A program made the translations under genes and the position numbers. From a virus, in the IMG/VR virus record IMGVR_UViG_3300042314_001246, positions 1-41,189 of that record: a DNA stretch of 41,189 nt. One strand, 5' to 3'. The notes beneath the pieces are model-generated. The model was not told where the DNA came from. It worked only from the letters and a program-made list of their open reading frames with translations, and did no database searches. Below, piece after piece: positions 1 to 41,189 of this stretch; positions within the stretch are counted from its first letter, which is position 1; each line of letters begins with the position of its first letter.

Positions 1-182
1 GGCGTGGAGGCTTCCTCCTGCCCGGACGGTGCTGTCTCATCGTTCCCGGAGTCTTCGGTGGCCTCGGACTTTTCAGCCTCGGGCTCCTCTTGCTCCGTTG
101 CGGACTGGGTCAGTTCATTCCGGAGGTTCTCCGGGAGGAATGCCGCGATGTCCGTCAGGTCGATCTCGTTCTCTGCTGCCAT
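1..182 (-). CDS. 5' end of the scaffold-like gene, cut by the window edge
   Basis: This is the first 60 codons of the gene seen whole at 40045-41103, carried here because the contig ends overlap. It starts at 182 behind an AGGGGA Shine-Dalgarno-like site. Relative to the full copy, codon 14 is silently changed (GCA versus GCG, Ala) and codon 39 encodes Ser instead of Pro. On the closed circle this is the same gene, not a second copy. Confidence 0.9.
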   Translation of the reverse strand, partial: MAAENEIDLTDIAAFLPENLRNELTQSATEQEEPEAEKSEATEDSGNDETAPSGQEEAST

Positions 183-231
183 AGGTAAAATCCCCTAAGT
201 GGAAACAAGCCCCTTTCTTCCCTGCTCTCCG

Positions 232-265
232 ATCAGGCTGGCCGGGCTAGGTATTGCCGCCTGAT
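232..265 (-). terminator. Hairpin in the leader of the scaffold gene
   Basis: ATCAGGC (232-238) pairs with GCCTGAT (259-265), extended by GGC (240-242) with GCC (256-258) around one bulged base. A shorter hairpin, CACCCG/CGGGTG, follows at 271-290. Neither has a U-run, so a classical Rho-independent terminator is not certain. The position, between the tRNA-like element and the first head gene, also fits an attenuator or RNA-processing site. Confidence 0.35.
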
Positions 266-304
266 AGTCGCACCCGTCGGTCATCGGGTGGGTCGGTGTC
301 AATA

Positions 305-325
305 ACTTTCTCACGGGATCCAGTG
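305..325 (-). promoter_or_regulatory. 21-bp operator-like motif, copy 1
   Basis: Read on the minus strand, this is identical over 21 bases to plus-strand 14258-14278, with the core CACTGGATCCCGTG. On the plus strand TTTCTCAC (308-315 region) and GTGAGAAA also form an inverted repeat around GGGATCCA. It lies upstream of the scaffold and capsid genes. TATTGACA follows directly on the minus strand and could be a -35 element, but no convincing -10 is visible. Confidence 0.55.
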
Positions 326-340
326 AGAAAATTGGGGGCT

Positions 341-370
341 AGGAGCCAGGAGATGGGAGATAGGGGCTGG
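341..370. repeat. Micro-repeat of the GGAGATGGGAGATAGGGG family
   Basis: The short periodic tract GGAGATGGGAGATAGGGG matches the tract at 2244-2277 and resembles the one at 28772-28811. Here it abuts the 3' end of the tRNA-like element. Confidence 0.5.
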
Positions 371-439
371 CGGCCGGAGGGGGATTTGAACCCCCATACC
401 CTCCAAGGGGAGGGATCTTTTGCGTTAGATCATCCGGAC
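368..439 (-). tRNA. tRNA-like element, probably degenerate
   Basis: The minus strand shows an ideal T arm (GGGGG, loop TTCAAAT, CCCCC), a 3' CCA end, and a 7-bp acceptor stem (GTCCGGA with TCCGGCC) carrying one mismatch. A D stem ATCT/AGAT is present, but its loop lacks the conserved GG. The anticodon arm CCCTC/GAGGG has only six loop bases and the variable loop has three, so no anticodon can be assigned. The total is 72 nt including CCA. The element may be a decayed phage tRNA or a tRNA-like processing signal. GGACGGGGG at its 5' edge can also pair with CCCCCGTCC at 528-536. Confidence 0.5.
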
Positions 440-535
440 GGGGGAAGGGATCGGGGGAGGATCAGGTCGCTACTACTCCCGACTGGGCCAGCACAAAGCT
501 ACCCGCCAGTTTCGCCCCTCATTGCCTCCCCCGTC

Positions 536-682
536 CTAAGCGCGGTCAGAGCCTACTCGATCCGTGCTCCATTGGCGCATCAGTCCTCGGTTGACCGGCA
601 GCCAGTCATACCTGACGGAGGCTTGAGCCCCGCTCTGCAGGAATTTGAGCTGGCGAAATATAACCCGTCGGATCTTCTTCAT
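536..682 (-). CDS. Possible 48-residue basic protein
   Basis: This small reading frame begins MKKIRRVIFRQLKFLQSG and has no recognisable family. It lies in the same direction as the operon, 35 bases after the preceding stop at 718. Its start codon is embedded in the 20-bp micro-repeat at 682-701 that also occurs at 5585-5604. With no Shine-Dalgarno site and no homology it could be non-coding. Bases 440-535 hold no other gene I can support. Confidence 0.3.
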   Translation of the reverse strand: MKKIRRVIFRQLKFLQSGAQASVRYDWLPVNRGLMRQWSTDRVGSDRA

Positions 683-717
683 GAGTTCCTGAGTTCCAGA
701 TAAAATTCTCCCTGCCC

Positions 718-963
718 CTAAGCCTTGAACTGGTAGTGGGCCGTGGGCCGCGGGGTGTATCCCCCGGTGTCGATTTTGAACTTTTTCACCGTGGCCTTGC
801 CTGCCGATAAGGCGTGCTGGATGAGTCGTCGGGTCTGGGACTCGCAGAGATTCCATTCCTGCTGGAGCACCTTGGAGGTGAACCACCCCGGCGGCACGGT
901 GTCAGCCTTTTGAAGGATCCGCACATCTTCGAGGCGCGGCGGTTTGATTGTTGTCTTTTTCAT
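718..963 (-). CDS. Small winged-helix-like phage protein (81 aa)
   Basis: The middle of the protein (PPGWFTSKVLQQEWNL then SQTRRLIQHAL) looks like a helix-turn-helix recognition unit. It is followed by a basic KATVKKF segment and a TAHYQF C-terminus, the layout of small phage winged-helix proteins whose role is unknown. The start overlaps the stop of the metallophosphoesterase gene by ATGA, implying translational coupling. A DNA-binding role is inferred from shape only; no exact family was recognised. Confidence 0.75.
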   Translation of the reverse strand: MKKTTIKPPRLEDVRILQKADTVPPGWFTSKVLQQEWNLCESQTRRLIQHALSAGKATVKKFKIDTGGYTPRPTAHYQFKA

Positions 964-1955
964 TGGAACTTTCCGGCCAGCGATCCGAGCAGGCTCTTCC
1001 CGCCGATGATGGGGATGTTGAGGTGGAGGAACTCACCGCTTCTTGCGACAAGCTGGATGGCGTGTCCATGGCTCCACGAGGTGCAGTGAGTGTGGCACCA
1101 CAAGGGCTGTAATTCGCAGAGGCAGCCGGGATTCCAGCTCTTGATCTGGCCGGTATGGACCGGCCGTGCGCTCGATGACTGCTCCCGATGGGTGTGTCCG
1201 AAGACGATATTGCCAGCGAAGTTCTGAAGCATCGTTGTCGTCGCCTGCTTGCTGGTGCTCGATCCGTGGGTGAAGTAGCACTTCCCGCGCTTGATCGTCC
1301 CATGGAGCGAGAGTCCATCATAGCACTCTCCCTGCCGGTAGTAGGGGATCCCGCGCTCCTTGAGGCGCAGCAGGAACTCGGGGGCGAAGGCCCGCCTCAG
1401 ATACTCGGCATCCTTGGAGTTGCGGAGTGTCTGAGTCATGGCCCACTGTTCGATCCGCCGCTCGTGATTCCCCTCGATATACTCCACCTTCGCACGGGGC
1501 GCCGTAGCCTGGACGGCATCGAGGAAGGCATTGGTGGCCGCGATGTCGGCCTCGTAGGTGTAGTCGCTTTCAGCAACAAATCCCATGACATGGTGCTGGG
1601 CTAGGAACCCACCGCAGTCCACATGGTCGCCTAATAAAATTACTTCGTCCGGGTCGAGGGCCTTGATGTCGCCGAGGCAGGCGGCGAGAGCCTTCTCATC
1701 CACCTTGGCACCATGGGTGTCGGGGATGATGACGCGAACGATGTCCTCCTTGCCTCGCCTTGTCGGCTTGGCTGGCGTGACCGGCCGCACCTTGTGGGTG
1801 TGGAGATGACGATCAAGTGTGGCCGCGAGCTTGGCCTTGGAGGCTTCGCTGGCCTTGAGTTGCTCCTTGAGCCGCTTGATCTCGGCTTCCGAGTTGGAGT
1901 TTTTGAGCTCCGACCGGAGGCTTGCGGCCTGCGGAATGCGTGGTTTCTTTCCCAT
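960..1955 (-). CDS. Calcineurin-like metallophosphoesterase
   Basis: All metal-binding motifs of the superfamily are present: DTHG (about residues 79-82), GDHVD (109-113), GNHE (162-165), a later THGSS, and GHTH near residue 255. The enzyme should hydrolyse phosphomono- or diesters with a two-metal centre. The N-terminal 60 residues are charged and probably coiled coil (AEIKRLKEQLKASEASK). I prefer the start at 1955 because AAAGGGAT precedes it; 1994 is an alternative that adds MKRPRSTRQRDTI. Phages often carry such enzymes near packaging genes, but substrate and role (DNA end processing, nucleotide metabolism) cannot be told from sequence. Confidence 0.9.
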   Translation of the reverse strand: MGKKPRIPQAASLRSELKNSNSEAEIKRLKEQLKASEASKAKLAATLDRHLHTHKVRPVTPAKPTRRGKEDIVRVIIPDTHGAKVDEKALAACLGDIKALDPDEVILLGDHVDCGGFLAQHHVMGFVAESDYTYEADIAATNAFLDAVQATAPRAKVEYIEGNHERRIEQWAMTQTLRNSKDAEYLRRAFAPEFLLRLKERGIPYYRQGECYDGLSLHGTIKRGKCYFTHGSSTSKQATTTMLQNFAGNIVFGHTHREQSSSARPVHTGQIKSWNPGCLCELQPLWCHTHCTSWSHGHAIQLVARSGEFLHLNIPIIGGKSLLGSLAGKFQ

Positions 1956-1999
1956 GATGGTATCCCTTTGCCGCGTGGACCGCGGCCGTTTCATCCGTC

Positions 2000-2323
2000 C
2001 TAACGGGGACGGATGGATTCCTGACGCCTGCGTTCCAACTCGTGACGCACTGTGCGGATCATGTCAAGCCCTCCCGCGCAATGGGCGAGCAGACCCGGCT
2101 TGTCGGCCACGGTCGCCGCGCTGACCAGCTCGATCTGATCGGACTCGGCATCGGCGAGCAGCTCCTGGAGTCCCCGCCACCAGAGCGGCTCATCGTCGAG
2201 CCCGACGGAGAAGGCCATCCGTCTCTCCTCCTCGGAGAGACGGTAGGAGATGGGAGATGGGAGATGGGAGTTAGGGGAAAGCAGGGAGCGGAGGTAGCTG
2301 AGGAGGTAGGTGATGGGGTTCAT
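2000..2323 (-). CDS. Hypothetical protein with a repeat-derived N-terminus (107 aa)
   Basis: The start at 2323 overlaps the upstream stop as ATGA, matching the coupling used throughout this operon. The first 35 residues (MNPITYLLSYLRSLLSPNSH and onward) are largely encoded by the periodic tract at 2244-2277, whose minus strand reads repeated TCCCATC. The likely original protein starts at 2218 with MAFSVGLDDEPLWWRGLQEL and resembles small phage proteins of unknown function that precede a metallophosphoesterase. The gene is thus a candidate for in-frame repeat insertion. Confidence 0.65.
   Translation of the reverse strand: MNPITYLLSYLRSLLSPNSHLPSPISYRLSEEERRMAFSVGLDDEPLWWRGLQELLADAESDQIELVSAATVADKPGLLAHCAGGLDMIRTVRHELERRRQESIRPR
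2244..2277. repeat. GGAGATGGGAGATGGGAG micro-repeat inside a gene
   Basis: GGAGATG units recur with a period of about 7 bases and end in TTAGGGG. The same wording occurs at 341-370 and, in looser form, at 28772-28811. Here the tract lies in frame near the start of the 2000-2323 gene. Confidence 0.6.
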
Positions 2324-3093
2324 GGGTTGATGTGTGGGTTGTGTTTGTCGCAGTAGGTTTGAAGGTAGTTGTCGCAGTCGCATCCCTGGACCTGATTGAG
2401 GCGTGCGCGGAGCTTTTGGTTCTCGGCCTTTGATGCTTTTAACTCTTTCTGCAACTTGTCTGCGTGTTCCCAGATAGTGCCAGCGGGGTCTTGACCCTCG
2501 GCAATGTGAGCGTTTCGCAAGTCCATATATTTCTCCTTCCAAGTTCTCCACTCGGAAGCCTTGGTTGCTAATTGAATTAGCTCCTTGTGAGTTCGACGAC
2601 CATCGTCGCCCAGTGCGGCTCGGATCTCTTTGACCTCGGCCTGTGCTTTCTCGCCTCGCTCAAGCAAATCTAAAAACGCTTTATGGCGAGACTCTGGGAG
2701 CGTTTGGAGTCTCTCGACCTCAGCCGCTAGCTTGTGATTTGTTTCGCTAGCGTCAGCAAGAAGATGATCTAGCCTCTCGACCTCGGCCCTCAACGCAGGC
2801 ACGCAAGAACAATGGACTTCACGCTCGTCAAAGTGCGGCTTTTCTAAAAGATTGGCGCATTGGGTGATAAGGTGTGTTTTGTCGCTTTTCAGCCTCTCGA
2901 CCTCGGCCTCTAGCTTCTTGATGCGGTCGGCCTTGGGATCACAGCGGCAGAACATAGGGTTGCCAGCATAGATACTTTCAACAAATGCCCCGCATTTATC
3001 GCACCACTTTTGGCGGTTAATCATACTGTGAGTATTTAGACTGGCATCCGTTCTCGGTGTTTCTGATTCTTTTTCTGAGTTCATGAGTTCCAT
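2320..3093 (-). CDS. Coiled-coil protein with TPRTDA motif and Cys clusters (257 aa)
   Basis: The N-terminus reads MELMNSEKESETPRTDA, then a zinc-binding-like region (WCDKCGAFVES, then FCRCDPKADR). Three heptad segments centred on AEVERL (KLEAEVERLK, LRAEVERLD, KLAAEVERLQ) follow, with more coiled coil to the end and a terminal CDCDNYLQTYCDKH cluster. TPRTDA is a recurring signature of uncharacterised phage proteins and also occurs in the 6154-6453 gene. The opening MELMNS is encoded by the TGAGTTCATGAGTTCC micro-repeat at 3076-3093. The upstream in-frame extension to 3231 overlaps terL and is unlikely to be used. Confidence 0.8.
   Translation of the reverse strand: MELMNSEKESETPRTDASLNTHSMINRQKWCDKCGAFVESIYAGNPMFCRCDPKADRIKKLEAEVERLKSDKTHLITQCANLLEKPHFDEREVHCSCVPALRAEVERLDHLLADASETNHKLAAEVERLQTLPESRHKAFLDLLERGEKAQAEVKEIRAALGDDGRRTHKELIQLATKASEWRTWKEKYMDLRNAHIAEGQDPAGTIWEHADKLQKELKASKAENQKLRARLNQVQGCDCDNYLQTYCDKHNPHINP
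3076..3093. repeat. GAGTTC micro-repeat, copy inside a start region
   Basis: TGAGTTCATGAGTTCCAT is a variant of the exact 20-bp pair at 682-701 and 5585-5604. Here it supplies the start codon and the first codons of the 2320-3093 gene. Confidence 0.5.
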
Positions 3094-3101
3094 ATTTTTG
3101 T

Positions 3102-4718
3102 TCAGTAACTTCCCCCTGCTCTCACGCTGAGGATCTCCCCTTCTATATTCGTCACTCCCGAGAGGCAGAAGTATCGCAGGCAGTCGATGGGATCCTTGAG
3201 CGCTCCGGTCTTCCCGTCCGCGCCGGTCCATTCCTTCAGCGCATGGATCGTGTTCTTACACTCCTCGGAGACGTAGAGCCTTGGCTGGTTCATGGCATCG
3301 ACCGGCTTCCCCGTGTCGTAGTGGAGCCAGTCATTGATCAGGTCGATCCCCTCGTCGATGTTCGTGCCGGGGGTGGCGACGAAGTTCAGGCCGATCTCGG
3401 CGCATTCCTCGATGAGCGTGGTCGCGCTCTCGCGGGCGACGGTGGCGGCATTCCCATAGCGGGAATCCATCCAGCGCTCGAAGACTTGCTCTCCCTTCTC
3501 CAGTCGCTCGATCTCCTCCTTGTAGCGCTCAAGTCCGAAGCCGAAGCTCTTCTGCGCCGGACCGGCTCGGCCGTCGGCCTTCTTCCCGTCGGGCTCGGCC
3601 CATGCTCCCGCGTAGCCGACGCCGTCGATGTAGTCCTGACCGGGCCACTCCCGGTAGACAAAGGCCCTGCCCGAGTCGTCGATCAGGAGCCACATCTGGA
3701 ACCAGTTCCTCCCTGAGCAGGGATCGACAAACTGGTAGCGTGTCCCCTTGGTCGGGATGCGGCTCTGCGGGATGACATGGACCCGGTCACTGAAGAGGGG
3801 GAAGCGTCCGGCGATCGCCTTGGTCGGGACGCCGTAGGCTCGGCAGAGGATCTCGGGGCGGGCGGCCTTCTCCAGCTCCTCCCTCATGCGGGTCCAGCCT
3901 GCCCAGGGATTGTTCCGGGTGTGGAAATACAAGACGCTCGCCTTCCTGCGGACGCAGCGCTGAATGACCGGCACCTTCTCATGGCCGGTGAGCGTGCGCT
4001 TCCCATCGACATCGCCGTAGATCGGGAGCAGTTCAGCATCGGCCTCCTCGACCGTCTCGGCCCCGGTGAGGTAATCCTTCACCGTGGCGGAGTAACCCTC
4101 GACCGGCGTGAATGAGACGATGAGCTTCCCATTCCGGTCAAGCAGTCGGTAGCGCATGGTGGTGAGCCAGTCGAGCGGCACCAGCTCGTCGCACCAGATG
4201 ATGTCGAGCTCGCCACCCTCGATCGTCGAGACATCCTGAGCGTAGTTGCGGAACCAGCACTGGGAGCCATTCGGAAGGACGAAGGCATTCTCCGAGAATC
4301 CGTTCTTCTGAGAGTAGGAGATATTCGTGACCTGAGTCTTCTTGGCGGTCTTCCACTCCAAGGGCATGTTGTGCCAGATGTAGGGCTGCTGCATCTCGAC
4401 CGAGTTCGGAGCGGTCGTCTGGAAGCACCAGGCACGGGCGCGAGGCTTCTCCACCAGCGCACGCATCACCTCACGGGCGGCCCATGAGGATTTCCCCGAG
4501 CGGTTGCCCCCCATGACCAGCACCTCCCGGTCATGCTCCAGCACGGCGCTGGCCCGCTTCCAGTGATCGGGCACGAATCCATGACGGAAGGGATCCTCGC
4601 GCTCCTTGCGGATCAGCTCTTCCCTAAGCTGGGCGGCGGCCAGCCACTGATCGGGGGGAAGTGTCGCGGGAGGAACCGGCAGGGCCGGGTGAGGGGTAGG
4701 TGTCCAGGATTTGCTCAT
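3102..4718 (-). CDS. terL: Terminase large subunit
   Basis: This is the packaging motor ATPase and nuclease. The N-terminal ATPase has a Walker A GGNRSGKS (about residues 70-77) and a Walker B with catalytic acid, DIIWCDE (about 171-177). The SFTPVEG segment fits the coupling motif region. The C-terminal half contains YQFVDPCSG (about 328-336), RYGNAAT and the closing DPIDCLRYF typical of the RNase-H-like nuclease. The length (538 aa) is normal. It is coupled by ATGA to the upstream HExxH protein gene. No small terminase was recognised next to it; the 5617-6102 and 718-963 products or the HTH protein at 11470 are candidates by position or fold only. Confidence 0.95.
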   Translation of the reverse strand: MSKSWTPTPHPALPVPPATLPPDQWLAAAQLREELIRKEREDPFRHGFVPDHWKRASAVLEHDREVLVMGGNRSGKSSWAAREVMRALVEKPRARAWCFQTTAPNSVEMQQPYIWHNMPLEWKTAKKTQVTNISYSQKNGFSENAFVLPNGSQCWFRNYAQDVSTIEGGELDIIWCDELVPLDWLTTMRYRLLDRNGKLIVSFTPVEGYSATVKDYLTGAETVEEADAELLPIYGDVDGKRTLTGHEKVPVIQRCVRRKASVLYFHTRNNPWAGWTRMREELEKAARPEILCRAYGVPTKAIAGRFPLFSDRVHVIPQSRIPTKGTRYQFVDPCSGRNWFQMWLLIDDSGRAFVYREWPGQDYIDGVGYAGAWAEPDGKKADGRAGPAQKSFGFGLERYKEEIERLEKGEQVFERWMDSRYGNAATVARESATTLIEECAEIGLNFVATPGTNIDEGIDLINDWLHYDTGKPVDAMNQPRLYVSEECKNTIHALKEWTGADGKTGALKDPIDCLRYFCLSGVTNIEGEILSVRAGGSY

Positions 4719-5080
4719 TTTCTCATCAGGCGGGTCAGGATCTTCTCGATCAGGAAATGCTGGAGGTAGGTGGTGGCCTCCTCGTGCTTGCGCTTCTCGC
4801 GGACGCCGCGTGAGTTGAGGATGTCGCGTGCGGCATGCAGAGTCTCATGGGCCAGAATGCCGTGCATCTCGGGGGTGGATTTCCAGTCCGTCAGGAAGAT
4901 GACGCTACCCAGCTTCTTGGTCCGCACGCTCAGGCCGTCGCTCTCCTTCAGCTCATGGACATGCTTCGGCTTGTCGCATCCCTTCTTGTGAAGCCATGCC
5001 AGGGCGCTCCGGTGATCGGCAGGCCAGACGATCCAGCATCCGTCCCGGTAGATGTCAACTTCGACGCGGTGTTCGTTCAT
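4715..5080 (-). CDS. HExxH metallopeptidase-like protein (121 aa)
   Basis: The segment MHGILAHETLHAARDIL contains a zinc-protease signature HETLH (about residues 78-82), and a later Glu pair (KHEEATTYLQ) could provide the third ligand. The fold is small, like minimal gluzincin domains found in many phages beside terminase genes; no substrate is known for these. The start and stop overlap both neighbours by ATGA, so it is made together with TerL. An inactive structural role is possible; activity is inferred from the motif only. Confidence 0.8.
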   Translation of the reverse strand: MNEHRVEVDIYRDGCWIVWPADHRSALAWLHKKGCDKPKHVHELKESDGLSVRTKKLGSVIFLTDWKSTPEMHGILAHETLHAARDILNSRGVREKRKHEEATTYLQHFLIEKILTRLMRK

Positions 5081-5253
5081 GGGTGAGGCGGAACGGTGCG
5101 GGGGGAGGGCTGAGTCGAGGGTCGAGCGTCGAGAGTCGAGGGCTTTTCTTTCTTCTTTGCGTCTCTGCGTCTCTGCGCGAAAATCCCATCCCAGTTCTCC
5201 CGATACTCCCGGCTGAAGCAGCTCCTCGGGCTGTCACCCTTCCCGGCGCTCAT
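5077..5253 (-). CDS. Small phage protein with repeat-encoded C-terminal half (58 aa)
   Basis: The first half, MSAGKGDSPRSCFSREYREN then WDGIF, matches a very common family of tiny phage proteins (pattern KGDxPR...F...YR.N.D.I). These normally end near this point. The reading frame instead continues through two micro-repeat tracts, giving AQRRRDAKKK and then PSTLDARPSTQ. The start overlaps the upstream stop and the stop overlaps the downstream start, both as ATGA, so the frame is evidently maintained across the repeats. Function unknown. Confidence 0.75.
   Translation of the reverse strand: MSAGKGDSPRSCFSREYRENWDGIFAQRRRDAKKKEKPSTLDARPSTQPSPRTVPPHP
5112..5143. repeat. GTCGAG micro-repeat, copy 1
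   Basis: The core on the plus strand is GAGTCGAGGGTCGAGCGTCG. It matches 29 of 32 bases with the minus strand of 24343-24374, inside the giant protein gene. Related tracts lie at 5438-5468 and 28921-28955. It lies within the 5077-5253 gene. Confidence 0.8.
5152..5185. repeat. GCGTCTCTGCGTCTCTGCGC micro-repeat
   Basis: The tract consists of CTCTGCGT units with a period of 9-10 bases. A second copy (CTCTGCGCCTCTGCGCCTCA) lies at 29874-29902. Similar tracts are, to my knowledge, common extragenic repeats in several bacterial phyla. Here it is translated as part of the 5077-5253 protein. Confidence 0.65.
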
Positions 5254-5576
5254 GGCTTGGCCTCCTTGATCAGCCATTGCGCCTCGCCGAGCATGTCCCC
5301 GACTCCGGCGCGGTAGCCGAGCATGAAGGCGTGCTCGAAGCGCTCCATGGCGTCGATCACTCCACTCCCCTCGCGGCCGAGATAGCGGATCCCCTCCGTC
5401 TTCCAGATCTGTTTCCAGAGCGGATCGGTCTCATCAACCTTCGGACCTAGACCTTCGACCTTCGACTCGGCACCGAAATCCATCGGGATCGTATCCTTAT
5501 CTCGTGTGATGGCCGCCCTCCGGCGCTTCTCCTCAGCCGCCTTGTAGGCATTTTCCAGCTTCGTGTCCTGTTTCAT
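5250..5576 (-). CDS. Hypothetical protein with internal repeat segment (108 aa)
   Basis: It starts MKQDTKLENAYKAAEEKRRR and ends GVGDMLGEAQWLIKEAKP. The conserved-looking C-terminal half (DPLWKQIWKTEGIRYLGREG) suggests a real phage protein, but I do not know the family. Residues of the ESKVEGLGPKVDE segment are encoded by a GTCGAAGGTCGAAGGTC tract at 5438-5468, another in-frame micro-repeat. The start at 5576 was chosen because upstream extension would overlap the previous gene deeply. The 40-bp leader contains the GAGTTC repeat at 5585-5604. Confidence 0.7.
   Translation of the reverse strand: MKQDTKLENAYKAAEEKRRRAAITRDKDTIPMDFGAESKVEGLGPKVDETDPLWKQIWKTEGIRYLGREGSGVIDAMERFEHAFMLGYRAGVGDMLGEAQWLIKEAKP
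5438..5468. repeat. GTCGAAG micro-repeat inside the 5250-5576 gene
   Basis: On the minus strand this reads GAGTCGAAGGTCGAAGGTCT and onward. It belongs to the same family as 5112-5143 and 24343-24374 and is read in frame. Confidence 0.6.
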
Positions 5577-5584
5577 AGTTTTCT

Positions 5585-5604
5585 TGAGTTCCTGAGTTCC
5601 AGAT
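5585..5604. repeat. GAGTTC micro-repeat, intergenic copy
   Basis: TGAGTTCCTGAGTTCCAGAT is identical over 20 bases to 682-701. It occupies the leader of the 5250-5576 gene. No Shine-Dalgarno site is visible besides it. Confidence 0.7.
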
Positions 5605-5616
5605 TGATCCCCTTCA

Positions 5617-6102
5617 TCATTTTCCCAAAGTTTCCACGGGGACGGATGGCCGGTCCTTTTCAGTCTCTCCCGCACCTTGGAGCCCAGCGGCCACCGGCCT
5701 GCTGGGTTGACTGCCCGTGGTAAATTCAAATCCCTGATCCCGCGCCTGGATCGCCATGTCGAGGCAGTTCAGGTATCCGGCGGCATCGACGCGGTTATCC
5801 CTCTTCGGCTTGAAGGCCTCACGCGCCAGCTTCACGCAGACCATGAAGAGGATGGCATCCTCGGTGGTGAGCGCATGGCCTGTGAGCGAGTTGAAGGCGG
5901 CGCTCACCCGTCCGTAGTCATGGGAGGGATGGCCGTAGGAATCATTCCGATCCCGCGTGGTGAGTTGCTCGGCCTCGCTCAGGATGGAGTTGCTCGACTG
6001 GCCGGAGAGATGGCTCTCCAGCTCGGCGATGCGATCCTTCAGGGAGGCGATGTAGGCCACATGGGCCGGTGTGAACATGGCTTGTTTCTTTGATTTTCTC
6101 AT
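5617..6102 (-). CDS. DUF6378-like phage protein (161 aa)
   Basis: The block RNDSYGHPSHDYGRVSAAFN through ALTTEDAILFMVCVKLAREA to DNRVDAAGYLNCLDMA matches the widespread phage family I know as DUF6378. That family has an R-x-x-x-YG...D opening and a DN..D..GY closing motif; its function is unknown. A short coiled coil (SLKDRIAELESHL) precedes the domain. The start at 6102 follows an AC-rich leader (AATCACAACAACACCCC) without a Shine-Dalgarno site; an internal ATG at codon 9 is an alternative. The C-terminal 25 residues are low complexity. Confidence 0.85.
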   Translation of the reverse strand: MRKSKKQAMFTPAHVAYIASLKDRIAELESHLSGQSSNSILSEAEQLTTRDRNDSYGHPSHDYGRVSAAFNSLTGHALTTEDAILFMVCVKLAREAFKPKRDNRVDAAGYLNCLDMAIQARDQGFEFTTGSQPSRPVAAGLQGAGETEKDRPSVPVETLGK

Positions 6103-6119
6103 GGGGTGTTGTTGTGATT

Positions 6120-6152
6120 TAGACTTTTAGACTGAAGGCTGAAGGCTGTTAG
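6120..6152. repeat. GGCTGAAGGCTG micro-repeat in a gene gap
   Basis: GACTGAAGGCTGAAGGCTG lies between the 6154 and 5617 genes. A related AGCTTTCAGCTTTCA tract covers the 3' end of the 9442-9639 gene. Confidence 0.5.
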
Positions 6153-6153
6153 G

Positions 6154-6453
6154 TCAGAGGCTTGGCGTAGCTCCAAAGGAACGGGCTTTCTCCATCCAGT
6201 TCTTTCTCCATTTGTCGTTATATGGAGACCCTCCGCCGTGGATCTCAACGAGGTCATAAGCTCCGTCCAGAAGCACTCGTGTTTCTTTGCAAACCTCTCT
6301 CAGGTAGGCAATTTCACGCTCCAGTTTCTTAGCAAACTTGATGTCACCTTCAGTGGGCCATGCTGTTTTGGTTGCTGCATAATGCGCATCCGTCCTTGGT
6401 GTATCTGACTCCACATTTTCACTTTCTAACTTTTCACTTTTCTCTGTTTCCAT
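6154..6453 (-). CDS. TPRTDA-motif phage protein (99 aa)
   Basis: It has the SDTPRTDA signature near residue 16, then FAKKLEREIAYLREVCKET (amphipathic helix or coiled coil), the layout of a common uncharacterised phage family (TPRTDA...FARxLE). The first 13 codons (METEKSEKLESEN) are encoded by the AAAGTGAAAAGTTAGAAAGTG micro-repeat also found between genes at 29821-29856 and 32755-32783. The start codon therefore appears to be supplied by a repeat, as in the other TPRTDA gene at 2320-3093. It sits 4 bases after the dnaB stop. Confidence 0.75.
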   Translation of the reverse strand: METEKSEKLESENVESDTPRTDAHYAATKTAWPTEGDIKFAKKLEREIAYLREVCKETRVLLDGAYDLVEIHGGGSPYNDKWRKNWMEKARSFGATPSL

Positions 6454-6457
6454 AGGC

Positions 6458-7831
6458 CTAGTGCTTCTGACGCTTCTCTTTGTTGTTGGAGTAGAGCTGC
6501 TCGGTGACGTTGTTGAACCGGGTGTATTCGGCCTCGAACTGGAGGTTCACCGTGCCGACGGGGCCGTTGCGCTGCTTGGCGACGATCAGCTCGACCGATC
6601 CGTCATCGAGGCTCTCGCCGGTATCCTTGTCCTTGAGCCCCTTCTTGGGCCGATGGAGCATGACGACGATGTCGGCATCCTGCTCGATCTGGCCGCTCTC
6701 GCGCAGGTCGGCCAGCTTCGGGGCGCTCCGCTCCTCGGCATTCCTCCCGAGCTGGGTGGCGGCGATGACCGGGACGCCGAGCTCCTTGGCGGTGGCCTTC
6801 AGTGCCATGGAGATCTCGGCCACCTCGTAGGCGCGGTTCTCCTGGGCGCGCTTGCTGGTGCTCCGCATGAGCTGGAGGTAGTCCACCACGATGCACTTGA
6901 CCCCGTGCTTCACGACGGCGCGGCGGGCGCGGCCACGGAAGTCGAAGATATTCAGGCTCGGGGTCTCGTCGATGTGGAGCGGGAGGCCACCGATCTTGCT
7001 GGCGGCGACCGGCATGCGCTGCATGTCGCTCTTGTTCATGAATCCGTCCCGGACCCGCTTCAGGTCGAGCGGCATCTCGGTGCAGATCATGCGCGAGGCA
7101 AGGTCAACTCCAGTCATTTCCAGTGAGAACACGGCCACGGGAAAGCCAGCCTCGGCCATCGCGGTCGCCCACTGGACCGAGAGGGCGCTCTTCCCCATGC
7201 CGGGCCGTCCGGCCACGACGACCATCTGGCCGGGGCGCAGGCCGCCGGTCATGCGGTCGAAGTCGGTGGTCATGGTGGGGAGGCCGACGCATTTTCCCCG
7301 GTTCTTGTAGGTGGACTCGATCCCGTCGATGGCCTCCATGACATAGCTCTCGATGTGCTTGAGCGAGGTCTCGGCGCGGGTTCCGCTCCTGAGTTGGAGC
7401 CAGCGGGCCTCGACTTCATTGAGCAGGACATGGGGCTCGCTCATGGACTCGATGGCCAGCCGGGCGGTCTCGTTGGCCGCGCTCAGGATGGAGCGCCTCA
7501 TGGCCTTCTCGCGCAGGATGGAGGCGTAGGCGATGACGTTGGCGGCGGTCGGGATGAAGATGGAGATCTCGGCCAGGCAGGCCGGGTTCCCCTTGATGAC
7601 CGGCAGGTCCCGGAGGGCGTCGGAGATCGAGATCAGGTCGATCGGCTTGCGGTCGAGGAAGCGCTGCTTCAGGCACTCCCAGATAACCATGTGGGTCGGG
7701 TCGAAGAAGTGATCCCCGGTGAGATCGCCCAACTCCTCCATGCACTCGGGCTGAAGCATGGCGGAGCAGAGGACTCCCTTCTCGGCATCCCCGTTCCAGG
7801 GAATGCCGCTGCGTGTGAGGTCGGCGCTCAT
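6458..7831 (-). CDS. dnaB: Replicative DNA helicase, DnaB type
   Basis: The protein has 457 residues. An N-terminal DnaB domain (about 10-110, with SAMLQPECMEEL) is followed by the RecA-like core: Walker A AGRPGMGKSA (about 207-216), SLEMTGVDLASRM, Walker B-like IVVDYLQLM (about 313-321), then ATQLGRNAEER, DLRESGQIEQDADIV and the final RNGPVGTVNLQFE. All core hexameric helicase motifs are intact. The start at 7831 is set by ATGA overlap with the 7828 stop. It should unwind the phage fork, loaded with help from the replication protein at 9980-10888. Confidence 0.95.
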   Translation of the reverse strand: MSADLTRSGIPWNGDAEKGVLCSAMLQPECMEELGDLTGDHFFDPTHMVIWECLKQRFLDRKPIDLISISDALRDLPVIKGNPACLAEISIFIPTAANVIAYASILREKAMRRSILSAANETARLAIESMSEPHVLLNEVEARWLQLRSGTRAETSLKHIESYVMEAIDGIESTYKNRGKCVGLPTMTTDFDRMTGGLRPGQMVVVAGRPGMGKSALSVQWATAMAEAGFPVAVFSLEMTGVDLASRMICTEMPLDLKRVRDGFMNKSDMQRMPVAASKIGGLPLHIDETPSLNIFDFRGRARRAVVKHGVKCIVVDYLQLMRSTSKRAQENRAYEVAEISMALKATAKELGVPVIAATQLGRNAEERSAPKLADLRESGQIEQDADIVVMLHRPKKGLKDKDTGESLDDGSVELIVAKQRNGPVGTVNLQFEAEYTRFNNVTEQLYSNNKEKRQKH

Positions 7832-8118
7832 ACGAGGTTCCGCGTGTTGATGGAGATCTCGGCCTTCACGACTTTGCACGCCTTCAGGACGGCGAAGCCG
7901 CGGGCATGGGTCGGGTGCTTGGCTGCCAGCCTCAGCGCCTCGGCGCATGCTTCCTGATAGGTGGCGTGCTCGCGGGTGGGGTGGGCGTCGGCCTTGGTGA
8001 CACAGCCCGATCCCAGCCTGATGACCATCCAGAAGATGGCATCGGGGTTGTCGGGATGGGCTGGCTTGGTGTTCACCTGGGCGAACTCGTAGGGATCGTA
8101 GTTGATGGTGGTTGTCAT
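7828..8118 (-). CDS. Hypothetical protein (96 aa)
   Basis: It starts MTTTINYDPYEFAQVNTKPA after an AC-rich leader (AACCTAAAACCAATCCC). The centre IFWMVIRLGSGCVTKADAHP and helix YQEACAEALRLAAKHP suggest a small alpha/beta fold. I do not recognise the family. It is coupled to dnaB by ATGA and sits between SSB and helicase genes, so a replication-associated role is plausible but unproved. Confidence 0.7.
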   Translation of the reverse strand: MTTTINYDPYEFAQVNTKPAHPDNPDAIFWMVIRLGSGCVTKADAHPTREHATYQEACAEALRLAAKHPTHARGFAVLKACKVVKAEISINTRNLV

Positions 8119-8146
8119 GGGATTGGTTTTAGGTTGCTTTGTTGGG

Positions 8147-8230
8147 TTAGGTTTTGGGCGTGGCAAAGAAGAGGACCGCCAGGATAAGAGCCGTGGTGAT
8201 GGTCAGGATGGTGTTGGGCAGATCGTTCAT
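8147..8230 (-). CDS. Possible 27-residue membrane peptide
   Basis: MNDLPNTILTITTALILAVL and a short tail ending in TPKT form one predicted membrane span. The frame begins 12 bases after the SSB-like gene stop, is co-directional, and fills an otherwise empty gap. Such tiny membrane peptides are common in phages, but length alone cannot exclude chance. Confidence 0.4.
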   Translation of the reverse strand: MNDLPNTILTITTALILAVLFFATPKT

Positions 8231-8241
8231 GTCGGATTTCC

Positions 8242-8550
8242 TCAGAACGGGATGTCATCCTCAGCCATCTCGGGAGCCGGGGCGGCGGGCTTCGGTGCGG
8301 GCGCGGGGGCTGGCGCATTCCGCTTCTCCCCGAGGTGCTTCCAGTTGCCGAGGATCGGGAGCTGGCTGTCACCGCGCTCCCGCTCTTCCTTGGTCTGGGA
8401 CTGCTTGACGAATCCGTCATTGCCGTGGGCGTCCGGCTTGTCAAAGAGGACGAGGTTGGCAAAGACGGCTGGCTGGCCGGACTTGCGGGTGATCCGCTTG
8501 AAGCGGGCCTTGTCGAGGAGGGTGACGTCGATGTCGATGACGATGGGCAT
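8242..8550 (-). CDS. Single-stranded DNA-binding-like protein
   Basis: A compact beta-rich N-terminal domain (VIDIDVTLLDKARFKRITRK through FANLVLFDKPD) is followed by a Pro/Ala-rich linker (APAPAPAPKPAAPAPE). The acidic tip EDDIPF matches the C-terminal protein-interaction tail of bacterial SSBs. At 102 aa it is shorter than cellular SSB (about 170-180) but typical for phage versions. It should coat ssDNA and recruit partners during replication. It starts after an AC-rich leader (ACAACACAACCAACACAACC) with no Shine-Dalgarno site. Confidence 0.75.
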   Translation of the reverse strand: MPIVIDIDVTLLDKARFKRITRKSGQPAVFANLVLFDKPDAHGNDGFVKQSQTKEERERGDSQLPILGNWKHLGEKRNAPAPAPAPKPAAPAPEMAEDDIPF

Positions 8551-8592
8551 GTGGTTGTGTTGGTTGTGTTGTTGTTGGTTGAGAGTTAGGAG

Positions 8593-9402
8593 TTATTGAA
8601 TCGAAGAGACAATCGAACGAATGAAGACGGCGAATTGCCCGTGGCTTTCACTCAAAGACTTCAAGCGCTGGTGGTCCTTGCACGACTCGTCATAAACCCT
8701 CATCGCCGCTAAAAGCACCTCCACGTTACCGGAGCTTTTGATTGATCCACTAGCCACCGCAGCAGAGAACCTCTTAGCGATCTGGGATTGGTCTTCATAG
8801 TTATGAAGGCAAAGCGCTCGGTATTGCTTCATCACATAATCCGCATTGCCATGGATCATCCAATAAGCAGCCGCGCATTTCGACGGAGCTGTTGAGAATA
8901 CCGCCGCCTTGCCCTGACAGAAATGATACAGCCGTTCTAGATTTTCACCGAAAGCCGATCTGTGTAACATTTCGATCTCCGAAATTAGCGGCGAGCGATG
9001 GTCAGTAATGGCCCTGCGAGCCGCAAAGTTCAGCGCGGCAGCAATCTCTTTATTGAGCCCCGTGATATCAGATATGCTTCGCTTCCTCCCCTGATCGAGT
9101 GCTTTCACATCATCATCATCCAGTCCGCGGTGAACCCACATCTTGACTGTTTTCCCTGATTTTAGAATTGCGCTCAGGCGATGATGGGCGTTCACGAGTG
9201 AACCGTCCTGATGAAATGCAATTCCATCAGGTGTAACGCGCCAGCCGCCAGAGTTGATGATTTCAACAAGGCGATCTATATCAGCTTTGTTAGTCCCATA
9301 TTTTCTGGCTTTGTTTCCATCACTAAGGGAAAGGTAAACTTTCGCTTTGTCTGGGGTGATGGTCTCTATTGTTGCGGTTTGCGTGGTTGTGTCTGTTGTC
9401 AT
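8593..9402 (-). CDS. ParB-like nuclease-domain protein (269 aa)
   Basis: The N-terminal third has GGWRVTPDGIAFHQDGSLVN and AHHRLSAILKSG, the ParB/Srx-type catalytic-loop region as seen in many phage ParB-like proteins (usually xGQHRLxA; here NAHHRLSA). The remainder is alpha-helical with AAALNFAARRAITDHRSP and a long C-terminal helical region, and matches no partition protein I know. Bases are less GC-rich than in neighbouring genes, hinting at recent acquisition. It could be a DNA-binding, nuclease or CTPase-type regulator; no parS-like repeats were found nearby. The AC-rich leader is ACCAACAACAACACAACACC. Confidence 0.75.
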   Translation of the reverse strand: MTTDTTTQTATIETITPDKAKVYLSLSDGNKARKYGTNKADIDRLVEIINSGGWRVTPDGIAFHQDGSLVNAHHRLSAILKSGKTVKMWVHRGLDDDDVKALDQGRKRSISDITGLNKEIAAALNFAARRAITDHRSPLISEIEMLHRSAFGENLERLYHFCQGKAAVFSTAPSKCAAAYWMIHGNADYVMKQYRALCLHNYEDQSQIAKRFSAAVASGSIKSSGNVEVLLAAMRVYDESCKDHQRLKSLSESHGQFAVFIRSIVSSIQ

Positions 9403-9441
9403 GGTGTTGTGTTGTTGTTGGTTTGGTTTCGGGTGATTTGT

Positions 9442-9639
9442 TCAGCTTTCAGCTTTCATGTTTTTCAGCTCCCCCCTCGTCATGGGACGCAGGCCGAGGT
9501 GGATCAGGAGGCTCTCGATCAGCTCGGTCTCCAGTCGGCATTCCTCGCAGATGGGGCCGATGCCCGGCTCTTGGGTCTTGGTGATCTCGGGGTGGTTGCA
9601 ACCGCAGAGGGCGCAGGGTGCGTCGATGGTTTCTGTCAT
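9442..9639 (-). CDS. Small zinc-ribbon protein (65 aa)
   Basis: CALCGCNHPEI (about residues 9-19) and ICEECRLET (about 30-38) give two CxxC pairs for one zinc ion. A helix ELIESLLIHLGLRP follows. Start and upstream stop overlap as ATGA. The last codons (KAES) come from an AGCTTTCAGC micro-repeat that covers the stop codon. Probably a regulatory or adaptor protein; family not recognised. Confidence 0.7.
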   Translation of the reverse strand: MTETIDAPCALCGCNHPEITKTQEPGIGPICEECRLETELIESLLIHLGLRPMTRGELKNMKAES

Positions 9640-9983
9640 GGGGTGGGGGATTGCTGGCGTTCGGCATCGCGCTTTTGTTGCAGAGCCAGGGTGAAGTCTC
9701 GGTTGTTCCGTGCTTTGAAATACTCCCGGTTGACCACCATCCGGTCGCTTGTGCGCTTGTAGTAGGCTTCGAGCCAGCGGTCGCAGGCTTCGCCGACGAT
9801 CTTGGAGTTGGCGATCTCCCACCAGTTCCAGACACCGGTCCCTTCCTCGGGCTGGATGGAGGAGGGGACACCGTTGTGAGTGACCGCCGAGATCTCAGCC
9901 AGCTCGCTGGGCAGCACGTTCTGCCCGTCGCGGGAGCGGGTGCTCCAATGCTGGTATTGACCGCTGGAGGAGGCCGAGATCAT
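9636..9983 (-). CDS. Hypothetical protein (115 aa)
   Basis: It starts MISASSSGQYQHWSTRSRDG at the ATGA overlap with the 9980 stop. The centre contains VWNWWEIANSKIVGEACDRW followed by a basic helical tail (RNNRDFTLALQQKRDAERQ). Located directly after the replication protein gene and before the zinc-ribbon gene, it may be a replication accessory factor; no family was recognised. Confidence 0.65.
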   Translation of the reverse strand: MISASSSGQYQHWSTRSRDGQNVLPSELAEISAVTHNGVPSSIQPEEGTGVWNWWEIANSKIVGEACDRWLEAYYKRTSDRMVVNREYFKARNNRDFTLALQQKRDAERQQSPTP

Positions 9984-10888
9984 GACTGTTCCTTGATGCG
10001 GTTGATGATCTGTGCCCTGACCGCGGGAGGGAGGCCCTCCCATGTGGCGGCCTCGACGGCTTCCGGATCGCTGTCGTCATAGAGTTCGACCAGGATGCGC
10101 CTCCATCCTTCGGGTTCGGGACCGACCCCCCGCTTTTCTTTTTTCAGGAAGTCCGCGCCCCGGTTGCTGGCCTCGGTGCGGGCACGCTGGATCTCGCCGT
10201 TCCAGTTGGAGAGCAGGGTGGAGAGGTCCCGGCGACGGAACTCACCCGGTTCGCCCTTGCCGGTGCCCTGGGCATAGAGCCATTCGAGCAGGAGCCAGTC
10301 ACTCTCCGAGGTGGTCTCGACCGCCCCTTTATTTTTTTTCCAAGAACGGAGCTGGCTTGAATCAAGCTGAGTCGAAGGACGCATCCGGAAGAGCATCCGG
10401 GCTCGGTTGAGGTGCAGGTTCCGGTCGATCAGGTCCTCTTGAATGTCCCCGTTCACGGGGACCATAGGGGATATATCTATTCTATTCTTATCTAGTTCCG
10501 CATGGTGTCCGCTTTCTGTCCGCATGGCGTGCGGACGCTTTGCGGAGGGATTGCGGACTTCACCCTTTCTTTTTGCCTCCATGCTGCGCCTCTTCGCGCT
10601 TGCTCCATTGTGCTCTTCAAAGCGTGCAATCAGCAGTCCGTCAGGGAGTTGCTCAATCCAGCCGAGGCCAAGCACCGCCTCGCCGAACCCCTTGATCCCG
10701 GTCTTCCGGTCGATGGTGGCCGTGGAGAGACCGATGAGCGTGCCGTCGTCGGTCTGCTCGTCGGCCATTGACCAGAGCCAGTAGAGCCCTCCGATCACCT
10801 CGGCCTCGCGCTTGCCCGTGACGTCGCAGATTTTTGCCACGCGGGGATCGTCCCAGAGGTTGCCCCGCATCTTGATCCAGTTAGACAT
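9980..10888 (-). CDS. Replication initiation-like protein (302 aa)
   Basis: The N-terminus MSNWIKMRGNLWDDPRVAKI and onward to GGLYWLWSMADEQTDDG is the typical start of phage replication proteins (O/DnaT-like, sometimes annotated as DUF1376-like or Lin1244-like domain). It is a winged-helix DNA-binding domain ending near residue 95 (LIARFEEHNGASAKRRS). A low-complexity linker leads to a helical C-terminal region (about 190-300) that in related proteins contacts the helicase or its loader. It overlaps the upstream gene by 8 bases and lies 2 kb upstream of dnaB in the same operon. It should recognise the origin and load DnaB. Confidence 0.75.
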   Translation of the reverse strand: MSNWIKMRGNLWDDPRVAKICDVTGKREAEVIGGLYWLWSMADEQTDDGTLIGLSTATIDRKTGIKGFGEAVLGLGWIEQLPDGLLIARFEEHNGASAKRRSMEAKRKGEVRNPSAKRPHAMRTESGHHAELDKNRIDISPMVPVNGDIQEDLIDRNLHLNRARMLFRMRPSTQLDSSQLRSWKKNKGAVETTSESDWLLLEWLYAQGTGKGEPGEFRRRDLSTLLSNWNGEIQRARTEASNRGADFLKKEKRGVGPEPEGWRRILVELYDDSDPEAVEAATWEGLPPAVRAQIINRIKEQS

Positions 10889-11105
10889 GGGATCCTCCGG
10901 GCAGGGCCGTTGACCGATACTTGGGACGATGGACCCCTTCTTTTTTCAGGAGGTCGCGCATGAGGAACCAGAGCTGGCTCCACTCAAAGCACCGGAGCTC
11001 GGAACGGAATCCTGCGGGCTTCGAGCTGCCGCGCTGACTCAGGTAGCTGTCGATGCTCCCTGCATGGCGGTAACGCCAGGACATGACGGATGAGAGGCGC
11101 TTCAT
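10881..11105 (-). CDS. Hypothetical protein (74 aa)
   Basis: A basic small protein (MKRLSSVMSWRYRHAGSIDS; later ELRCFEWSQLWFLMRDLLKK). It overlaps both neighbours, with ATGA on the upstream side. There is no family match; it is likely part of the replication module by context. Confidence 0.6.
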   Translation of the reverse strand: MKRLSSVMSWRYRHAGSIDSYLSQRGSSKPAGFRSELRCFEWSQLWFLMRDLLKKEGVHRPKYRSTALPGGSHV

Positions 11106-11443
11106 TTTGCGAAACGAAGCCAGCGCTTCTCCTCCACGATGTAGAGACGTCCATCCGCATCTGCCTCCGCCTCGATGTAGGCCTTCAGCTTGAATGCCTG
11201 GGCATCCTTGCAGCCGACCGAGAGGAGCTCATCCTCCGGGCCGTGCATCCGGCGTGCTTGGAGCAGGTTCTTGTTTTTTCCGATGCGGGCGACATAGAGC
11301 CTGACACGCCGGTCGTTCCCCTGATCAGAGGCGCCCGAGGACTCGGGAGTCGTCTTGGCCATGGGACCGAGTGAAGCCGCCCCCCTTTCTTTTTTAAGGG
11401 GAGATTTTTTGGATGGTTGGGTTGGTGGTTGTGTGGTGCTCAT
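11102..11443 (-). CDS. Hypothetical basic protein (113 aa)
   Basis: It starts MSTTQPPTQPSKKSPLKKER, a disordered Lys-rich N-terminus, then a short structured region RRVRLYVARIGKNKNLL and C-terminal ADADGRLYIVEEKRWLRFAK that looks like a small beta-sheet domain. The start at 11443 follows GAAAATTTTCACTAAA; an upstream ATG at 11473 would overlap the neighbouring stop. Family unknown. Confidence 0.6.
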   Translation of the reverse strand: MSTTQPPTQPSKKSPLKKERGAASLGPMAKTTPESSGASDQGNDRRVRLYVARIGKNKNLLQARRMHGPEDELLSVGCKDAQAFKLKAYIEAEADADGRLYIVEEKRWLRFAK

Positions 11444-11469
11444 TTTAGTGAAAATTTTCCGTGAATGGA

Positions 11470-12441
11470 TCAATGCCCCCCGGACACCCGGCGTGATTTT
11501 GCGGACCCCCTCCCCCCCTCTGTCCGCGGCCTGGGCGCCTGCTCACGCCGCTCGATCGGCACCGCGGCCTCGATGATCATCCCGGCATCCTCGACGCGCT
11601 GGGTGCCCTCCTGAGTCGCTGGCTGGCCATCCTCGACGGCTTCCGAACTGGCCGAAAGTGTATCAAGATGCGTAGCAATCCCATCTTCTACAGAGTCGGA
11701 AGCCTCGATATCACCTGATTGCTCATCAGGTGAGTGGGTTTCATCACTGGATCCAGTGGGAATCTCGGCAGCAGCAGGCAACGCCAGGACAAGACCGGAC
11801 TCGGCACCGGCAGCGCTCACGTCGAGGGGTCCGGCCTGCACCGCGGCGCCACCGGCCTGCACCGCGGCACCCGGATCGGCGCTCTTTTGGGCAACTTCTC
11901 CCCCCTGAAAACCGATAGCCGGGATGATCTCCGCCTCGATGACCTTTCCGGAGATCATCCGCAGATAGTCCTCGTGAGTCGGGCCGCTTTCCGTGTGCTC
12001 GATCCTGGACGTTGCGCCACCGGCCAGCAGCTCCGCCTTCTCGACGGCGATCCCGAGAGCAATCGGCAGCGACTGGATGGGGATCTGGTCCACCTCATCG
12101 AGCAGGCGATCGGCGGCGAGCCTTCCGAAAGTCCGCAGCACGCTCACAGTCCTTTCTTTAAGTGTGGCTACAGCGGCAGATTCCCGAGCCATGACGGCGG
12201 CGACGGTGTGATGGGACACCCGATACGCCCGGCAGAGTTGGCGAACACCAAGACCCTGACCGAGACCATCCACGATTGCCCGGTAGATTGTCGGCCTCGA
12301 CTCCATCAGCCTTTCAGCCGTAAATTCCCCGCGCCTTTCCATCTCTTGGTTTCCTTCCTCTTCAGTGTTCACCAAAAAAAGAGAAGGGGCGGCGGCCTCG
12401 TCGGCGGCCACCTGATCCAGAAGTGAGGGACGCTTTGCCAT
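11470..12441 (-). CDS. Helix-turn-helix phage protein with disordered tail (323 aa)
   Basis: Residues about 50-85 (AIVDGLGQGLGVRQLCRAYR then VSHHTVAAVMARE) form a clear helix-turn-helix of the resolvase/homeodomain-like sort. A helical region to about residue 150 (LADRLLDEVDQIPIQSLPIA) follows. The C-terminal half is acidic, Ala/Ser/Gly-rich and disordered, with a tandem AAVQAG duplication encoded around 11833-11876. Two strong inverted repeats lie inside the gene at 11711-11758. It may be a regulator, an origin-binding protein or a small-terminase analogue. Confidence 0.7.
   Translation of the reverse strand: MAKRPSLLDQVAADEAAAPSLFLVNTEEEGNQEMERRGEFTAERLMESRPTIYRAIVDGLGQGLGVRQLCRAYRVSHHTVAAVMARESAAVATLKERTVSVLRTFGRLAADRLLDEVDQIPIQSLPIALGIAVEKAELLAGGATSRIEHTESGPTHEDYLRMISGKVIEAEIIPAIGFQGGEVAQKSADPGAAVQAGGAAVQAGPLDVSAAGAESGLVLALPAAAEIPTGSSDETHSPDEQSGDIEASDSVEDGIATHLDTLSASSEAVEDGQPATQEGTQRVEDAGMIIEAAVPIERREQAPRPRTEGGRGSAKSRRVSGGH
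11711..11733. promoter_or_regulatory. Perfect 9-bp inverted repeat inside the HTH gene
   Basis: TCACCTGAT (11711-11719) and ATCAGGTGA (11725-11733) surround a 5-base loop. Being 11 bases from the CACTGGATCCAGTG palindrome, it may belong to one regulatory or origin-like cluster, or may form an RNA hairpin in the transcript. Confidence 0.4.
11745..11762 (-). promoter_or_regulatory. CACTGGATCCAGTG palindrome, operator-like motif variant
   Basis: Bases 11745-11758 are a perfect 14-bp palindrome. Read on the minus strand, the site TTCCCACTGGATCCAGTG matches the motif at 14255-14271 except for one base. It is coding sequence (IPTGSSD), so the site may be coincidental, but two other sites lie outside genes. 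Confidence 0.4.
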
Positions 12442-12443
12442 GG

Positions 12444-12641
12444 TCAGCCAACGAGGCGGCGAGCGATGAAAGCATTGAGGGCGGTCTCAGAGATCCGCCT
12501 ATCCTTCCGGGACAAGAAGAGAACCTTGCCAAACTCCCCAGCGCTCACATAGCGGGCGAGGGTATTGAGATGGATCCCGAGCCGGTCGCACACCTCGCGG
12601 GAGGTGAGCCAGCGGGCAGGAGTTGCAGGGGCGGCGCTCAT
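12444..12641 (-). CDS. Excisionase/MerR-like HTH protein (65 aa)
   Basis: ARWLTSREVCDRLGIHLNTL (about residues 10-29), then ARYVSAGEFGKVLFLSRKDR and RISETALNAFIARRL, form a winged helix-turn-helix of the HTH_17/excisionase type. Size and fold fit a recombination directionality factor or an early regulator. It is coupled to the upstream gene by ATGA at 12641. The far location from int (4.7 kb, opposite strand) is compatible with lytic expression of an Xis, but this is inference. Confidence 0.75.
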   Translation of the reverse strand: MSAAPATPARWLTSREVCDRLGIHLNTLARYVSAGEFGKVLFLSRKDRRISETALNAFIARRLVG

Positions 12642-12859
12642 ACGGTGACGGCCCAGCGGCATGATTCCCGGAAAGCAGCCCGCGCCCGCAGCGGGTCCGG
12701 CGTGCAGCTCTTCATCTCCCCGTTGACGGTCACACGATAAAAAAAAGAAGCGGGGGCGAGAGCGGCCAGAAGAGCGCCGGGCCTGAACTTCTCCAGCGTG
12801 ACCCGGTCGCGGCGTGTTGGCCTCACCTCCAGCCGGACCAGTTCCCCGGCCGTGATCAT
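12638..12859 (-). CDS. Hypothetical protein (73 aa)
   Basis: It starts MITAGELVRLEVRPTRRDRV at the ATGA overlap with the 12856 stop, behind GGATCCGGAA. A beta-strand-rich region with SFFYRVTVNGEMKSCTPDP and a basic C-terminus suggest a small folded domain. No family recognised. Confidence 0.65.
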   Translation of the reverse strand: MITAGELVRLEVRPTRRDRVTLEKFRPGALLAALAPASFFYRVTVNGEMKSCTPDPLRARAAFRESCRWAVTV

Positions 12860-12990
12860 TTCCGGATCCTCCGGTTGCGTTGTCCGTAAAAAAAAGAAGC
12901 GGCCGCAGAGGCGAGGGGACCGGAGAGCGCCGCCAGGACCAGCAGACCGGAGAGGCAGACGACGAGCGAGATGAAGGCCGGGGCGCTCAT
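12856..12990 (-). CDS. Small single-pass membrane protein (44 aa)
   Basis: MSAPAFISLVVCLSGLLVLA is one hydrophobic span followed by a positively charged tail GQRNRRIRK. Start and stop both overlap neighbouring genes as ATGA, which strongly supports translation despite the short length. The second gene of the leftward operon, it could be a membrane anchor or an exclusion factor; nothing more specific can be said. Confidence 0.65.
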   Translation of the reverse strand: MSAPAFISLVVCLSGLLVLAALSGPLASAAASFFYGQRNRRIRK

Positions 12991-13175
12991 TTGTTCCCCT
13001 CCTCATGATTCGGTTGCACTTCGCTTGTGCCACACTCTGCGTCCAAAAAATCACGGATTGCAATGCGTGCAATGTCCGAAGGCTTCAGCCAGTGTTTATC
13101 GGCTTCTGCGCGGAGTCGTGCTTTTAGCTCAACAGGTATTCTCATCGTCATAGTTGCGTCGAGTTGATCCGTCAT
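12987..13175 (-). CDS. Ribbon-helix-helix regulator, first leftward gene (62 aa)
   Basis: MTMRIPVELKARLRAEADKH and onward to LKPSDIARIAIRDFLDAE is a textbook RHH (Arc/MetJ) domain: a short DNA-contacting beta strand, then two helices. It begins the leftward early operon and faces the RHH gene at 13268 across a 92-bp AT-richer gap. I chose 13175 because the longer form runs through the putative operator at 13196-13204. It probably represses one or both divergent promoters; an antitoxin role is less likely as no toxin gene follows. Confidence 0.8.
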   Translation of the reverse strand: MTDQLDATMTMRIPVELKARLRAEADKHWLKPSDIARIAIRDFLDAECGTSEVQPNHEEGNK

Positions 13176-13267
13176 GCGCCGATTTGTAGCTCGGCTGTGC
13201 CACAAGTCAAACACAAATAAGCATAAATCTTATCGCGCAAAAATTCCCATTGTGCTACATTGGAAGC
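13176..13267. promoter_or_regulatory. Divergent early/lysogeny control region
   Basis: This 92-bp AT-rich gap lies between two divergent RHH regulator genes. It holds two copies of the partly symmetric word TGTGCYACA, at 13196-13204 and 13251-13259; a third lies at 13026-13034 inside the leftward gene. TTGACT on the minus strand, with a TGTGGCACA site between it and ACAAAT, is a possible leftward promoter, though the -10 match is poor. This is the only divergent point of the genome, so all leftward and rightward transcription probably begins here. Confidence 0.6.
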
Positions 13268-13573
13268 ATGAAACGACAGTCCACCTTTAACTTCCGACTC
13301 CCAAAGGAGTTAAAAGGCCGCTTGGATAAGTTTTGCAACGAGCGAGGGATCAGCAAGGCCGACCTTGCCGTCACGGCCATCGCCGAATTTCTGGACACCA
13401 TCGAGCAACTTGACAGGGCGCACCTCCTCAGCCGCGTTTACCCTGCACCGAGACAGCCGGAGGCGAAAATTGCCGAGGAGCCACCCGCAAGCCCTCCGCG
13501 CATCGGGTTTCACGCCAAGAAGGGAAACGGCCCCAGCGGCTCATTAAAACAAACAGGAAGCCGCGCAACGTAA
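13268..13573 (+). CDS. Ribbon-helix-helix regulator, first rightward gene (101 aa)
   Basis: MKRQSTFNFRLPKELKGRLD and onward to RGISKADLAVTAIAEFLDTI is an RHH domain (residues 5-45). A Pro-rich, disordered basic tail of about 55 residues follows. The ATG at 13268 follows GGAAG; a TTG at 13250 could extend it by six residues but overlaps the TGTGCTACA site. Facing the 12987-13175 regulator, it likely forms a two-regulator switch. It differs from its counterpart by the long tail and a different beta strand (TFNFRLP versus TMRIPVE), so the two could bind different sites. Confidence 0.8.
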   Translation: MKRQSTFNFRLPKELKGRLDKFCNERGISKADLAVTAIAEFLDTIEQLDRAHLLSRVYPAPRQPEAKIAEEPPASPPRIGFHAKKGNGPSGSLKQTGSRAT

Positions 13574-13594
13574 TAGATATTGCAGAATATTTAT

Positions 13595-13930
13595 ATGAAA
13601 AAGCATAACTTAATTGCAATCCTTTCGATCATCCTTGGCTGTCTAAGTGTTAACGCTTGCCGAGAGGCGCCCAGGTATGCACTCCATGACGGCACCGATC
13701 CCGAGAGCGGGACGCGGTCCACCATCCGGCTTGATACCAGCACCGGAAAGGCCGAGATCTTGAAATCCATTAGCCCGGAGCCGGGTTACTCCGTCGCCTA
13801 CTGGAAGGAGACACACAGCGAAAGCACCGCCATGGAAGTCATCAAAGCATACGCCCGCGCCAACGCCGACCGAATCAATAACGCCGAAATGCTCAGAACC
13901 AACCCCGGCGCGCCCCTTATCATCAAATGA
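13595..13930 (+). CDS. Small predicted lipoprotein (111 aa)
   Basis: MKKHNLIAILSIILGCLSVN is a signal peptide with Cys at either ILGC or VNAC as lipidation site. The mature part (about 90 residues) is hydrophilic, with TRSTIRLDTSTGKAEILKSI suggesting short beta strands, then a helix AMEVIKAYARANADRINN. The gene is in the lysogeny-side operon and followed by an ATGA-coupled RHH-like gene. Phage lipoproteins expressed by prophages often mediate superinfection exclusion, which would fit here, but this is inference. Confidence 0.75.
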   Translation: MKKHNLIAILSIILGCLSVNACREAPRYALHDGTDPESGTRSTIRLDTSTGKAEILKSISPEPGYSVAYWKETHSESTAMEVIKAYARANADRINNAEMLRTNPGAPLIIK

Positions 13931-14202
13931 CCAAGCACAAAGAAACCACGGGGCACGGACCCGGCCGCGGGAAGCACTCCATCAGCTCCACCGTCTCCCT
14001 TGAGGTCCTTGAGGCGCTCGACTACCTCGCCACCCGCTCAGGACTCACCCGCGGGGGCTACGTCTCCGAGGCCGTCACCGCGGCGGTCGTCGCCGGGACC
14101 ACGTTCCCCAGGGCAACGGCAACCGTCCAGTTGCCCGCCGCAACGGCCCGAAAAGTCCGCGGCGCGGCAGCCAGGGAAAAGCGCGATCGCCCGCGCAGCT
14201 AG
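13927..14202 (+). CDS. RHH-like small DNA-binding protein (91 aa)
   Basis: KHSISSTVSLEVLEALDYLA followed by TRSGLTRGGYVSEAVTAAVV matches the strand-helix-turn-helix order of RHH proteins, with a basic C-terminal tail (KVRGAAAREKRDRPRS). It is coupled to the lipoprotein gene by ATGA. It is the third RHH-type gene within 1.2 kb, an unusual density. Confidence 0.65.
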   Translation: MTKHKETTGHGPGRGKHSISSTVSLEVLEALDYLATRSGLTRGGYVSEAVTAAVVAGTTFPRATATVQLPAATARKVRGAAAREKRDRPRS

Positions 14203-14257
14203 ATTACAAGCCGCTTCGCCGGGCATAAAAATAAATAAAACTTTTCTATTGACTTCC

Positions 14258-14278
14258 CACTGGATCCCGTGAGAAAGT
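14258..14278 (+). promoter_or_regulatory. 21-bp operator-like motif, copy 2 (ardA leader)
   Basis: It is identical over 21 bases to the minus strand of 305-325. TTGACT at 14249-14254 lies immediately upstream, so the motif would overlap the spacer of a promoter for ardA, although the expected -10 (AGAAAG) is weak. A repressor or activator binding here could control ardA. Bases 14203-14332 contain no gene. Confidence 0.55.
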
Positions 14279-14296
14279 AGAAGCCGAACCAAAAAC

Positions 14297-14311
14297 CGGA
14301 AGAGCCAACCG
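14297..14311 (+). promoter_or_regulatory. Shared leader box upstream of ardA
   Basis: CGGAAGAGCCAACCG recurs exactly at 15330-15344. Both copies end about 20 bases before a start codon (14333 and 15364) and both are followed by an AC-rich stretch. Constant spacing points to a translational or early-transcript signal. Confidence 0.45.
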
Positions 14312-14332
14312 ACCAAACGGGCGCATGATAAA

Positions 14333-14890
14333 ATGGAAACGCAGAACACCAGCAGCGACAGCACCAACACCCTGAACGGCCCGGCCGTTTATGTAGGGAC
14401 CTACGCTAAGTATAACTGCGGAATCCTCCGCGGTCAGTGGGTCGAGCTTGAGGACTACGCAGGAGACCAGGAGGGATTTGCGGCCAAGTGTGCCGAGATC
14501 CACGCCGACGAGTCCGATCCTGAAATCATGTTTCAGGATTATCAGGGATTCCCCAGGGATTTCTACGGGGAATCATACTTGAAGCCGGAGCTCTTCGCCT
14601 GGCTCGAGCTAGACGAGACCGAGCGGGAGCTTGTCGAGCGCTACACCGACGCCTTCGGATACGCTCCGGACGACATCGACCAGGCTAGGGATGCCTATGT
14701 TGGGACCTATACCAGCGGCGGAGATTACGCCGAGAGCCTCGCCATTGATTGCGGCGACATTCCCCGCGATCTCCCCGCATGGATCGCCGACGCGATCGAC
14801 TGGGAAGCCGCTTGGGATCGCTCGCTCCGCTTCGATTGCTCATACACCGAGCCGCATCACGATGAGATCTGGATCTTCCGCAACATCTAA
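14333..14890 (+). CDS. ardA: Antirestriction protein ArdA
   Basis: The ArdA family is recognisable from AVYVGTYAKYNCGILRGQWV (about residues 18-37), EIMFQDYQGFPRDFYGE and the strongly acidic helical middle and C-terminal regions (FAWLELDETERELVERYTDA; DAYVGTYTSGGDYAES). ArdA is a DNA-mimic dimer that occupies and inhibits type I restriction-modification enzymes, protecting entering DNA. At 185 aa the length is normal (about 165-185). It is the first gene after the 130-bp gap carrying the operator-like motif and leader box, and is followed by small uncharacterised genes that may be further anti-defence functions. Confidence 0.93.
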   Translation: METQNTSSDSTNTLNGPAVYVGTYAKYNCGILRGQWVELEDYAGDQEGFAAKCAEIHADESDPEIMFQDYQGFPRDFYGESYLKPELFAWLELDETERELVERYTDAFGYAPDDIDQARDAYVGTYTSGGDYAESLAIDCGDIPRDLPAWIADAIDWEAAWDRSLRFDCSYTEPHHDEIWIFRNI

Positions 14891-14913
14891 GCCCCAACCA
14901 ACCACAGCACACC

Positions 14914-15273
14914 ATGACCACCACCATCCAAACCACCACGACCATGACCCTGAGCTTCCATGATGATCCAGGGCATGCCTGGCTAGCCGTTCCCAAGACC
15001 CTGCTTGCCAAGCTAGGGATTGCCGACGGAATAAGCCCTTACAGCTACCAGCGCGGTGGCGTTGCATATCTGGAAGAAGATTGTGACGCCCCATTATTCA
15101 CACAGGCAGCGCGTAATGCCGGAATAATTCTAAAATTCCAGGAGATCATGCACCGCGGAGACGCACCGTGCAGGAGCTTTGATTGCTACCAAAAACCCCA
15201 GCAACCCAGGGCCATCCGGCAAGACGATTTTGCCGGGCTCTTTGTTGCCGCAGAAGGAATCTCCATCGACTAA
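14914..15273 (+). CDS. Conserved mobile-element protein next to ardA (119 aa)
   Basis: The core LSFHDDPGHAWLAVPKTLLA, then ISPYSYQRGGVAYLEEDCDA, resembles a small protein family I have seen on plasmids and phages near antirestriction genes; it has no known function. It is probably a mixed alpha/beta fold. The start follows an AC-rich leader (CCAACCAACCACAGCACACC). A 9-bp hairpin sits directly after the stop. By association with ardA it is a candidate anti-defence protein. Confidence 0.75.
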   Translation: MTTTIQTTTTMTLSFHDDPGHAWLAVPKTLLAKLGIADGISPYSYQRGGVAYLEEDCDAPLFTQAARNAGIILKFQEIMHRGDAPCRSFDCYQKPQQPRAIRQDDFAGLFVAAEGISID

Positions 15274-15281
15274 CCAACCGC

Positions 15282-15306
15282 GGCTGCCGGTCCGATCCCG
15301 GCAGCC
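15282..15306 (+). terminator. Hairpin after the 14914-15273 gene
   Basis: GGCTGCCGG (15282-15290) and CCGGCAGCC (15298-15306) form a perfect 9-bp stem with a 7-base loop, beginning 8 bases after the stop codon. There is no U-tract, so it may be an attenuator, an mRNA-stabilising end or a partial terminator separating ardA from the genes downstream. Confidence 0.45.
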
Positions 15307-15329
15307 ACTCACCAACACCACCACCAAAA

Positions 15330-15344
15330 CGGAAGAGCCAACCG
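15330..15344 (+). promoter_or_regulatory. Shared leader box, second copy
   Basis: CGGAAGAGCCAACCG, identical to 14297-14311, lies 19 bases before the start of the 15364 gene. An AC-rich tract (CAAACCGGCACACCACACC) links it to the ATG. Confidence 0.45.
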
Positions 15345-15363
15345 CAAACCGGCACACCACACC

Positions 15364-15648
15364 ATGACAACAACACAACACACCCCAGGCCCTTGGAAGC
15401 TCGTTAAAACACGCGTTCGTTTAGAGATGCAAATAAACAGCGCCTATTCATACGCGTTCCCTGTCAGCGACGAGGCCAATATCCGCCTCATGGCAGCGGC
15501 CCCGCTAATGCTCGAAGCCCTACGCGTCGCCCTGGATGCAATCGGCGACACCTACGACGCCAGGGACAGCGACGACGACGGGGAGTCAATCCGCGACATC
15601 ATCACCGCCGCAATCGCAGCGGCTACCGGCGAGGAGGTGCAGGGATGA
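15364..15648 (+). CDS. HTPGPW-type phage protein (94 aa)
   Basis: The N-terminus MTTTQHTPGPWKLVKTRVRL and the middle DEANIRLMAAAPLMLEALRV match a very common small phage and mobile-element family (HTPGPW...NARLIAAAPDLLEAL) of unknown function. An acidic stretch (DARDSDDDGES) and a terminal helix follow. It is the first gene of a tightly packed cassette coupled by ATGA to the next gene. Confidence 0.85.
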   Translation: MTTTQHTPGPWKLVKTRVRLEMQINSAYSYAFPVSDEANIRLMAAAPLMLEALRVALDAIGDTYDARDSDDDGESIRDIITAAIAAATGEEVQG

Positions 15649-15782
15649 AACGCCGCGAACCCACGCCCGAGCTATTCCCGGCCGACGAGATGCCCTTCAA
15701 CCTAGTGGGCGAGTCATTGCCCCAGGAACCTGAGCCGACGGCGCCGCCGCCACCACCCGAAGAAATTCCACCCCTATTCTAA
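15645..15782 (+). CDS. Proline-rich small protein (45 aa)
   Basis: The sequence MKRREPTPELFPADEMPFNL continues VGESLPQEPEP and ends PPLF. The start overlaps the upstream stop as ATGA and the next gene begins two bases after its stop, supporting translation. LFPADEMPFNLVGE resembles LFAPADMPFSLTGQ in the giant polyvalent protein (about residue 940), suggesting a shared linear motif. The PPLF end is vaguely like a sliding-clamp-binding peptide, which is speculative. Confidence 0.6.
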   Translation: MKRREPTPELFPADEMPFNLVGESLPQEPEPTAPPPPPEEIPPLF

Positions 15783-15783
15783 C

Positions 15784-15975
15784 ATGAACGCTTCAAGATT
15801 TCACCGCGGTCAAATCGTCCGAATCAAACCCGAATGGGATGGAGATTCTTCCCTCTTCGTGATCACCGAATGGAACGGAGACCGCGGACACATCGCCCCA
15901 GTCGAGTGGACCCATGGCGAGATTCGGCCCCAGGAGCTCGTCAGAGAGGAAATGATCGAGGAGGTGCAGCAATGA
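15784..15975 (+). CDS. Small beta-barrel-like protein (63 aa)
   Basis: SRFHRGQIVRIKPEWDGDSS, then LFVITEWNGDRGHIAPVEW and GEIRPQELV, read as alternating beta strands of an SH3/KOW-like barrel. The family is unknown. It starts two bases after the preceding stop and is coupled to the next gene by ATGA. Confidence 0.65.
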   Translation: MNASRFHRGQIVRIKPEWDGDSSLFVITEWNGDRGHIAPVEWTHGEIRPQELVREEMIEEVQQ

Positions 15976-16160
15976 ACCTCCGACGAGTCCAGAACCTCAA
16001 CCGCCGCGCCATAGTCCGGCGCCTCGCCGACCTGAGCCAAGCCCAGGAACCCGCCATGCCATCGGCCTGGTGGATCCTCCGGGCCCTCGAGCAAGGCGAG
16101 CGCCGAACACTCCCCGACCGCCGAACAACTAGACAACACAACAACAAAGCAACACACTAA
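15972..16160 (+). CDS. Small basic protein (62 aa)
   Basis: MNLRRVQNLNRRAIVRRLAD, then MPSAWWILRALEQGERRTLP, gives two short helices rich in Arg. It is coupled to the upstream gene by ATGA at 15972; an apparent longer frame from 15834 is the shadow of that neighbour. Function unknown. Confidence 0.6.
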   Translation: MNLRRVQNLNRRAIVRRLADLSQAQEPAMPSAWWILRALEQGERRTLPDRRTTRQHNNKATH

Positions 16161-16200
16161 CCACAACCAACCCACCACACCCACCCACACACCCACACAC

Positions 16201-16881
16201 ATGAAAACACTTGAACAACTCACACTCAGCGAAGCCAGAAACAGCGACCGGAAAGTCTTTGTCAAATGGACCGACATTTGCGCCGGAAAGCGCCGGACGT
16301 TGACCGAGGAAACCACCACCGTCGGCCACCTGCTCGACCTCATCGAGGCAGCCAGCAACGACCCGACCCGCGAGGCCGTCGAGCGACTTCGAGAGGGTCG
16401 CACCGGGATCCCCTGGGACGAGAACTGGACGAGCGCCCCGGCGGAGGCCGAGGAGACACTCGGGGACAATATCAAAGCGCTTAACGGAGGAGACGACAGC
16501 ATCAGTGTCTTTGACATTCCTGACTTTAACGAGTTGCTTGAGCAGTTTCAGGCCGAGAAATTCAACGCCAACACATTCCCAACCGCTTACCAGGTTTCCG
16601 AAATCCTGTGCGACCTCTGGACGGAAGACAACGGGAGTGTGTTGGTATGCAACACCATCACCGGGCGACTGCATCAGTGGGAAATCTCTGACGAAATTCC
16701 CGACGGTCCGGAGTGGAAGGATAAACTACTGGCGCAGCTAGGATTTGATCGGTTCCGCGAGCCCACAAATATCTGCCAGGGAGGACACGGGGATGTCATC
16801 TGGTTTCTCGATAAGACCGACAAGGAAGTCTCCGAAATCCTAGACGCAATCCGCGAGGAAGCCGAGGAGGCCCAAGCATGA
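16201..16881 (+). CDS. Hypothetical acidic protein (226 aa)
   Basis: It starts MKTLEQLTLSEARNSDRKVF after a 40-base AC-only leader. The protein is strongly acidic overall (LGDNIKALNGGDDSISVFDI, a long EILDAIREEAEEAQA tail) and has a central FNELLEQFQAEKFNANTFPT region. I do not recognise a family. Its charge and place in the ardA cassette are compatible with a DNA-mimic or other anti-defence role, but no structural motif proves this. Confidence 0.7.
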   Translation: MKTLEQLTLSEARNSDRKVFVKWTDICAGKRRTLTEETTTVGHLLDLIEAASNDPTREAVERLREGRTGIPWDENWTSAPAEAEETLGDNIKALNGGDDSISVFDIPDFNELLEQFQAEKFNANTFPTAYQVSEILCDLWTEDNGSVLVCNTITGRLHQWEISDEIPDGPEWKDKLLAQLGFDRFREPTNICQGGHGDVIWFLDKTDKEVSEILDAIREEAEEAQA

Positions 16882-17072
16882 GCCACCAGGAAGCAAAAGC
16901 AATCGCCGCACAAGTCATCCGCGATCTCCTCGCCAAGTATCCGCCCGGCCTCGTCGTCATGGTCATTCAGTCCATGCGGAGGATGCAGCGAGCCAGCAAG
17001 GACATCACCAGCATCGCCGAGCCCCAGAAACCCGGTGGCCCACCGTTTGAGAAACACCCGCCCAGGGAATAA
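16878..17072 (+). CDS. Hypothetical small protein (64 aa)
   Basis: MSHQEAKAIAAQVIRDLLAK followed by YPPGLVVMVIQSMRRMQRAS forms two helices; the tail is Pro-rich. It is coupled by ATGA to the 16201-16881 gene, so the pair is probably co-produced. Family unknown. Confidence 0.65.
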   Translation: MSHQEAKAIAAQVIRDLLAKYPPGLVVMVIQSMRRMQRASKDITSIAEPQKPGGPPFEKHPPRE

Positions 17073-17098
17073 CTACCAGCCCCGCCGCCCTCAAAAAG

Positions 17099-17118
17099 GT
17101 GTAGCAAACCGCGTAGCA
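17099..17118 (+). repeat. Integrase arm-like repeat, left
   Basis: GTGTAGCAAACCGCGTAGCA differs by one base from 17290-17309. Its place on the far side of the tRNA-Thr fragment from int matches an arm-type integrase site. Confidence 0.65.
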
Positions 17119-17146
17119 CGAGACCCATGAAAGAGAGAGAGACACA

Positions 17147-17185
17147 TTTACAAATCAGGTGCTCTACCATCTGAGCTATACCGGC
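17147..17185 (-). other. attP core: 5' half of a tRNA-Thr(TGT) gene
   Basis: The minus strand reads GCCGGTA (acceptor), TA, D arm GCTC-AGATGGTA-GAGC, then A, CCTGA stem and TTTGTAA anticodon loop (anticodon TGT, Thr). After this point the sequence diverges, with no 3' anticodon strand, T arm or CCA. Being 150 bp upstream of a tyrosine integrase gene and flanked by arm-like repeats, this is the likely attP identity segment. Carrying the 5' rather than the 3' half of the tRNA is unusual. Confidence 0.8.
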
Positions 17186-17242
17186 GTTGAAGGTGTTAAC
17201 CGCTGAAAACCACTGATTCTACTCTGTTGAGGCGTCAAAATG

Positions 17243-17258
17243 CTTCCCACTGGAACCC
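17243..17258 (+). promoter_or_regulatory. Operator-like motif, weak copy in attP region
   Basis: CTTCCCACTGGAACCC differs by one base from 14253-14268 (CTTCCCACTGGATCCC). It sits between the attP core and int, where a repressor or Xis site could control integrase. No gene lies in 17073-17334. Confidence 0.35.
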
Positions 17259-17289
17259 ACCAGACTCCACCATTGCCAACCTGCTTGAC

Positions 17290-17328
17290 GTGTAGCAAAC
17301 CGTGTAGCAGGCTGGCGTGTAGCAAACC
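17290..17328 (+). repeat. Integrase arm-like repeats, right pair
   Basis: GTGTAGCAAACCGTGTAGCA at 17290-17309 and GTGTAGCAAACC at 17317-17328 repeat the left arm site. The last copy ends 6 bases before the int start codon, so bound integrase could also autoregulate its gene. Confidence 0.65.
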
Positions 17329-17334
17329 ACTACC

Positions 17335-18582
17335 ATGAGCACCGCAGAGAGATCCGAGATTGTTGTCGTTCACCGGGGCAAACGCTACACGCTTTGGCGG
17401 CGTGGCGACAACCTCTATCTCCGGCTCCGGAAGGGTGGCCGGGCGATCTGGAAATCCCTGGGCACCGGCCTGAAGGACCAAGCCGTCAAGCAGGCCAAGA
17501 CAGAGCTGGACAAGCTGGAGAAGAACGACTGGAACCCCTCGCCCCAGAAACCCGAGGCGACAGCGACTGCCGGCCTCGCCACCGTTGACGATATTCTGAC
17601 ACGGCTGGAGAAGGGTGCCGATGACACTGGGATCGCCCGGCGCTCCGTGCTCGACTACATCCACGGTCTCGAGAGGCTGGTCGCGGTCGTGACCAAGCGA
17701 GCGGACCCCCGGAAGGTCTCCAGCTCGATCCTCACCGAGGAGACGGCGCTCTCCTTCATCCGTCGATGCCGCACCACCGAGATCGTCGGGCCGGACGGCA
17801 TCAAGAAATACCGCTCCGATGCCTCGATCCGCAGCCATCTCATCCAGGCGCGGGCCGTCTTCACTAAGGATAAGATGGGCCTCTACAAGGGGCTCCGCCT
17901 TCCCGATCTGACGGGATTCAAGACTGCCACCCCGTCGCCCAAGTGGGCACCCGCGACCATGGGCTTCACCAGGTTCGAGAAGGAGAAGGCCATGAGCATG
18001 CTGGCCGGTGCCGAAGAGCTACGCCTTGCCAAGTCTCCCGTCTGGCCATGCTGGGCGCTCATGCACAATCTCGGCGTCCGGAACAAGATGGTGTATCAGG
18101 CGAAGTGGAGCGACTTCCACGAGGAGGCCGGAGCGATCAAGTTCGTCACCCGAGGTGACTACAGGGAGGCCGTCACCATCCGCCTCACCGTCAGGCCCGA
18201 GCTATGGCAGCAGCTCTTGGAGTTTAAGAGCGCCACCCCGGTCGAGCAGGATGAGAATGCCGCCTACGTCATCCCGGCGAGGAACAAGACCGAGCGCAGG
18301 AAAATCTGCTACAACCTGGTCAATCGCTTCTTTGAGAAGCACATCCCCACTCCGAAGGGGCACAAGAAAGCCTACCAGCTCCGGGGACAGGCCGCCTCCA
18401 TCGCCTTCAAGTATCACGGAGTCAATGCCGCCATGCGGATGCTGGGTCACAAGCACCCCAGCACCACCCTGAATAATTACGCGGAACACTTACGCGAGAG
18501 CGAAGGCATCGACCCCGCCGATCATGCTAGGTTTTACGGACTACCAGTCACCCCACCACCCACCACCACACCTACCCCATGA
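17335..18582 (+). CDS. int: Tyrosine recombinase (integrase)
   Basis: The protein has 415 residues: an N-terminal arm-binding domain (RYTLWRRGDNLYLRLRKGGR), a core-binding domain about 80-200 (TVDDILTRLEKGA, RSDASIRSHLIQARAVF) and a catalytic domain. Box I carries the Arg in HNLGVRNKM, box II reads YQLRGQAAS, and LGHKHPSTTLNNYAEH supplies the His and nucleophilic Tyr. The usual HxLRH box II is altered to YQLRG, an odd feature. It should integrate the phage at the tRNA-Thr site encoded just upstream. It overlaps the next gene by ATGA and ends in a PPPTTTPTP tail. Confidence 0.95.
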   Translation: MSTAERSEIVVVHRGKRYTLWRRGDNLYLRLRKGGRAIWKSLGTGLKDQAVKQAKTELDKLEKNDWNPSPQKPEATATAGLATVDDILTRLEKGADDTGIARRSVLDYIHGLERLVAVVTKRADPRKVSSSILTEETALSFIRRCRTTEIVGPDGIKKYRSDASIRSHLIQARAVFTKDKMGLYKGLRLPDLTGFKTATPSPKWAPATMGFTRFEKEKAMSMLAGAEELRLAKSPVWPCWALMHNLGVRNKMVYQAKWSDFHEEAGAIKFVTRGDYREAVTIRLTVRPELWQQLLEFKSATPVEQDENAAYVIPARNKTERRKICYNLVNRFFEKHIPTPKGHKKAYQLRGQAASIAFKYHGVNAAMRMLGHKHPSTTLNNYAEHLRESEGIDPADHARFYGLPVTPPPTTTPTP

Positions 18583-18884
18583 AGACACCCACCACCATCC
18601 TCGCCACCCTCATCCTTGGATCACTCATCACTGCCGGTCGAGCCCAGGACTGCAACCCCGATCCCATGGCATCGGTCGGCGCGGCCATGATCGTCGGCGG
18701 CCAGAGCACCGGCGTCGTCCCTCAGCAGATCAATGACAATGGGCGGAATGCCTTCGTGGTCGGCGACGGGAACGGATCCGGCGTCATCTACCAGGATCGC
18801 GGACCCACCTATATTCAGAAAATCGGAGGGACCACCTTCATCGTCCCGACAGCGAACCCTCCCGCGGGCCAGCGGAACCGCTAG
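18579..18884 (+). CDS. Small secreted protein after int (101 aa)
   Basis: MKTPTTILATLILGSLITAG with RAQ is a Sec signal peptide with probable cleavage after AQ-type site. The mature protein is Gly/Asn-rich (GVVPQQINDNGRNAFVVGDG) with two cysteines at most and no known domain. Co-transcribed with int (ATGA), so made in the lysogen: a possible surface or lysogenic-conversion factor. Its stop lies in the 10-bp palindrome CTAGCGCTAG (18881-18890), and the convergent giant gene ends at 18892. Confidence 0.75.
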   Translation: MKTPTTILATLILGSLITAGRAQDCNPDPMASVGAAMIVGGQSTGVVPQQINDNGRNAFVVGDGNGSGVIYQDRGPTYIQKIGGTTFIVPTANPPAGQRNR

Positions 18885-18891
18885 CGCTAGG

Positions 18892-21800
18892 CTACCGGCT
18901 CTTGGCCCAGGCTGATTTCATCCCGTCGGTGACCCCGTTGATCGTGCGGACGGCTCGGGCACCGGCGGCGACATCCCCCTTCTCGACAGCGGAGCGCATC
19001 GCCTCGATCTGCGGACGGTAGATCTGGCCGTTCCATTGCTTCAGCACAGCGTAGCGGAGCGTCTGCTGAGGGGTGCGGCGCTCGGCTAGCTTCTGGAGCC
19101 ATGCGTATTCGCGGGTCGCGGCGCGGACATCCTCCGAGAGATCGACGCGGACCTGGGCGATCGCCTTCTCTTCACCGGCCACCTCATCGCGGGCACGCTC
19201 AGACTCACCGGCGTCGGTGATCTTCAGGAACCGGTTGATCGGGGCGGTCGAGGAGACGGCGAACTCCGAGACCGTGTTGCTCTTCTCATCATAGCGCAGG
19301 AAGTTGGAGACACCCATTTTGTCCAGGGAGTGAATGAGCATCTTCTTGGCTGCTGGCCAGCCTCCCGCCTTCAGCTCGTCATCGGTCAGGATCGAGCGAC
19401 CGCGGTGCTCGTCGATCGGATTCATCCCGGCGGCATAGGTGGCCCATTTGGCCGGGAGGGAGAGGAATGGGTTGAGCGAGGGCAGTTCCCCTTGAGGGAC
19501 CGCCGCAATCTGGCCGAGGCCAATGCCCGTCTTCTCCCCCTTGAGCTGGCGGAGCGTCGCGGTCAGGCCGTAGTAGACCATCCCATTGATGGCGCGGTCT
19601 ACCTCATCGACCGGCCAGCGGAGATAGGCCGTCTTCGAGCCATAGTCCCCCGTGGTCGTGGTGCCCACCGGGATCGAGTGGTAGGCATAGACATCGCGGT
19701 CGGGGATCTTCCGGAAGATCCCGGCCATGTCATCCCCGAAGAATCCCTCCCTGGCGAGGACCGTCATCACCGTCGTCAGGAATCCGCCGAAGAACAGATA
19801 GCTCAGGAGATAGTCGGCCTGCGACTTGCGCCCCTTCTCCCGACCGGCGAGCAGCTTCATCGAGGACTCCCATGAGCGCATCGTGATATTGATGAAGGGG
19901 AAGAGAATCCCCGGCGTCGAGATCCCGTTCCCCTTCTTCATGTAGTTAGGGACGCCCATGTAGTTGCGGACATAGGCGGCCGCCTCACGGGTCGGCCAGC
20001 CGAGATCCTTGGCCAGCACCTTGTAGGCCGAGACCTTAGGGAGAGCCTCCATGATCTGCCCGGCAAACTGGATCGAGCGCAGATAGGAGAGGACCGGCTT
20101 GACGAACCACTTGCGGGACCATGCCGGTTGATCCTCGGCCGGGAGCATGTTGTATTGGCGGAGAATGTCACCGAGGGCACCGTGGGAATCGGCCGTCGCG
20201 TAGAAGGACTCATGCGGCCCCACCATCGCTCCGTTCTGGAGCATCTCGATCAGGAGATCATCGGCCTGACCCGAGATCCGGTTGACCAGGGGAGAGGATC
20301 CGATGTTGACCGGGATCGCGGCGAGCAGCTTGCCGAGAGCCATGCCGATGGCGCTCCCGACATAGCTTCCCACCTGACCGGCGGCCACGGCCGCGGCGGG
20401 ACCCCCGACGAATCCGATGGTCGATCCGACAGCGGTGCCGACGACGCCCCCGGCGGTCGTAGAGAGAGCCTCGCGCCCCTGCGGCTGGAGCATGGCGAGG
20501 GCGAGCTGATAGGCCTGCTGGCCGAGGATCCTCCCACGGGTCTTGTCTGGGGCATTCCGCATCGTGCGGAGCTGATCGCGCATGGGGGAGAGAGCGAGTT
20601 GGAAGGAGGGATTGTATTTGATGATCAGCGGATAGGCGGCCGAGGACCAGAGGAAGGAGAGCGCCTGCATCAGCCCGTCTTGGTGGGAGGGACTCATCGA
20701 CTCAAAGACATCCGCATAGCGCTCCGGCAGGTGGACCCCGCGGAGCTTCCCGTCCACGCGGTAGGTGAGCGTCTTCCACCCCACCTCGCGGGTCGGCACC
20801 GGCACATTGCGACGGCCATCCCAGCGCATCTCGGCATCTTGGATCAGACCGGAGAAGTTCTCCTTCATCCAGTTGAAGAAGGTAGCCTTGGCTTGATTGG
20901 ATTGGGCGGCGCGGCGCATGGCCGCCATCTTCAGGACGGATTGCGTGTAGGGATTGGCGACCTGATCGAGCGTTCCCACCTGCTTCACGATCCCGGCCGG
21001 GACATAGCGGTCGGCATACTTCAGCGGGGTGAAGGTGGCGTAGGCATCCTTGTTCGGGACCAGGAGCGTGTCGTAGATCTCCCGGGAGATGATCCCCGCA
21101 TCGACAGCCTCCGAGAGGACCGAGAAGATCTTATCATGGAATGACTCGGCCGCCTGCTGGAGGGCGCTCCATTGCTCCGGTGACATGTCGGCACGCTGCT
21201 GGTCTAGGAGAGCCTGAGCGATGACGGGATCCTTGCCGTCGGGATTGGCGATGACTGTCCGGCCGGTGACTTCGATCTCACTCTCCTGCTCGCTGGCCTT
21301 CCCGACTTGGCGTTCCACCTCGATCCGCTCATTGGCGATACGGTAGTTCTCCAGGTAGATCCCCAGGTCATCATCGGTCAGGCCGACGGATTGCAGGATG
21401 GGGGAGACCTTGGCCGTGATCTCCATGAGATCGGCCTGCACGCTGGAGTTGGCCAGCGGCATCTCCTCGAAGAGCCAGTCCATCCGATCCTCCGGCTTGA
21501 GGGGCTGGCCGGAGCGGCGCTTCTGGTGCATCAGCTCGATGGCTGGCTGTGCGTAGAAGTAATAGGTATCCTTGGCCCGCTCCCAGAGACGGCGGGGTGA
21601 CTTGGCCCATGCCTTCATGGCGGCGGAGCGGCGCTTGACCAGCTCGCTTGCCTTGGCATAGCCAGCCTTCGACTCGGCAAGCCGGGTGCGGTTGACGGCC
21701 TCGGGGCCCTTGGCTAGGAAGGTCTGGATGGCAGCGATGGCTTCGGCCACCTCCGGCTTCCGATCGACATAATTGAAGAATGCCTTCCAGAAAGTCGGAG

Positions 21801-24800
21801 CCCTCTGTTCCAGATCAGCCGGTGAGTTGAAGAGGACCGAGATAGCATCGGCATAGAGCTCCGCGGAACTGGTGCGATACTTGAAGTAGCTGGAATCGGG
21901 ATCGGTGGAATCAAGGAATGGCTTCCACCATTCGGATAATGAGATCAATTCCTGCCGGACATTGGGCTTGTAAGGGCCGGGGCCGGAATAGGCAAGCTCG
22001 CCGCCTTGAACTGCCTCCTTGACCATCTTCTTATAGAGCGCCGAAACCTTTTGATTCCACTCTTTGAGCAGCTCCCTTTGGCTGAGCAGCGGCATTGGAC
22101 CTACAATGTTTGCCGCCTCTTTCTTGATTTTCTTCAGAGACCGACCTCCGGCGATGGGGTCCAGCGGGATGGTCTGCTTTAGATACCCTAGTAGCGTCGC
22201 CAGCCTCCCGAGGATATTGCCCCGCTTGAGTGACTCGTCGGGGAGGTAGTCGATCCAGTGACCGATCTCATGGGCGAGGGTCATGGCGACTGATTGGGGA
22301 TTGGAGAAGAGAGAGGCGCGGAGGGCGATGCGTCCCTTGCCGATTCCACGGAAGAGACCCAGCGACTTCATCCGGCGCCGGACCTCGGGCGACATGCCGG
22401 TGGCTTCACGGAACCATCGGATCAGCTCGGGTGCCTCGATGGGGAGCACGCGGTCGGTGGCACCGAGGACCTCGGGCATCTCCCAGCCGGGGCCGCGTGA
22501 CATGACCGTGGCTTCCTTGGGGATGGAGGGACCGGCATCGGCAGCAGTGGCCCCACGCGATCCACCCTGCGGACCGTAGTCGGCAGTGCCTGAGAATCCC
22601 CCCGAGAACATATCCCCTTGGGCGGCATCGGCCGCGGCCTTCTCCTGACGGATGCGCTCGGCCTCGGCTAGTTCGGCGGGAGTCGGTTCAGAAGTTACCT
22701 GACCGGTCAGACTGAAGGGCATGTCGGCAGGAGCAAAGAGATTCCCCTCCCCATTGGTGGCGATGTTGGGGGTGGTAGCCGGGGCCGGGGGCGCCATCTC
22801 GGCGGCGGCCTGCTCGGGCGAGACGCCTGAGAGTTCGGCCATGATCTCCGGATCGGTGTAGAAGGACTTGTAGCGGGCGGCGAGCTGCTGGAGTTCGGCG
22901 ACGCGGTTGAGGATACCCTCCGGGTCCTTGACATTGACCCCTAGCTTGGCGGCGGCCTCGGGGCGCTTGGCCGCGGACTGCACGGCGGCGATCTGCTCAT
23001 TGATTTCGCGCACCTTGGCGGCGGCGGCGCGGGCGATTTCCTCGCCTCGCTGGAGGGCCGCGTCACTGGTTCCAAAGAGATCTCCTTGGGTTCCCTGGGC
23101 AGCCAGATCCTTGCTGGCCTTGATGTATCCGAGATAGCCGGAGATCACCTCCGGGGCCATCTTCTTGAGGGCGGCGGCGTAGCCCGCCTGCTGAAGCTCT
23201 ATGTCGTTGGGCGCCGCGGTTGCGATGGCGAGGGTTCGCGCCTCATTGATTCGACCTGCTTGGTATGCAGCGTAGAGATCAGGCCCCGCACCCGTTCCAA
23301 TTCGGAATCCGGCGCGGCCTTTAGCTCTCGATAGGAGTCCTCTCTGTGCTGCTTTATCTTCTGTAATCGAAGTGTTTCTGAAGTAGTTTGCATAATCTTT
23401 AACCTCACCTTTCTCATCGAGGATGTTCAGCTCCGCGTCAAGCGACATTGCCATCGGCTTTGTGAATCCATCCGCCTCCCTCATGACATAGGCAGGAACC
23501 GCTTCCAGCCCATTGCGTTTGGCCGCGTCAAAGCGGTGCCTTCCCGAGATCAGTTCATTGGCTCCGTTGTTGCGTTGCCAGATCATGAGATGGCCGAAGG
23601 CCCTCATGTCGATGTTCCCTTGGATCTCTTGGCCCCGGACGACGCCGGTATCAGGATTGGCATTCTCCTTGAAGTTAGGGACATCCTCCGAGAGTTTGAT
23701 GTCTGAGATCTTCAGCTTGGATTCCGTGTAGGGGATCGGGATCCCGCCGGTTGTCTCAGGATCAGTGTATCCCGTGATCGGCTCCAACTCAGCCAGGTCA
23801 TCGGCGGGAGCGGGCGTGCTTGCTGGCGCGGATGGAGACTTGTCGGGGGATGCGATCCTGGAAATGCTGAAATTACCAAACCTATAATAAGGAGGGCCTT
23901 GCACCATCTTGGTGTGACCTTCCCCAGCCGCGGCCCTGATTGCTGCTTCCCTGGATGGAAATTCATTATGTGAAGAGGGGCCCCTCGAGTCGAACCTGGT
24001 AACTCTCCAGATCTCTGGCTTGGATGGCTCCGGGGTAACTAGCAGCTTGATGGTTGGATCTTCGTTATTAACAAACTCGATGCTCCCTTGCGCCCCTGTT
24101 TGATCAACAATCGACTGGATGGCCGTCGATCTCTCCTCGCTATCCTTCCTCCACTTGGCGACGATGCCTTCTCGAGAGATCTCCCTCAGAAGCGGCCTGC
24201 CCGGCATGGCGATCGTTTCTTCGGGAGTGTTGGCCGGGACGGCATTGTTCCGGTCCATGGTGAAGGCCCCGCTCGGAGCATCCTCGATGGGGATCAGTTC
24301 GCCCAGATCAGCAGGCGCGGCTGCGGGAGGTCGTCCCGGCAGGCCCTCGACTCTCGATCCTCGACCTTCGACTCCCTCACCCATCGCCACCTCAGTCTTG
24401 AGCGCCTCGGGCTTGCCCAGGAAGGAGGTTCCCTGCATCCGCATGGTGCCTCGGGCAGTGGGTCCATACTCACCCCGGACGGCATCGGTGACGCGGAGCG
24501 CGGTGGAGACCGCCTCCTCATCCATGGGAGAGAGGGATTCACCGGCCTGCTTCTTGGAGACGAGTGACTGGATGTCGCCCATCTCATAGCGCTTGTTCTG
24601 GACAGTGAGCCCCGAGAGGAGCGCTCCCATGACGGCGGACTGGAAGGAGGACTGGAAGGTCGGCCCCTCGGGCGTCTCATCCCCGGAGGCGAGTGCCTGA
24701 TCGGCCAGCCTCCAGGTGATGTCGGTGGCGGCACCGGTCCCGGCTCCGAGCCCGACGACCTTGCCTGCGAACTTGGCGGCTTCGAGCGCACCCTTGGTCT

Positions 24801-25563
24801 CGCGCACAAGCTGGATCCCCTTGATCAGATTGTAGGGGGCGGCGGGAGCGGTGATGGCGATGGAGGCCAACTCACCGGCCGCATTGTATCCGGGCCGGGC
24901 TTGGCTGGCTGCGAGGTAGCTGGAGAACTCCGAGTCGTTCTCGGCCAGTGTCTTGTAGAGAGCATCGTATCCCCTGCCTGCGGCATAGCCTCCCGCGATG
25001 CCTCCGGCTGTTCCGGTGATCAGGGCGGCTGGACCGGCTGTCATCCCGGCAACGGCGGGGATGGCGGCCCCTCCCAGGAATCCCATCGTGACGGCTCCAC
25101 CCCGGCCTGCTCCGTAGAGGAGGGCCTTCCCCTCGGGGGAGGATCCGGCCGTGGCCTCCAGATCGCGGCGGCGGCGTGCGCTCTCCTCGATCTTGGCGGC
25201 GTTGGGAGAGAGCTTGGCGAAGGTGGCCTGGTCGATGAGGCCAGCGGCATAGGCCGACTGGATGCCGGACCCGTAGCGGAGGGGATCGAGCTCGATGCCT
25301 GCGGATGTCACCTTATAGGGCTGAGACTTCTCATTCCATCGGTTGGCCGGTGAGAGGGGATCGGTTCCCTCGGGGGCAGAGCCCGCCTTGGCCGGATCGA
25401 GGGGGACGCCGGAGCGGTCCACGGCGAGCAGGGGAGGATTCTCACTGGCGTCGAGGGGCGAGACATACTCCAGCTCCGAGAGAGGATCGGGGGTTGATTG
25501 TGACGCCTCGATCGGCCCGACATAATCGAGCGCGGCCAGCTCGTCCTGCGAGGGAGCGGCCAT
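18892..25563 (-). CDS. Giant polyvalent ejection protein with ParB-like and HExxH domains (2223 aa)
   Basis: Domain order: N-terminal tandem motifs (LAALDYVGPIEAS, LSELEYVSPLDAS) and Gly/Ala-rich hydrophobic segments (about 150-300); low-complexity linker; ParB/DdrB-like domain about 615-700 with ISGRHRFDAAKRNG; helical linker; zinc-protease motif TLAHEIGHWIDYLPD about 1095-1109; helical region; and a C-terminal part (about 1600-2150, ALSFLWSSAAYPLIIKYNPS) resembling the LPD38 domain of phage polyvalent proteins. Hydrophobic segments near 1700-1744 and 1914-1941 could insert in membranes. Such proteins travel in the virion and act in the newly infected cell. It is the last gene of the leftward block. 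A micro-repeat is read in frame near residue 400. Confidence 0.85.
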   Translation of the reverse strand: MAAPSQDELAALDYVGPIEASQSTPDPLSELEYVSPLDASENPPLLAVDRSGVPLDPAKAGSAPEGTDPLSPANRWNEKSQPYKVTSAGIELDPLRYGSGIQSAYAAGLIDQATFAKLSPNAAKIEESARRRRDLEATAGSSPEGKALLYGAGRGGAVTMGFLGGAAIPAVAGMTAGPAALITGTAGGIAGGYAAGRGYDALYKTLAENDSEFSSYLAASQARPGYNAAGELASIAITAPAAPYNLIKGIQLVRETKGALEAAKFAGKVVGLGAGTGAATDITWRLADQALASGDETPEGPTFQSSFQSAVMGALLSGLTVQNKRYEMGDIQSLVSKKQAGESLSPMDEEAVSTALRVTDAVRGEYGPTARGTMRMQGTSFLGKPEALKTEVAMGEGVEGRGSRVEGLPGRPPAAAPADLGELIPIEDAPSGAFTMDRNNAVPANTPEETIAMPGRPLLREISREGIVAKWRKDSEERSTAIQSIVDQTGAQGSIEFVNNEDPTIKLLVTPEPSKPEIWRVTRFDSRGPSSHNEFPSREAAIRAAAGEGHTKMVQGPPYYRFGNFSISRIASPDKSPSAPASTPAPADDLAELEPITGYTDPETTGGIPIPYTESKLKISDIKLSEDVPNFKENANPDTGVVRGQEIQGNIDMRAFGHLMIWQRNNGANELISGRHRFDAAKRNGLEAVPAYVMREADGFTKPMAMSLDAELNILDEKGEVKDYANYFRNTSITEDKAAQRGLLSRAKGRAGFRIGTGAGPDLYAAYQAGRINEARTLAIATAAPNDIELQQAGYAAALKKMAPEVISGYLGYIKASKDLAAQGTQGDLFGTSDAALQRGEEIARAAAAKVREINEQIAAVQSAAKRPEAAAKLGVNVKDPEGILNRVAELQQLAARYKSFYTDPEIMAELSGVSPEQAAAEMAPPAPATTPNIATNGEGNLFAPADMPFSLTGQVTSEPTPAELAEAERIRQEKAAADAAQGDMFSGGFSGTADYGPQGGSRGATAADAGPSIPKEATVMSRGPGWEMPEVLGATDRVLPIEAPELIRWFREATGMSPEVRRRMKSLGLFRGIGKGRIALRASLFSNPQSVAMTLAHEIGHWIDYLPDESLKRGNILGRLATLLGYLKQTIPLDPIAGGRSLKKIKKEAANIVGPMPLLSQRELLKEWNQKVSALYKKMVKEAVQGGELAYSGPGPYKPNVRQELISLSEWWKPFLDSTDPDSSYFKYRTSSAELYADAISVLFNSPADLEQRAPTFWKAFFNYVDRKPEVAEAIAAIQTFLAKGPEAVNRTRLAESKAGYAKASELVKRRSAAMKAWAKSPRRLWERAKDTYYFYAQPAIELMHQKRRSGQPLKPEDRMDWLFEEMPLANSSVQADLMEITAKVSPILQSVGLTDDDLGIYLENYRIANERIEVERQVGKASEQESEIEVTGRTVIANPDGKDPVIAQALLDQQRADMSPEQWSALQQAAESFHDKIFSVLSEAVDAGIISREIYDTLLVPNKDAYATFTPLKYADRYVPAGIVKQVGTLDQVANPYTQSVLKMAAMRRAAQSNQAKATFFNWMKENFSGLIQDAEMRWDGRRNVPVPTREVGWKTLTYRVDGKLRGVHLPERYADVFESMSPSHQDGLMQALSFLWSSAAYPLIIKYNPSFQLALSPMRDQLRTMRNAPDKTRGRILGQQAYQLALAMLQPQGREALSTTAGGVVGTAVGSTIGFVGGPAAAVAAGQVGSYVGSAIGMALGKLLAAIPVNIGSSPLVNRISGQADDLLIEMLQNGAMVGPHESFYATADSHGALGDILRQYNMLPAEDQPAWSRKWFVKPVLSYLRSIQFAGQIMEALPKVSAYKVLAKDLGWPTREAAAYVRNYMGVPNYMKKGNGISTPGILFPFINITMRSWESSMKLLAGREKGRKSQADYLLSYLFFGGFLTTVMTVLAREGFFGDDMAGIFRKIPDRDVYAYHSIPVGTTTTGDYGSKTAYLRWPVDEVDRAINGMVYYGLTATLRQLKGEKTGIGLGQIAAVPQGELPSLNPFLSLPAKWATYAAGMNPIDEHRGRSILTDDELKAGGWPAAKKMLIHSLDKMGVSNFLRYDEKSNTVSEFAVSSTAPINRFLKITDAGESERARDEVAGEEKAIAQVRVDLSEDVRAATREYAWLQKLAERRTPQQTLRYAVLKQWNGQIYRPQIEAMRSAVEKGDVAAGARAVRTINGVTDGMKSAWAKSR
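24343..24374. repeat. GTCGAG micro-repeat inside the giant gene
   Basis: On the minus strand it matches the plus strand of 5112-5143 in 29 of 32 bases, so the two copies are inverted on the map. It is read in frame as GVEGRGSRVEG in a low-complexity linker between structured parts of the protein. Confidence 0.8.
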
Positions 25564-25567
25564 GCGA

Positions 25568-26359
25568 TTAGTCCGTGATGAGGACCTCGGCCCCGCTCTT
25601 GGTGCGATAGCGGCCGGGCTTCATGGCGCGGCCATACTTGGACTGATAATCAGAGGAGGACATGGAGAGAGGAGTCGGTGCGGGGGTTGGCTCCGGTGAG
25701 GGAGTCGGGGTCGGCGAGGAGAGATAGGCGCTGTCCGGGGTCGGTGTCGCCTGCGGCGTCGGAGATGGAGTGGCAGAGGGGAAGGGGCTCGGCGAGGGAG
25801 CTGGGGCACCAGCCAGGACAGAGGCGGGATCCATCATGGCGTTGAGCTGGGCCTGCTTCGCGGCGATGTCCTGTTGATAGGATGCCGAGGAGCGATACCA
25901 GGGAGCGCCTGCTGACTGCATCTTGGCGATGTCGCTTGCCAGCATGTCGATTTGCTGGCCCTTCACGGCATCCTCACCGGAGCGGACGGGGGCCTTGACG
26001 GGTGATCCGGTCTGCTCATCCCATGCGGTGATCGCTTTGCCGGTCATCGTGTCGATCAGCTTGACCGTCCCGTCGGCGGCGGTGATCCGCTCGAACTTCG
26101 GGGCTTCCGGAGCCGGTGCGACCATCGCCGAGTTGGGAGAGGTGCCGATCATGGCCACCTTGCGGCCGTCGGGCAGGGCGACTTCCGTGGCTCCGGGGGT
26201 AAAGGCAGGGCGGGAGGACTTCACGGCCTCGCTCTGGTATTGCTTGTAGAGGGCGATGTCGGCCGAGAGTTCCTGCTTGGTCGGCTTATATCCCGGCTGG
26301 CGGCCGAGCATCGTGCGGCCGAATGTCCGCAGGTCCATGATCTGAGGTTGGTCGGCCAT
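25568..26359 (-). CDS. Proline-rich virion-associated protein (263 aa)
   Basis: The N-terminal half (MADQPQIMDLRTFGRTMLGR; PTKQELSADIALYKQYQSEA) is helical and structured, with a short beta region PDGRKVAMIG. Residues about 185-235 are an S/T/P repeat (SPSPFPSATPSPTP) and the end is a small basic domain (YGRAMKPGRYRTKSGAEVL). It lies between the giant protein and the 135-aa gene, in the usual place of ejection proteins. No family recognised. Confidence 0.75.
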   Translation of the reverse strand: MADQPQIMDLRTFGRTMLGRQPGYKPTKQELSADIALYKQYQSEAVKSSRPAFTPGATEVALPDGRKVAMIGTSPNSAMVAPAPEAPKFERITAADGTVKLIDTMTGKAITAWDEQTGSPVKAPVRSGEDAVKGQQIDMLASDIAKMQSAGAPWYRSSASYQQDIAAKQAQLNAMMDPASVLAGAPAPSPSPFPSATPSPTPQATPTPDSAYLSSPTPTPSPEPTPAPTPLSMSSSDYQSKYGRAMKPGRYRTKSGAEVLITD

Positions 26360-26364
26360 GGTGA

Positions 26365-26772
26365 TTAGTAGGTGAAGCCGTCCATGGAGCCAACCCCGCC
26401 CGATCCAGCTCCTTTGATCTGCATCTGGGCGTCGGCGTAGGACTGATACTTCTGTTGTTCGAGGTAGGGATTGACGACCGTGGCCTCGAATCCCGCGAGG
26501 GCTCCGCTCTGTTTGTTCACCGGCATGGCGATGAACTTGCCATAAGTGTCGGGGTCCATGAGCCCGGCCTGCTGATACTGGTCCAGCTTGCCGAGGTTCA
26601 TGTCGAGGGTCTTGCGGTCCATGAGGCCCTGCTCGCCCTTCTTGGTCATTCCTCCGGCTATGGCTCCCGCGGCCGTGTTGACTCCCTCGCTGATTCCTTT
26701 GGCCATGGCGAGCGTGCCTGCGGCGGTGATCTGGCCTGAGTTGTCGTTGACGGTGGGGTTGTAGGCGAACAT
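26365..26772 (-). CDS. Small virion or ejection protein (135 aa)
   Basis: MFAYNPTVNDNSGQITAAGT, then AKGISEGVNTAAGAIAGGMT (an amphipathic Gly/Ala helix), then KTLDMNLGKLDQYQQAGLMD. The composition resembles small internal virion proteins encoded beside ejection proteins in podoviruses. Function is inferred from position only. Confidence 0.7.
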   Translation of the reverse strand: MFAYNPTVNDNSGQITAAGTLAMAKGISEGVNTAAGAIAGGMTKKGEQGLMDRKTLDMNLGKLDQYQQAGLMDPDTYGKFIAMPVNKQSGALAGFEATVVNPYLEQQKYQSYADAQMQIKGAGSGGVGSMDGFTY

Positions 26773-26783
26773 GGGTGGTTAGG

Positions 26784-27080
26784 CTAGGAGTTGGGGGTTG
26801 GGATGGAGAGACCGGCTGCGGCGCGGGCCTCTAGGCAGAGTGGTGATCCTGCGGTGAATGAGCGGCAGGCGGCCGGACGAATCCCGTAGATGGAGCATCC
26901 GACCGAGACGCCGACTGATCCGGTGAGGGCGATGCAGCGGTTGTTGAAGGTCTTCATCAGGGGAAGGTCAGAGCGTGTCAGTGACGGGTCGATGCCCTCG
27001 GCGTCGGAGCGGTCTCGCCTGAGAATGGGCCAGCTCCACTTATGGGAGCAGCAGGCCCCGCAGGATTGGCAGTCGAACAT
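26784..27080 (-). CDS. YkgJ-type CxxCxxCC metal-binding protein (98 aa)
   Basis: MFDCQSCGACCSHKWSWPIL has the CxxCxxCC signature at residues 4-11; later Cys occur in NNRCIAL, VGCSIYGIRPAACRSF and SPLCLEA. This is the pattern of the YkgJ / UPF0153 family thought to chelate zinc or an iron-sulfur cluster. The gene starts inside the 3' end of the PAPS-reductase-like gene, 103 bases overlapping in another frame. The overlap implies tight coupling of the two products. Confidence 0.8.
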   Translation of the reverse strand: MFDCQSCGACCSHKWSWPILRRDRSDAEGIDPSLTRSDLPLMKTFNNRCIALTGSVGVSVGCSIYGIRPAACRSFTAGSPLCLEARAAAGLSIPTPNS

Positions 27081-27871
27081 CTCAGGTTGCAGTAGTCGAA
27101 GCTCGGCTCATGGACGGCCACCTTCTCCGAGACATTGGCGATGATTGCGCCGTTCCTCTTGGGGCAGGCGACATAGTCATCCTCGCGGTGATCGAGGCAT
27201 CGGAGGCAGGCATGGTAGTAGTCGCTGTTGAGGTGCTTGTCGGCCTTGGTAACGAGCACCCCGTCGATCAGGTCATACCTCCCCTCGTCCCACGGGATCT
27301 CACTGGAAACAAGGTAGGAGGAAACATCCTCGTCTGTCCAGTCCCGAAGCGGGTAGGAGATGGAGGCGCTGCCGTCGATCTCCAGGAGATCGAGGTTCAA
27401 GGGGATCGGCCCGGAGAGCGGGTCGCTGTCATCGCTCTTGTGACCGCAGAGCAGGAGGTCCCAGGGGAACTCCACCTTGGCGGCCTTGGGGCGTTCCAGC
27501 CATTCCCTCCCGCAGACATAGGGACGGCCCTCCTCGTGGGGCTCGGTGCCGCGTGCGATGACCAGCGCCTGAGATCCGATGGAGTAGCTCTCCATGACAT
27601 CGACACGACCCTTGCCGTGGCAGAGGGCGGCCGAGATGGGAAGGGCGTCATGGATGGTGAGTCCCCACTCCGCGGCGAGCCTGTTCTGGAAGGTCCACTT
27701 CTGCTTCATCCACGGGAGCTGGAGCTGGATGCACTCGATCTCGGGCATCACCTGACGGGTCAGGTGCAGCAAGGCGGTCGAGTCCTTGCCTCCTGACCAG
27801 AGCAGAGCCGGACGGCGGGCGCCCTTGAGGGCGATCCGGATCTTCTCAAGTGTGGAGGGGATGGATGGCAT
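26978..27871 (-). CDS. PAPS reductase-like PP-loop ATPase (297 aa)
   Basis: The PP-loop LLWSGGKDSTALLHLTRQVM (about residues 23-42) is the nucleotide-binding motif of PAPS reductases and related ATP-pyrophosphatases. Further family-like features are LPLRDWTDEDVSSYL-type text (SYPLRDWTDEDVSSYLVSSE) and Cys pairs CLRCLDHREDDYVACPKRNG that could hold a metal or Fe-S centre. Such genes are frequent in phages, where the substrate is unsettled: sulfate assimilation, or DndC-like sulfur or base modification. The unstructured C-terminal 35 residues lie in the overlap with the YkgJ-type gene and may be a by-product of it. Confidence 0.85.
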   Translation of the reverse strand: MPSIPSTLEKIRIALKGARRPALLWSGGKDSTALLHLTRQVMPEIECIQLQLPWMKQKWTFQNRLAAEWGLTIHDALPISAALCHGKGRVDVMESYSIGSQALVIARGTEPHEEGRPYVCGREWLERPKAAKVEFPWDLLLCGHKSDDSDPLSGPIPLNLDLLEIDGSASISYPLRDWTDEDVSSYLVSSEIPWDEGRYDLIDGVLVTKADKHLNSDYYHACLRCLDHREDDYVACPKRNGAIIANVSEKVAVHEPSFDYCNLRCSTANPAGPAAPISGAGPFSGETAPTPRASTRH

Positions 27872-27872
27872 G

Positions 27873-28769
27873 CTAAAAGATCGCAGCCCCGGCGACCAGA
27901 CCTCCGGCGCCTATTGCCGATCCTCCGAGCTGGCCCAACATGGCAGTGTTGGCTGCGCCGGTAGCCGCGTTGTTATTGGCCCAGGAGTTGTAGCGTGAGT
28001 CGAGCATGTTGGCGTTGAAGGTGGCGACGTTGCCTGCCATGCCGAGAGCCTGGTTGTAGGTATTGCCGATCATCTGGCCGGACTGTCCCTGGATGCCGCT
28101 GCCGAGCTGGATGCCCTGACCGAGCGCACGCTGATACGGATCGAGGTTGACCAGCGCATTGGCCCCGGCGAAGCCAAGGTTGGAGGCATTCTGGAAGGCG
28201 CCGCCTGCTTGACCATAGAGGTTGGCGGTGTTGCCGAGCATGCCTTGGGCGACTCCGGCATTCTGGAGGCGCTGCTGGTAGCGGCCGGTGGCATAGGCGT
28301 CACGGTTCAGGATCTCGGCGGCGGCGGCCCCGGAGCCGACCCCGAGACCGCGTGCGGAATAGGCACCGCGGGCTGCTTGGGAGGCATTGCGGATCTCCTC
28401 GGCTGAGAGGGATTTCCCGAGAGCCAGTTCCTCGGCGGCTTGGCGCGAGGCCAGGTTCCCGAGTGACGCCGAGGTGTCGCCCAGGGCATTGATCCGGTTT
28501 CCGGTCTCGGTCAGCGCATTAGCTCCGGCCTGATAGGTCTGGTCGATGACCCCCTTGGCCTGGCGGGTGTAGTCGTTGTTGAGATTTGCGGCCAGCCGGG
28601 AGACCGTTCCGAGCTGGAGGGCTTCCAGCTTGGGGTAGGCCGCGATCTGGGAGTTGAGCTGAGAGCGGTAGGCGTCGGCGCTGGCCTTGGCCGAGGAGGC
28701 CATGAGCTTCTCGTAGTCGAGGGGTTGTGCTTGTGGAGGGGGTGTCCCTCCGCCTGATGATCCGCCCAT
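27873..28769 (-). CDS. Internal virion / DNA-ejection-like protein (298 aa)
   Basis: It has a Gly/Pro-rich start (MGGSSGGGTPPPQAQPLDYE) and long alanine-rich helices (TRQAKGVIDQTYQAGANALT; NLASRQAAEELALGKSLSAE). The C-terminus is Gly/Asn/Ala-rich and hydrophobic (GGSAIGAGGLVAGAAIF). This is typical of podovirus ejection proteins that form a channel across the envelope. It precedes the PAPS-reductase gene by one base. Confidence 0.75.
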   Translation of the reverse strand: MGGSSGGGTPPPQAQPLDYEKLMASSAKASADAYRSQLNSQIAAYPKLEALQLGTVSRLAANLNNDYTRQAKGVIDQTYQAGANALTETGNRINALGDTSASLGNLASRQAAEELALGKSLSAEEIRNASQAARGAYSARGLGVGSGAAAAEILNRDAYATGRYQQRLQNAGVAQGMLGNTANLYGQAGGAFQNASNLGFAGANALVNLDPYQRALGQGIQLGSGIQGQSGQMIGNTYNQALGMAGNVATFNANMLDSRYNSWANNNAATGAANTAMLGQLGGSAIGAGGLVAGAAIF

Positions 28770-28771
28770 GG

Positions 28772-28811
28772 TATTAGGTGATAGGGGTTAGGTAATGGGT
28801 GATAAGGGCTG
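28772..28811. repeat. GGTGATAGGGGTTAGG micro-repeat at a gene junction
   Basis: The tract GGTGATAGGGGTTAGGTAAT continues GGGTGATAAGGG. It covers the last codons (PLSPIT) of the 28788-29162 gene and the leader of the 27873-28769 gene. Confidence 0.5.
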
Positions 28812-29162
28812 ATACCCGACCTTGCGGGCAAAGCGATCCCACCGGTAGGCATGGATCTTGAATCCATTGTTCCGGCGGAAGAGGATCCAGTCGTGGGGAT
28901 GGGGAGCGACTTGAAGGAGCAGAGCCAAGGTTGAGGGTTGAGGGTCGAACGTCGAAGGCTGAATGACCGCCAGCTCCACGAACCAGGCATTTGGTGGACC
29001 CTTGAGGATCTCCATCCTGTTCCAGCAGACCTCGCTCGCCAGCATGAAGGCTGAGCGGGTGGAATAGACCAGCCCACACGACAAGTGCCAGCCCAACCGC
29101 TCCTCGAAGGGAACGGTCGAATGATCCTGCCACCATGTGCGTGCCGTGTCCCATGGGAGCAT
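28788..29162 (-). CDS. Hypothetical protein interrupted by a micro-repeat (124 aa)
   Basis: The N-terminal half (MLPWDTARTWWQDHSTVPFE; RSAFMLASEVCWNRMEILKG) and the C-terminal part (HPHDWILFRRNNGFKIHAYR) look like one folded domain. Between them lies VIQPSTFDPQPSTLA, encoded by the CCTCAACCCTCAACC tract at 28921-28955. The start overlaps the fibre gene stop by one base (TAATG). Small proteins of this kind are often found between fibre and ejection genes; function unknown. Confidence 0.65.
   Translation of the reverse strand: MLPWDTARTWWQDHSTVPFEERLGWHLSCGLVYSTRSAFMLASEVCWNRMEILKGPPNAWFVELAVIQPSTFDPQPSTLALLLQVAPHPHDWILFRRNNGFKIHAYRWDRFARKVGYQPLSPIT
28921..28955. repeat. GGTTGAGGGTCGAACGTCGA micro-repeat inside a gene
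   Basis: It belongs to the GTCGAG family of 5112-5143 and carries a GGTTGAGGGTTGAGG extension. It is read in frame in the 28788-29162 gene, interrupting what looks like a single domain. Confidence 0.55.
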
Positions 29163-29815
29163 TACCAGTTGCCAAAGATGACGACGCAGGCCGTGTTGGG
29201 GTTCTCGGGTCCAGCGGACGTGTCCAGAAAACTGACCCGCACGGAAGTGGTCGTGACCATTGTTGCCGCCGCTCCGGCCCTGATGACGGAGAGCGCATTA
29301 TTGGCTGCACCCTGAGCAGTCACCATGACCGCGTAGTTGGCATTCGGGAATGCCGAGCTGAACGTGACCGTGAAGTCCCCGTTGGCGTTTTTGGTGATCG
29401 TCGAGACGTTGTGGCTCGAACGGATCGTGGCGGCGGTGGGTGTTCCGAGGGTGTAGGTTCCGGCGCCGTTGAAGTTGACCCACGCCTTGGCCAGACCGTT
29501 GGATGCTGGTGACGAGAGACCCGAGGCATTGCCCGTGACAGTGCCTGTCAGGTTGGCCGTGATGGTTCCGGAGCTGATTGTGCCGGTCGTGGAGATCGCA
29601 GTGGATCCTCCGATCGTGCCGGAGGTGATGGCATTGCCGCTCACCTTGCCCGCGGTGGAGATCGCTGCGAGCTTGCTGTCAGCAATCGCCGCCGTGGCCG
29701 AGATGTCGGCATTCACGATCTGGGTCACGGTCGCGCTATCAACCAGGTTGTTGAGCTTGGTAGGAGTGACGACTTCGCCGGAGACGAAGGTGCGGCCTTT
29801 GGTGACGGTTGCCAT
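29162..29815 (-). CDS. Tail fibre-like protein (217 aa)
   Basis: MATVTKGRTFVSGEVVTPTK followed by LNNLVDSATVTQIVNADI is the standard start of short phage tail fibres. A repeat-rich beta-helical region (GNAITSGTIGGSTAISTTGT; SSGTITANLTGTVTGNASG) follows, and then a compact C-terminal domain from about residue 105 (AKAWVNFNGAGTYTLGTPTA to VVIFGNW) likely to contact the host. It would be a receptor-binding fibre or tail-tip protein. Confidence 0.8.
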   Translation of the reverse strand: MATVTKGRTFVSGEVVTPTKLNNLVDSATVTQIVNADISATAAIADSKLAAISTAGKVSGNAITSGTIGGSTAISTTGTISSGTITANLTGTVTGNASGLSSPASNGLAKAWVNFNGAGTYTLGTPTAATIRSSHNVSTITKNANGDFTVTFSSAFPNANYAVMVTAQGAANNALSVIRAGAAATMVTTTSVRVSFLDTSAGPENPNTACVVIFGNW

Positions 29816-29820
29816 GAGGG

Positions 29821-29906
29821 GAAAAGTGAAAGGTTAGAAAGTGAAAAGTGAAAAGGTAGGATCAGTAGGGAATCTTCTCTGCGCCTCTGCGCCTCAGCGC
29901 AAGAAC
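29821..29906. repeat. Two micro-repeats in the gap before the fibre gene
   Basis: Bases 29821-29856 hold GAAAAGTGAAAGGTTAGAAA and its continuation, matching 32755-32783 and the start of the 6154-6453 gene. Bases 29874-29902 hold CTTCTCTGCGCCTCTGCGCC, matching 5152-5185. The gap 29816-29907 contains no gene. Confidence 0.65.
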
Positions 29907-29907
29907 C

Positions 29908-31791
29908 TCATTCTTCGGTCCTCGTGCCGGTCTTCGGCAGTCCGTCCACCGTGGCCTCGGCGGTGATGGCTCTTAGGATCGGCCTTCCTGATGTCGTCCT
30001 CCACCTGAGATCCAGCATGTTTGCATTCCTGCGGATCGGCCCCTTGACTGTGTAATCTTCCAGTGAGATCCCGTTATTTGTCAAGCTCAGGATCTGGAAA
30101 TCCGCGTCCGGATCGGTCGTCACCGCGTCCATGGCGGCGCTGGCCCCTGCTGGGAGCACGACCGAGGCGATGGTCCGGGTCATCCGCTTCCCGGTGAGCG
30201 AGCCGAATCCATACCGGCGGGTGAGGAGTTCCCCTTCCACGACATAGGTGCCGCTGCCGCTGGTCTGATCATCGAGCCCGCTCTCATATTCGTCCAGCAG
30301 GTAGAGCCTCCCGTTGCGGCTGGAGGCATAGAGTCGGCGCTCCGTGCCGTAGTCCGAGACCACGAGCTGATCCAGGCTGAAGGCATAGCTGTCCTGGCTC
30401 TCCCATGCCTCATTGAGCATGTTGTAGATGAAGAGCGTGTTGGGATTGTCGGAGGGCGTCCCATTGGCCAGCTTGGTCGGGACGGCCAGGTAGTAGCGGT
30501 TGTTGAAGAAGACCCCGTTGGAGAGCCCCACGGCCGGGACATTGATGTCACCCAGTAGATCGGCGATCGGATCGGAGAGTGGCTTGGTGTTGCCTCGCAG
30601 CTTGAGGTCGAACTGATTGTCGAGCCGGTAGATCCCGCTATCCGAGAGGAAGAAAACATAGACCCCCGCCGTGGCGATGGAGCGCCGGGCGCAGCAGCCG
30701 ATTTCATTGGTCAGGAGCTGGAGCGAGGAGGCGGCCGGGTCGATCGAGATCCCATCGGCATCCATGACGGCGGTCGCCAGCCAGATCGACTTCCGGCAGA
30801 AGACCAGCACCTGACCCTCTGCGTAGGGATGGAGCGCCACGATCTGGTCATTGGATCCCGCATTCGCCCGGAAGGATTTCAGGAGCGGATCATAGGTCTC
30901 GGCATCGAGGACGTCTGAGATCAGCACCTCGTCACGGTTCCGGGCCAGCAGGAGCTGGTTGTTCGTGTAGGTCACGATGGAGGCCGAGGGCATCCGGGAG
31001 AAGGTCTCGCCCGCGGGATGGGTCCCGAGTCCCACGCGGGCAAAGTTACCGCTTCCTCCATCCCAGACCAGGGGAGGGCAGACCCGCCGGGCAAAGGCCA
31101 CACCCGTCGAGGGGGTGACGGTTCCGGAGGGAACGGCAAAGGTGAATGTCGTGGGCGTCGGGACGGAGGCAACTAGGAAGTCGGCGCCGTAGCCCGCCTG
31201 ATCGCTTCCGAAGATCCTCACCACCTGACCGGCCGCATAGCCATGGGCCGTTGGCGTGGTGGCGGTGGCGGTGCCTGTCGTCTGCGTGATCGAGGTGAGC
31301 CGGTATTCAGGCTCATCGCGCCAGCGCAGGAGATAGAGCCGGTCAAAGGCTTGGATCAGCGAGACATCATCGCCGGGCAGGATCTGCTCGGAGACGGGAG
31401 AGGTGGGATAGCTCTTGGTGACAAGGCTGGCACCCTCCCTCCAGAGATAGGCCGCGTCGGGTCCGGCCAGGACGATGTATTCGTTGGAGTCATCCAGGCG
31501 CGGCGAGGAGTAGAGACCGGCTGCAAAGACACCCCCCGAGTAGGTGGAGCGGACGATCGGACCCGTCACCTCATCACCCAGGGTGAAGTCGAGGACCAGC
31601 TCCGTCTCACCGGCAGCGATGGCATCGGCCAGGCGCTTGGCCCCCTTGCGTGTCTGGGCCACGCCCCGGTCGAGCCTCATGTTGACCGCGAGCTGGACCA
31701 TCCCCTCCTTGAGCTGGAGAGGGTTGATGCGGGAGGCCATGCCGGTGAAGCCAGCATCGCCTTCGCGTGTTGTTTGATTATCTAAACTCAT
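29908..31791 (-). CDS. Beta-propeller tail nozzle-like protein (627 aa)
   Basis: It begins with a domain typical of podovirus nozzle proteins (SRINPLQLKEGMVQLAVNMR, then GVAQTRKGAKRLADAI). Repeated blades follow: VLAGPDAAYLWREGASLVTK, DDVSLIQAFDRLYLLRWRDE, NNQLLLARNRDEVLISDVLD, GQVLVFCRKSIWLAT, GIYRLDNQFDLKLRG, LPRRYGFGSLTGK-like end regions. An insert near 165-225 (TTPTAHGYAAGQVVRIFGSD) resembles a small Ig-like or ubiquitin-activating-type fold. The length fits the tail hub/nozzle of P22- or SU10-like phages. Its start overlaps a 29-codon frame inside the repeat at 31808-31883. Confidence 0.8.
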   Translation of the reverse strand: MSLDNQTTREGDAGFTGMASRINPLQLKEGMVQLAVNMRLDRGVAQTRKGAKRLADAIAAGETELVLDFTLGDEVTGPIVRSTYSGGVFAAGLYSSPRLDDSNEYIVLAGPDAAYLWREGASLVTKSYPTSPVSEQILPGDDVSLIQAFDRLYLLRWRDEPEYRLTSITQTTGTATATTPTAHGYAAGQVVRIFGSDQAGYGADFLVASVPTPTTFTFAVPSGTVTPSTGVAFARRVCPPLVWDGGSGNFARVGLGTHPAGETFSRMPSASIVTYTNNQLLLARNRDEVLISDVLDAETYDPLLKSFRANAGSNDQIVALHPYAEGQVLVFCRKSIWLATAVMDADGISIDPAASSLQLLTNEIGCCARRSIATAGVYVFFLSDSGIYRLDNQFDLKLRGNTKPLSDPIADLLGDINVPAVGLSNGVFFNNRYYLAVPTKLANGTPSDNPNTLFIYNMLNEAWESQDSYAFSLDQLVVSDYGTERRLYASSRNGRLYLLDEYESGLDDQTSGSGTYVVEGELLTRRYGFGSLTGKRMTRTIASVVLPAGASAAMDAVTTDPDADFQILSLTNNGISLEDYTVKGPIRRNANMLDLRWRTTSGRPILRAITAEATVDGLPKTGTRTEE

Positions 31792-31877
31792 AGGGAAGGA
31801 GAGAGGGATTTACCATGGAGATCATGGAGGGCATGAAGAGGAGACCGGCAGGCCTTCATGATCTTGATGTTCTTCAT
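31788..31877 (-). CDS. Possible 29-residue leader peptide in a hairpin repeat
   Basis: MKNIKIMKACRSPLHALHDL and nine further residues end in TGA that overlaps the ATG of the propeller gene as ATGA. The frame lies wholly within the MKxMK hairpin repeat. The other repeat copies encode only nine residues here (MKHMKSIKD, MKSMKLMKD, MKSMKPIKD). It could act as a translational coupler; equally it could be a chance product of repeat structure. Confidence 0.3.
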   Translation of the reverse strand: MKNIKIMKACRSPLHALHDLHGKSLSPSL

Positions 31878-31883
31878 GGTGAA
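31808..31883. repeat. ATGAAG hairpin repeat, copy 1
   Basis: ACCATGGAGATCATGGAGGG on the left and CATGATCTTGATGTTCTTCA on the right can pair. On the minus strand each arm reads as spaced ATGAAG/CATGAAG words. Related copies are at 35493-35577, 36327-36393 and 38489-38573, always just upstream of a structural gene. Confidence 0.7.
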
Positions 31884-31886
31884 TGA

Positions 31887-32336
31887 TCAGACCACCGATT
31901 TACCGTCGGCGACGCGCTCGCGCATTTCGGCGAGGGTCAGGCCGGTGCGCCACTGGATGTGGGGCTCATCGACAAACTTCCAGTTGCCTCCCCATTCGAG
32001 CTGGGGATAGATCTCCACGACCTTGCCAATCTCGCGGTAGAACGAGGATTCTCCCAGGTAGCGTCCGTCCGGGAGGAAGAGCCCGACATCGACGGCGATT
32101 CCGAAGTTGTGGAGCGACTGGCCGCCGCGGGCCTTGGTCACGATCGGTCCGGGCTTGGTCCTGCCTTGAGCATAGAGAGCATCCTGCTCCGCATAGGTGC
32201 GGGTGCCCGCGATGTAACGGACGGCGACGCCTCGCTCTTGGAAATGCTTCTTGAGCGCGACGAGACAGTTCGTGAAGACCGACCGCACCTTGGAATTCAG
32301 CGTGTCGATGTTCTTCTGGCTGCGAGCGTCGATCAT
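31887..32336 (-). CDS. Endolysin: M15 peptidase (L-Ala-D-Glu peptidase type)
   Basis: VRYIAGTRTYAEQDALYAQG, then GGQSLHNFGIAVDVGLF, then WGGNWKFVDEPHIQW, show the VanY/M15 zinc-peptidase motifs (His about 75, Asp about 82, His about 125). The length (149 aa) and the SxHxxGxAxD pattern match the L-alanyl-D-glutamate endopeptidases of phages. It should cut peptidoglycan stem peptides at lysis. It starts at 32336 by ATGA overlap with the holin gene; a longer start at 32363 would overlap the holin more deeply. Confidence 0.9.
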   Translation of the reverse strand: MIDARSQKNIDTLNSKVRSVFTNCLVALKKHFQERGVAVRYIAGTRTYAEQDALYAQGRTKPGPIVTKARGGQSLHNFGIAVDVGLFLPDGRYLGESSFYREIGKVVEIYPQLEWGGNWKFVDEPHIQWRTGLTLAEMRERVADGKSVV

Positions 32337-32737
32337 TTGGCTACTCCTTTTACCTTTTCCCATGAGCGGAATCCGCCCAGTCCGAGCAGGCCGAACAACA
32401 CGGTGTTAAGCGCATCGTGGTCGAGTGCAACGACCGGCGCGGGCTGCTTGGTGTAGAGCGTGTAGAAGAATGAGAATCCCGGCTGACCGACGAACTGCCA
32501 GGCAAAGGCCCCGGCACAGACCCATCCCACGCAGGGGCGCCACCCGCTGACAAAAATGTTGGAGTTTGCCGCCTCCGTGTTGTTGATCTCCGCCTGTGAC
32601 TTGGCGGCATCTGCCTCGATCTGGATCAACTGCTGTTGAAGCTCGGCTTGGATCTTGATCTGTGCGTCCCGGTCGGGGATGAACTTGTTCACGATTCCGC
32701 CGATCGTTGTCACCATCTGTGGAATATCCCAGGTCAT
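32333..32737 (-). CDS. Holin of three-helix (GTA-type) family (134 aa)
   Basis: An N-terminal helical part (AQIKIQAELQQQLIQIEADA; SQAEINNTEAANSN) precedes the hallmark ARPFIGW-like segment, here GWRPCVGWVCAGAFAWQFVG. A second hydrophobic helix FSFFYTLYTK and a third LNTVLFGLLGLGGFRSWEKV follow. This is the layout of the GTA_holin_3TM family. It would form the membrane lesions that release the downstream endolysin. Confidence 0.88.
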   Translation of the reverse strand: MTWDIPQMVTTIGGIVNKFIPDRDAQIKIQAELQQQLIQIEADAAKSQAEINNTEAANSNIFVSGWRPCVGWVCAGAFAWQFVGQPGFSFFYTLYTKQPAPVVALDHDALNTVLFGLLGLGGFRSWEKVKGVAK

Positions 32738-32885
32738 GTGGATAGGGGAGGTTAAAAAGTGAAAAGGTTAGAAAGTGAAAAGCGGAACCTGAAGAGCCTC
32801 AGTCATTCTTCATTTCCCTGAGTGGTGCCCCGGACGGATCGTCATCGGACGCAGGGGGTTCCGACTCCCCGCCCGAGGCAAAGTG
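32738..32885. other. Intergenic gap with micro-repeat and tmRNA-3'-like hairpin
   Basis: No gene was found. Bases 32755-32783 are the AAAGTGAAAAGGTTAGAAAG micro-repeat. On the plus strand 32826-32880 can fold: TGCCCCGG with CCGAGGCA, and GGGG with CCCC around TTCCGAC. The run ATCGGACGCAGGGGG and its following bases recall the 3' end of tmRNA or tRNA genes but lacks CCA and has an extra C in the T loop. It may be a decayed RNA fragment or a terminator-like structure. Confidence 0.4.
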
Positions 32886-33164
32886 TTATTTGGCCAGGAT
32901 CCGGTCCTCTATCCGACGGGTCCTCATGTCGATCTGGGTGAGCGTCGCCATGGCGGCAGCCAGCACCTCGCGGCGCTGGGCGGCCTCGGACTGGAGCTCG
33001 GTCAGGCGTGCATCCTGTGATTCGTTCAGCTTCTCGACCCGCTCCATGCGGAGGGGGAGTGCCGAGTAGAGGGAGAGAAATGTCCAGAGCGCAGCGGCCC
33101 CGGAGCAAGCCGCAACAAGGGAGATGACCAGGGTGAGAGGGTGAGGGAGAGGGGTCGAGTTCAT
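32886..33164 (-). CDS. Membrane-anchored coiled coil, possible inner spanin (92 aa)
   Basis: MNSTPLPHPLTLVISLVAAC plus SGAAALWTFLSLYSALPL gives one N-terminal transmembrane segment. After it comes a periplasmic coiled coil (RMERVEKLNESQDARLTELQ; RREVLAAAMATLTQIDMRTR). Such N-in topology with a long coiled coil is that of i-spanins, and the gene sits two bases-scale from holin and lysin. No outer spanin lipoprotein was recognised nearby, so the assignment is tentative. Confidence 0.55.
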   Translation of the reverse strand: MNSTPLPHPLTLVISLVAACSGAAALWTFLSLYSALPLRMERVEKLNESQDARLTELQSEAAQRREVLAAAMATLTQIDMRTRRIEDRILAK

Positions 33165-33170
33165 GGAAGG

Positions 33171-33488
33171 TTAGAAACCGATTGCTGATTTCAGCTTGGT
33201 CAGCAGACCGGGTGAGTCAGAAGATGGAGGCGCGGAGATGGGAGGTTCGATAACCTCCGTGATCCAGTCTGGAAGCGGAGCGTCCGCAGGGTCGAGGAGT
33301 GCCTGCCACTCGTAGTAGAGAGGCTCGCCGACTGGTTGCTCAAATCCGCTCTCGTCCTTTGCGTAGGAGTCATAGACTGCTGAGGGGACGATATTGACTC
33401 CCCAGACGGGACGGCATGGCGAAGGGTTCATCCATAGCCAAGGCAGGTCGCTTGCGTCTTGGAGAGTTGTCGCTCGGAAGGTTCTCAT
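33171..33488 (-). CDS. Hypothetical protein of tail/lysis region (105 aa)
   Basis: MRTFRATTLQDASDLPWLWM, later VPSAVYDSYAKDESGFEQPV and YYEWQALLDPADAPLPDWIT, then a Ser/Pro linker and a short terminal helix LLTKLKSAIGF. The start at 33488 lies one base after the stop of the receptor-binding gene; an upstream in-frame ATG at 33548 would overlap that gene. Function unknown. Confidence 0.65.
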   Translation of the reverse strand: MRTFRATTLQDASDLPWLWMNPSPCRPVWGVNIVPSAVYDSYAKDESGFEQPVGEPLYYEWQALLDPADAPLPDWITEVIEPPISAPPSSDSPGLLTKLKSAIGF

Positions 33489-33489
33489 G

Positions 33490-34845
33490 TTAAGGAAGGC
33501 CGAGGCCGAGGCCGAGCGTCTGGCGGTAGAGGGCGTATAGTGCGGCATTTTGACCAGACGTTACTTGAGTATTGATCCAAGCAAAAAACGGGTAAACTCC
33601 TCCGATTGATGTTCCATTACTTCCAAACAAAGCCAAGGATAGGCCGCTGGAATTGCCCAACGTTGTTGCAGTTGATGAGAGTCCGGAATCGTTGTTAATA
33701 TATCCAACAAATGCATTAGTGGCACCTTTCGTGATGTTCACCCAATGCGCTATTTGATTGTTTGTAGGATTTGTTACTATAGATGGGGTGCTTCCAAATT
33801 GATCGAACGTGCCGTAGGTGCCATTGGTGGAGGTTGTGGCCTGAATTACGTTCGTTGCGGCGTTTGTCCCAATCATTCGCACATTAGTTCCGGAGGGAAT
33901 ATTCCCTACACCAATGCCAGAATAAGCCCCTATTGTTGCATAATTAAACGGAACTGTGGTCTGAACATGCGAGTTGCTTGTCGTTGCAACCATCCCATTC
34001 GCCCCCCAAGTCGGAGCATTAACCAGAGTCCCATTGAACTGACCCAGCCCACCAAGTGAGAATGCCGTAGTGCCGCCCCCTGCATTCTGACTGCTCCGCA
34101 GAGGCCAACACACCATGCTATTCCACAAGCCGAGGCTCTTGATCCCGCGCACGAAGTCGCTGATCAGTCGGCGTGAGTCGGTAAAGGCTACCGCTTGAGT
34201 CACCGCTGTTGATGTCGTGGGCACATAAACCGAAACGGTCGATCCTGTTTCAAATTGCGCTCCCCAAAGATAGAGTCCGCTCGTTCCATCCCCGGCGTAG
34301 ACATCGCTCGTTCCGTTATGCAGGGAGGGGTAGGCGGGATTGAATGCCTGCGTTGATCTTGCTGGCCCCGTCACGGAACAGCGGAACCACCCATTGCCGA
34401 CATTCGTCATTGTTGCCGTTCCAATCTCGGTCACAAATGTTCCTGCGGCGAGATTGAATGTTGCCGCCGCCGCGATCGCCGCATCGTAGTTTAGCCTTAA
34501 CCAACGAGTGCCGGTGGCTAATTTTGCATAGATGGAAAAGGTGTAGACGACACCTATCGTTGTGGGAGGCTGCCCATAGATCCGATGCACTCCCGTTGTC
34601 GTGTTCTCGACTAGGACATTAGCCGTTGTTCCACCGAGGGGGTCAGTTGTTGCGGAAGTTGTGCTGACCGCGACATTTTGATGCGGAGTCCATTGATTAA
34701 ATGATTGTGACCACAACGCAAGATTCGTCACATAGGCACTCGGCGTCTGGGTGCCGCTCGCAATCCCGGCACGGGAGAAGTAGGCCAGGGCGTCGGGGTC
34801 CTGGCCGCTCCGCAGGATGATGTTGGTTCCCGTGGAGAGGGGCAT
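33490..34845 (-). CDS. Receptor-binding/spike protein with carbohydrate-binding-like module (451 aa)
   Basis: Residues about 40-215 (LALWSQSFNQWTPHQNVAVS; GVVYTFSIYAKLATGTRWLR; GLYLWGAQFETGSTVSVYVP) match the jelly-roll carbohydrate-binding module common in phage spikes and tail fibres. The C-terminal half (ARVGLGTNIPSG-like text; NQIAHWVNITKGATNAFVGY) resembles a LamG-like second lectin domain. The gene is less GC-rich than its neighbours, a mark of modular exchange in host-recognition genes. It probably binds a surface glycan. Confidence 0.75.
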   Translation of the reverse strand: MPLSTGTNIILRSGQDPDALAYFSRAGIASGTQTPSAYVTNLALWSQSFNQWTPHQNVAVSTTSATTDPLGGTTANVLVENTTTGVHRIYGQPPTTIGVVYTFSIYAKLATGTRWLRLNYDAAIAAAATFNLAAGTFVTEIGTATMTNVGNGWFRCSVTGPARSTQAFNPAYPSLHNGTSDVYAGDGTSGLYLWGAQFETGSTVSVYVPTTSTAVTQAVAFTDSRRLISDFVRGIKSLGLWNSMVCWPLRSSQNAGGGTTAFSLGGLGQFNGTLVNAPTWGANGMVATTSNSHVQTTVPFNYATIGAYSGIGVGNIPSGTNVRMIGTNAATNVIQATTSTNGTYGTFDQFGSTPSIVTNPTNNQIAHWVNITKGATNAFVGYINNDSGLSSTATTLGNSSGLSLALFGSNGTSIGGVYPFFAWINTQVTSGQNAALYALYRQTLGLGLGLP

Positions 34846-34848
34846 GGA

Positions 34849-35457
34849 CTAGGCGAGCTGGGTCTTGAGCGAGAAGAAGAACCCTTGGCCGCTAGTCGGC
34901 GTGAAGGCCGCGCGGACTTCAGGCACCACCCAGAGCGAGGTCGATCCGCTTGCCAGCTTGAAGGGGAGCGAACTGCCAGATCCCGAGAAGGATCCCATCG
35001 TGTAGGCCGAGTCACCGCTGCCGGAGGTCTGCCATCCGCCGAAGTCGATGAAGCCGATCCGCGAGGCCCTGGTGGCCCAGAGGCCTGGGGTTGTCGAGGA
35101 CCATGAGGTGTTCTGATCGGCCGCACTGACCGCGTCGGTCGTGTAGAGATGGAGCCTGATGGTGGCGCTGAAGCTGGCCTGATTGGTCAGGCCGCGGGCC
35201 GCGACGATATAGCCCGATCCCCCGGCGACCGGGATGACGTTGGCGAAGCTCTGTGAGGTGGCGGCATTCGCCCGGATGACCCCGCCCGCGGTGTAGGCTG
35301 TCGTGTTGGCTGCACGGGTGAAATCGAGGGACGAGATCAGGATAGGCGAGAAGTTTGAGGCGGTCGCAGAGACAACCAGGTTGCCGGAGGCATCGGCCCG
35401 GAAGGGGATGTTTCCATTGGCGGACTTGCCGACGATCAGTGTGGAGGGATTGCTCAT
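34849..35457 (-). CDS. Tail/appendage protein (202 aa)
   Basis: The sequence is beta-rich throughout: STLIVGKSANGNIPFRADAS, YTAGGVIRANAATSQSFANV, GSGYIVAARGLTNQASFSAT and FTPTSGQGFFFSLKTQLA at the end. It resembles accessory head or tail decoration proteins with a jelly-roll fold seen next to spike genes. It starts after the repeat at 35493-35577. No exact family assigned. Confidence 0.7.
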   Translation of the reverse strand: MSNPSTLIVGKSANGNIPFRADASGNLVVSATASNFSPILISSLDFTRAANTTAYTAGGVIRANAATSQSFANVIPVAGGSGYIVAARGLTNQASFSATIRLHLYTTDAVSAADQNTSWSSTTPGLWATRASRIGFIDFGGWQTSGSGDSAYTMGSFSGSGSSLPFKLASGSTSLWVVPEVRAAFTPTSGQGFFFSLKTQLA

Positions 35458-35492
35458 AGTGATATGGGGTGGGTTATGGGGAGGGGTGAAGG

Positions 35493-35577
35493 GGATTTAC
35501 CATGGAGATCATGGAGAGCATGAAGAGGAGAGGTGATCTGGTTAGTCCTTGATGGACTTCATGTGCTTCATGGTGAG
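35493..35577. repeat. ATGAAG hairpin repeat, copy 2
   Basis: The left arm ACCATGGAGATCATGGAGAG and the right arm CTTCATGTGCTTCATGGTGA are inverted around AGAGGAGAGGTGATCTGGTT. GGTTAGTCCTTGATGG is shared with copy 4. It fills most of the gap 35458-35595 between the adaptor and appendage genes. Confidence 0.75.
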
Positions 35578-35595
35578 GTTTCTCATTTCTGATTC

Positions 35596-36312
35596 TCAGC
35601 CAACTCTTGCCGACCATCTTCCGCCCATGCCGCCGACCTGGAGGCCGATCTTGTCGCTCTCTCGGATGAGGTGGCCCTCGGCCCGGTATTCCTCGTTGTT
35701 GGCCTTGTCGAGTTGGCCATCCTCGCGGAGGGCGTCACTGGCGATGGAGAGCTTCAGGTAGTCGGCCAGGATGGAGGGGACCGGCAGCTGTTTCCAGTTG
35801 GCTCCATTGGGGGGCTGGACGTTGGAACCGGCCAGGATCGCCTCGTAGCAGTGGCCGTCGGAGGCCCTCACGATGTCCCCGGCGGCGTAGGTTGTCGCCG
35901 CGCTCCATGACGTCGCGCTGTATTGGTAGGGCCTCAGCCGGTAGTGCACCCATACGTCGGATGCCTCGATGTCGGGGTCAAGCAGAATCCTGTCATTCCT
36001 GAGAGAATAGCCGACTTCCTTGGGGTTAAGCGTCTTGTCCGGGTCGTCGAGGTAGATGCCAAAGATCTCGCCAAAGGGCTCCTGACCGGCCTGCTCGTAG
36101 GAGAGTGAGAGCTCCTCGCCGCTGATCTCCGGGCTGCGCTGCTCGATCCGGCAAAGCTCAGGCCAGCGGTCCCATTCCCAGGCAATGGCGATCCGGGTGT
36201 TGAGATACTCGGTGAGCGAGGCGCGTGTGGAGGAGAGGATCGCGGCCGAGGGGTCGAGTCCCATCCGTGCGGCGACGCCGGTGATGATCTTCTCGTAGGT
36301 TGTTGTTCTCAC
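35596..36312 (-). CDS. Head-tail adaptor-like protein with CBM-like insert (238 aa)
   Basis: The start is GTG at 36312 (RTTTYEKIITGVAARMGLDP). The N-terminal helices and IAIAWEWDRWPELCRIEQRS resemble podovirus head-completion/adaptor proteins encoded after the portal gene. Residues about 135-178 (SWSAATTYAAGDIVRASDGH and CYEA...WKQL) match a chitin/cellulose-binding CBM5/12-like motif inserted before the final helices. The insert suggests an exposed surface module. Its place right after the portal supports the adaptor role. Confidence 0.75.
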   Translation of the reverse strand: MRTTTYEKIITGVAARMGLDPSAAILSSTRASLTEYLNTRIAIAWEWDRWPELCRIEQRSPEISGEELSLSYEQAGQEPFGEIFGIYLDDPDKTLNPKEVGYSLRNDRILLDPDIEASDVWVHYRLRPYQYSATSWSAATTYAAGDIVRASDGHCYEAILAGSNVQPPNGANWKQLPVPSILADYLKLSIASDALREDGQLDKANNEEYRAEGHLIRESDKIGLQVGGMGGRWSARVG

Positions 36313-36326
36313 GGGGATGAAGGGGA

Positions 36327-36393
36327 TGGAGGGGCGTAAAGAGGAGAGGTGAGTTGGTTAGTCCTTCATGAGCTTCATGCTCTTCATGGTGAA
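36327..36393. repeat. ATGAAG hairpin repeat, copy 3 (partial)
   Basis: The right half is well preserved (GGTTAGTCCTTCATGAGCTT and CATGCTCTTCATGGTGAA), while the left arm is degenerate (GATGGAGGGGCGTAAAGAGG). It fills the gap between portal and adaptor genes. Confidence 0.65.
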
Positions 36394-36400
36394 TCAGGTT

Positions 36401-38458
36401 TCAGCCTTGGCCTTGGCCGAGGCTTTGCAGTGCAGGCACCGCGCCCATGCGGCCGATCTGGGCGTTCTGCTGCTGGGTCATCTGGAACTGGAACGACTGG
36501 ACCCGTGCGTCGATCATCTTCCGGAAGATCTCATCCTGCTGGTAGCGCTGGCTGACGGCTGGGTTGGCCTGGATGGTCTGCTGGAGGACCTGGAGTCGGA
36601 CCTGCGGGTTGCCGCCCTCCTTGAGCGGGGGCTCGGCACCGGCGGCGATCTTGGTGAACTGGACCTGCTCATCCTCGGCCTCGGCGGCTGCGGCCACCCC
36701 GGCGTCGCGGACAAGAGCCTCGCCCAGGACGGGATCCACCGCGCCCATGATGAACTTGACCAGGCCAGCCCGGTCAATGACCCCCGCCACATCAAGCGGG
36801 ATCGCCACCTTGGCGATGTAGTCGAGCTTCTTCCCGAGGAACTCGTTGTCGAGATCCCGCACATCGAAGTCGGCCTGCAAATCGAACTGTCCCTGGATCT
36901 CCTCGCGGGAAAGCTGGAACTTGCCCGGCAGCATCCCGACGATCCGCTGGATCTGGCTGTCGGTCAGATACTGCTGCATGAGCTGGAGTGTCTGGGTGAC
37001 GGCCAGCTTCATGTCGGTGAGGAAGCTATCGACCAAGTCCTGCTGGGCGAGCATGGTGCGGGCCGGTGCGATGGCGGCGGTGGCGCGGCCGAAATACTCA
37101 TCCACGTCTCCACGGGTGGACTGCTCGACTTCAATAGTCCCCTTGTCAAAGGGAGGGGGCTCCATCCATCCGAACTCTCCGGGCCTGCGCTCGGGGATCT
37201 GGGTGCCGGGGCCGAAGACCAGCTCGATCTTCCCACGATTCGCCGGGACGCGGACGGGAGGGAGGATGGCGATGGAGGCGCGGTCCGAGCGGTAGTCGCG
37301 CTGGGTCTTGATCTCGGTCTGCTGGGTGGCGACCAGCTCGGGGATGCCGCGTGACTCCAGCAGATTCCGACTGGTCCGCTCGCGGGGTAGCTCGATGAAG
37401 GGGAACTGGCCGTGCTCGTAGGGTGAGATGTCGTGCTTGGCGACGAGGTCGGTGACGGCGGTGTTCAGGACGGTGCATTCGACACGGGTGGCTCCCTTGT
37501 CGTGGACCTTGCGGTAGAGATGGAAGACCTCGATCAGGTCACGGTCGTTGTCGGTGAAGTGCTCGTTGTTCCGGAGGATGTTCCGGTTGACCCGCTGGGT
37601 CATTCCCTTCTGCTTGACGGCACGCTCGATCCACTCGGCATCATAGCCCTCCAGGATCTCACGCTCGCGCAGCTCCTCCTCGGTGATCAGCTCGCGGCGG
37701 GCCACCCACGGGGCACGCTGGATCGACCAGCAGGAGGGGGGGAAGAGGATGTCCTCCAGCGGTTCCAGGGCGACCCACTCGGGCTTGGACTCGAAGATGT
37801 AGGGTGACTCGTAGGTGAAGATCCCCTGCTCGCGCAGGGCACGGACCGCCGAGAGCTTCCCGGCCTCCTCGGCGAGTAGGGCCAGCATGGCGCGGGCGCT
37901 CTCCTCCTGAAGGGGATCGAGGATCGCCTCGACCAGGGCGGCGGCGGCTCCGTCGCCTTGAAGGGCGGCGTTCTGGATCTCCTCCAGGGTGATCGACTTC
38001 TTCTCGATGCGGGTGGTGGTCCTCCAGAAGATCCCCATGAAGGCGAGTCCGAAGGTCTCCCTGATCTGGAGCGCCAGCTCCACCTCGCGCCGGAGATCAT
38101 CGAGGCAGTGGACTTTCATCATCCAGTTGAGCGCCGTCTGGACGGCCTGCTTGATGATCGAGTCGCTCGACTCGACCGGCTGGACCTGCATCCGCGCCGC
38201 GAAGAAGGCCCGCTTCAGCAGCCGGACATTCTCATTGGTGATCGTGTCGGCCAGCCTGATGCGGCTGTCTGAGGAACCGTCCCAGGGGAAGGGCTTCCGG
38301 CCGAGCGATGACTGATGCTTGCGGCCATCCTCGCTCTGACCCGACCAGAGGCAGAAGCGGGTGTTGAAGTTCTCCGTCTTCCGCCCGTAGTAGTGGGAGG
38401 CATCGGCCTCAGCCTGGGAGATCTCGGAGAGAAGGGTAGAGATGTCGGAGCGGGTCAT
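36401..38458 (-). CDS. Portal protein (685 aa)
   Basis: The protein has the size and features of large podovirus portals: FPWDGSSDSRIRLADTITNE near residue 55, a helical clip/stem region, LPRERTSRNLLESRGIPELV about 360, and a long C-terminal helical barrel (EILAGIL-free, QFQMTQQQNAQIGRMG). It forms the dodecameric DNA channel at the head vertex. The neighbours (scaffold, capsid, adaptor) support this. It starts at 38458 with no Shine-Dalgarno site; the hairpin repeat at 38489-38573 lies directly upstream. Confidence 0.9.
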   Translation of the reverse strand: MTRSDISTLLSEISQAEADASHYYGRKTENFNTRFCLWSGQSEDGRKHQSSLGRKPFPWDGSSDSRIRLADTITNENVRLLKRAFFAARMQVQPVESSDSIIKQAVQTALNWMMKVHCLDDLRREVELALQIRETFGLAFMGIFWRTTTRIEKKSITLEEIQNAALQGDGAAAALVEAILDPLQEESARAMLALLAEEAGKLSAVRALREQGIFTYESPYIFESKPEWVALEPLEDILFPPSCWSIQRAPWVARRELITEEELREREILEGYDAEWIERAVKQKGMTQRVNRNILRNNEHFTDNDRDLIEVFHLYRKVHDKGATRVECTVLNTAVTDLVAKHDISPYEHGQFPFIELPRERTSRNLLESRGIPELVATQQTEIKTQRDYRSDRASIAILPPVRVPANRGKIELVFGPGTQIPERRPGEFGWMEPPPFDKGTIEVEQSTRGDVDEYFGRATAAIAPARTMLAQQDLVDSFLTDMKLAVTQTLQLMQQYLTDSQIQRIVGMLPGKFQLSREEIQGQFDLQADFDVRDLDNEFLGKKLDYIAKVAIPLDVAGVIDRAGLVKFIMGAVDPVLGEALVRDAGVAAAAEAEDEQVQFTKIAAGAEPPLKEGGNPQVRLQVLQQTIQANPAVSQRYQQDEIFRKMIDARVQSFQFQMTQQQNAQIGRMGAVPALQSLGQGQG

Positions 38459-38488
38459 GAGGGGGATGGAAAAGTGAGAAAGTGGAAG

Positions 38489-38573
38489 GGATTTACCATG
38501 AAGCTCATGGAGAGCATGAAGAGGAGAGATGATCTGGTTAGTCCTTGATGGGCTTCATGCTCTTCATGGTGAG
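38489..38573. repeat. ATGAAG hairpin repeat, copy 4
   Basis: The left arm ACCATGAAGCTCATGGAGAG and the right arm CTTCATGCTCTTCATGGTGA are near-complementary around a spacer with GGTTAGTCCTTGATGG. It is flanked on the portal side by GAAAAGTGAGAAAGTGGAAG-like sequence of another micro-repeat family (38469-38488). Confidence 0.75.
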
Positions 38574-38577
38574 TCAG

Positions 38578-38901
38578 CTACCTCGTGATCCTGATCTTGC
38601 GCTCCACTTTCGGGGCGGCGCAGTGGGGGTTCTTCTTGAGGAAGTCGGCTCGGAATCCCTTGTCCTGCCAGCAGCCGGGTTCCTTCCAGTTCCAGAAGTA
38701 GAAGGCGTCGGAGTCGACGCTCATGGTGTGCTGGCCGATCCCCTCGATCAGGGCGCTCTCGATCCGGGAGTTGGCCTCGGCGACCTGACGCTGGCGGATC
38801 TCGGCCATGACGGCCGAGGCGTGCCAGCCGGAGTAGAGCTCCTTCTTGATCAGGTCAAGCACCTCGGGATCCTCGATCCCTATGTTCTCTTCGGTTAGCA
38901 T
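38578..38901 (-). CDS. Conserved phage protein between capsid and portal (107 aa)
   Basis: MLTEENIGIEDPEVLDLIKK, YSGWHASAVMAEIRQRQVAE and DAFYFWNWKEPGCWQDKGFR with KKNPHCAAP match a small protein often encoded beside podovirus capsid genes; its role is unknown. I start it at 38901, behind AGGGG, because the earlier in-frame ATG (38937) lies in the loop of the 38923-38952 hairpin. Confidence 0.75.
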   Translation of the reverse strand: MLTEENIGIEDPEVLDLIKKELYSGWHASAVMAEIRQRQVAEANSRIESALIEGIGQHTMSVDSDAFYFWNWKEPGCWQDKGFRADFLKKNPHCAAPKVERKIRITR

Positions 38902-38922
38902 CCCCTGTGTGTGATCTGGCTG

Positions 38923-38952
38923 GGATGCTCCCCCCATGACAGGGGAGCATCC
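38923..38952 (-). terminator. Strong hairpin after the major capsid gene
   Basis: GGATGCTCCCC (38923-38933) and GGGGAGCATCC (38942-38952) form a perfect 11-bp stem with an 8-base loop, 19 bases beyond the capsid stop. No U-run follows, so it may be a partial terminator or an mRNA 3'-end stabiliser that raises capsid expression relative to the portal. It is the strongest short hairpin noticed in the window. Confidence 0.6.
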
Positions 38953-38970
38953 GGTGTCAAACCACCCGAA

Positions 38971-39990
38971 TTAGGAAGCGGTCGAAGCGATCTTGCCGAG
39001 GCCGCGTGGGCTGTGGACCACGAGACCGGCGATGGCGTCGATGATCCCGCGGGGACCACCGCCGCGATCCTCAAGCTCGCGGAAGGCAGGACGGCGACCG
39101 TAGCGCACCTCGACCATGTCGGGGTCGATGATGTAGCCGCGGCGGCTCTGGACCGCTGCAAGTCCATCCTGGGCGAGCAGGAGTGAAGGGAGGAGCTGGA
39201 GGCTGCCAAAGTCACCCTCGAACACATCGACCGTGGAGGTGATCTTCCGATCAGCGGCCGGGGTGTTGTAGGTCTTGACGTTCAAGGCCACGTTGGCCGA
39301 GCCAGCCTGAGTGCGGGTGAACTCCGTGAAGCGGCGCTTCAGGGTCGGGCCGCAGAGCAGGACGAGGTTCTTGACAGTGCCGGTCTGCTCATAGATCGCC
39401 TGGAGGAGGTTCTGGATGGAACCCTCGGTGATCGAGTCAGTGGCGGTCGTGCTGATCGCACCGGCCACCGTGCGGTAGTCCGCTGGGACGGGGAGATCGG
39501 TCTGGGCTCCGGAGGCGATCCAGCTTCCGAGACCACGGGTGCGGTAAGGGGTGCTGGCTCCGGACTGCTGGACGCTGTCGCTGTCCGAGCAGAAAGCGGC
39601 CTCGATGTCGCGGCCGAGTTCCTCGATGGACTTGGCGGCACCACGGGCCATCTCCTTCTTGCGGCCGACACCGGCGACATCGGAGATGTTCGCGGCGAAG
39701 TCGTCCACCATGATGGAGCGGCGGAACTTCTGGCAACGGCCGGAGAGCTTCGCACGCTGGGCGGCTGGGGAGTCCCAGGCAGTGACATCGTCACCGGCCA
39801 TGACGCCAGCGAACGAGGGGGCATTGTAGCCGTCGGCTTGCCAGGAGTGGACGTCGGGGTTGACCAGCTCCGCACCCTTCTTGGCGAGGGCGAGGAGGGG
39901 CTTGGACTTGGCGTCCACGACGGCGATGAGATCGCTCAGGTCCTCGCGGAGGCCCTTGTCTCTCTGGTCATTGATAGTGAGTAGGGGCAT
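38971..39990 (-). CDS. Major capsid protein, SU10/DUF5309-like (339 aa)
   Basis: MPLLTINDQRDKGLREDLSD, VTAWDSPAAQRAKLSGRCQK, GVGRKKEMARGAAKSIEELG and RDIEAAFCSDSDSVQQSGAS, then GTVKNLVLLCGPTLKRRFTE, correspond to the HK97-fold capsid family I know as SU10 major head protein / DUF5309. About 340 residues is the usual size. Its start follows a leader without Shine-Dalgarno site (AACAACCAACCAACCATC) despite the high expression needed. It lies after scaffold and before the portal-side genes. Confidence 0.9.
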   Translation of the reverse strand: MPLLTINDQRDKGLREDLSDLIAVVDAKSKPLLALAKKGAELVNPDVHSWQADGYNAPSFAGVMAGDDVTAWDSPAAQRAKLSGRCQKFRRSIMVDDFAANISDVAGVGRKKEMARGAAKSIEELGRDIEAAFCSDSDSVQQSGASTPYRTRGLGSWIASGAQTDLPVPADYRTVAGAISTTATDSITEGSIQNLLQAIYEQTGTVKNLVLLCGPTLKRRFTEFTRTQAGSANVALNVKTYNTPAADRKITSTVDVFEGDFGSLQLLPSLLLAQDGLAAVQSRRGYIIDPDMVEVRYGRRPAFRELEDRGGGPRGIIDAIAGLVVHSPRGLGKIASTAS

Positions 39991-40032
39991 GATGGTTGGT
40001 TGGTTGTTCGGAGTCGGCGGGGGTAGTTGTGC

Positions 40033-40056
40033 CTATCCGAGGAGTTATCCGAGGAG
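40033..40056. repeat. Tandem 12-bp duplication at the scaffold gene end
   Basis: TATCCGAGGAGT is followed by TATCCGAGGAGT with the scaffold stop codon lying between the units (minus strand SLLG-stop, LLG-stop). This suggests a recent slippage duplication that created a second in-frame stop. Confidence 0.6.
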
Positions 40057-41103
40057 TGATTCCATGAGGGCTGCGACCGAGTCCCGGTCGCCTTGACCCT
40101 CCAAAACTTTCTTGAGTGACGCCGCGTCTCGCGCCGTCTTGGCCGGGATCTTCGATTTTCCTGTCACCTTCGGAGGTTCTGGCGCGGGTGACTGCGCCTT
40201 CCGGGACGGGGAAGCGGACGGGGCCGTGGCTGATTTCGCCTTGGCCTGTGCTTCCTGACGCGCCATGCGGGCCTGCTGGCCGACAAGGGCGTCACCGATG
40301 ATGAGCTCCACGTTGGGGTATTTTCCCAGCGCCGGATACTGCTTGAGGATGTCGCGGAGGGCCTTGCTCTCGGAGGATCCCTGGGTGAAGAAGGCGGGGT
40401 AGGCCGCTCGGGCTTCGTTCACACTGGTCTCCCGCTGGGTCAGCCATTCCTTCCGTGCCGGTCCGTGATCGGTCACGATCGCGTCGGCGGCGGCGAGGTG
40501 TCGTGCCATCTCGGCGGGTTCGACATACTCCTCGCTTCCATCGGCCCCTTTCACGGTGGCCCCGTCGCGGTGGCTCATGGCCCAGGTCCGCACCCGCTTG
40601 GCGGTGGCGATCCTGGCATCCAGCTCCTCGATGCTCTCGACGTCGGAAAGCGGATCCTCGGGGGTCGGTTGGAGCACCACCTTGGATGCACCGGCCAGTT
40701 CCACCCTGAGCTTCTCGGCTTCCTCGCGGCTCTTCTCCAGCGCCTCTTCGGCCTCGCGCCTCTTGGCGGTCAGCTTGTCGATGCGCTTGAGCAGCTTGTC
40801 CGCCTTGGGGGACCGGGCCTCGCCCTTCTCTGTGTCCTCGTCGGCTTCGTCCGCGTCGTCGTTCTCCTCGTCGGATGATTCCTCATCCTGCTCGGAGTCA
40901 TTCTCTTGCTTCTCGTCGTCCGGCGTGGAGGCTTCCTCCTGCCCGGACGGTGCTGTCTCATCGTTCCCGGAGTCTTCGGTGGCCTCGGGCTTTTCAGCCT
41001 CGGGCTCCTCTTGCTCCGTTGCGGACTGGGTCAGTTCATTCCGGAGGTTCTCCGGGAGGAACGCCGCGATGTCCGTCAGGTCGATCTCGTTCTCTGCTGC
41101 CAT
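40045..41103 (-). CDS. Scaffold-like capsid assembly protein (352 aa)
   Basis: A long acidic first third (EEPEAEKPEATEDSGNDETA and similar) leads to a helical coiled-coil centre (KLLKRIDKLTAKRREAEEAL, EKSREEAEKLRVELAGASKV). A basic C-terminal end (KVTGKSKIPAKTARDAASLK) follows. This is the usual layout of podovirus scaffolding proteins whose basic tail docks on capsid subunits. Directly upstream of the major capsid gene. The start at 41103 has an AGGGGA site. Assignment rests on composition and position. Confidence 0.8.
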   Translation of the reverse strand: MAAENEIDLTDIAAFLPENLRNELTQSATEQEEPEAEKPEATEDSGNDETAPSGQEEASTPDDEKQENDSEQDEESSDEENDDADEADEDTEKGEARSPKADKLLKRIDKLTAKRREAEEALEKSREEAEKLRVELAGASKVVLQPTPEDPLSDVESIEELDARIATAKRVRTWAMSHRDGATVKGADGSEEYVEPAEMARHLAAADAIVTDHGPARKEWLTQRETSVNEARAAYPAFFTQGSSESKALRDILKQYPALGKYPNVELIIGDALVGQQARMARQEAQAKAKSATAPSASPSRKAQSPAPEPPKVTGKSKIPAKTARDAASLKKVLEGQGDRDSVAALMESLLG

Positions 41104-41189
41104 AGGTAAAATCCCCTAAGTGGAAACAAGCCCCTTTCTTCCCTGCTCTCCGATCAGGCTGGCCGGGCTAGGTATTGCCGCCTGATAGT
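40922..41189. repeat. Terminal direct repeat, right copy
   Basis: This is the right-hand copy of bases 1-268 with two differences. It contains the 5' end of the scaffold gene and its leader, so the contig break falls inside that gene. Nothing beyond the leader elements described at 232-265 lies in 41104-41189. Confidence 0.95.

Follow-up and report, generated by a model that had tools for sequence, protein, structure and literature searches.

In-frame micro-repeat tracts in the linker of a small phage gene

Introduction

The virus record IMGVR_UViG_3300042314_001246 (41,189 bases, analysed over its full length and called the window below) encodes a terminase, a portal-like protein and an integrase-like protein. 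Near the terminase gene lies a small gene whose reading frame passes through tandem micro-repeats of two unrelated families, and this raises the question of which part of the protein these repeats make up and how they came to lie in an open frame. In-frame repeats are known from Rickettsia, where palindromic elements are inserted in protein-coding genes, and the genomes of lambdoid phages are mosaics of modules with short boundary sequences. The short tandemly repeated repetitive sequences of cyanobacteria are a class of repeat related to the one considered here. Heptamer tandem repeats have been described for Beggiatoaceae, Cyanobacteria and Bacteroidetes (unit TAACTGA; PMC4679880) and for Xanthomonas and Nostoc (units GGGAATC and GGGGATT; PMC4692102), and neither paper mentions phages.

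Results

The small gene and its two repeat tracts

The frame of the small gene begins with the ATG at 5253 and ends with the TGA at 5079-5077, encoding the product MSAGKGDSPRSCFSREYRENWDGIFAQRRRDAKKKEKPSTLDARPSTQPSPRTVPPHP. An alternative, longer in-frame start is present at 5277; the start at 5253 is favoured by the relatives. The ATGA overlaps reported for both ends by an earlier note on this DNA are indeed present (Table 1). No curated family was matched and no function assigned when the protein was compared with Pfam and PHROGs, Foldseek gave no function, and tblastn against cultured phages returned nothing useful. The structure could be modelled only poorly (mean pLDDT 64), and the model suggests, at low confidence, a single helix at residues 15-34 with no fold elsewhere.

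Table 1 Features of the small gene and its surroundings in the window.
Feature	Position	Strand	Basis or remark
Terminase large subunit	3102..4718	-	Marker for defining related phages
Downstream gene, 121 aa	4715..5080	-	phrog_1365 (no function attached to that family)
ATGA overlap, TGA of small gene with ATG of next gene	5077..5080	-	
Small phage gene, 58 aa: core, repeat linker, tail	5077..5253	-	Homologues in viral contigs
Tail codons RTVPPHP, non-repeat, conserved, under purifying selection	5080..5100	-	
Variable linker, 26 codons, mostly tandem micro-repeat	5101..5178	-	
Heptamer tract, about 4 copies; GTCGAGN on + (NCTCGAC on coding strand)	5114..5142	-	TRF, GTCGAGG x 4.1
Octamer tract, 3 copies; unit CGCAGAGA on coding strand (TCTCTGCG on +)	5154..5177	-	TRF, TCTCTGCG x 3.0
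Conserved 25-aa core MSAGKGDSPRSCFSREYRENWDGIF	5179..5253	-	Alignment of 15 members
ATGA overlap, TGA of upstream gene with ATG of small gene	5250..5253	-	
Upstream gene with its own inter-block linker (IPMDF..DPLWK)	5250..5576	-	
Heptamer tract (ACCTTCG on +), in frame in upstream gene	5437..5466	-	TRF
GTCGAG-type tract, in frame (GVEGRGSRVEG), in 2223-aa ORF 18892-25563	24344..24372	-	

The two micro-repeat families that the earlier note had read in this frame are both recovered by TRF. The window holds 7 tracts, compared with a mean of 0.0 in 20 dinucleotide shuffles of the whole window at equal threshold, so that its tracts, like the 5-11-nt tandem simple sequence repeats (SSRs) of bacteria, are tandem arrays beyond chance. 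The pattern CTCTGCGTCTCTGCG is matched 4 times with at most 2 mismatches (0.26 expected), and the pattern GTCGAGRGTCGAG 17 times (3.9 expected). These tracts are direct repeats, and their units are not palindromic as those of the Rickettsia elements are.

Core, linker and tail among relatives

Relatives were collected with the downstream protein and with the small protein itself: genes closely related to the downstream gene occur in 10 contigs, and the search with the small protein, which was repeated with a wider alignment, gave 176 loci in viral contigs, of which 80 were retained. The small protein carries the motif MSAGKGxxPR...(F/Y)RxN(Y/W/F)DxIF of the MSAGKG family of small phage proteins, in agreement with the assignment of its N-terminal half to a common tiny phage protein family in the earlier note. 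The same note held that this family normally ends near WDGIF and that the second half of the gene is made of repeats, and both statements apply in part. Some distant members do end soon after the core (29 aa in L206 and 33 aa in L207), but this phage group runs on to a tail with the consensus RTV[P/S]PHP; and the repeats fill the middle of the gene but not its last 7 codons. Between core and tail the linker is wholly unconserved.

In L154, L155, L156 and L158 the linkers have no tracts and the RTV[PS]PHP tail is still present, so the tail is not produced by the tracts. These four come near to the same C-terminus without the repeats, the finding that the earlier note had named as speaking against its own reading. 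The repeats accordingly sit in the linker of an existing gene, and are not an extension of a finished one.

Reading frame, selection and translational coupling

A DNA search for the tail through all six frames of the collected sequence found it in frame with an MSAGKG start in 20 of 20 distinct contexts (18 listed by the search, and two Zn-ribbon versions that exceeded the search span and are in frame by comparison of the linkers). If the frame were irrelevant, the chance of this for about 13 linker architectures would be about (1/3)^12, a value that serves as a guide only, since the architectures are not fully independent. When the whole viral collection was scanned for the tail at the DNA level, 18 contigs were returned, and the ones examined are members of this family.

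Among 19 members the additional bases in the tail fall on codon positions 1, 2 and 3 in the numbers 3, 0 and 13. When the window type is compared with L138, there are 2 synonymous and 7 nonsynonymous changes in the linker, and 3 and 0, respectively, in the tail. In three pairs of the window type the nonsynonymous changes of the linker equal or exceed the synonymous ones, and the tail has no nonsynonymous change. The tail is thus under purifying selection, with the linker nearly free. The frame is very probably translated, because third codon positions take most of the changes in the tail and the frame is conserved; this is what the earlier note had supposed of a tolerated chimeric frame.

Its use of the ATGA overlaps as proof of translation does not hold, since four relatives have lost the downstream overlap and kept the tail. 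These four also bear on a further explanation, namely that the frame is retained only for ribosomes to reach the ATGA and the next gene, the linker and tail peptides being irrelevant. Most members do have ATGA at the stop of the small gene, and in L376 nearly the whole core is deleted while frame, tail and ATGA are kept (MSAGKGDGLAPKPLAPSPRTVPPHP). However, in L012, L147, L149 and L167 the downstream overlap is lost (the stop is followed by a heptamer tract and then by ATG), yet the RTV/RSV-PHP tail is retained, so coupling alone is insufficient; nor is a predominance of third-position changes in the tail expected from it. Coupling as the whole explanation is therefore unlikely.

Different linkers between the same ends

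In about 20 related phages the slot between core and tail is occupied by different tracts, giving about 13 linker architectures, most of which differ in repeat origin. The occupants are the octamer, GTCGAGN in either orientation, AAAGGCG, GGAACTCA, CCTAACAG, a 37-nt palindromic element and a Zn-ribbon insert. The linker of the window, octamer with inverted GTCGAGN, is also found in L004, L005/L133, L006/L134 and L135-L138. The linker starts with GTCGAGN in the opposite orientation in L012, L142, L144 and L151, and with AAAGGCG-type units in L139 and L167; L146 has two GTCGAGN tracts, both opposite to that of the window, and L147 has ACGCGGAG together with GGAACTCA. Further on, CCTAACAG/CCTAGAG units are present in L139, L142, L144, L148 and L151. 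When considering the linkers that share a GGCCAGCAA hinge (L012, L149, L142 and L139), it is seen that left and right pieces combine independently around it.

L141/L145 are hybrids, with the octamer at the left, the last GTCGAG units at the right and a Zn-ribbon-like segment between them, one breakpoint lying inside the octamer tract and the other inside the heptamer tract. These breakpoints and the independent linker pieces point to recombination at short shared sequences and to later selection that favours an open frame. Zn-ribbon-like segments are seen in frame in the small gene of L141, L145 and L143, where they either separate core and tail or replace the tail.

The 37-nt palindromic element (GCCGTAACGGATGCGAAGCAACGGCCGGGCAAGCAAA) is dispersed in phages, at L245:2323, L240:6997, L246 (minus strand, 13217), L248 (minus strand, 727 and 5800) and L249 (minus strand, 13244); Chthoniobacterales genomes (loci L383-L401 of these putative hosts) also carry it, one of them with up to 69 copies. 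In the phages as well as in these genomes it often lies inside micro-repeat tracts. Only in L143 and L148 is it in frame in the small gene, flanked by two GTCGAG tracts.

It could be supposed that each phage lineage has grown its own repeat in place by polymerase slippage and substitution, with neither import nor recombination, and slippage has been proposed as the mechanism for over-represented bacterial heptamers (PMC4679880, PMC4692102). Such growth accounts for copy number but not for the identity of the families, and it sits poorly with the recurrence of identical unit families at many sites and in other genomes, with both orientations of GTCGAGN at one site, with a palindromic element and a Zn-ribbon segment placed between tract units, and with hybrid linkers broken inside tracts. 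It is quite improbable as the origin of the linkers.

Tracts in other genes, phages and bacterial genomes

In the upstream gene the conserved blocks IPMDF and DPLWK bracket another changing linker, which consists of GTCGAAG units in the window, of octamer units in G002, G003 and G009, and of a non-repeat, DIVENPGIYAE-type sequence in distant relatives. The effect is thus not confined to the small gene: the upstream gene shows the same exchange, and the 2223-aa ORF also carries tract units in frame. GTCGAG-type units are in frame in a small ORF at 28788-29015 (MEILKGPPNAWFVELAVIQPSTFDPQPSTLALLLQVAPHP...) as well. An apparent tract in the gene at 2000-2323 was set aside, the start of that gene being unsure.

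Related phages were defined by the terminase, which was common to 24 of the 25 records searched, and the contigs of those were fetched and scanned. The tract density reaches up to 1.2 per kb, compared with about zero in shuffles, and comprises about 20 families. In 10 phage contigs, 174 of 208 tracts lie outside called genes although genes cover 86% of the sequence; our gene caller overlooked the small gene itself, so a few of the 174 are actually coding. Tracts open in all six frames make up 17 of 26 in coding sequence and 39 of 166 between genes (Fisher p = 4e-5, related sequences being counted more than once). In G002, neither the linker tract of the small gene (10863) nor an intergenic tract (10625) is open in all six frames.

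This crowding at gene junctions would also be expected if the tracts were functional sites (regulator binding, RNA structure, a packaging or uptake signal) and their coding location were incidental, and a regulatory role has been proposed for the intergenic TAACTGA heptamers of Beggiatoaceae (PMC4679880). At one site, however, tract family, orientation and presence vary among close relatives, which a fixed site-specific function would forbid, and we consider this reading highly improbable. An origin of the repeats in assembly errors or in simple sequence arising by chance is extremely improbable. The sources are metagenome contigs, in which short repeats can cause misjoins, but the two-tract linker recurs in 7 further contigs, where the protein has an identity of 83% or more and the neighbour genes differ; shuffles yield essentially no tracts, and the frame is conserved.

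Recombination with breakpoints in tracts leads to the question of whether the tracts are also hot spots for the exchange of neighbouring genes, and for this the support is weak. Junctions are variable in 0.73 of the comparisons with tracts and in 0.58 of those without, in data points that are non-independent. Most of this difference is due to indels, and spacer length is a confounder; the tracts were therefore not retained as strong hot spots.

The comparison of the tracts with bacterial genomes, proposed in the earlier note, gives two outcomes. The families are abundant in some Chthoniobacterales: as with the bacterial SSRs, copies are dispersed and mainly intergenic in the phage contigs, tens of copies are present in some of these genomes, and the tract families of the phages together with the palindromic element are dense in one subset of genomes of 2-2.5 Mb. 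The octamer is found much more widely. A 30-base octamer-plus-flank pattern is absent from the genome contigs searched, and a 23-base version has matches in many phyla, so the octamer alone is not diagnostic of the host. Arrays of the form CGCAGAGRCGCAGAGACGCARAG (L014-L093) are seen in Nostoc, Acidobacteria, Bacteroidetes, Chloroflexi, Proteobacteria and Verrucomicrobia, and their left flanks are often similar (TTCTCG, TTTCAC, TTTTAA). The hosts are probably small-genome Chthoniobacterales (Verrucomicrobiota), as judged from the shared repeat families. A search of 197 Chthoniobacterales genomes revealed no prophage whose TerL is highly identical to this one, the best full-length match being 54%.

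Discussion

The best explanation overall is probably that the gene encodes a core and a tail with an exchangeable repeat linker between them, exchanged by recombination with breakpoints in tracts and filtered by selection for the frame. The small protein has three parts: at the N-terminus a conserved core that is probably helical, then a linker tolerant of sequence change, and at the C-terminus the conserved peptide RTV[P/S]PHP. In these phages, gene junctions are filled with 7-9-nt tandem micro-repeats of families that are probably those of the host, and illegitimate recombination with breakpoints in the tracts, between phages or between phage and host, would swap the segment between core and tail. 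The products that survive would be those that are in frame, free of stops and still provided with the tail. Stop-free units such as CGCAGAGR, GTCGAGN and AAAGGCG would thereby become protein linkers, and the linker may be a disordered tether that joins the helical core to the short C-terminal peptide.

Tentatively, it is also possible that the tracts act more generally as short homologies shared by host and phage, driving the non-homologous exchange of modules and linkers, with stop-free units as ready-made in-frame linkers and with the mobile 37-nt palindromic element landing in tracts.

When compared with the bacterial 5-11-nt tandem SSRs, the tracts are alike in being arrays of 7-8-nt units, with many dispersed and mainly intergenic copies and a patchy distribution across phyla. 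They differ in occurring in phages, with many families per genome, and in that the families replace one another in one protein linker, where selection on the frame is visible. The likeness to the in-frame palindromic elements of Rickettsia, drawn in the earlier note, is a fair analogy: in both systems repeats common to non-coding DNA are in frame in unrelated genes and tolerated as extra peptide, and L143 and L148 even carry a real palindromic element there, whereas the tracts of the window are direct tandem repeats in an existing linker. As in mosaic phage modules, related phages differ in which genes adjoin at a gene border, but here the borders carry host-type micro-repeats of about 20 families and the exchange reaches inside a reading frame. 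With the MSAGKG-type small phage proteins the identical 25-aa core type is shared; some distant members stop after it, whereas this group adds RTV[PS]PHP and an often repeat-filled linker.

A search of the open literature for the repeat sequences gave no relevant paper, and in the library searched, which is incomplete, no account was found of phages in which several micro-repeat families take each other's place, in frame, between two constant ends of a protein. Repeats of this class are already known; their combinatorial, in-frame swapping as a linker in phages looks new. It suggests that short tandem repeats can serve as interchangeable linkers in the remodelling of proteins, and it touches on two old questions, namely the way in which phages bring unrelated modules together and the origin of new linker peptides. 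One short gene here offers a natural series of about 13 linkers with the same conserved ends, all in frame, in which it can be tested whether the abundant and unexplained 7-9-nt micro-repeats of bacteria provide endpoints for recombination and supply protein sequence.

Other features of the window

A gene with a PAPS reductase domain (26978-27871) lies close to the structural genes. The two ends of the window share a repeat (3-67 and 40924-40988) of 65 identical bases, followed by similar sequence, and the ORF at 3-182 is similar to the beginning of that at 40045-41103, as with a terminally redundant or duplicated end.
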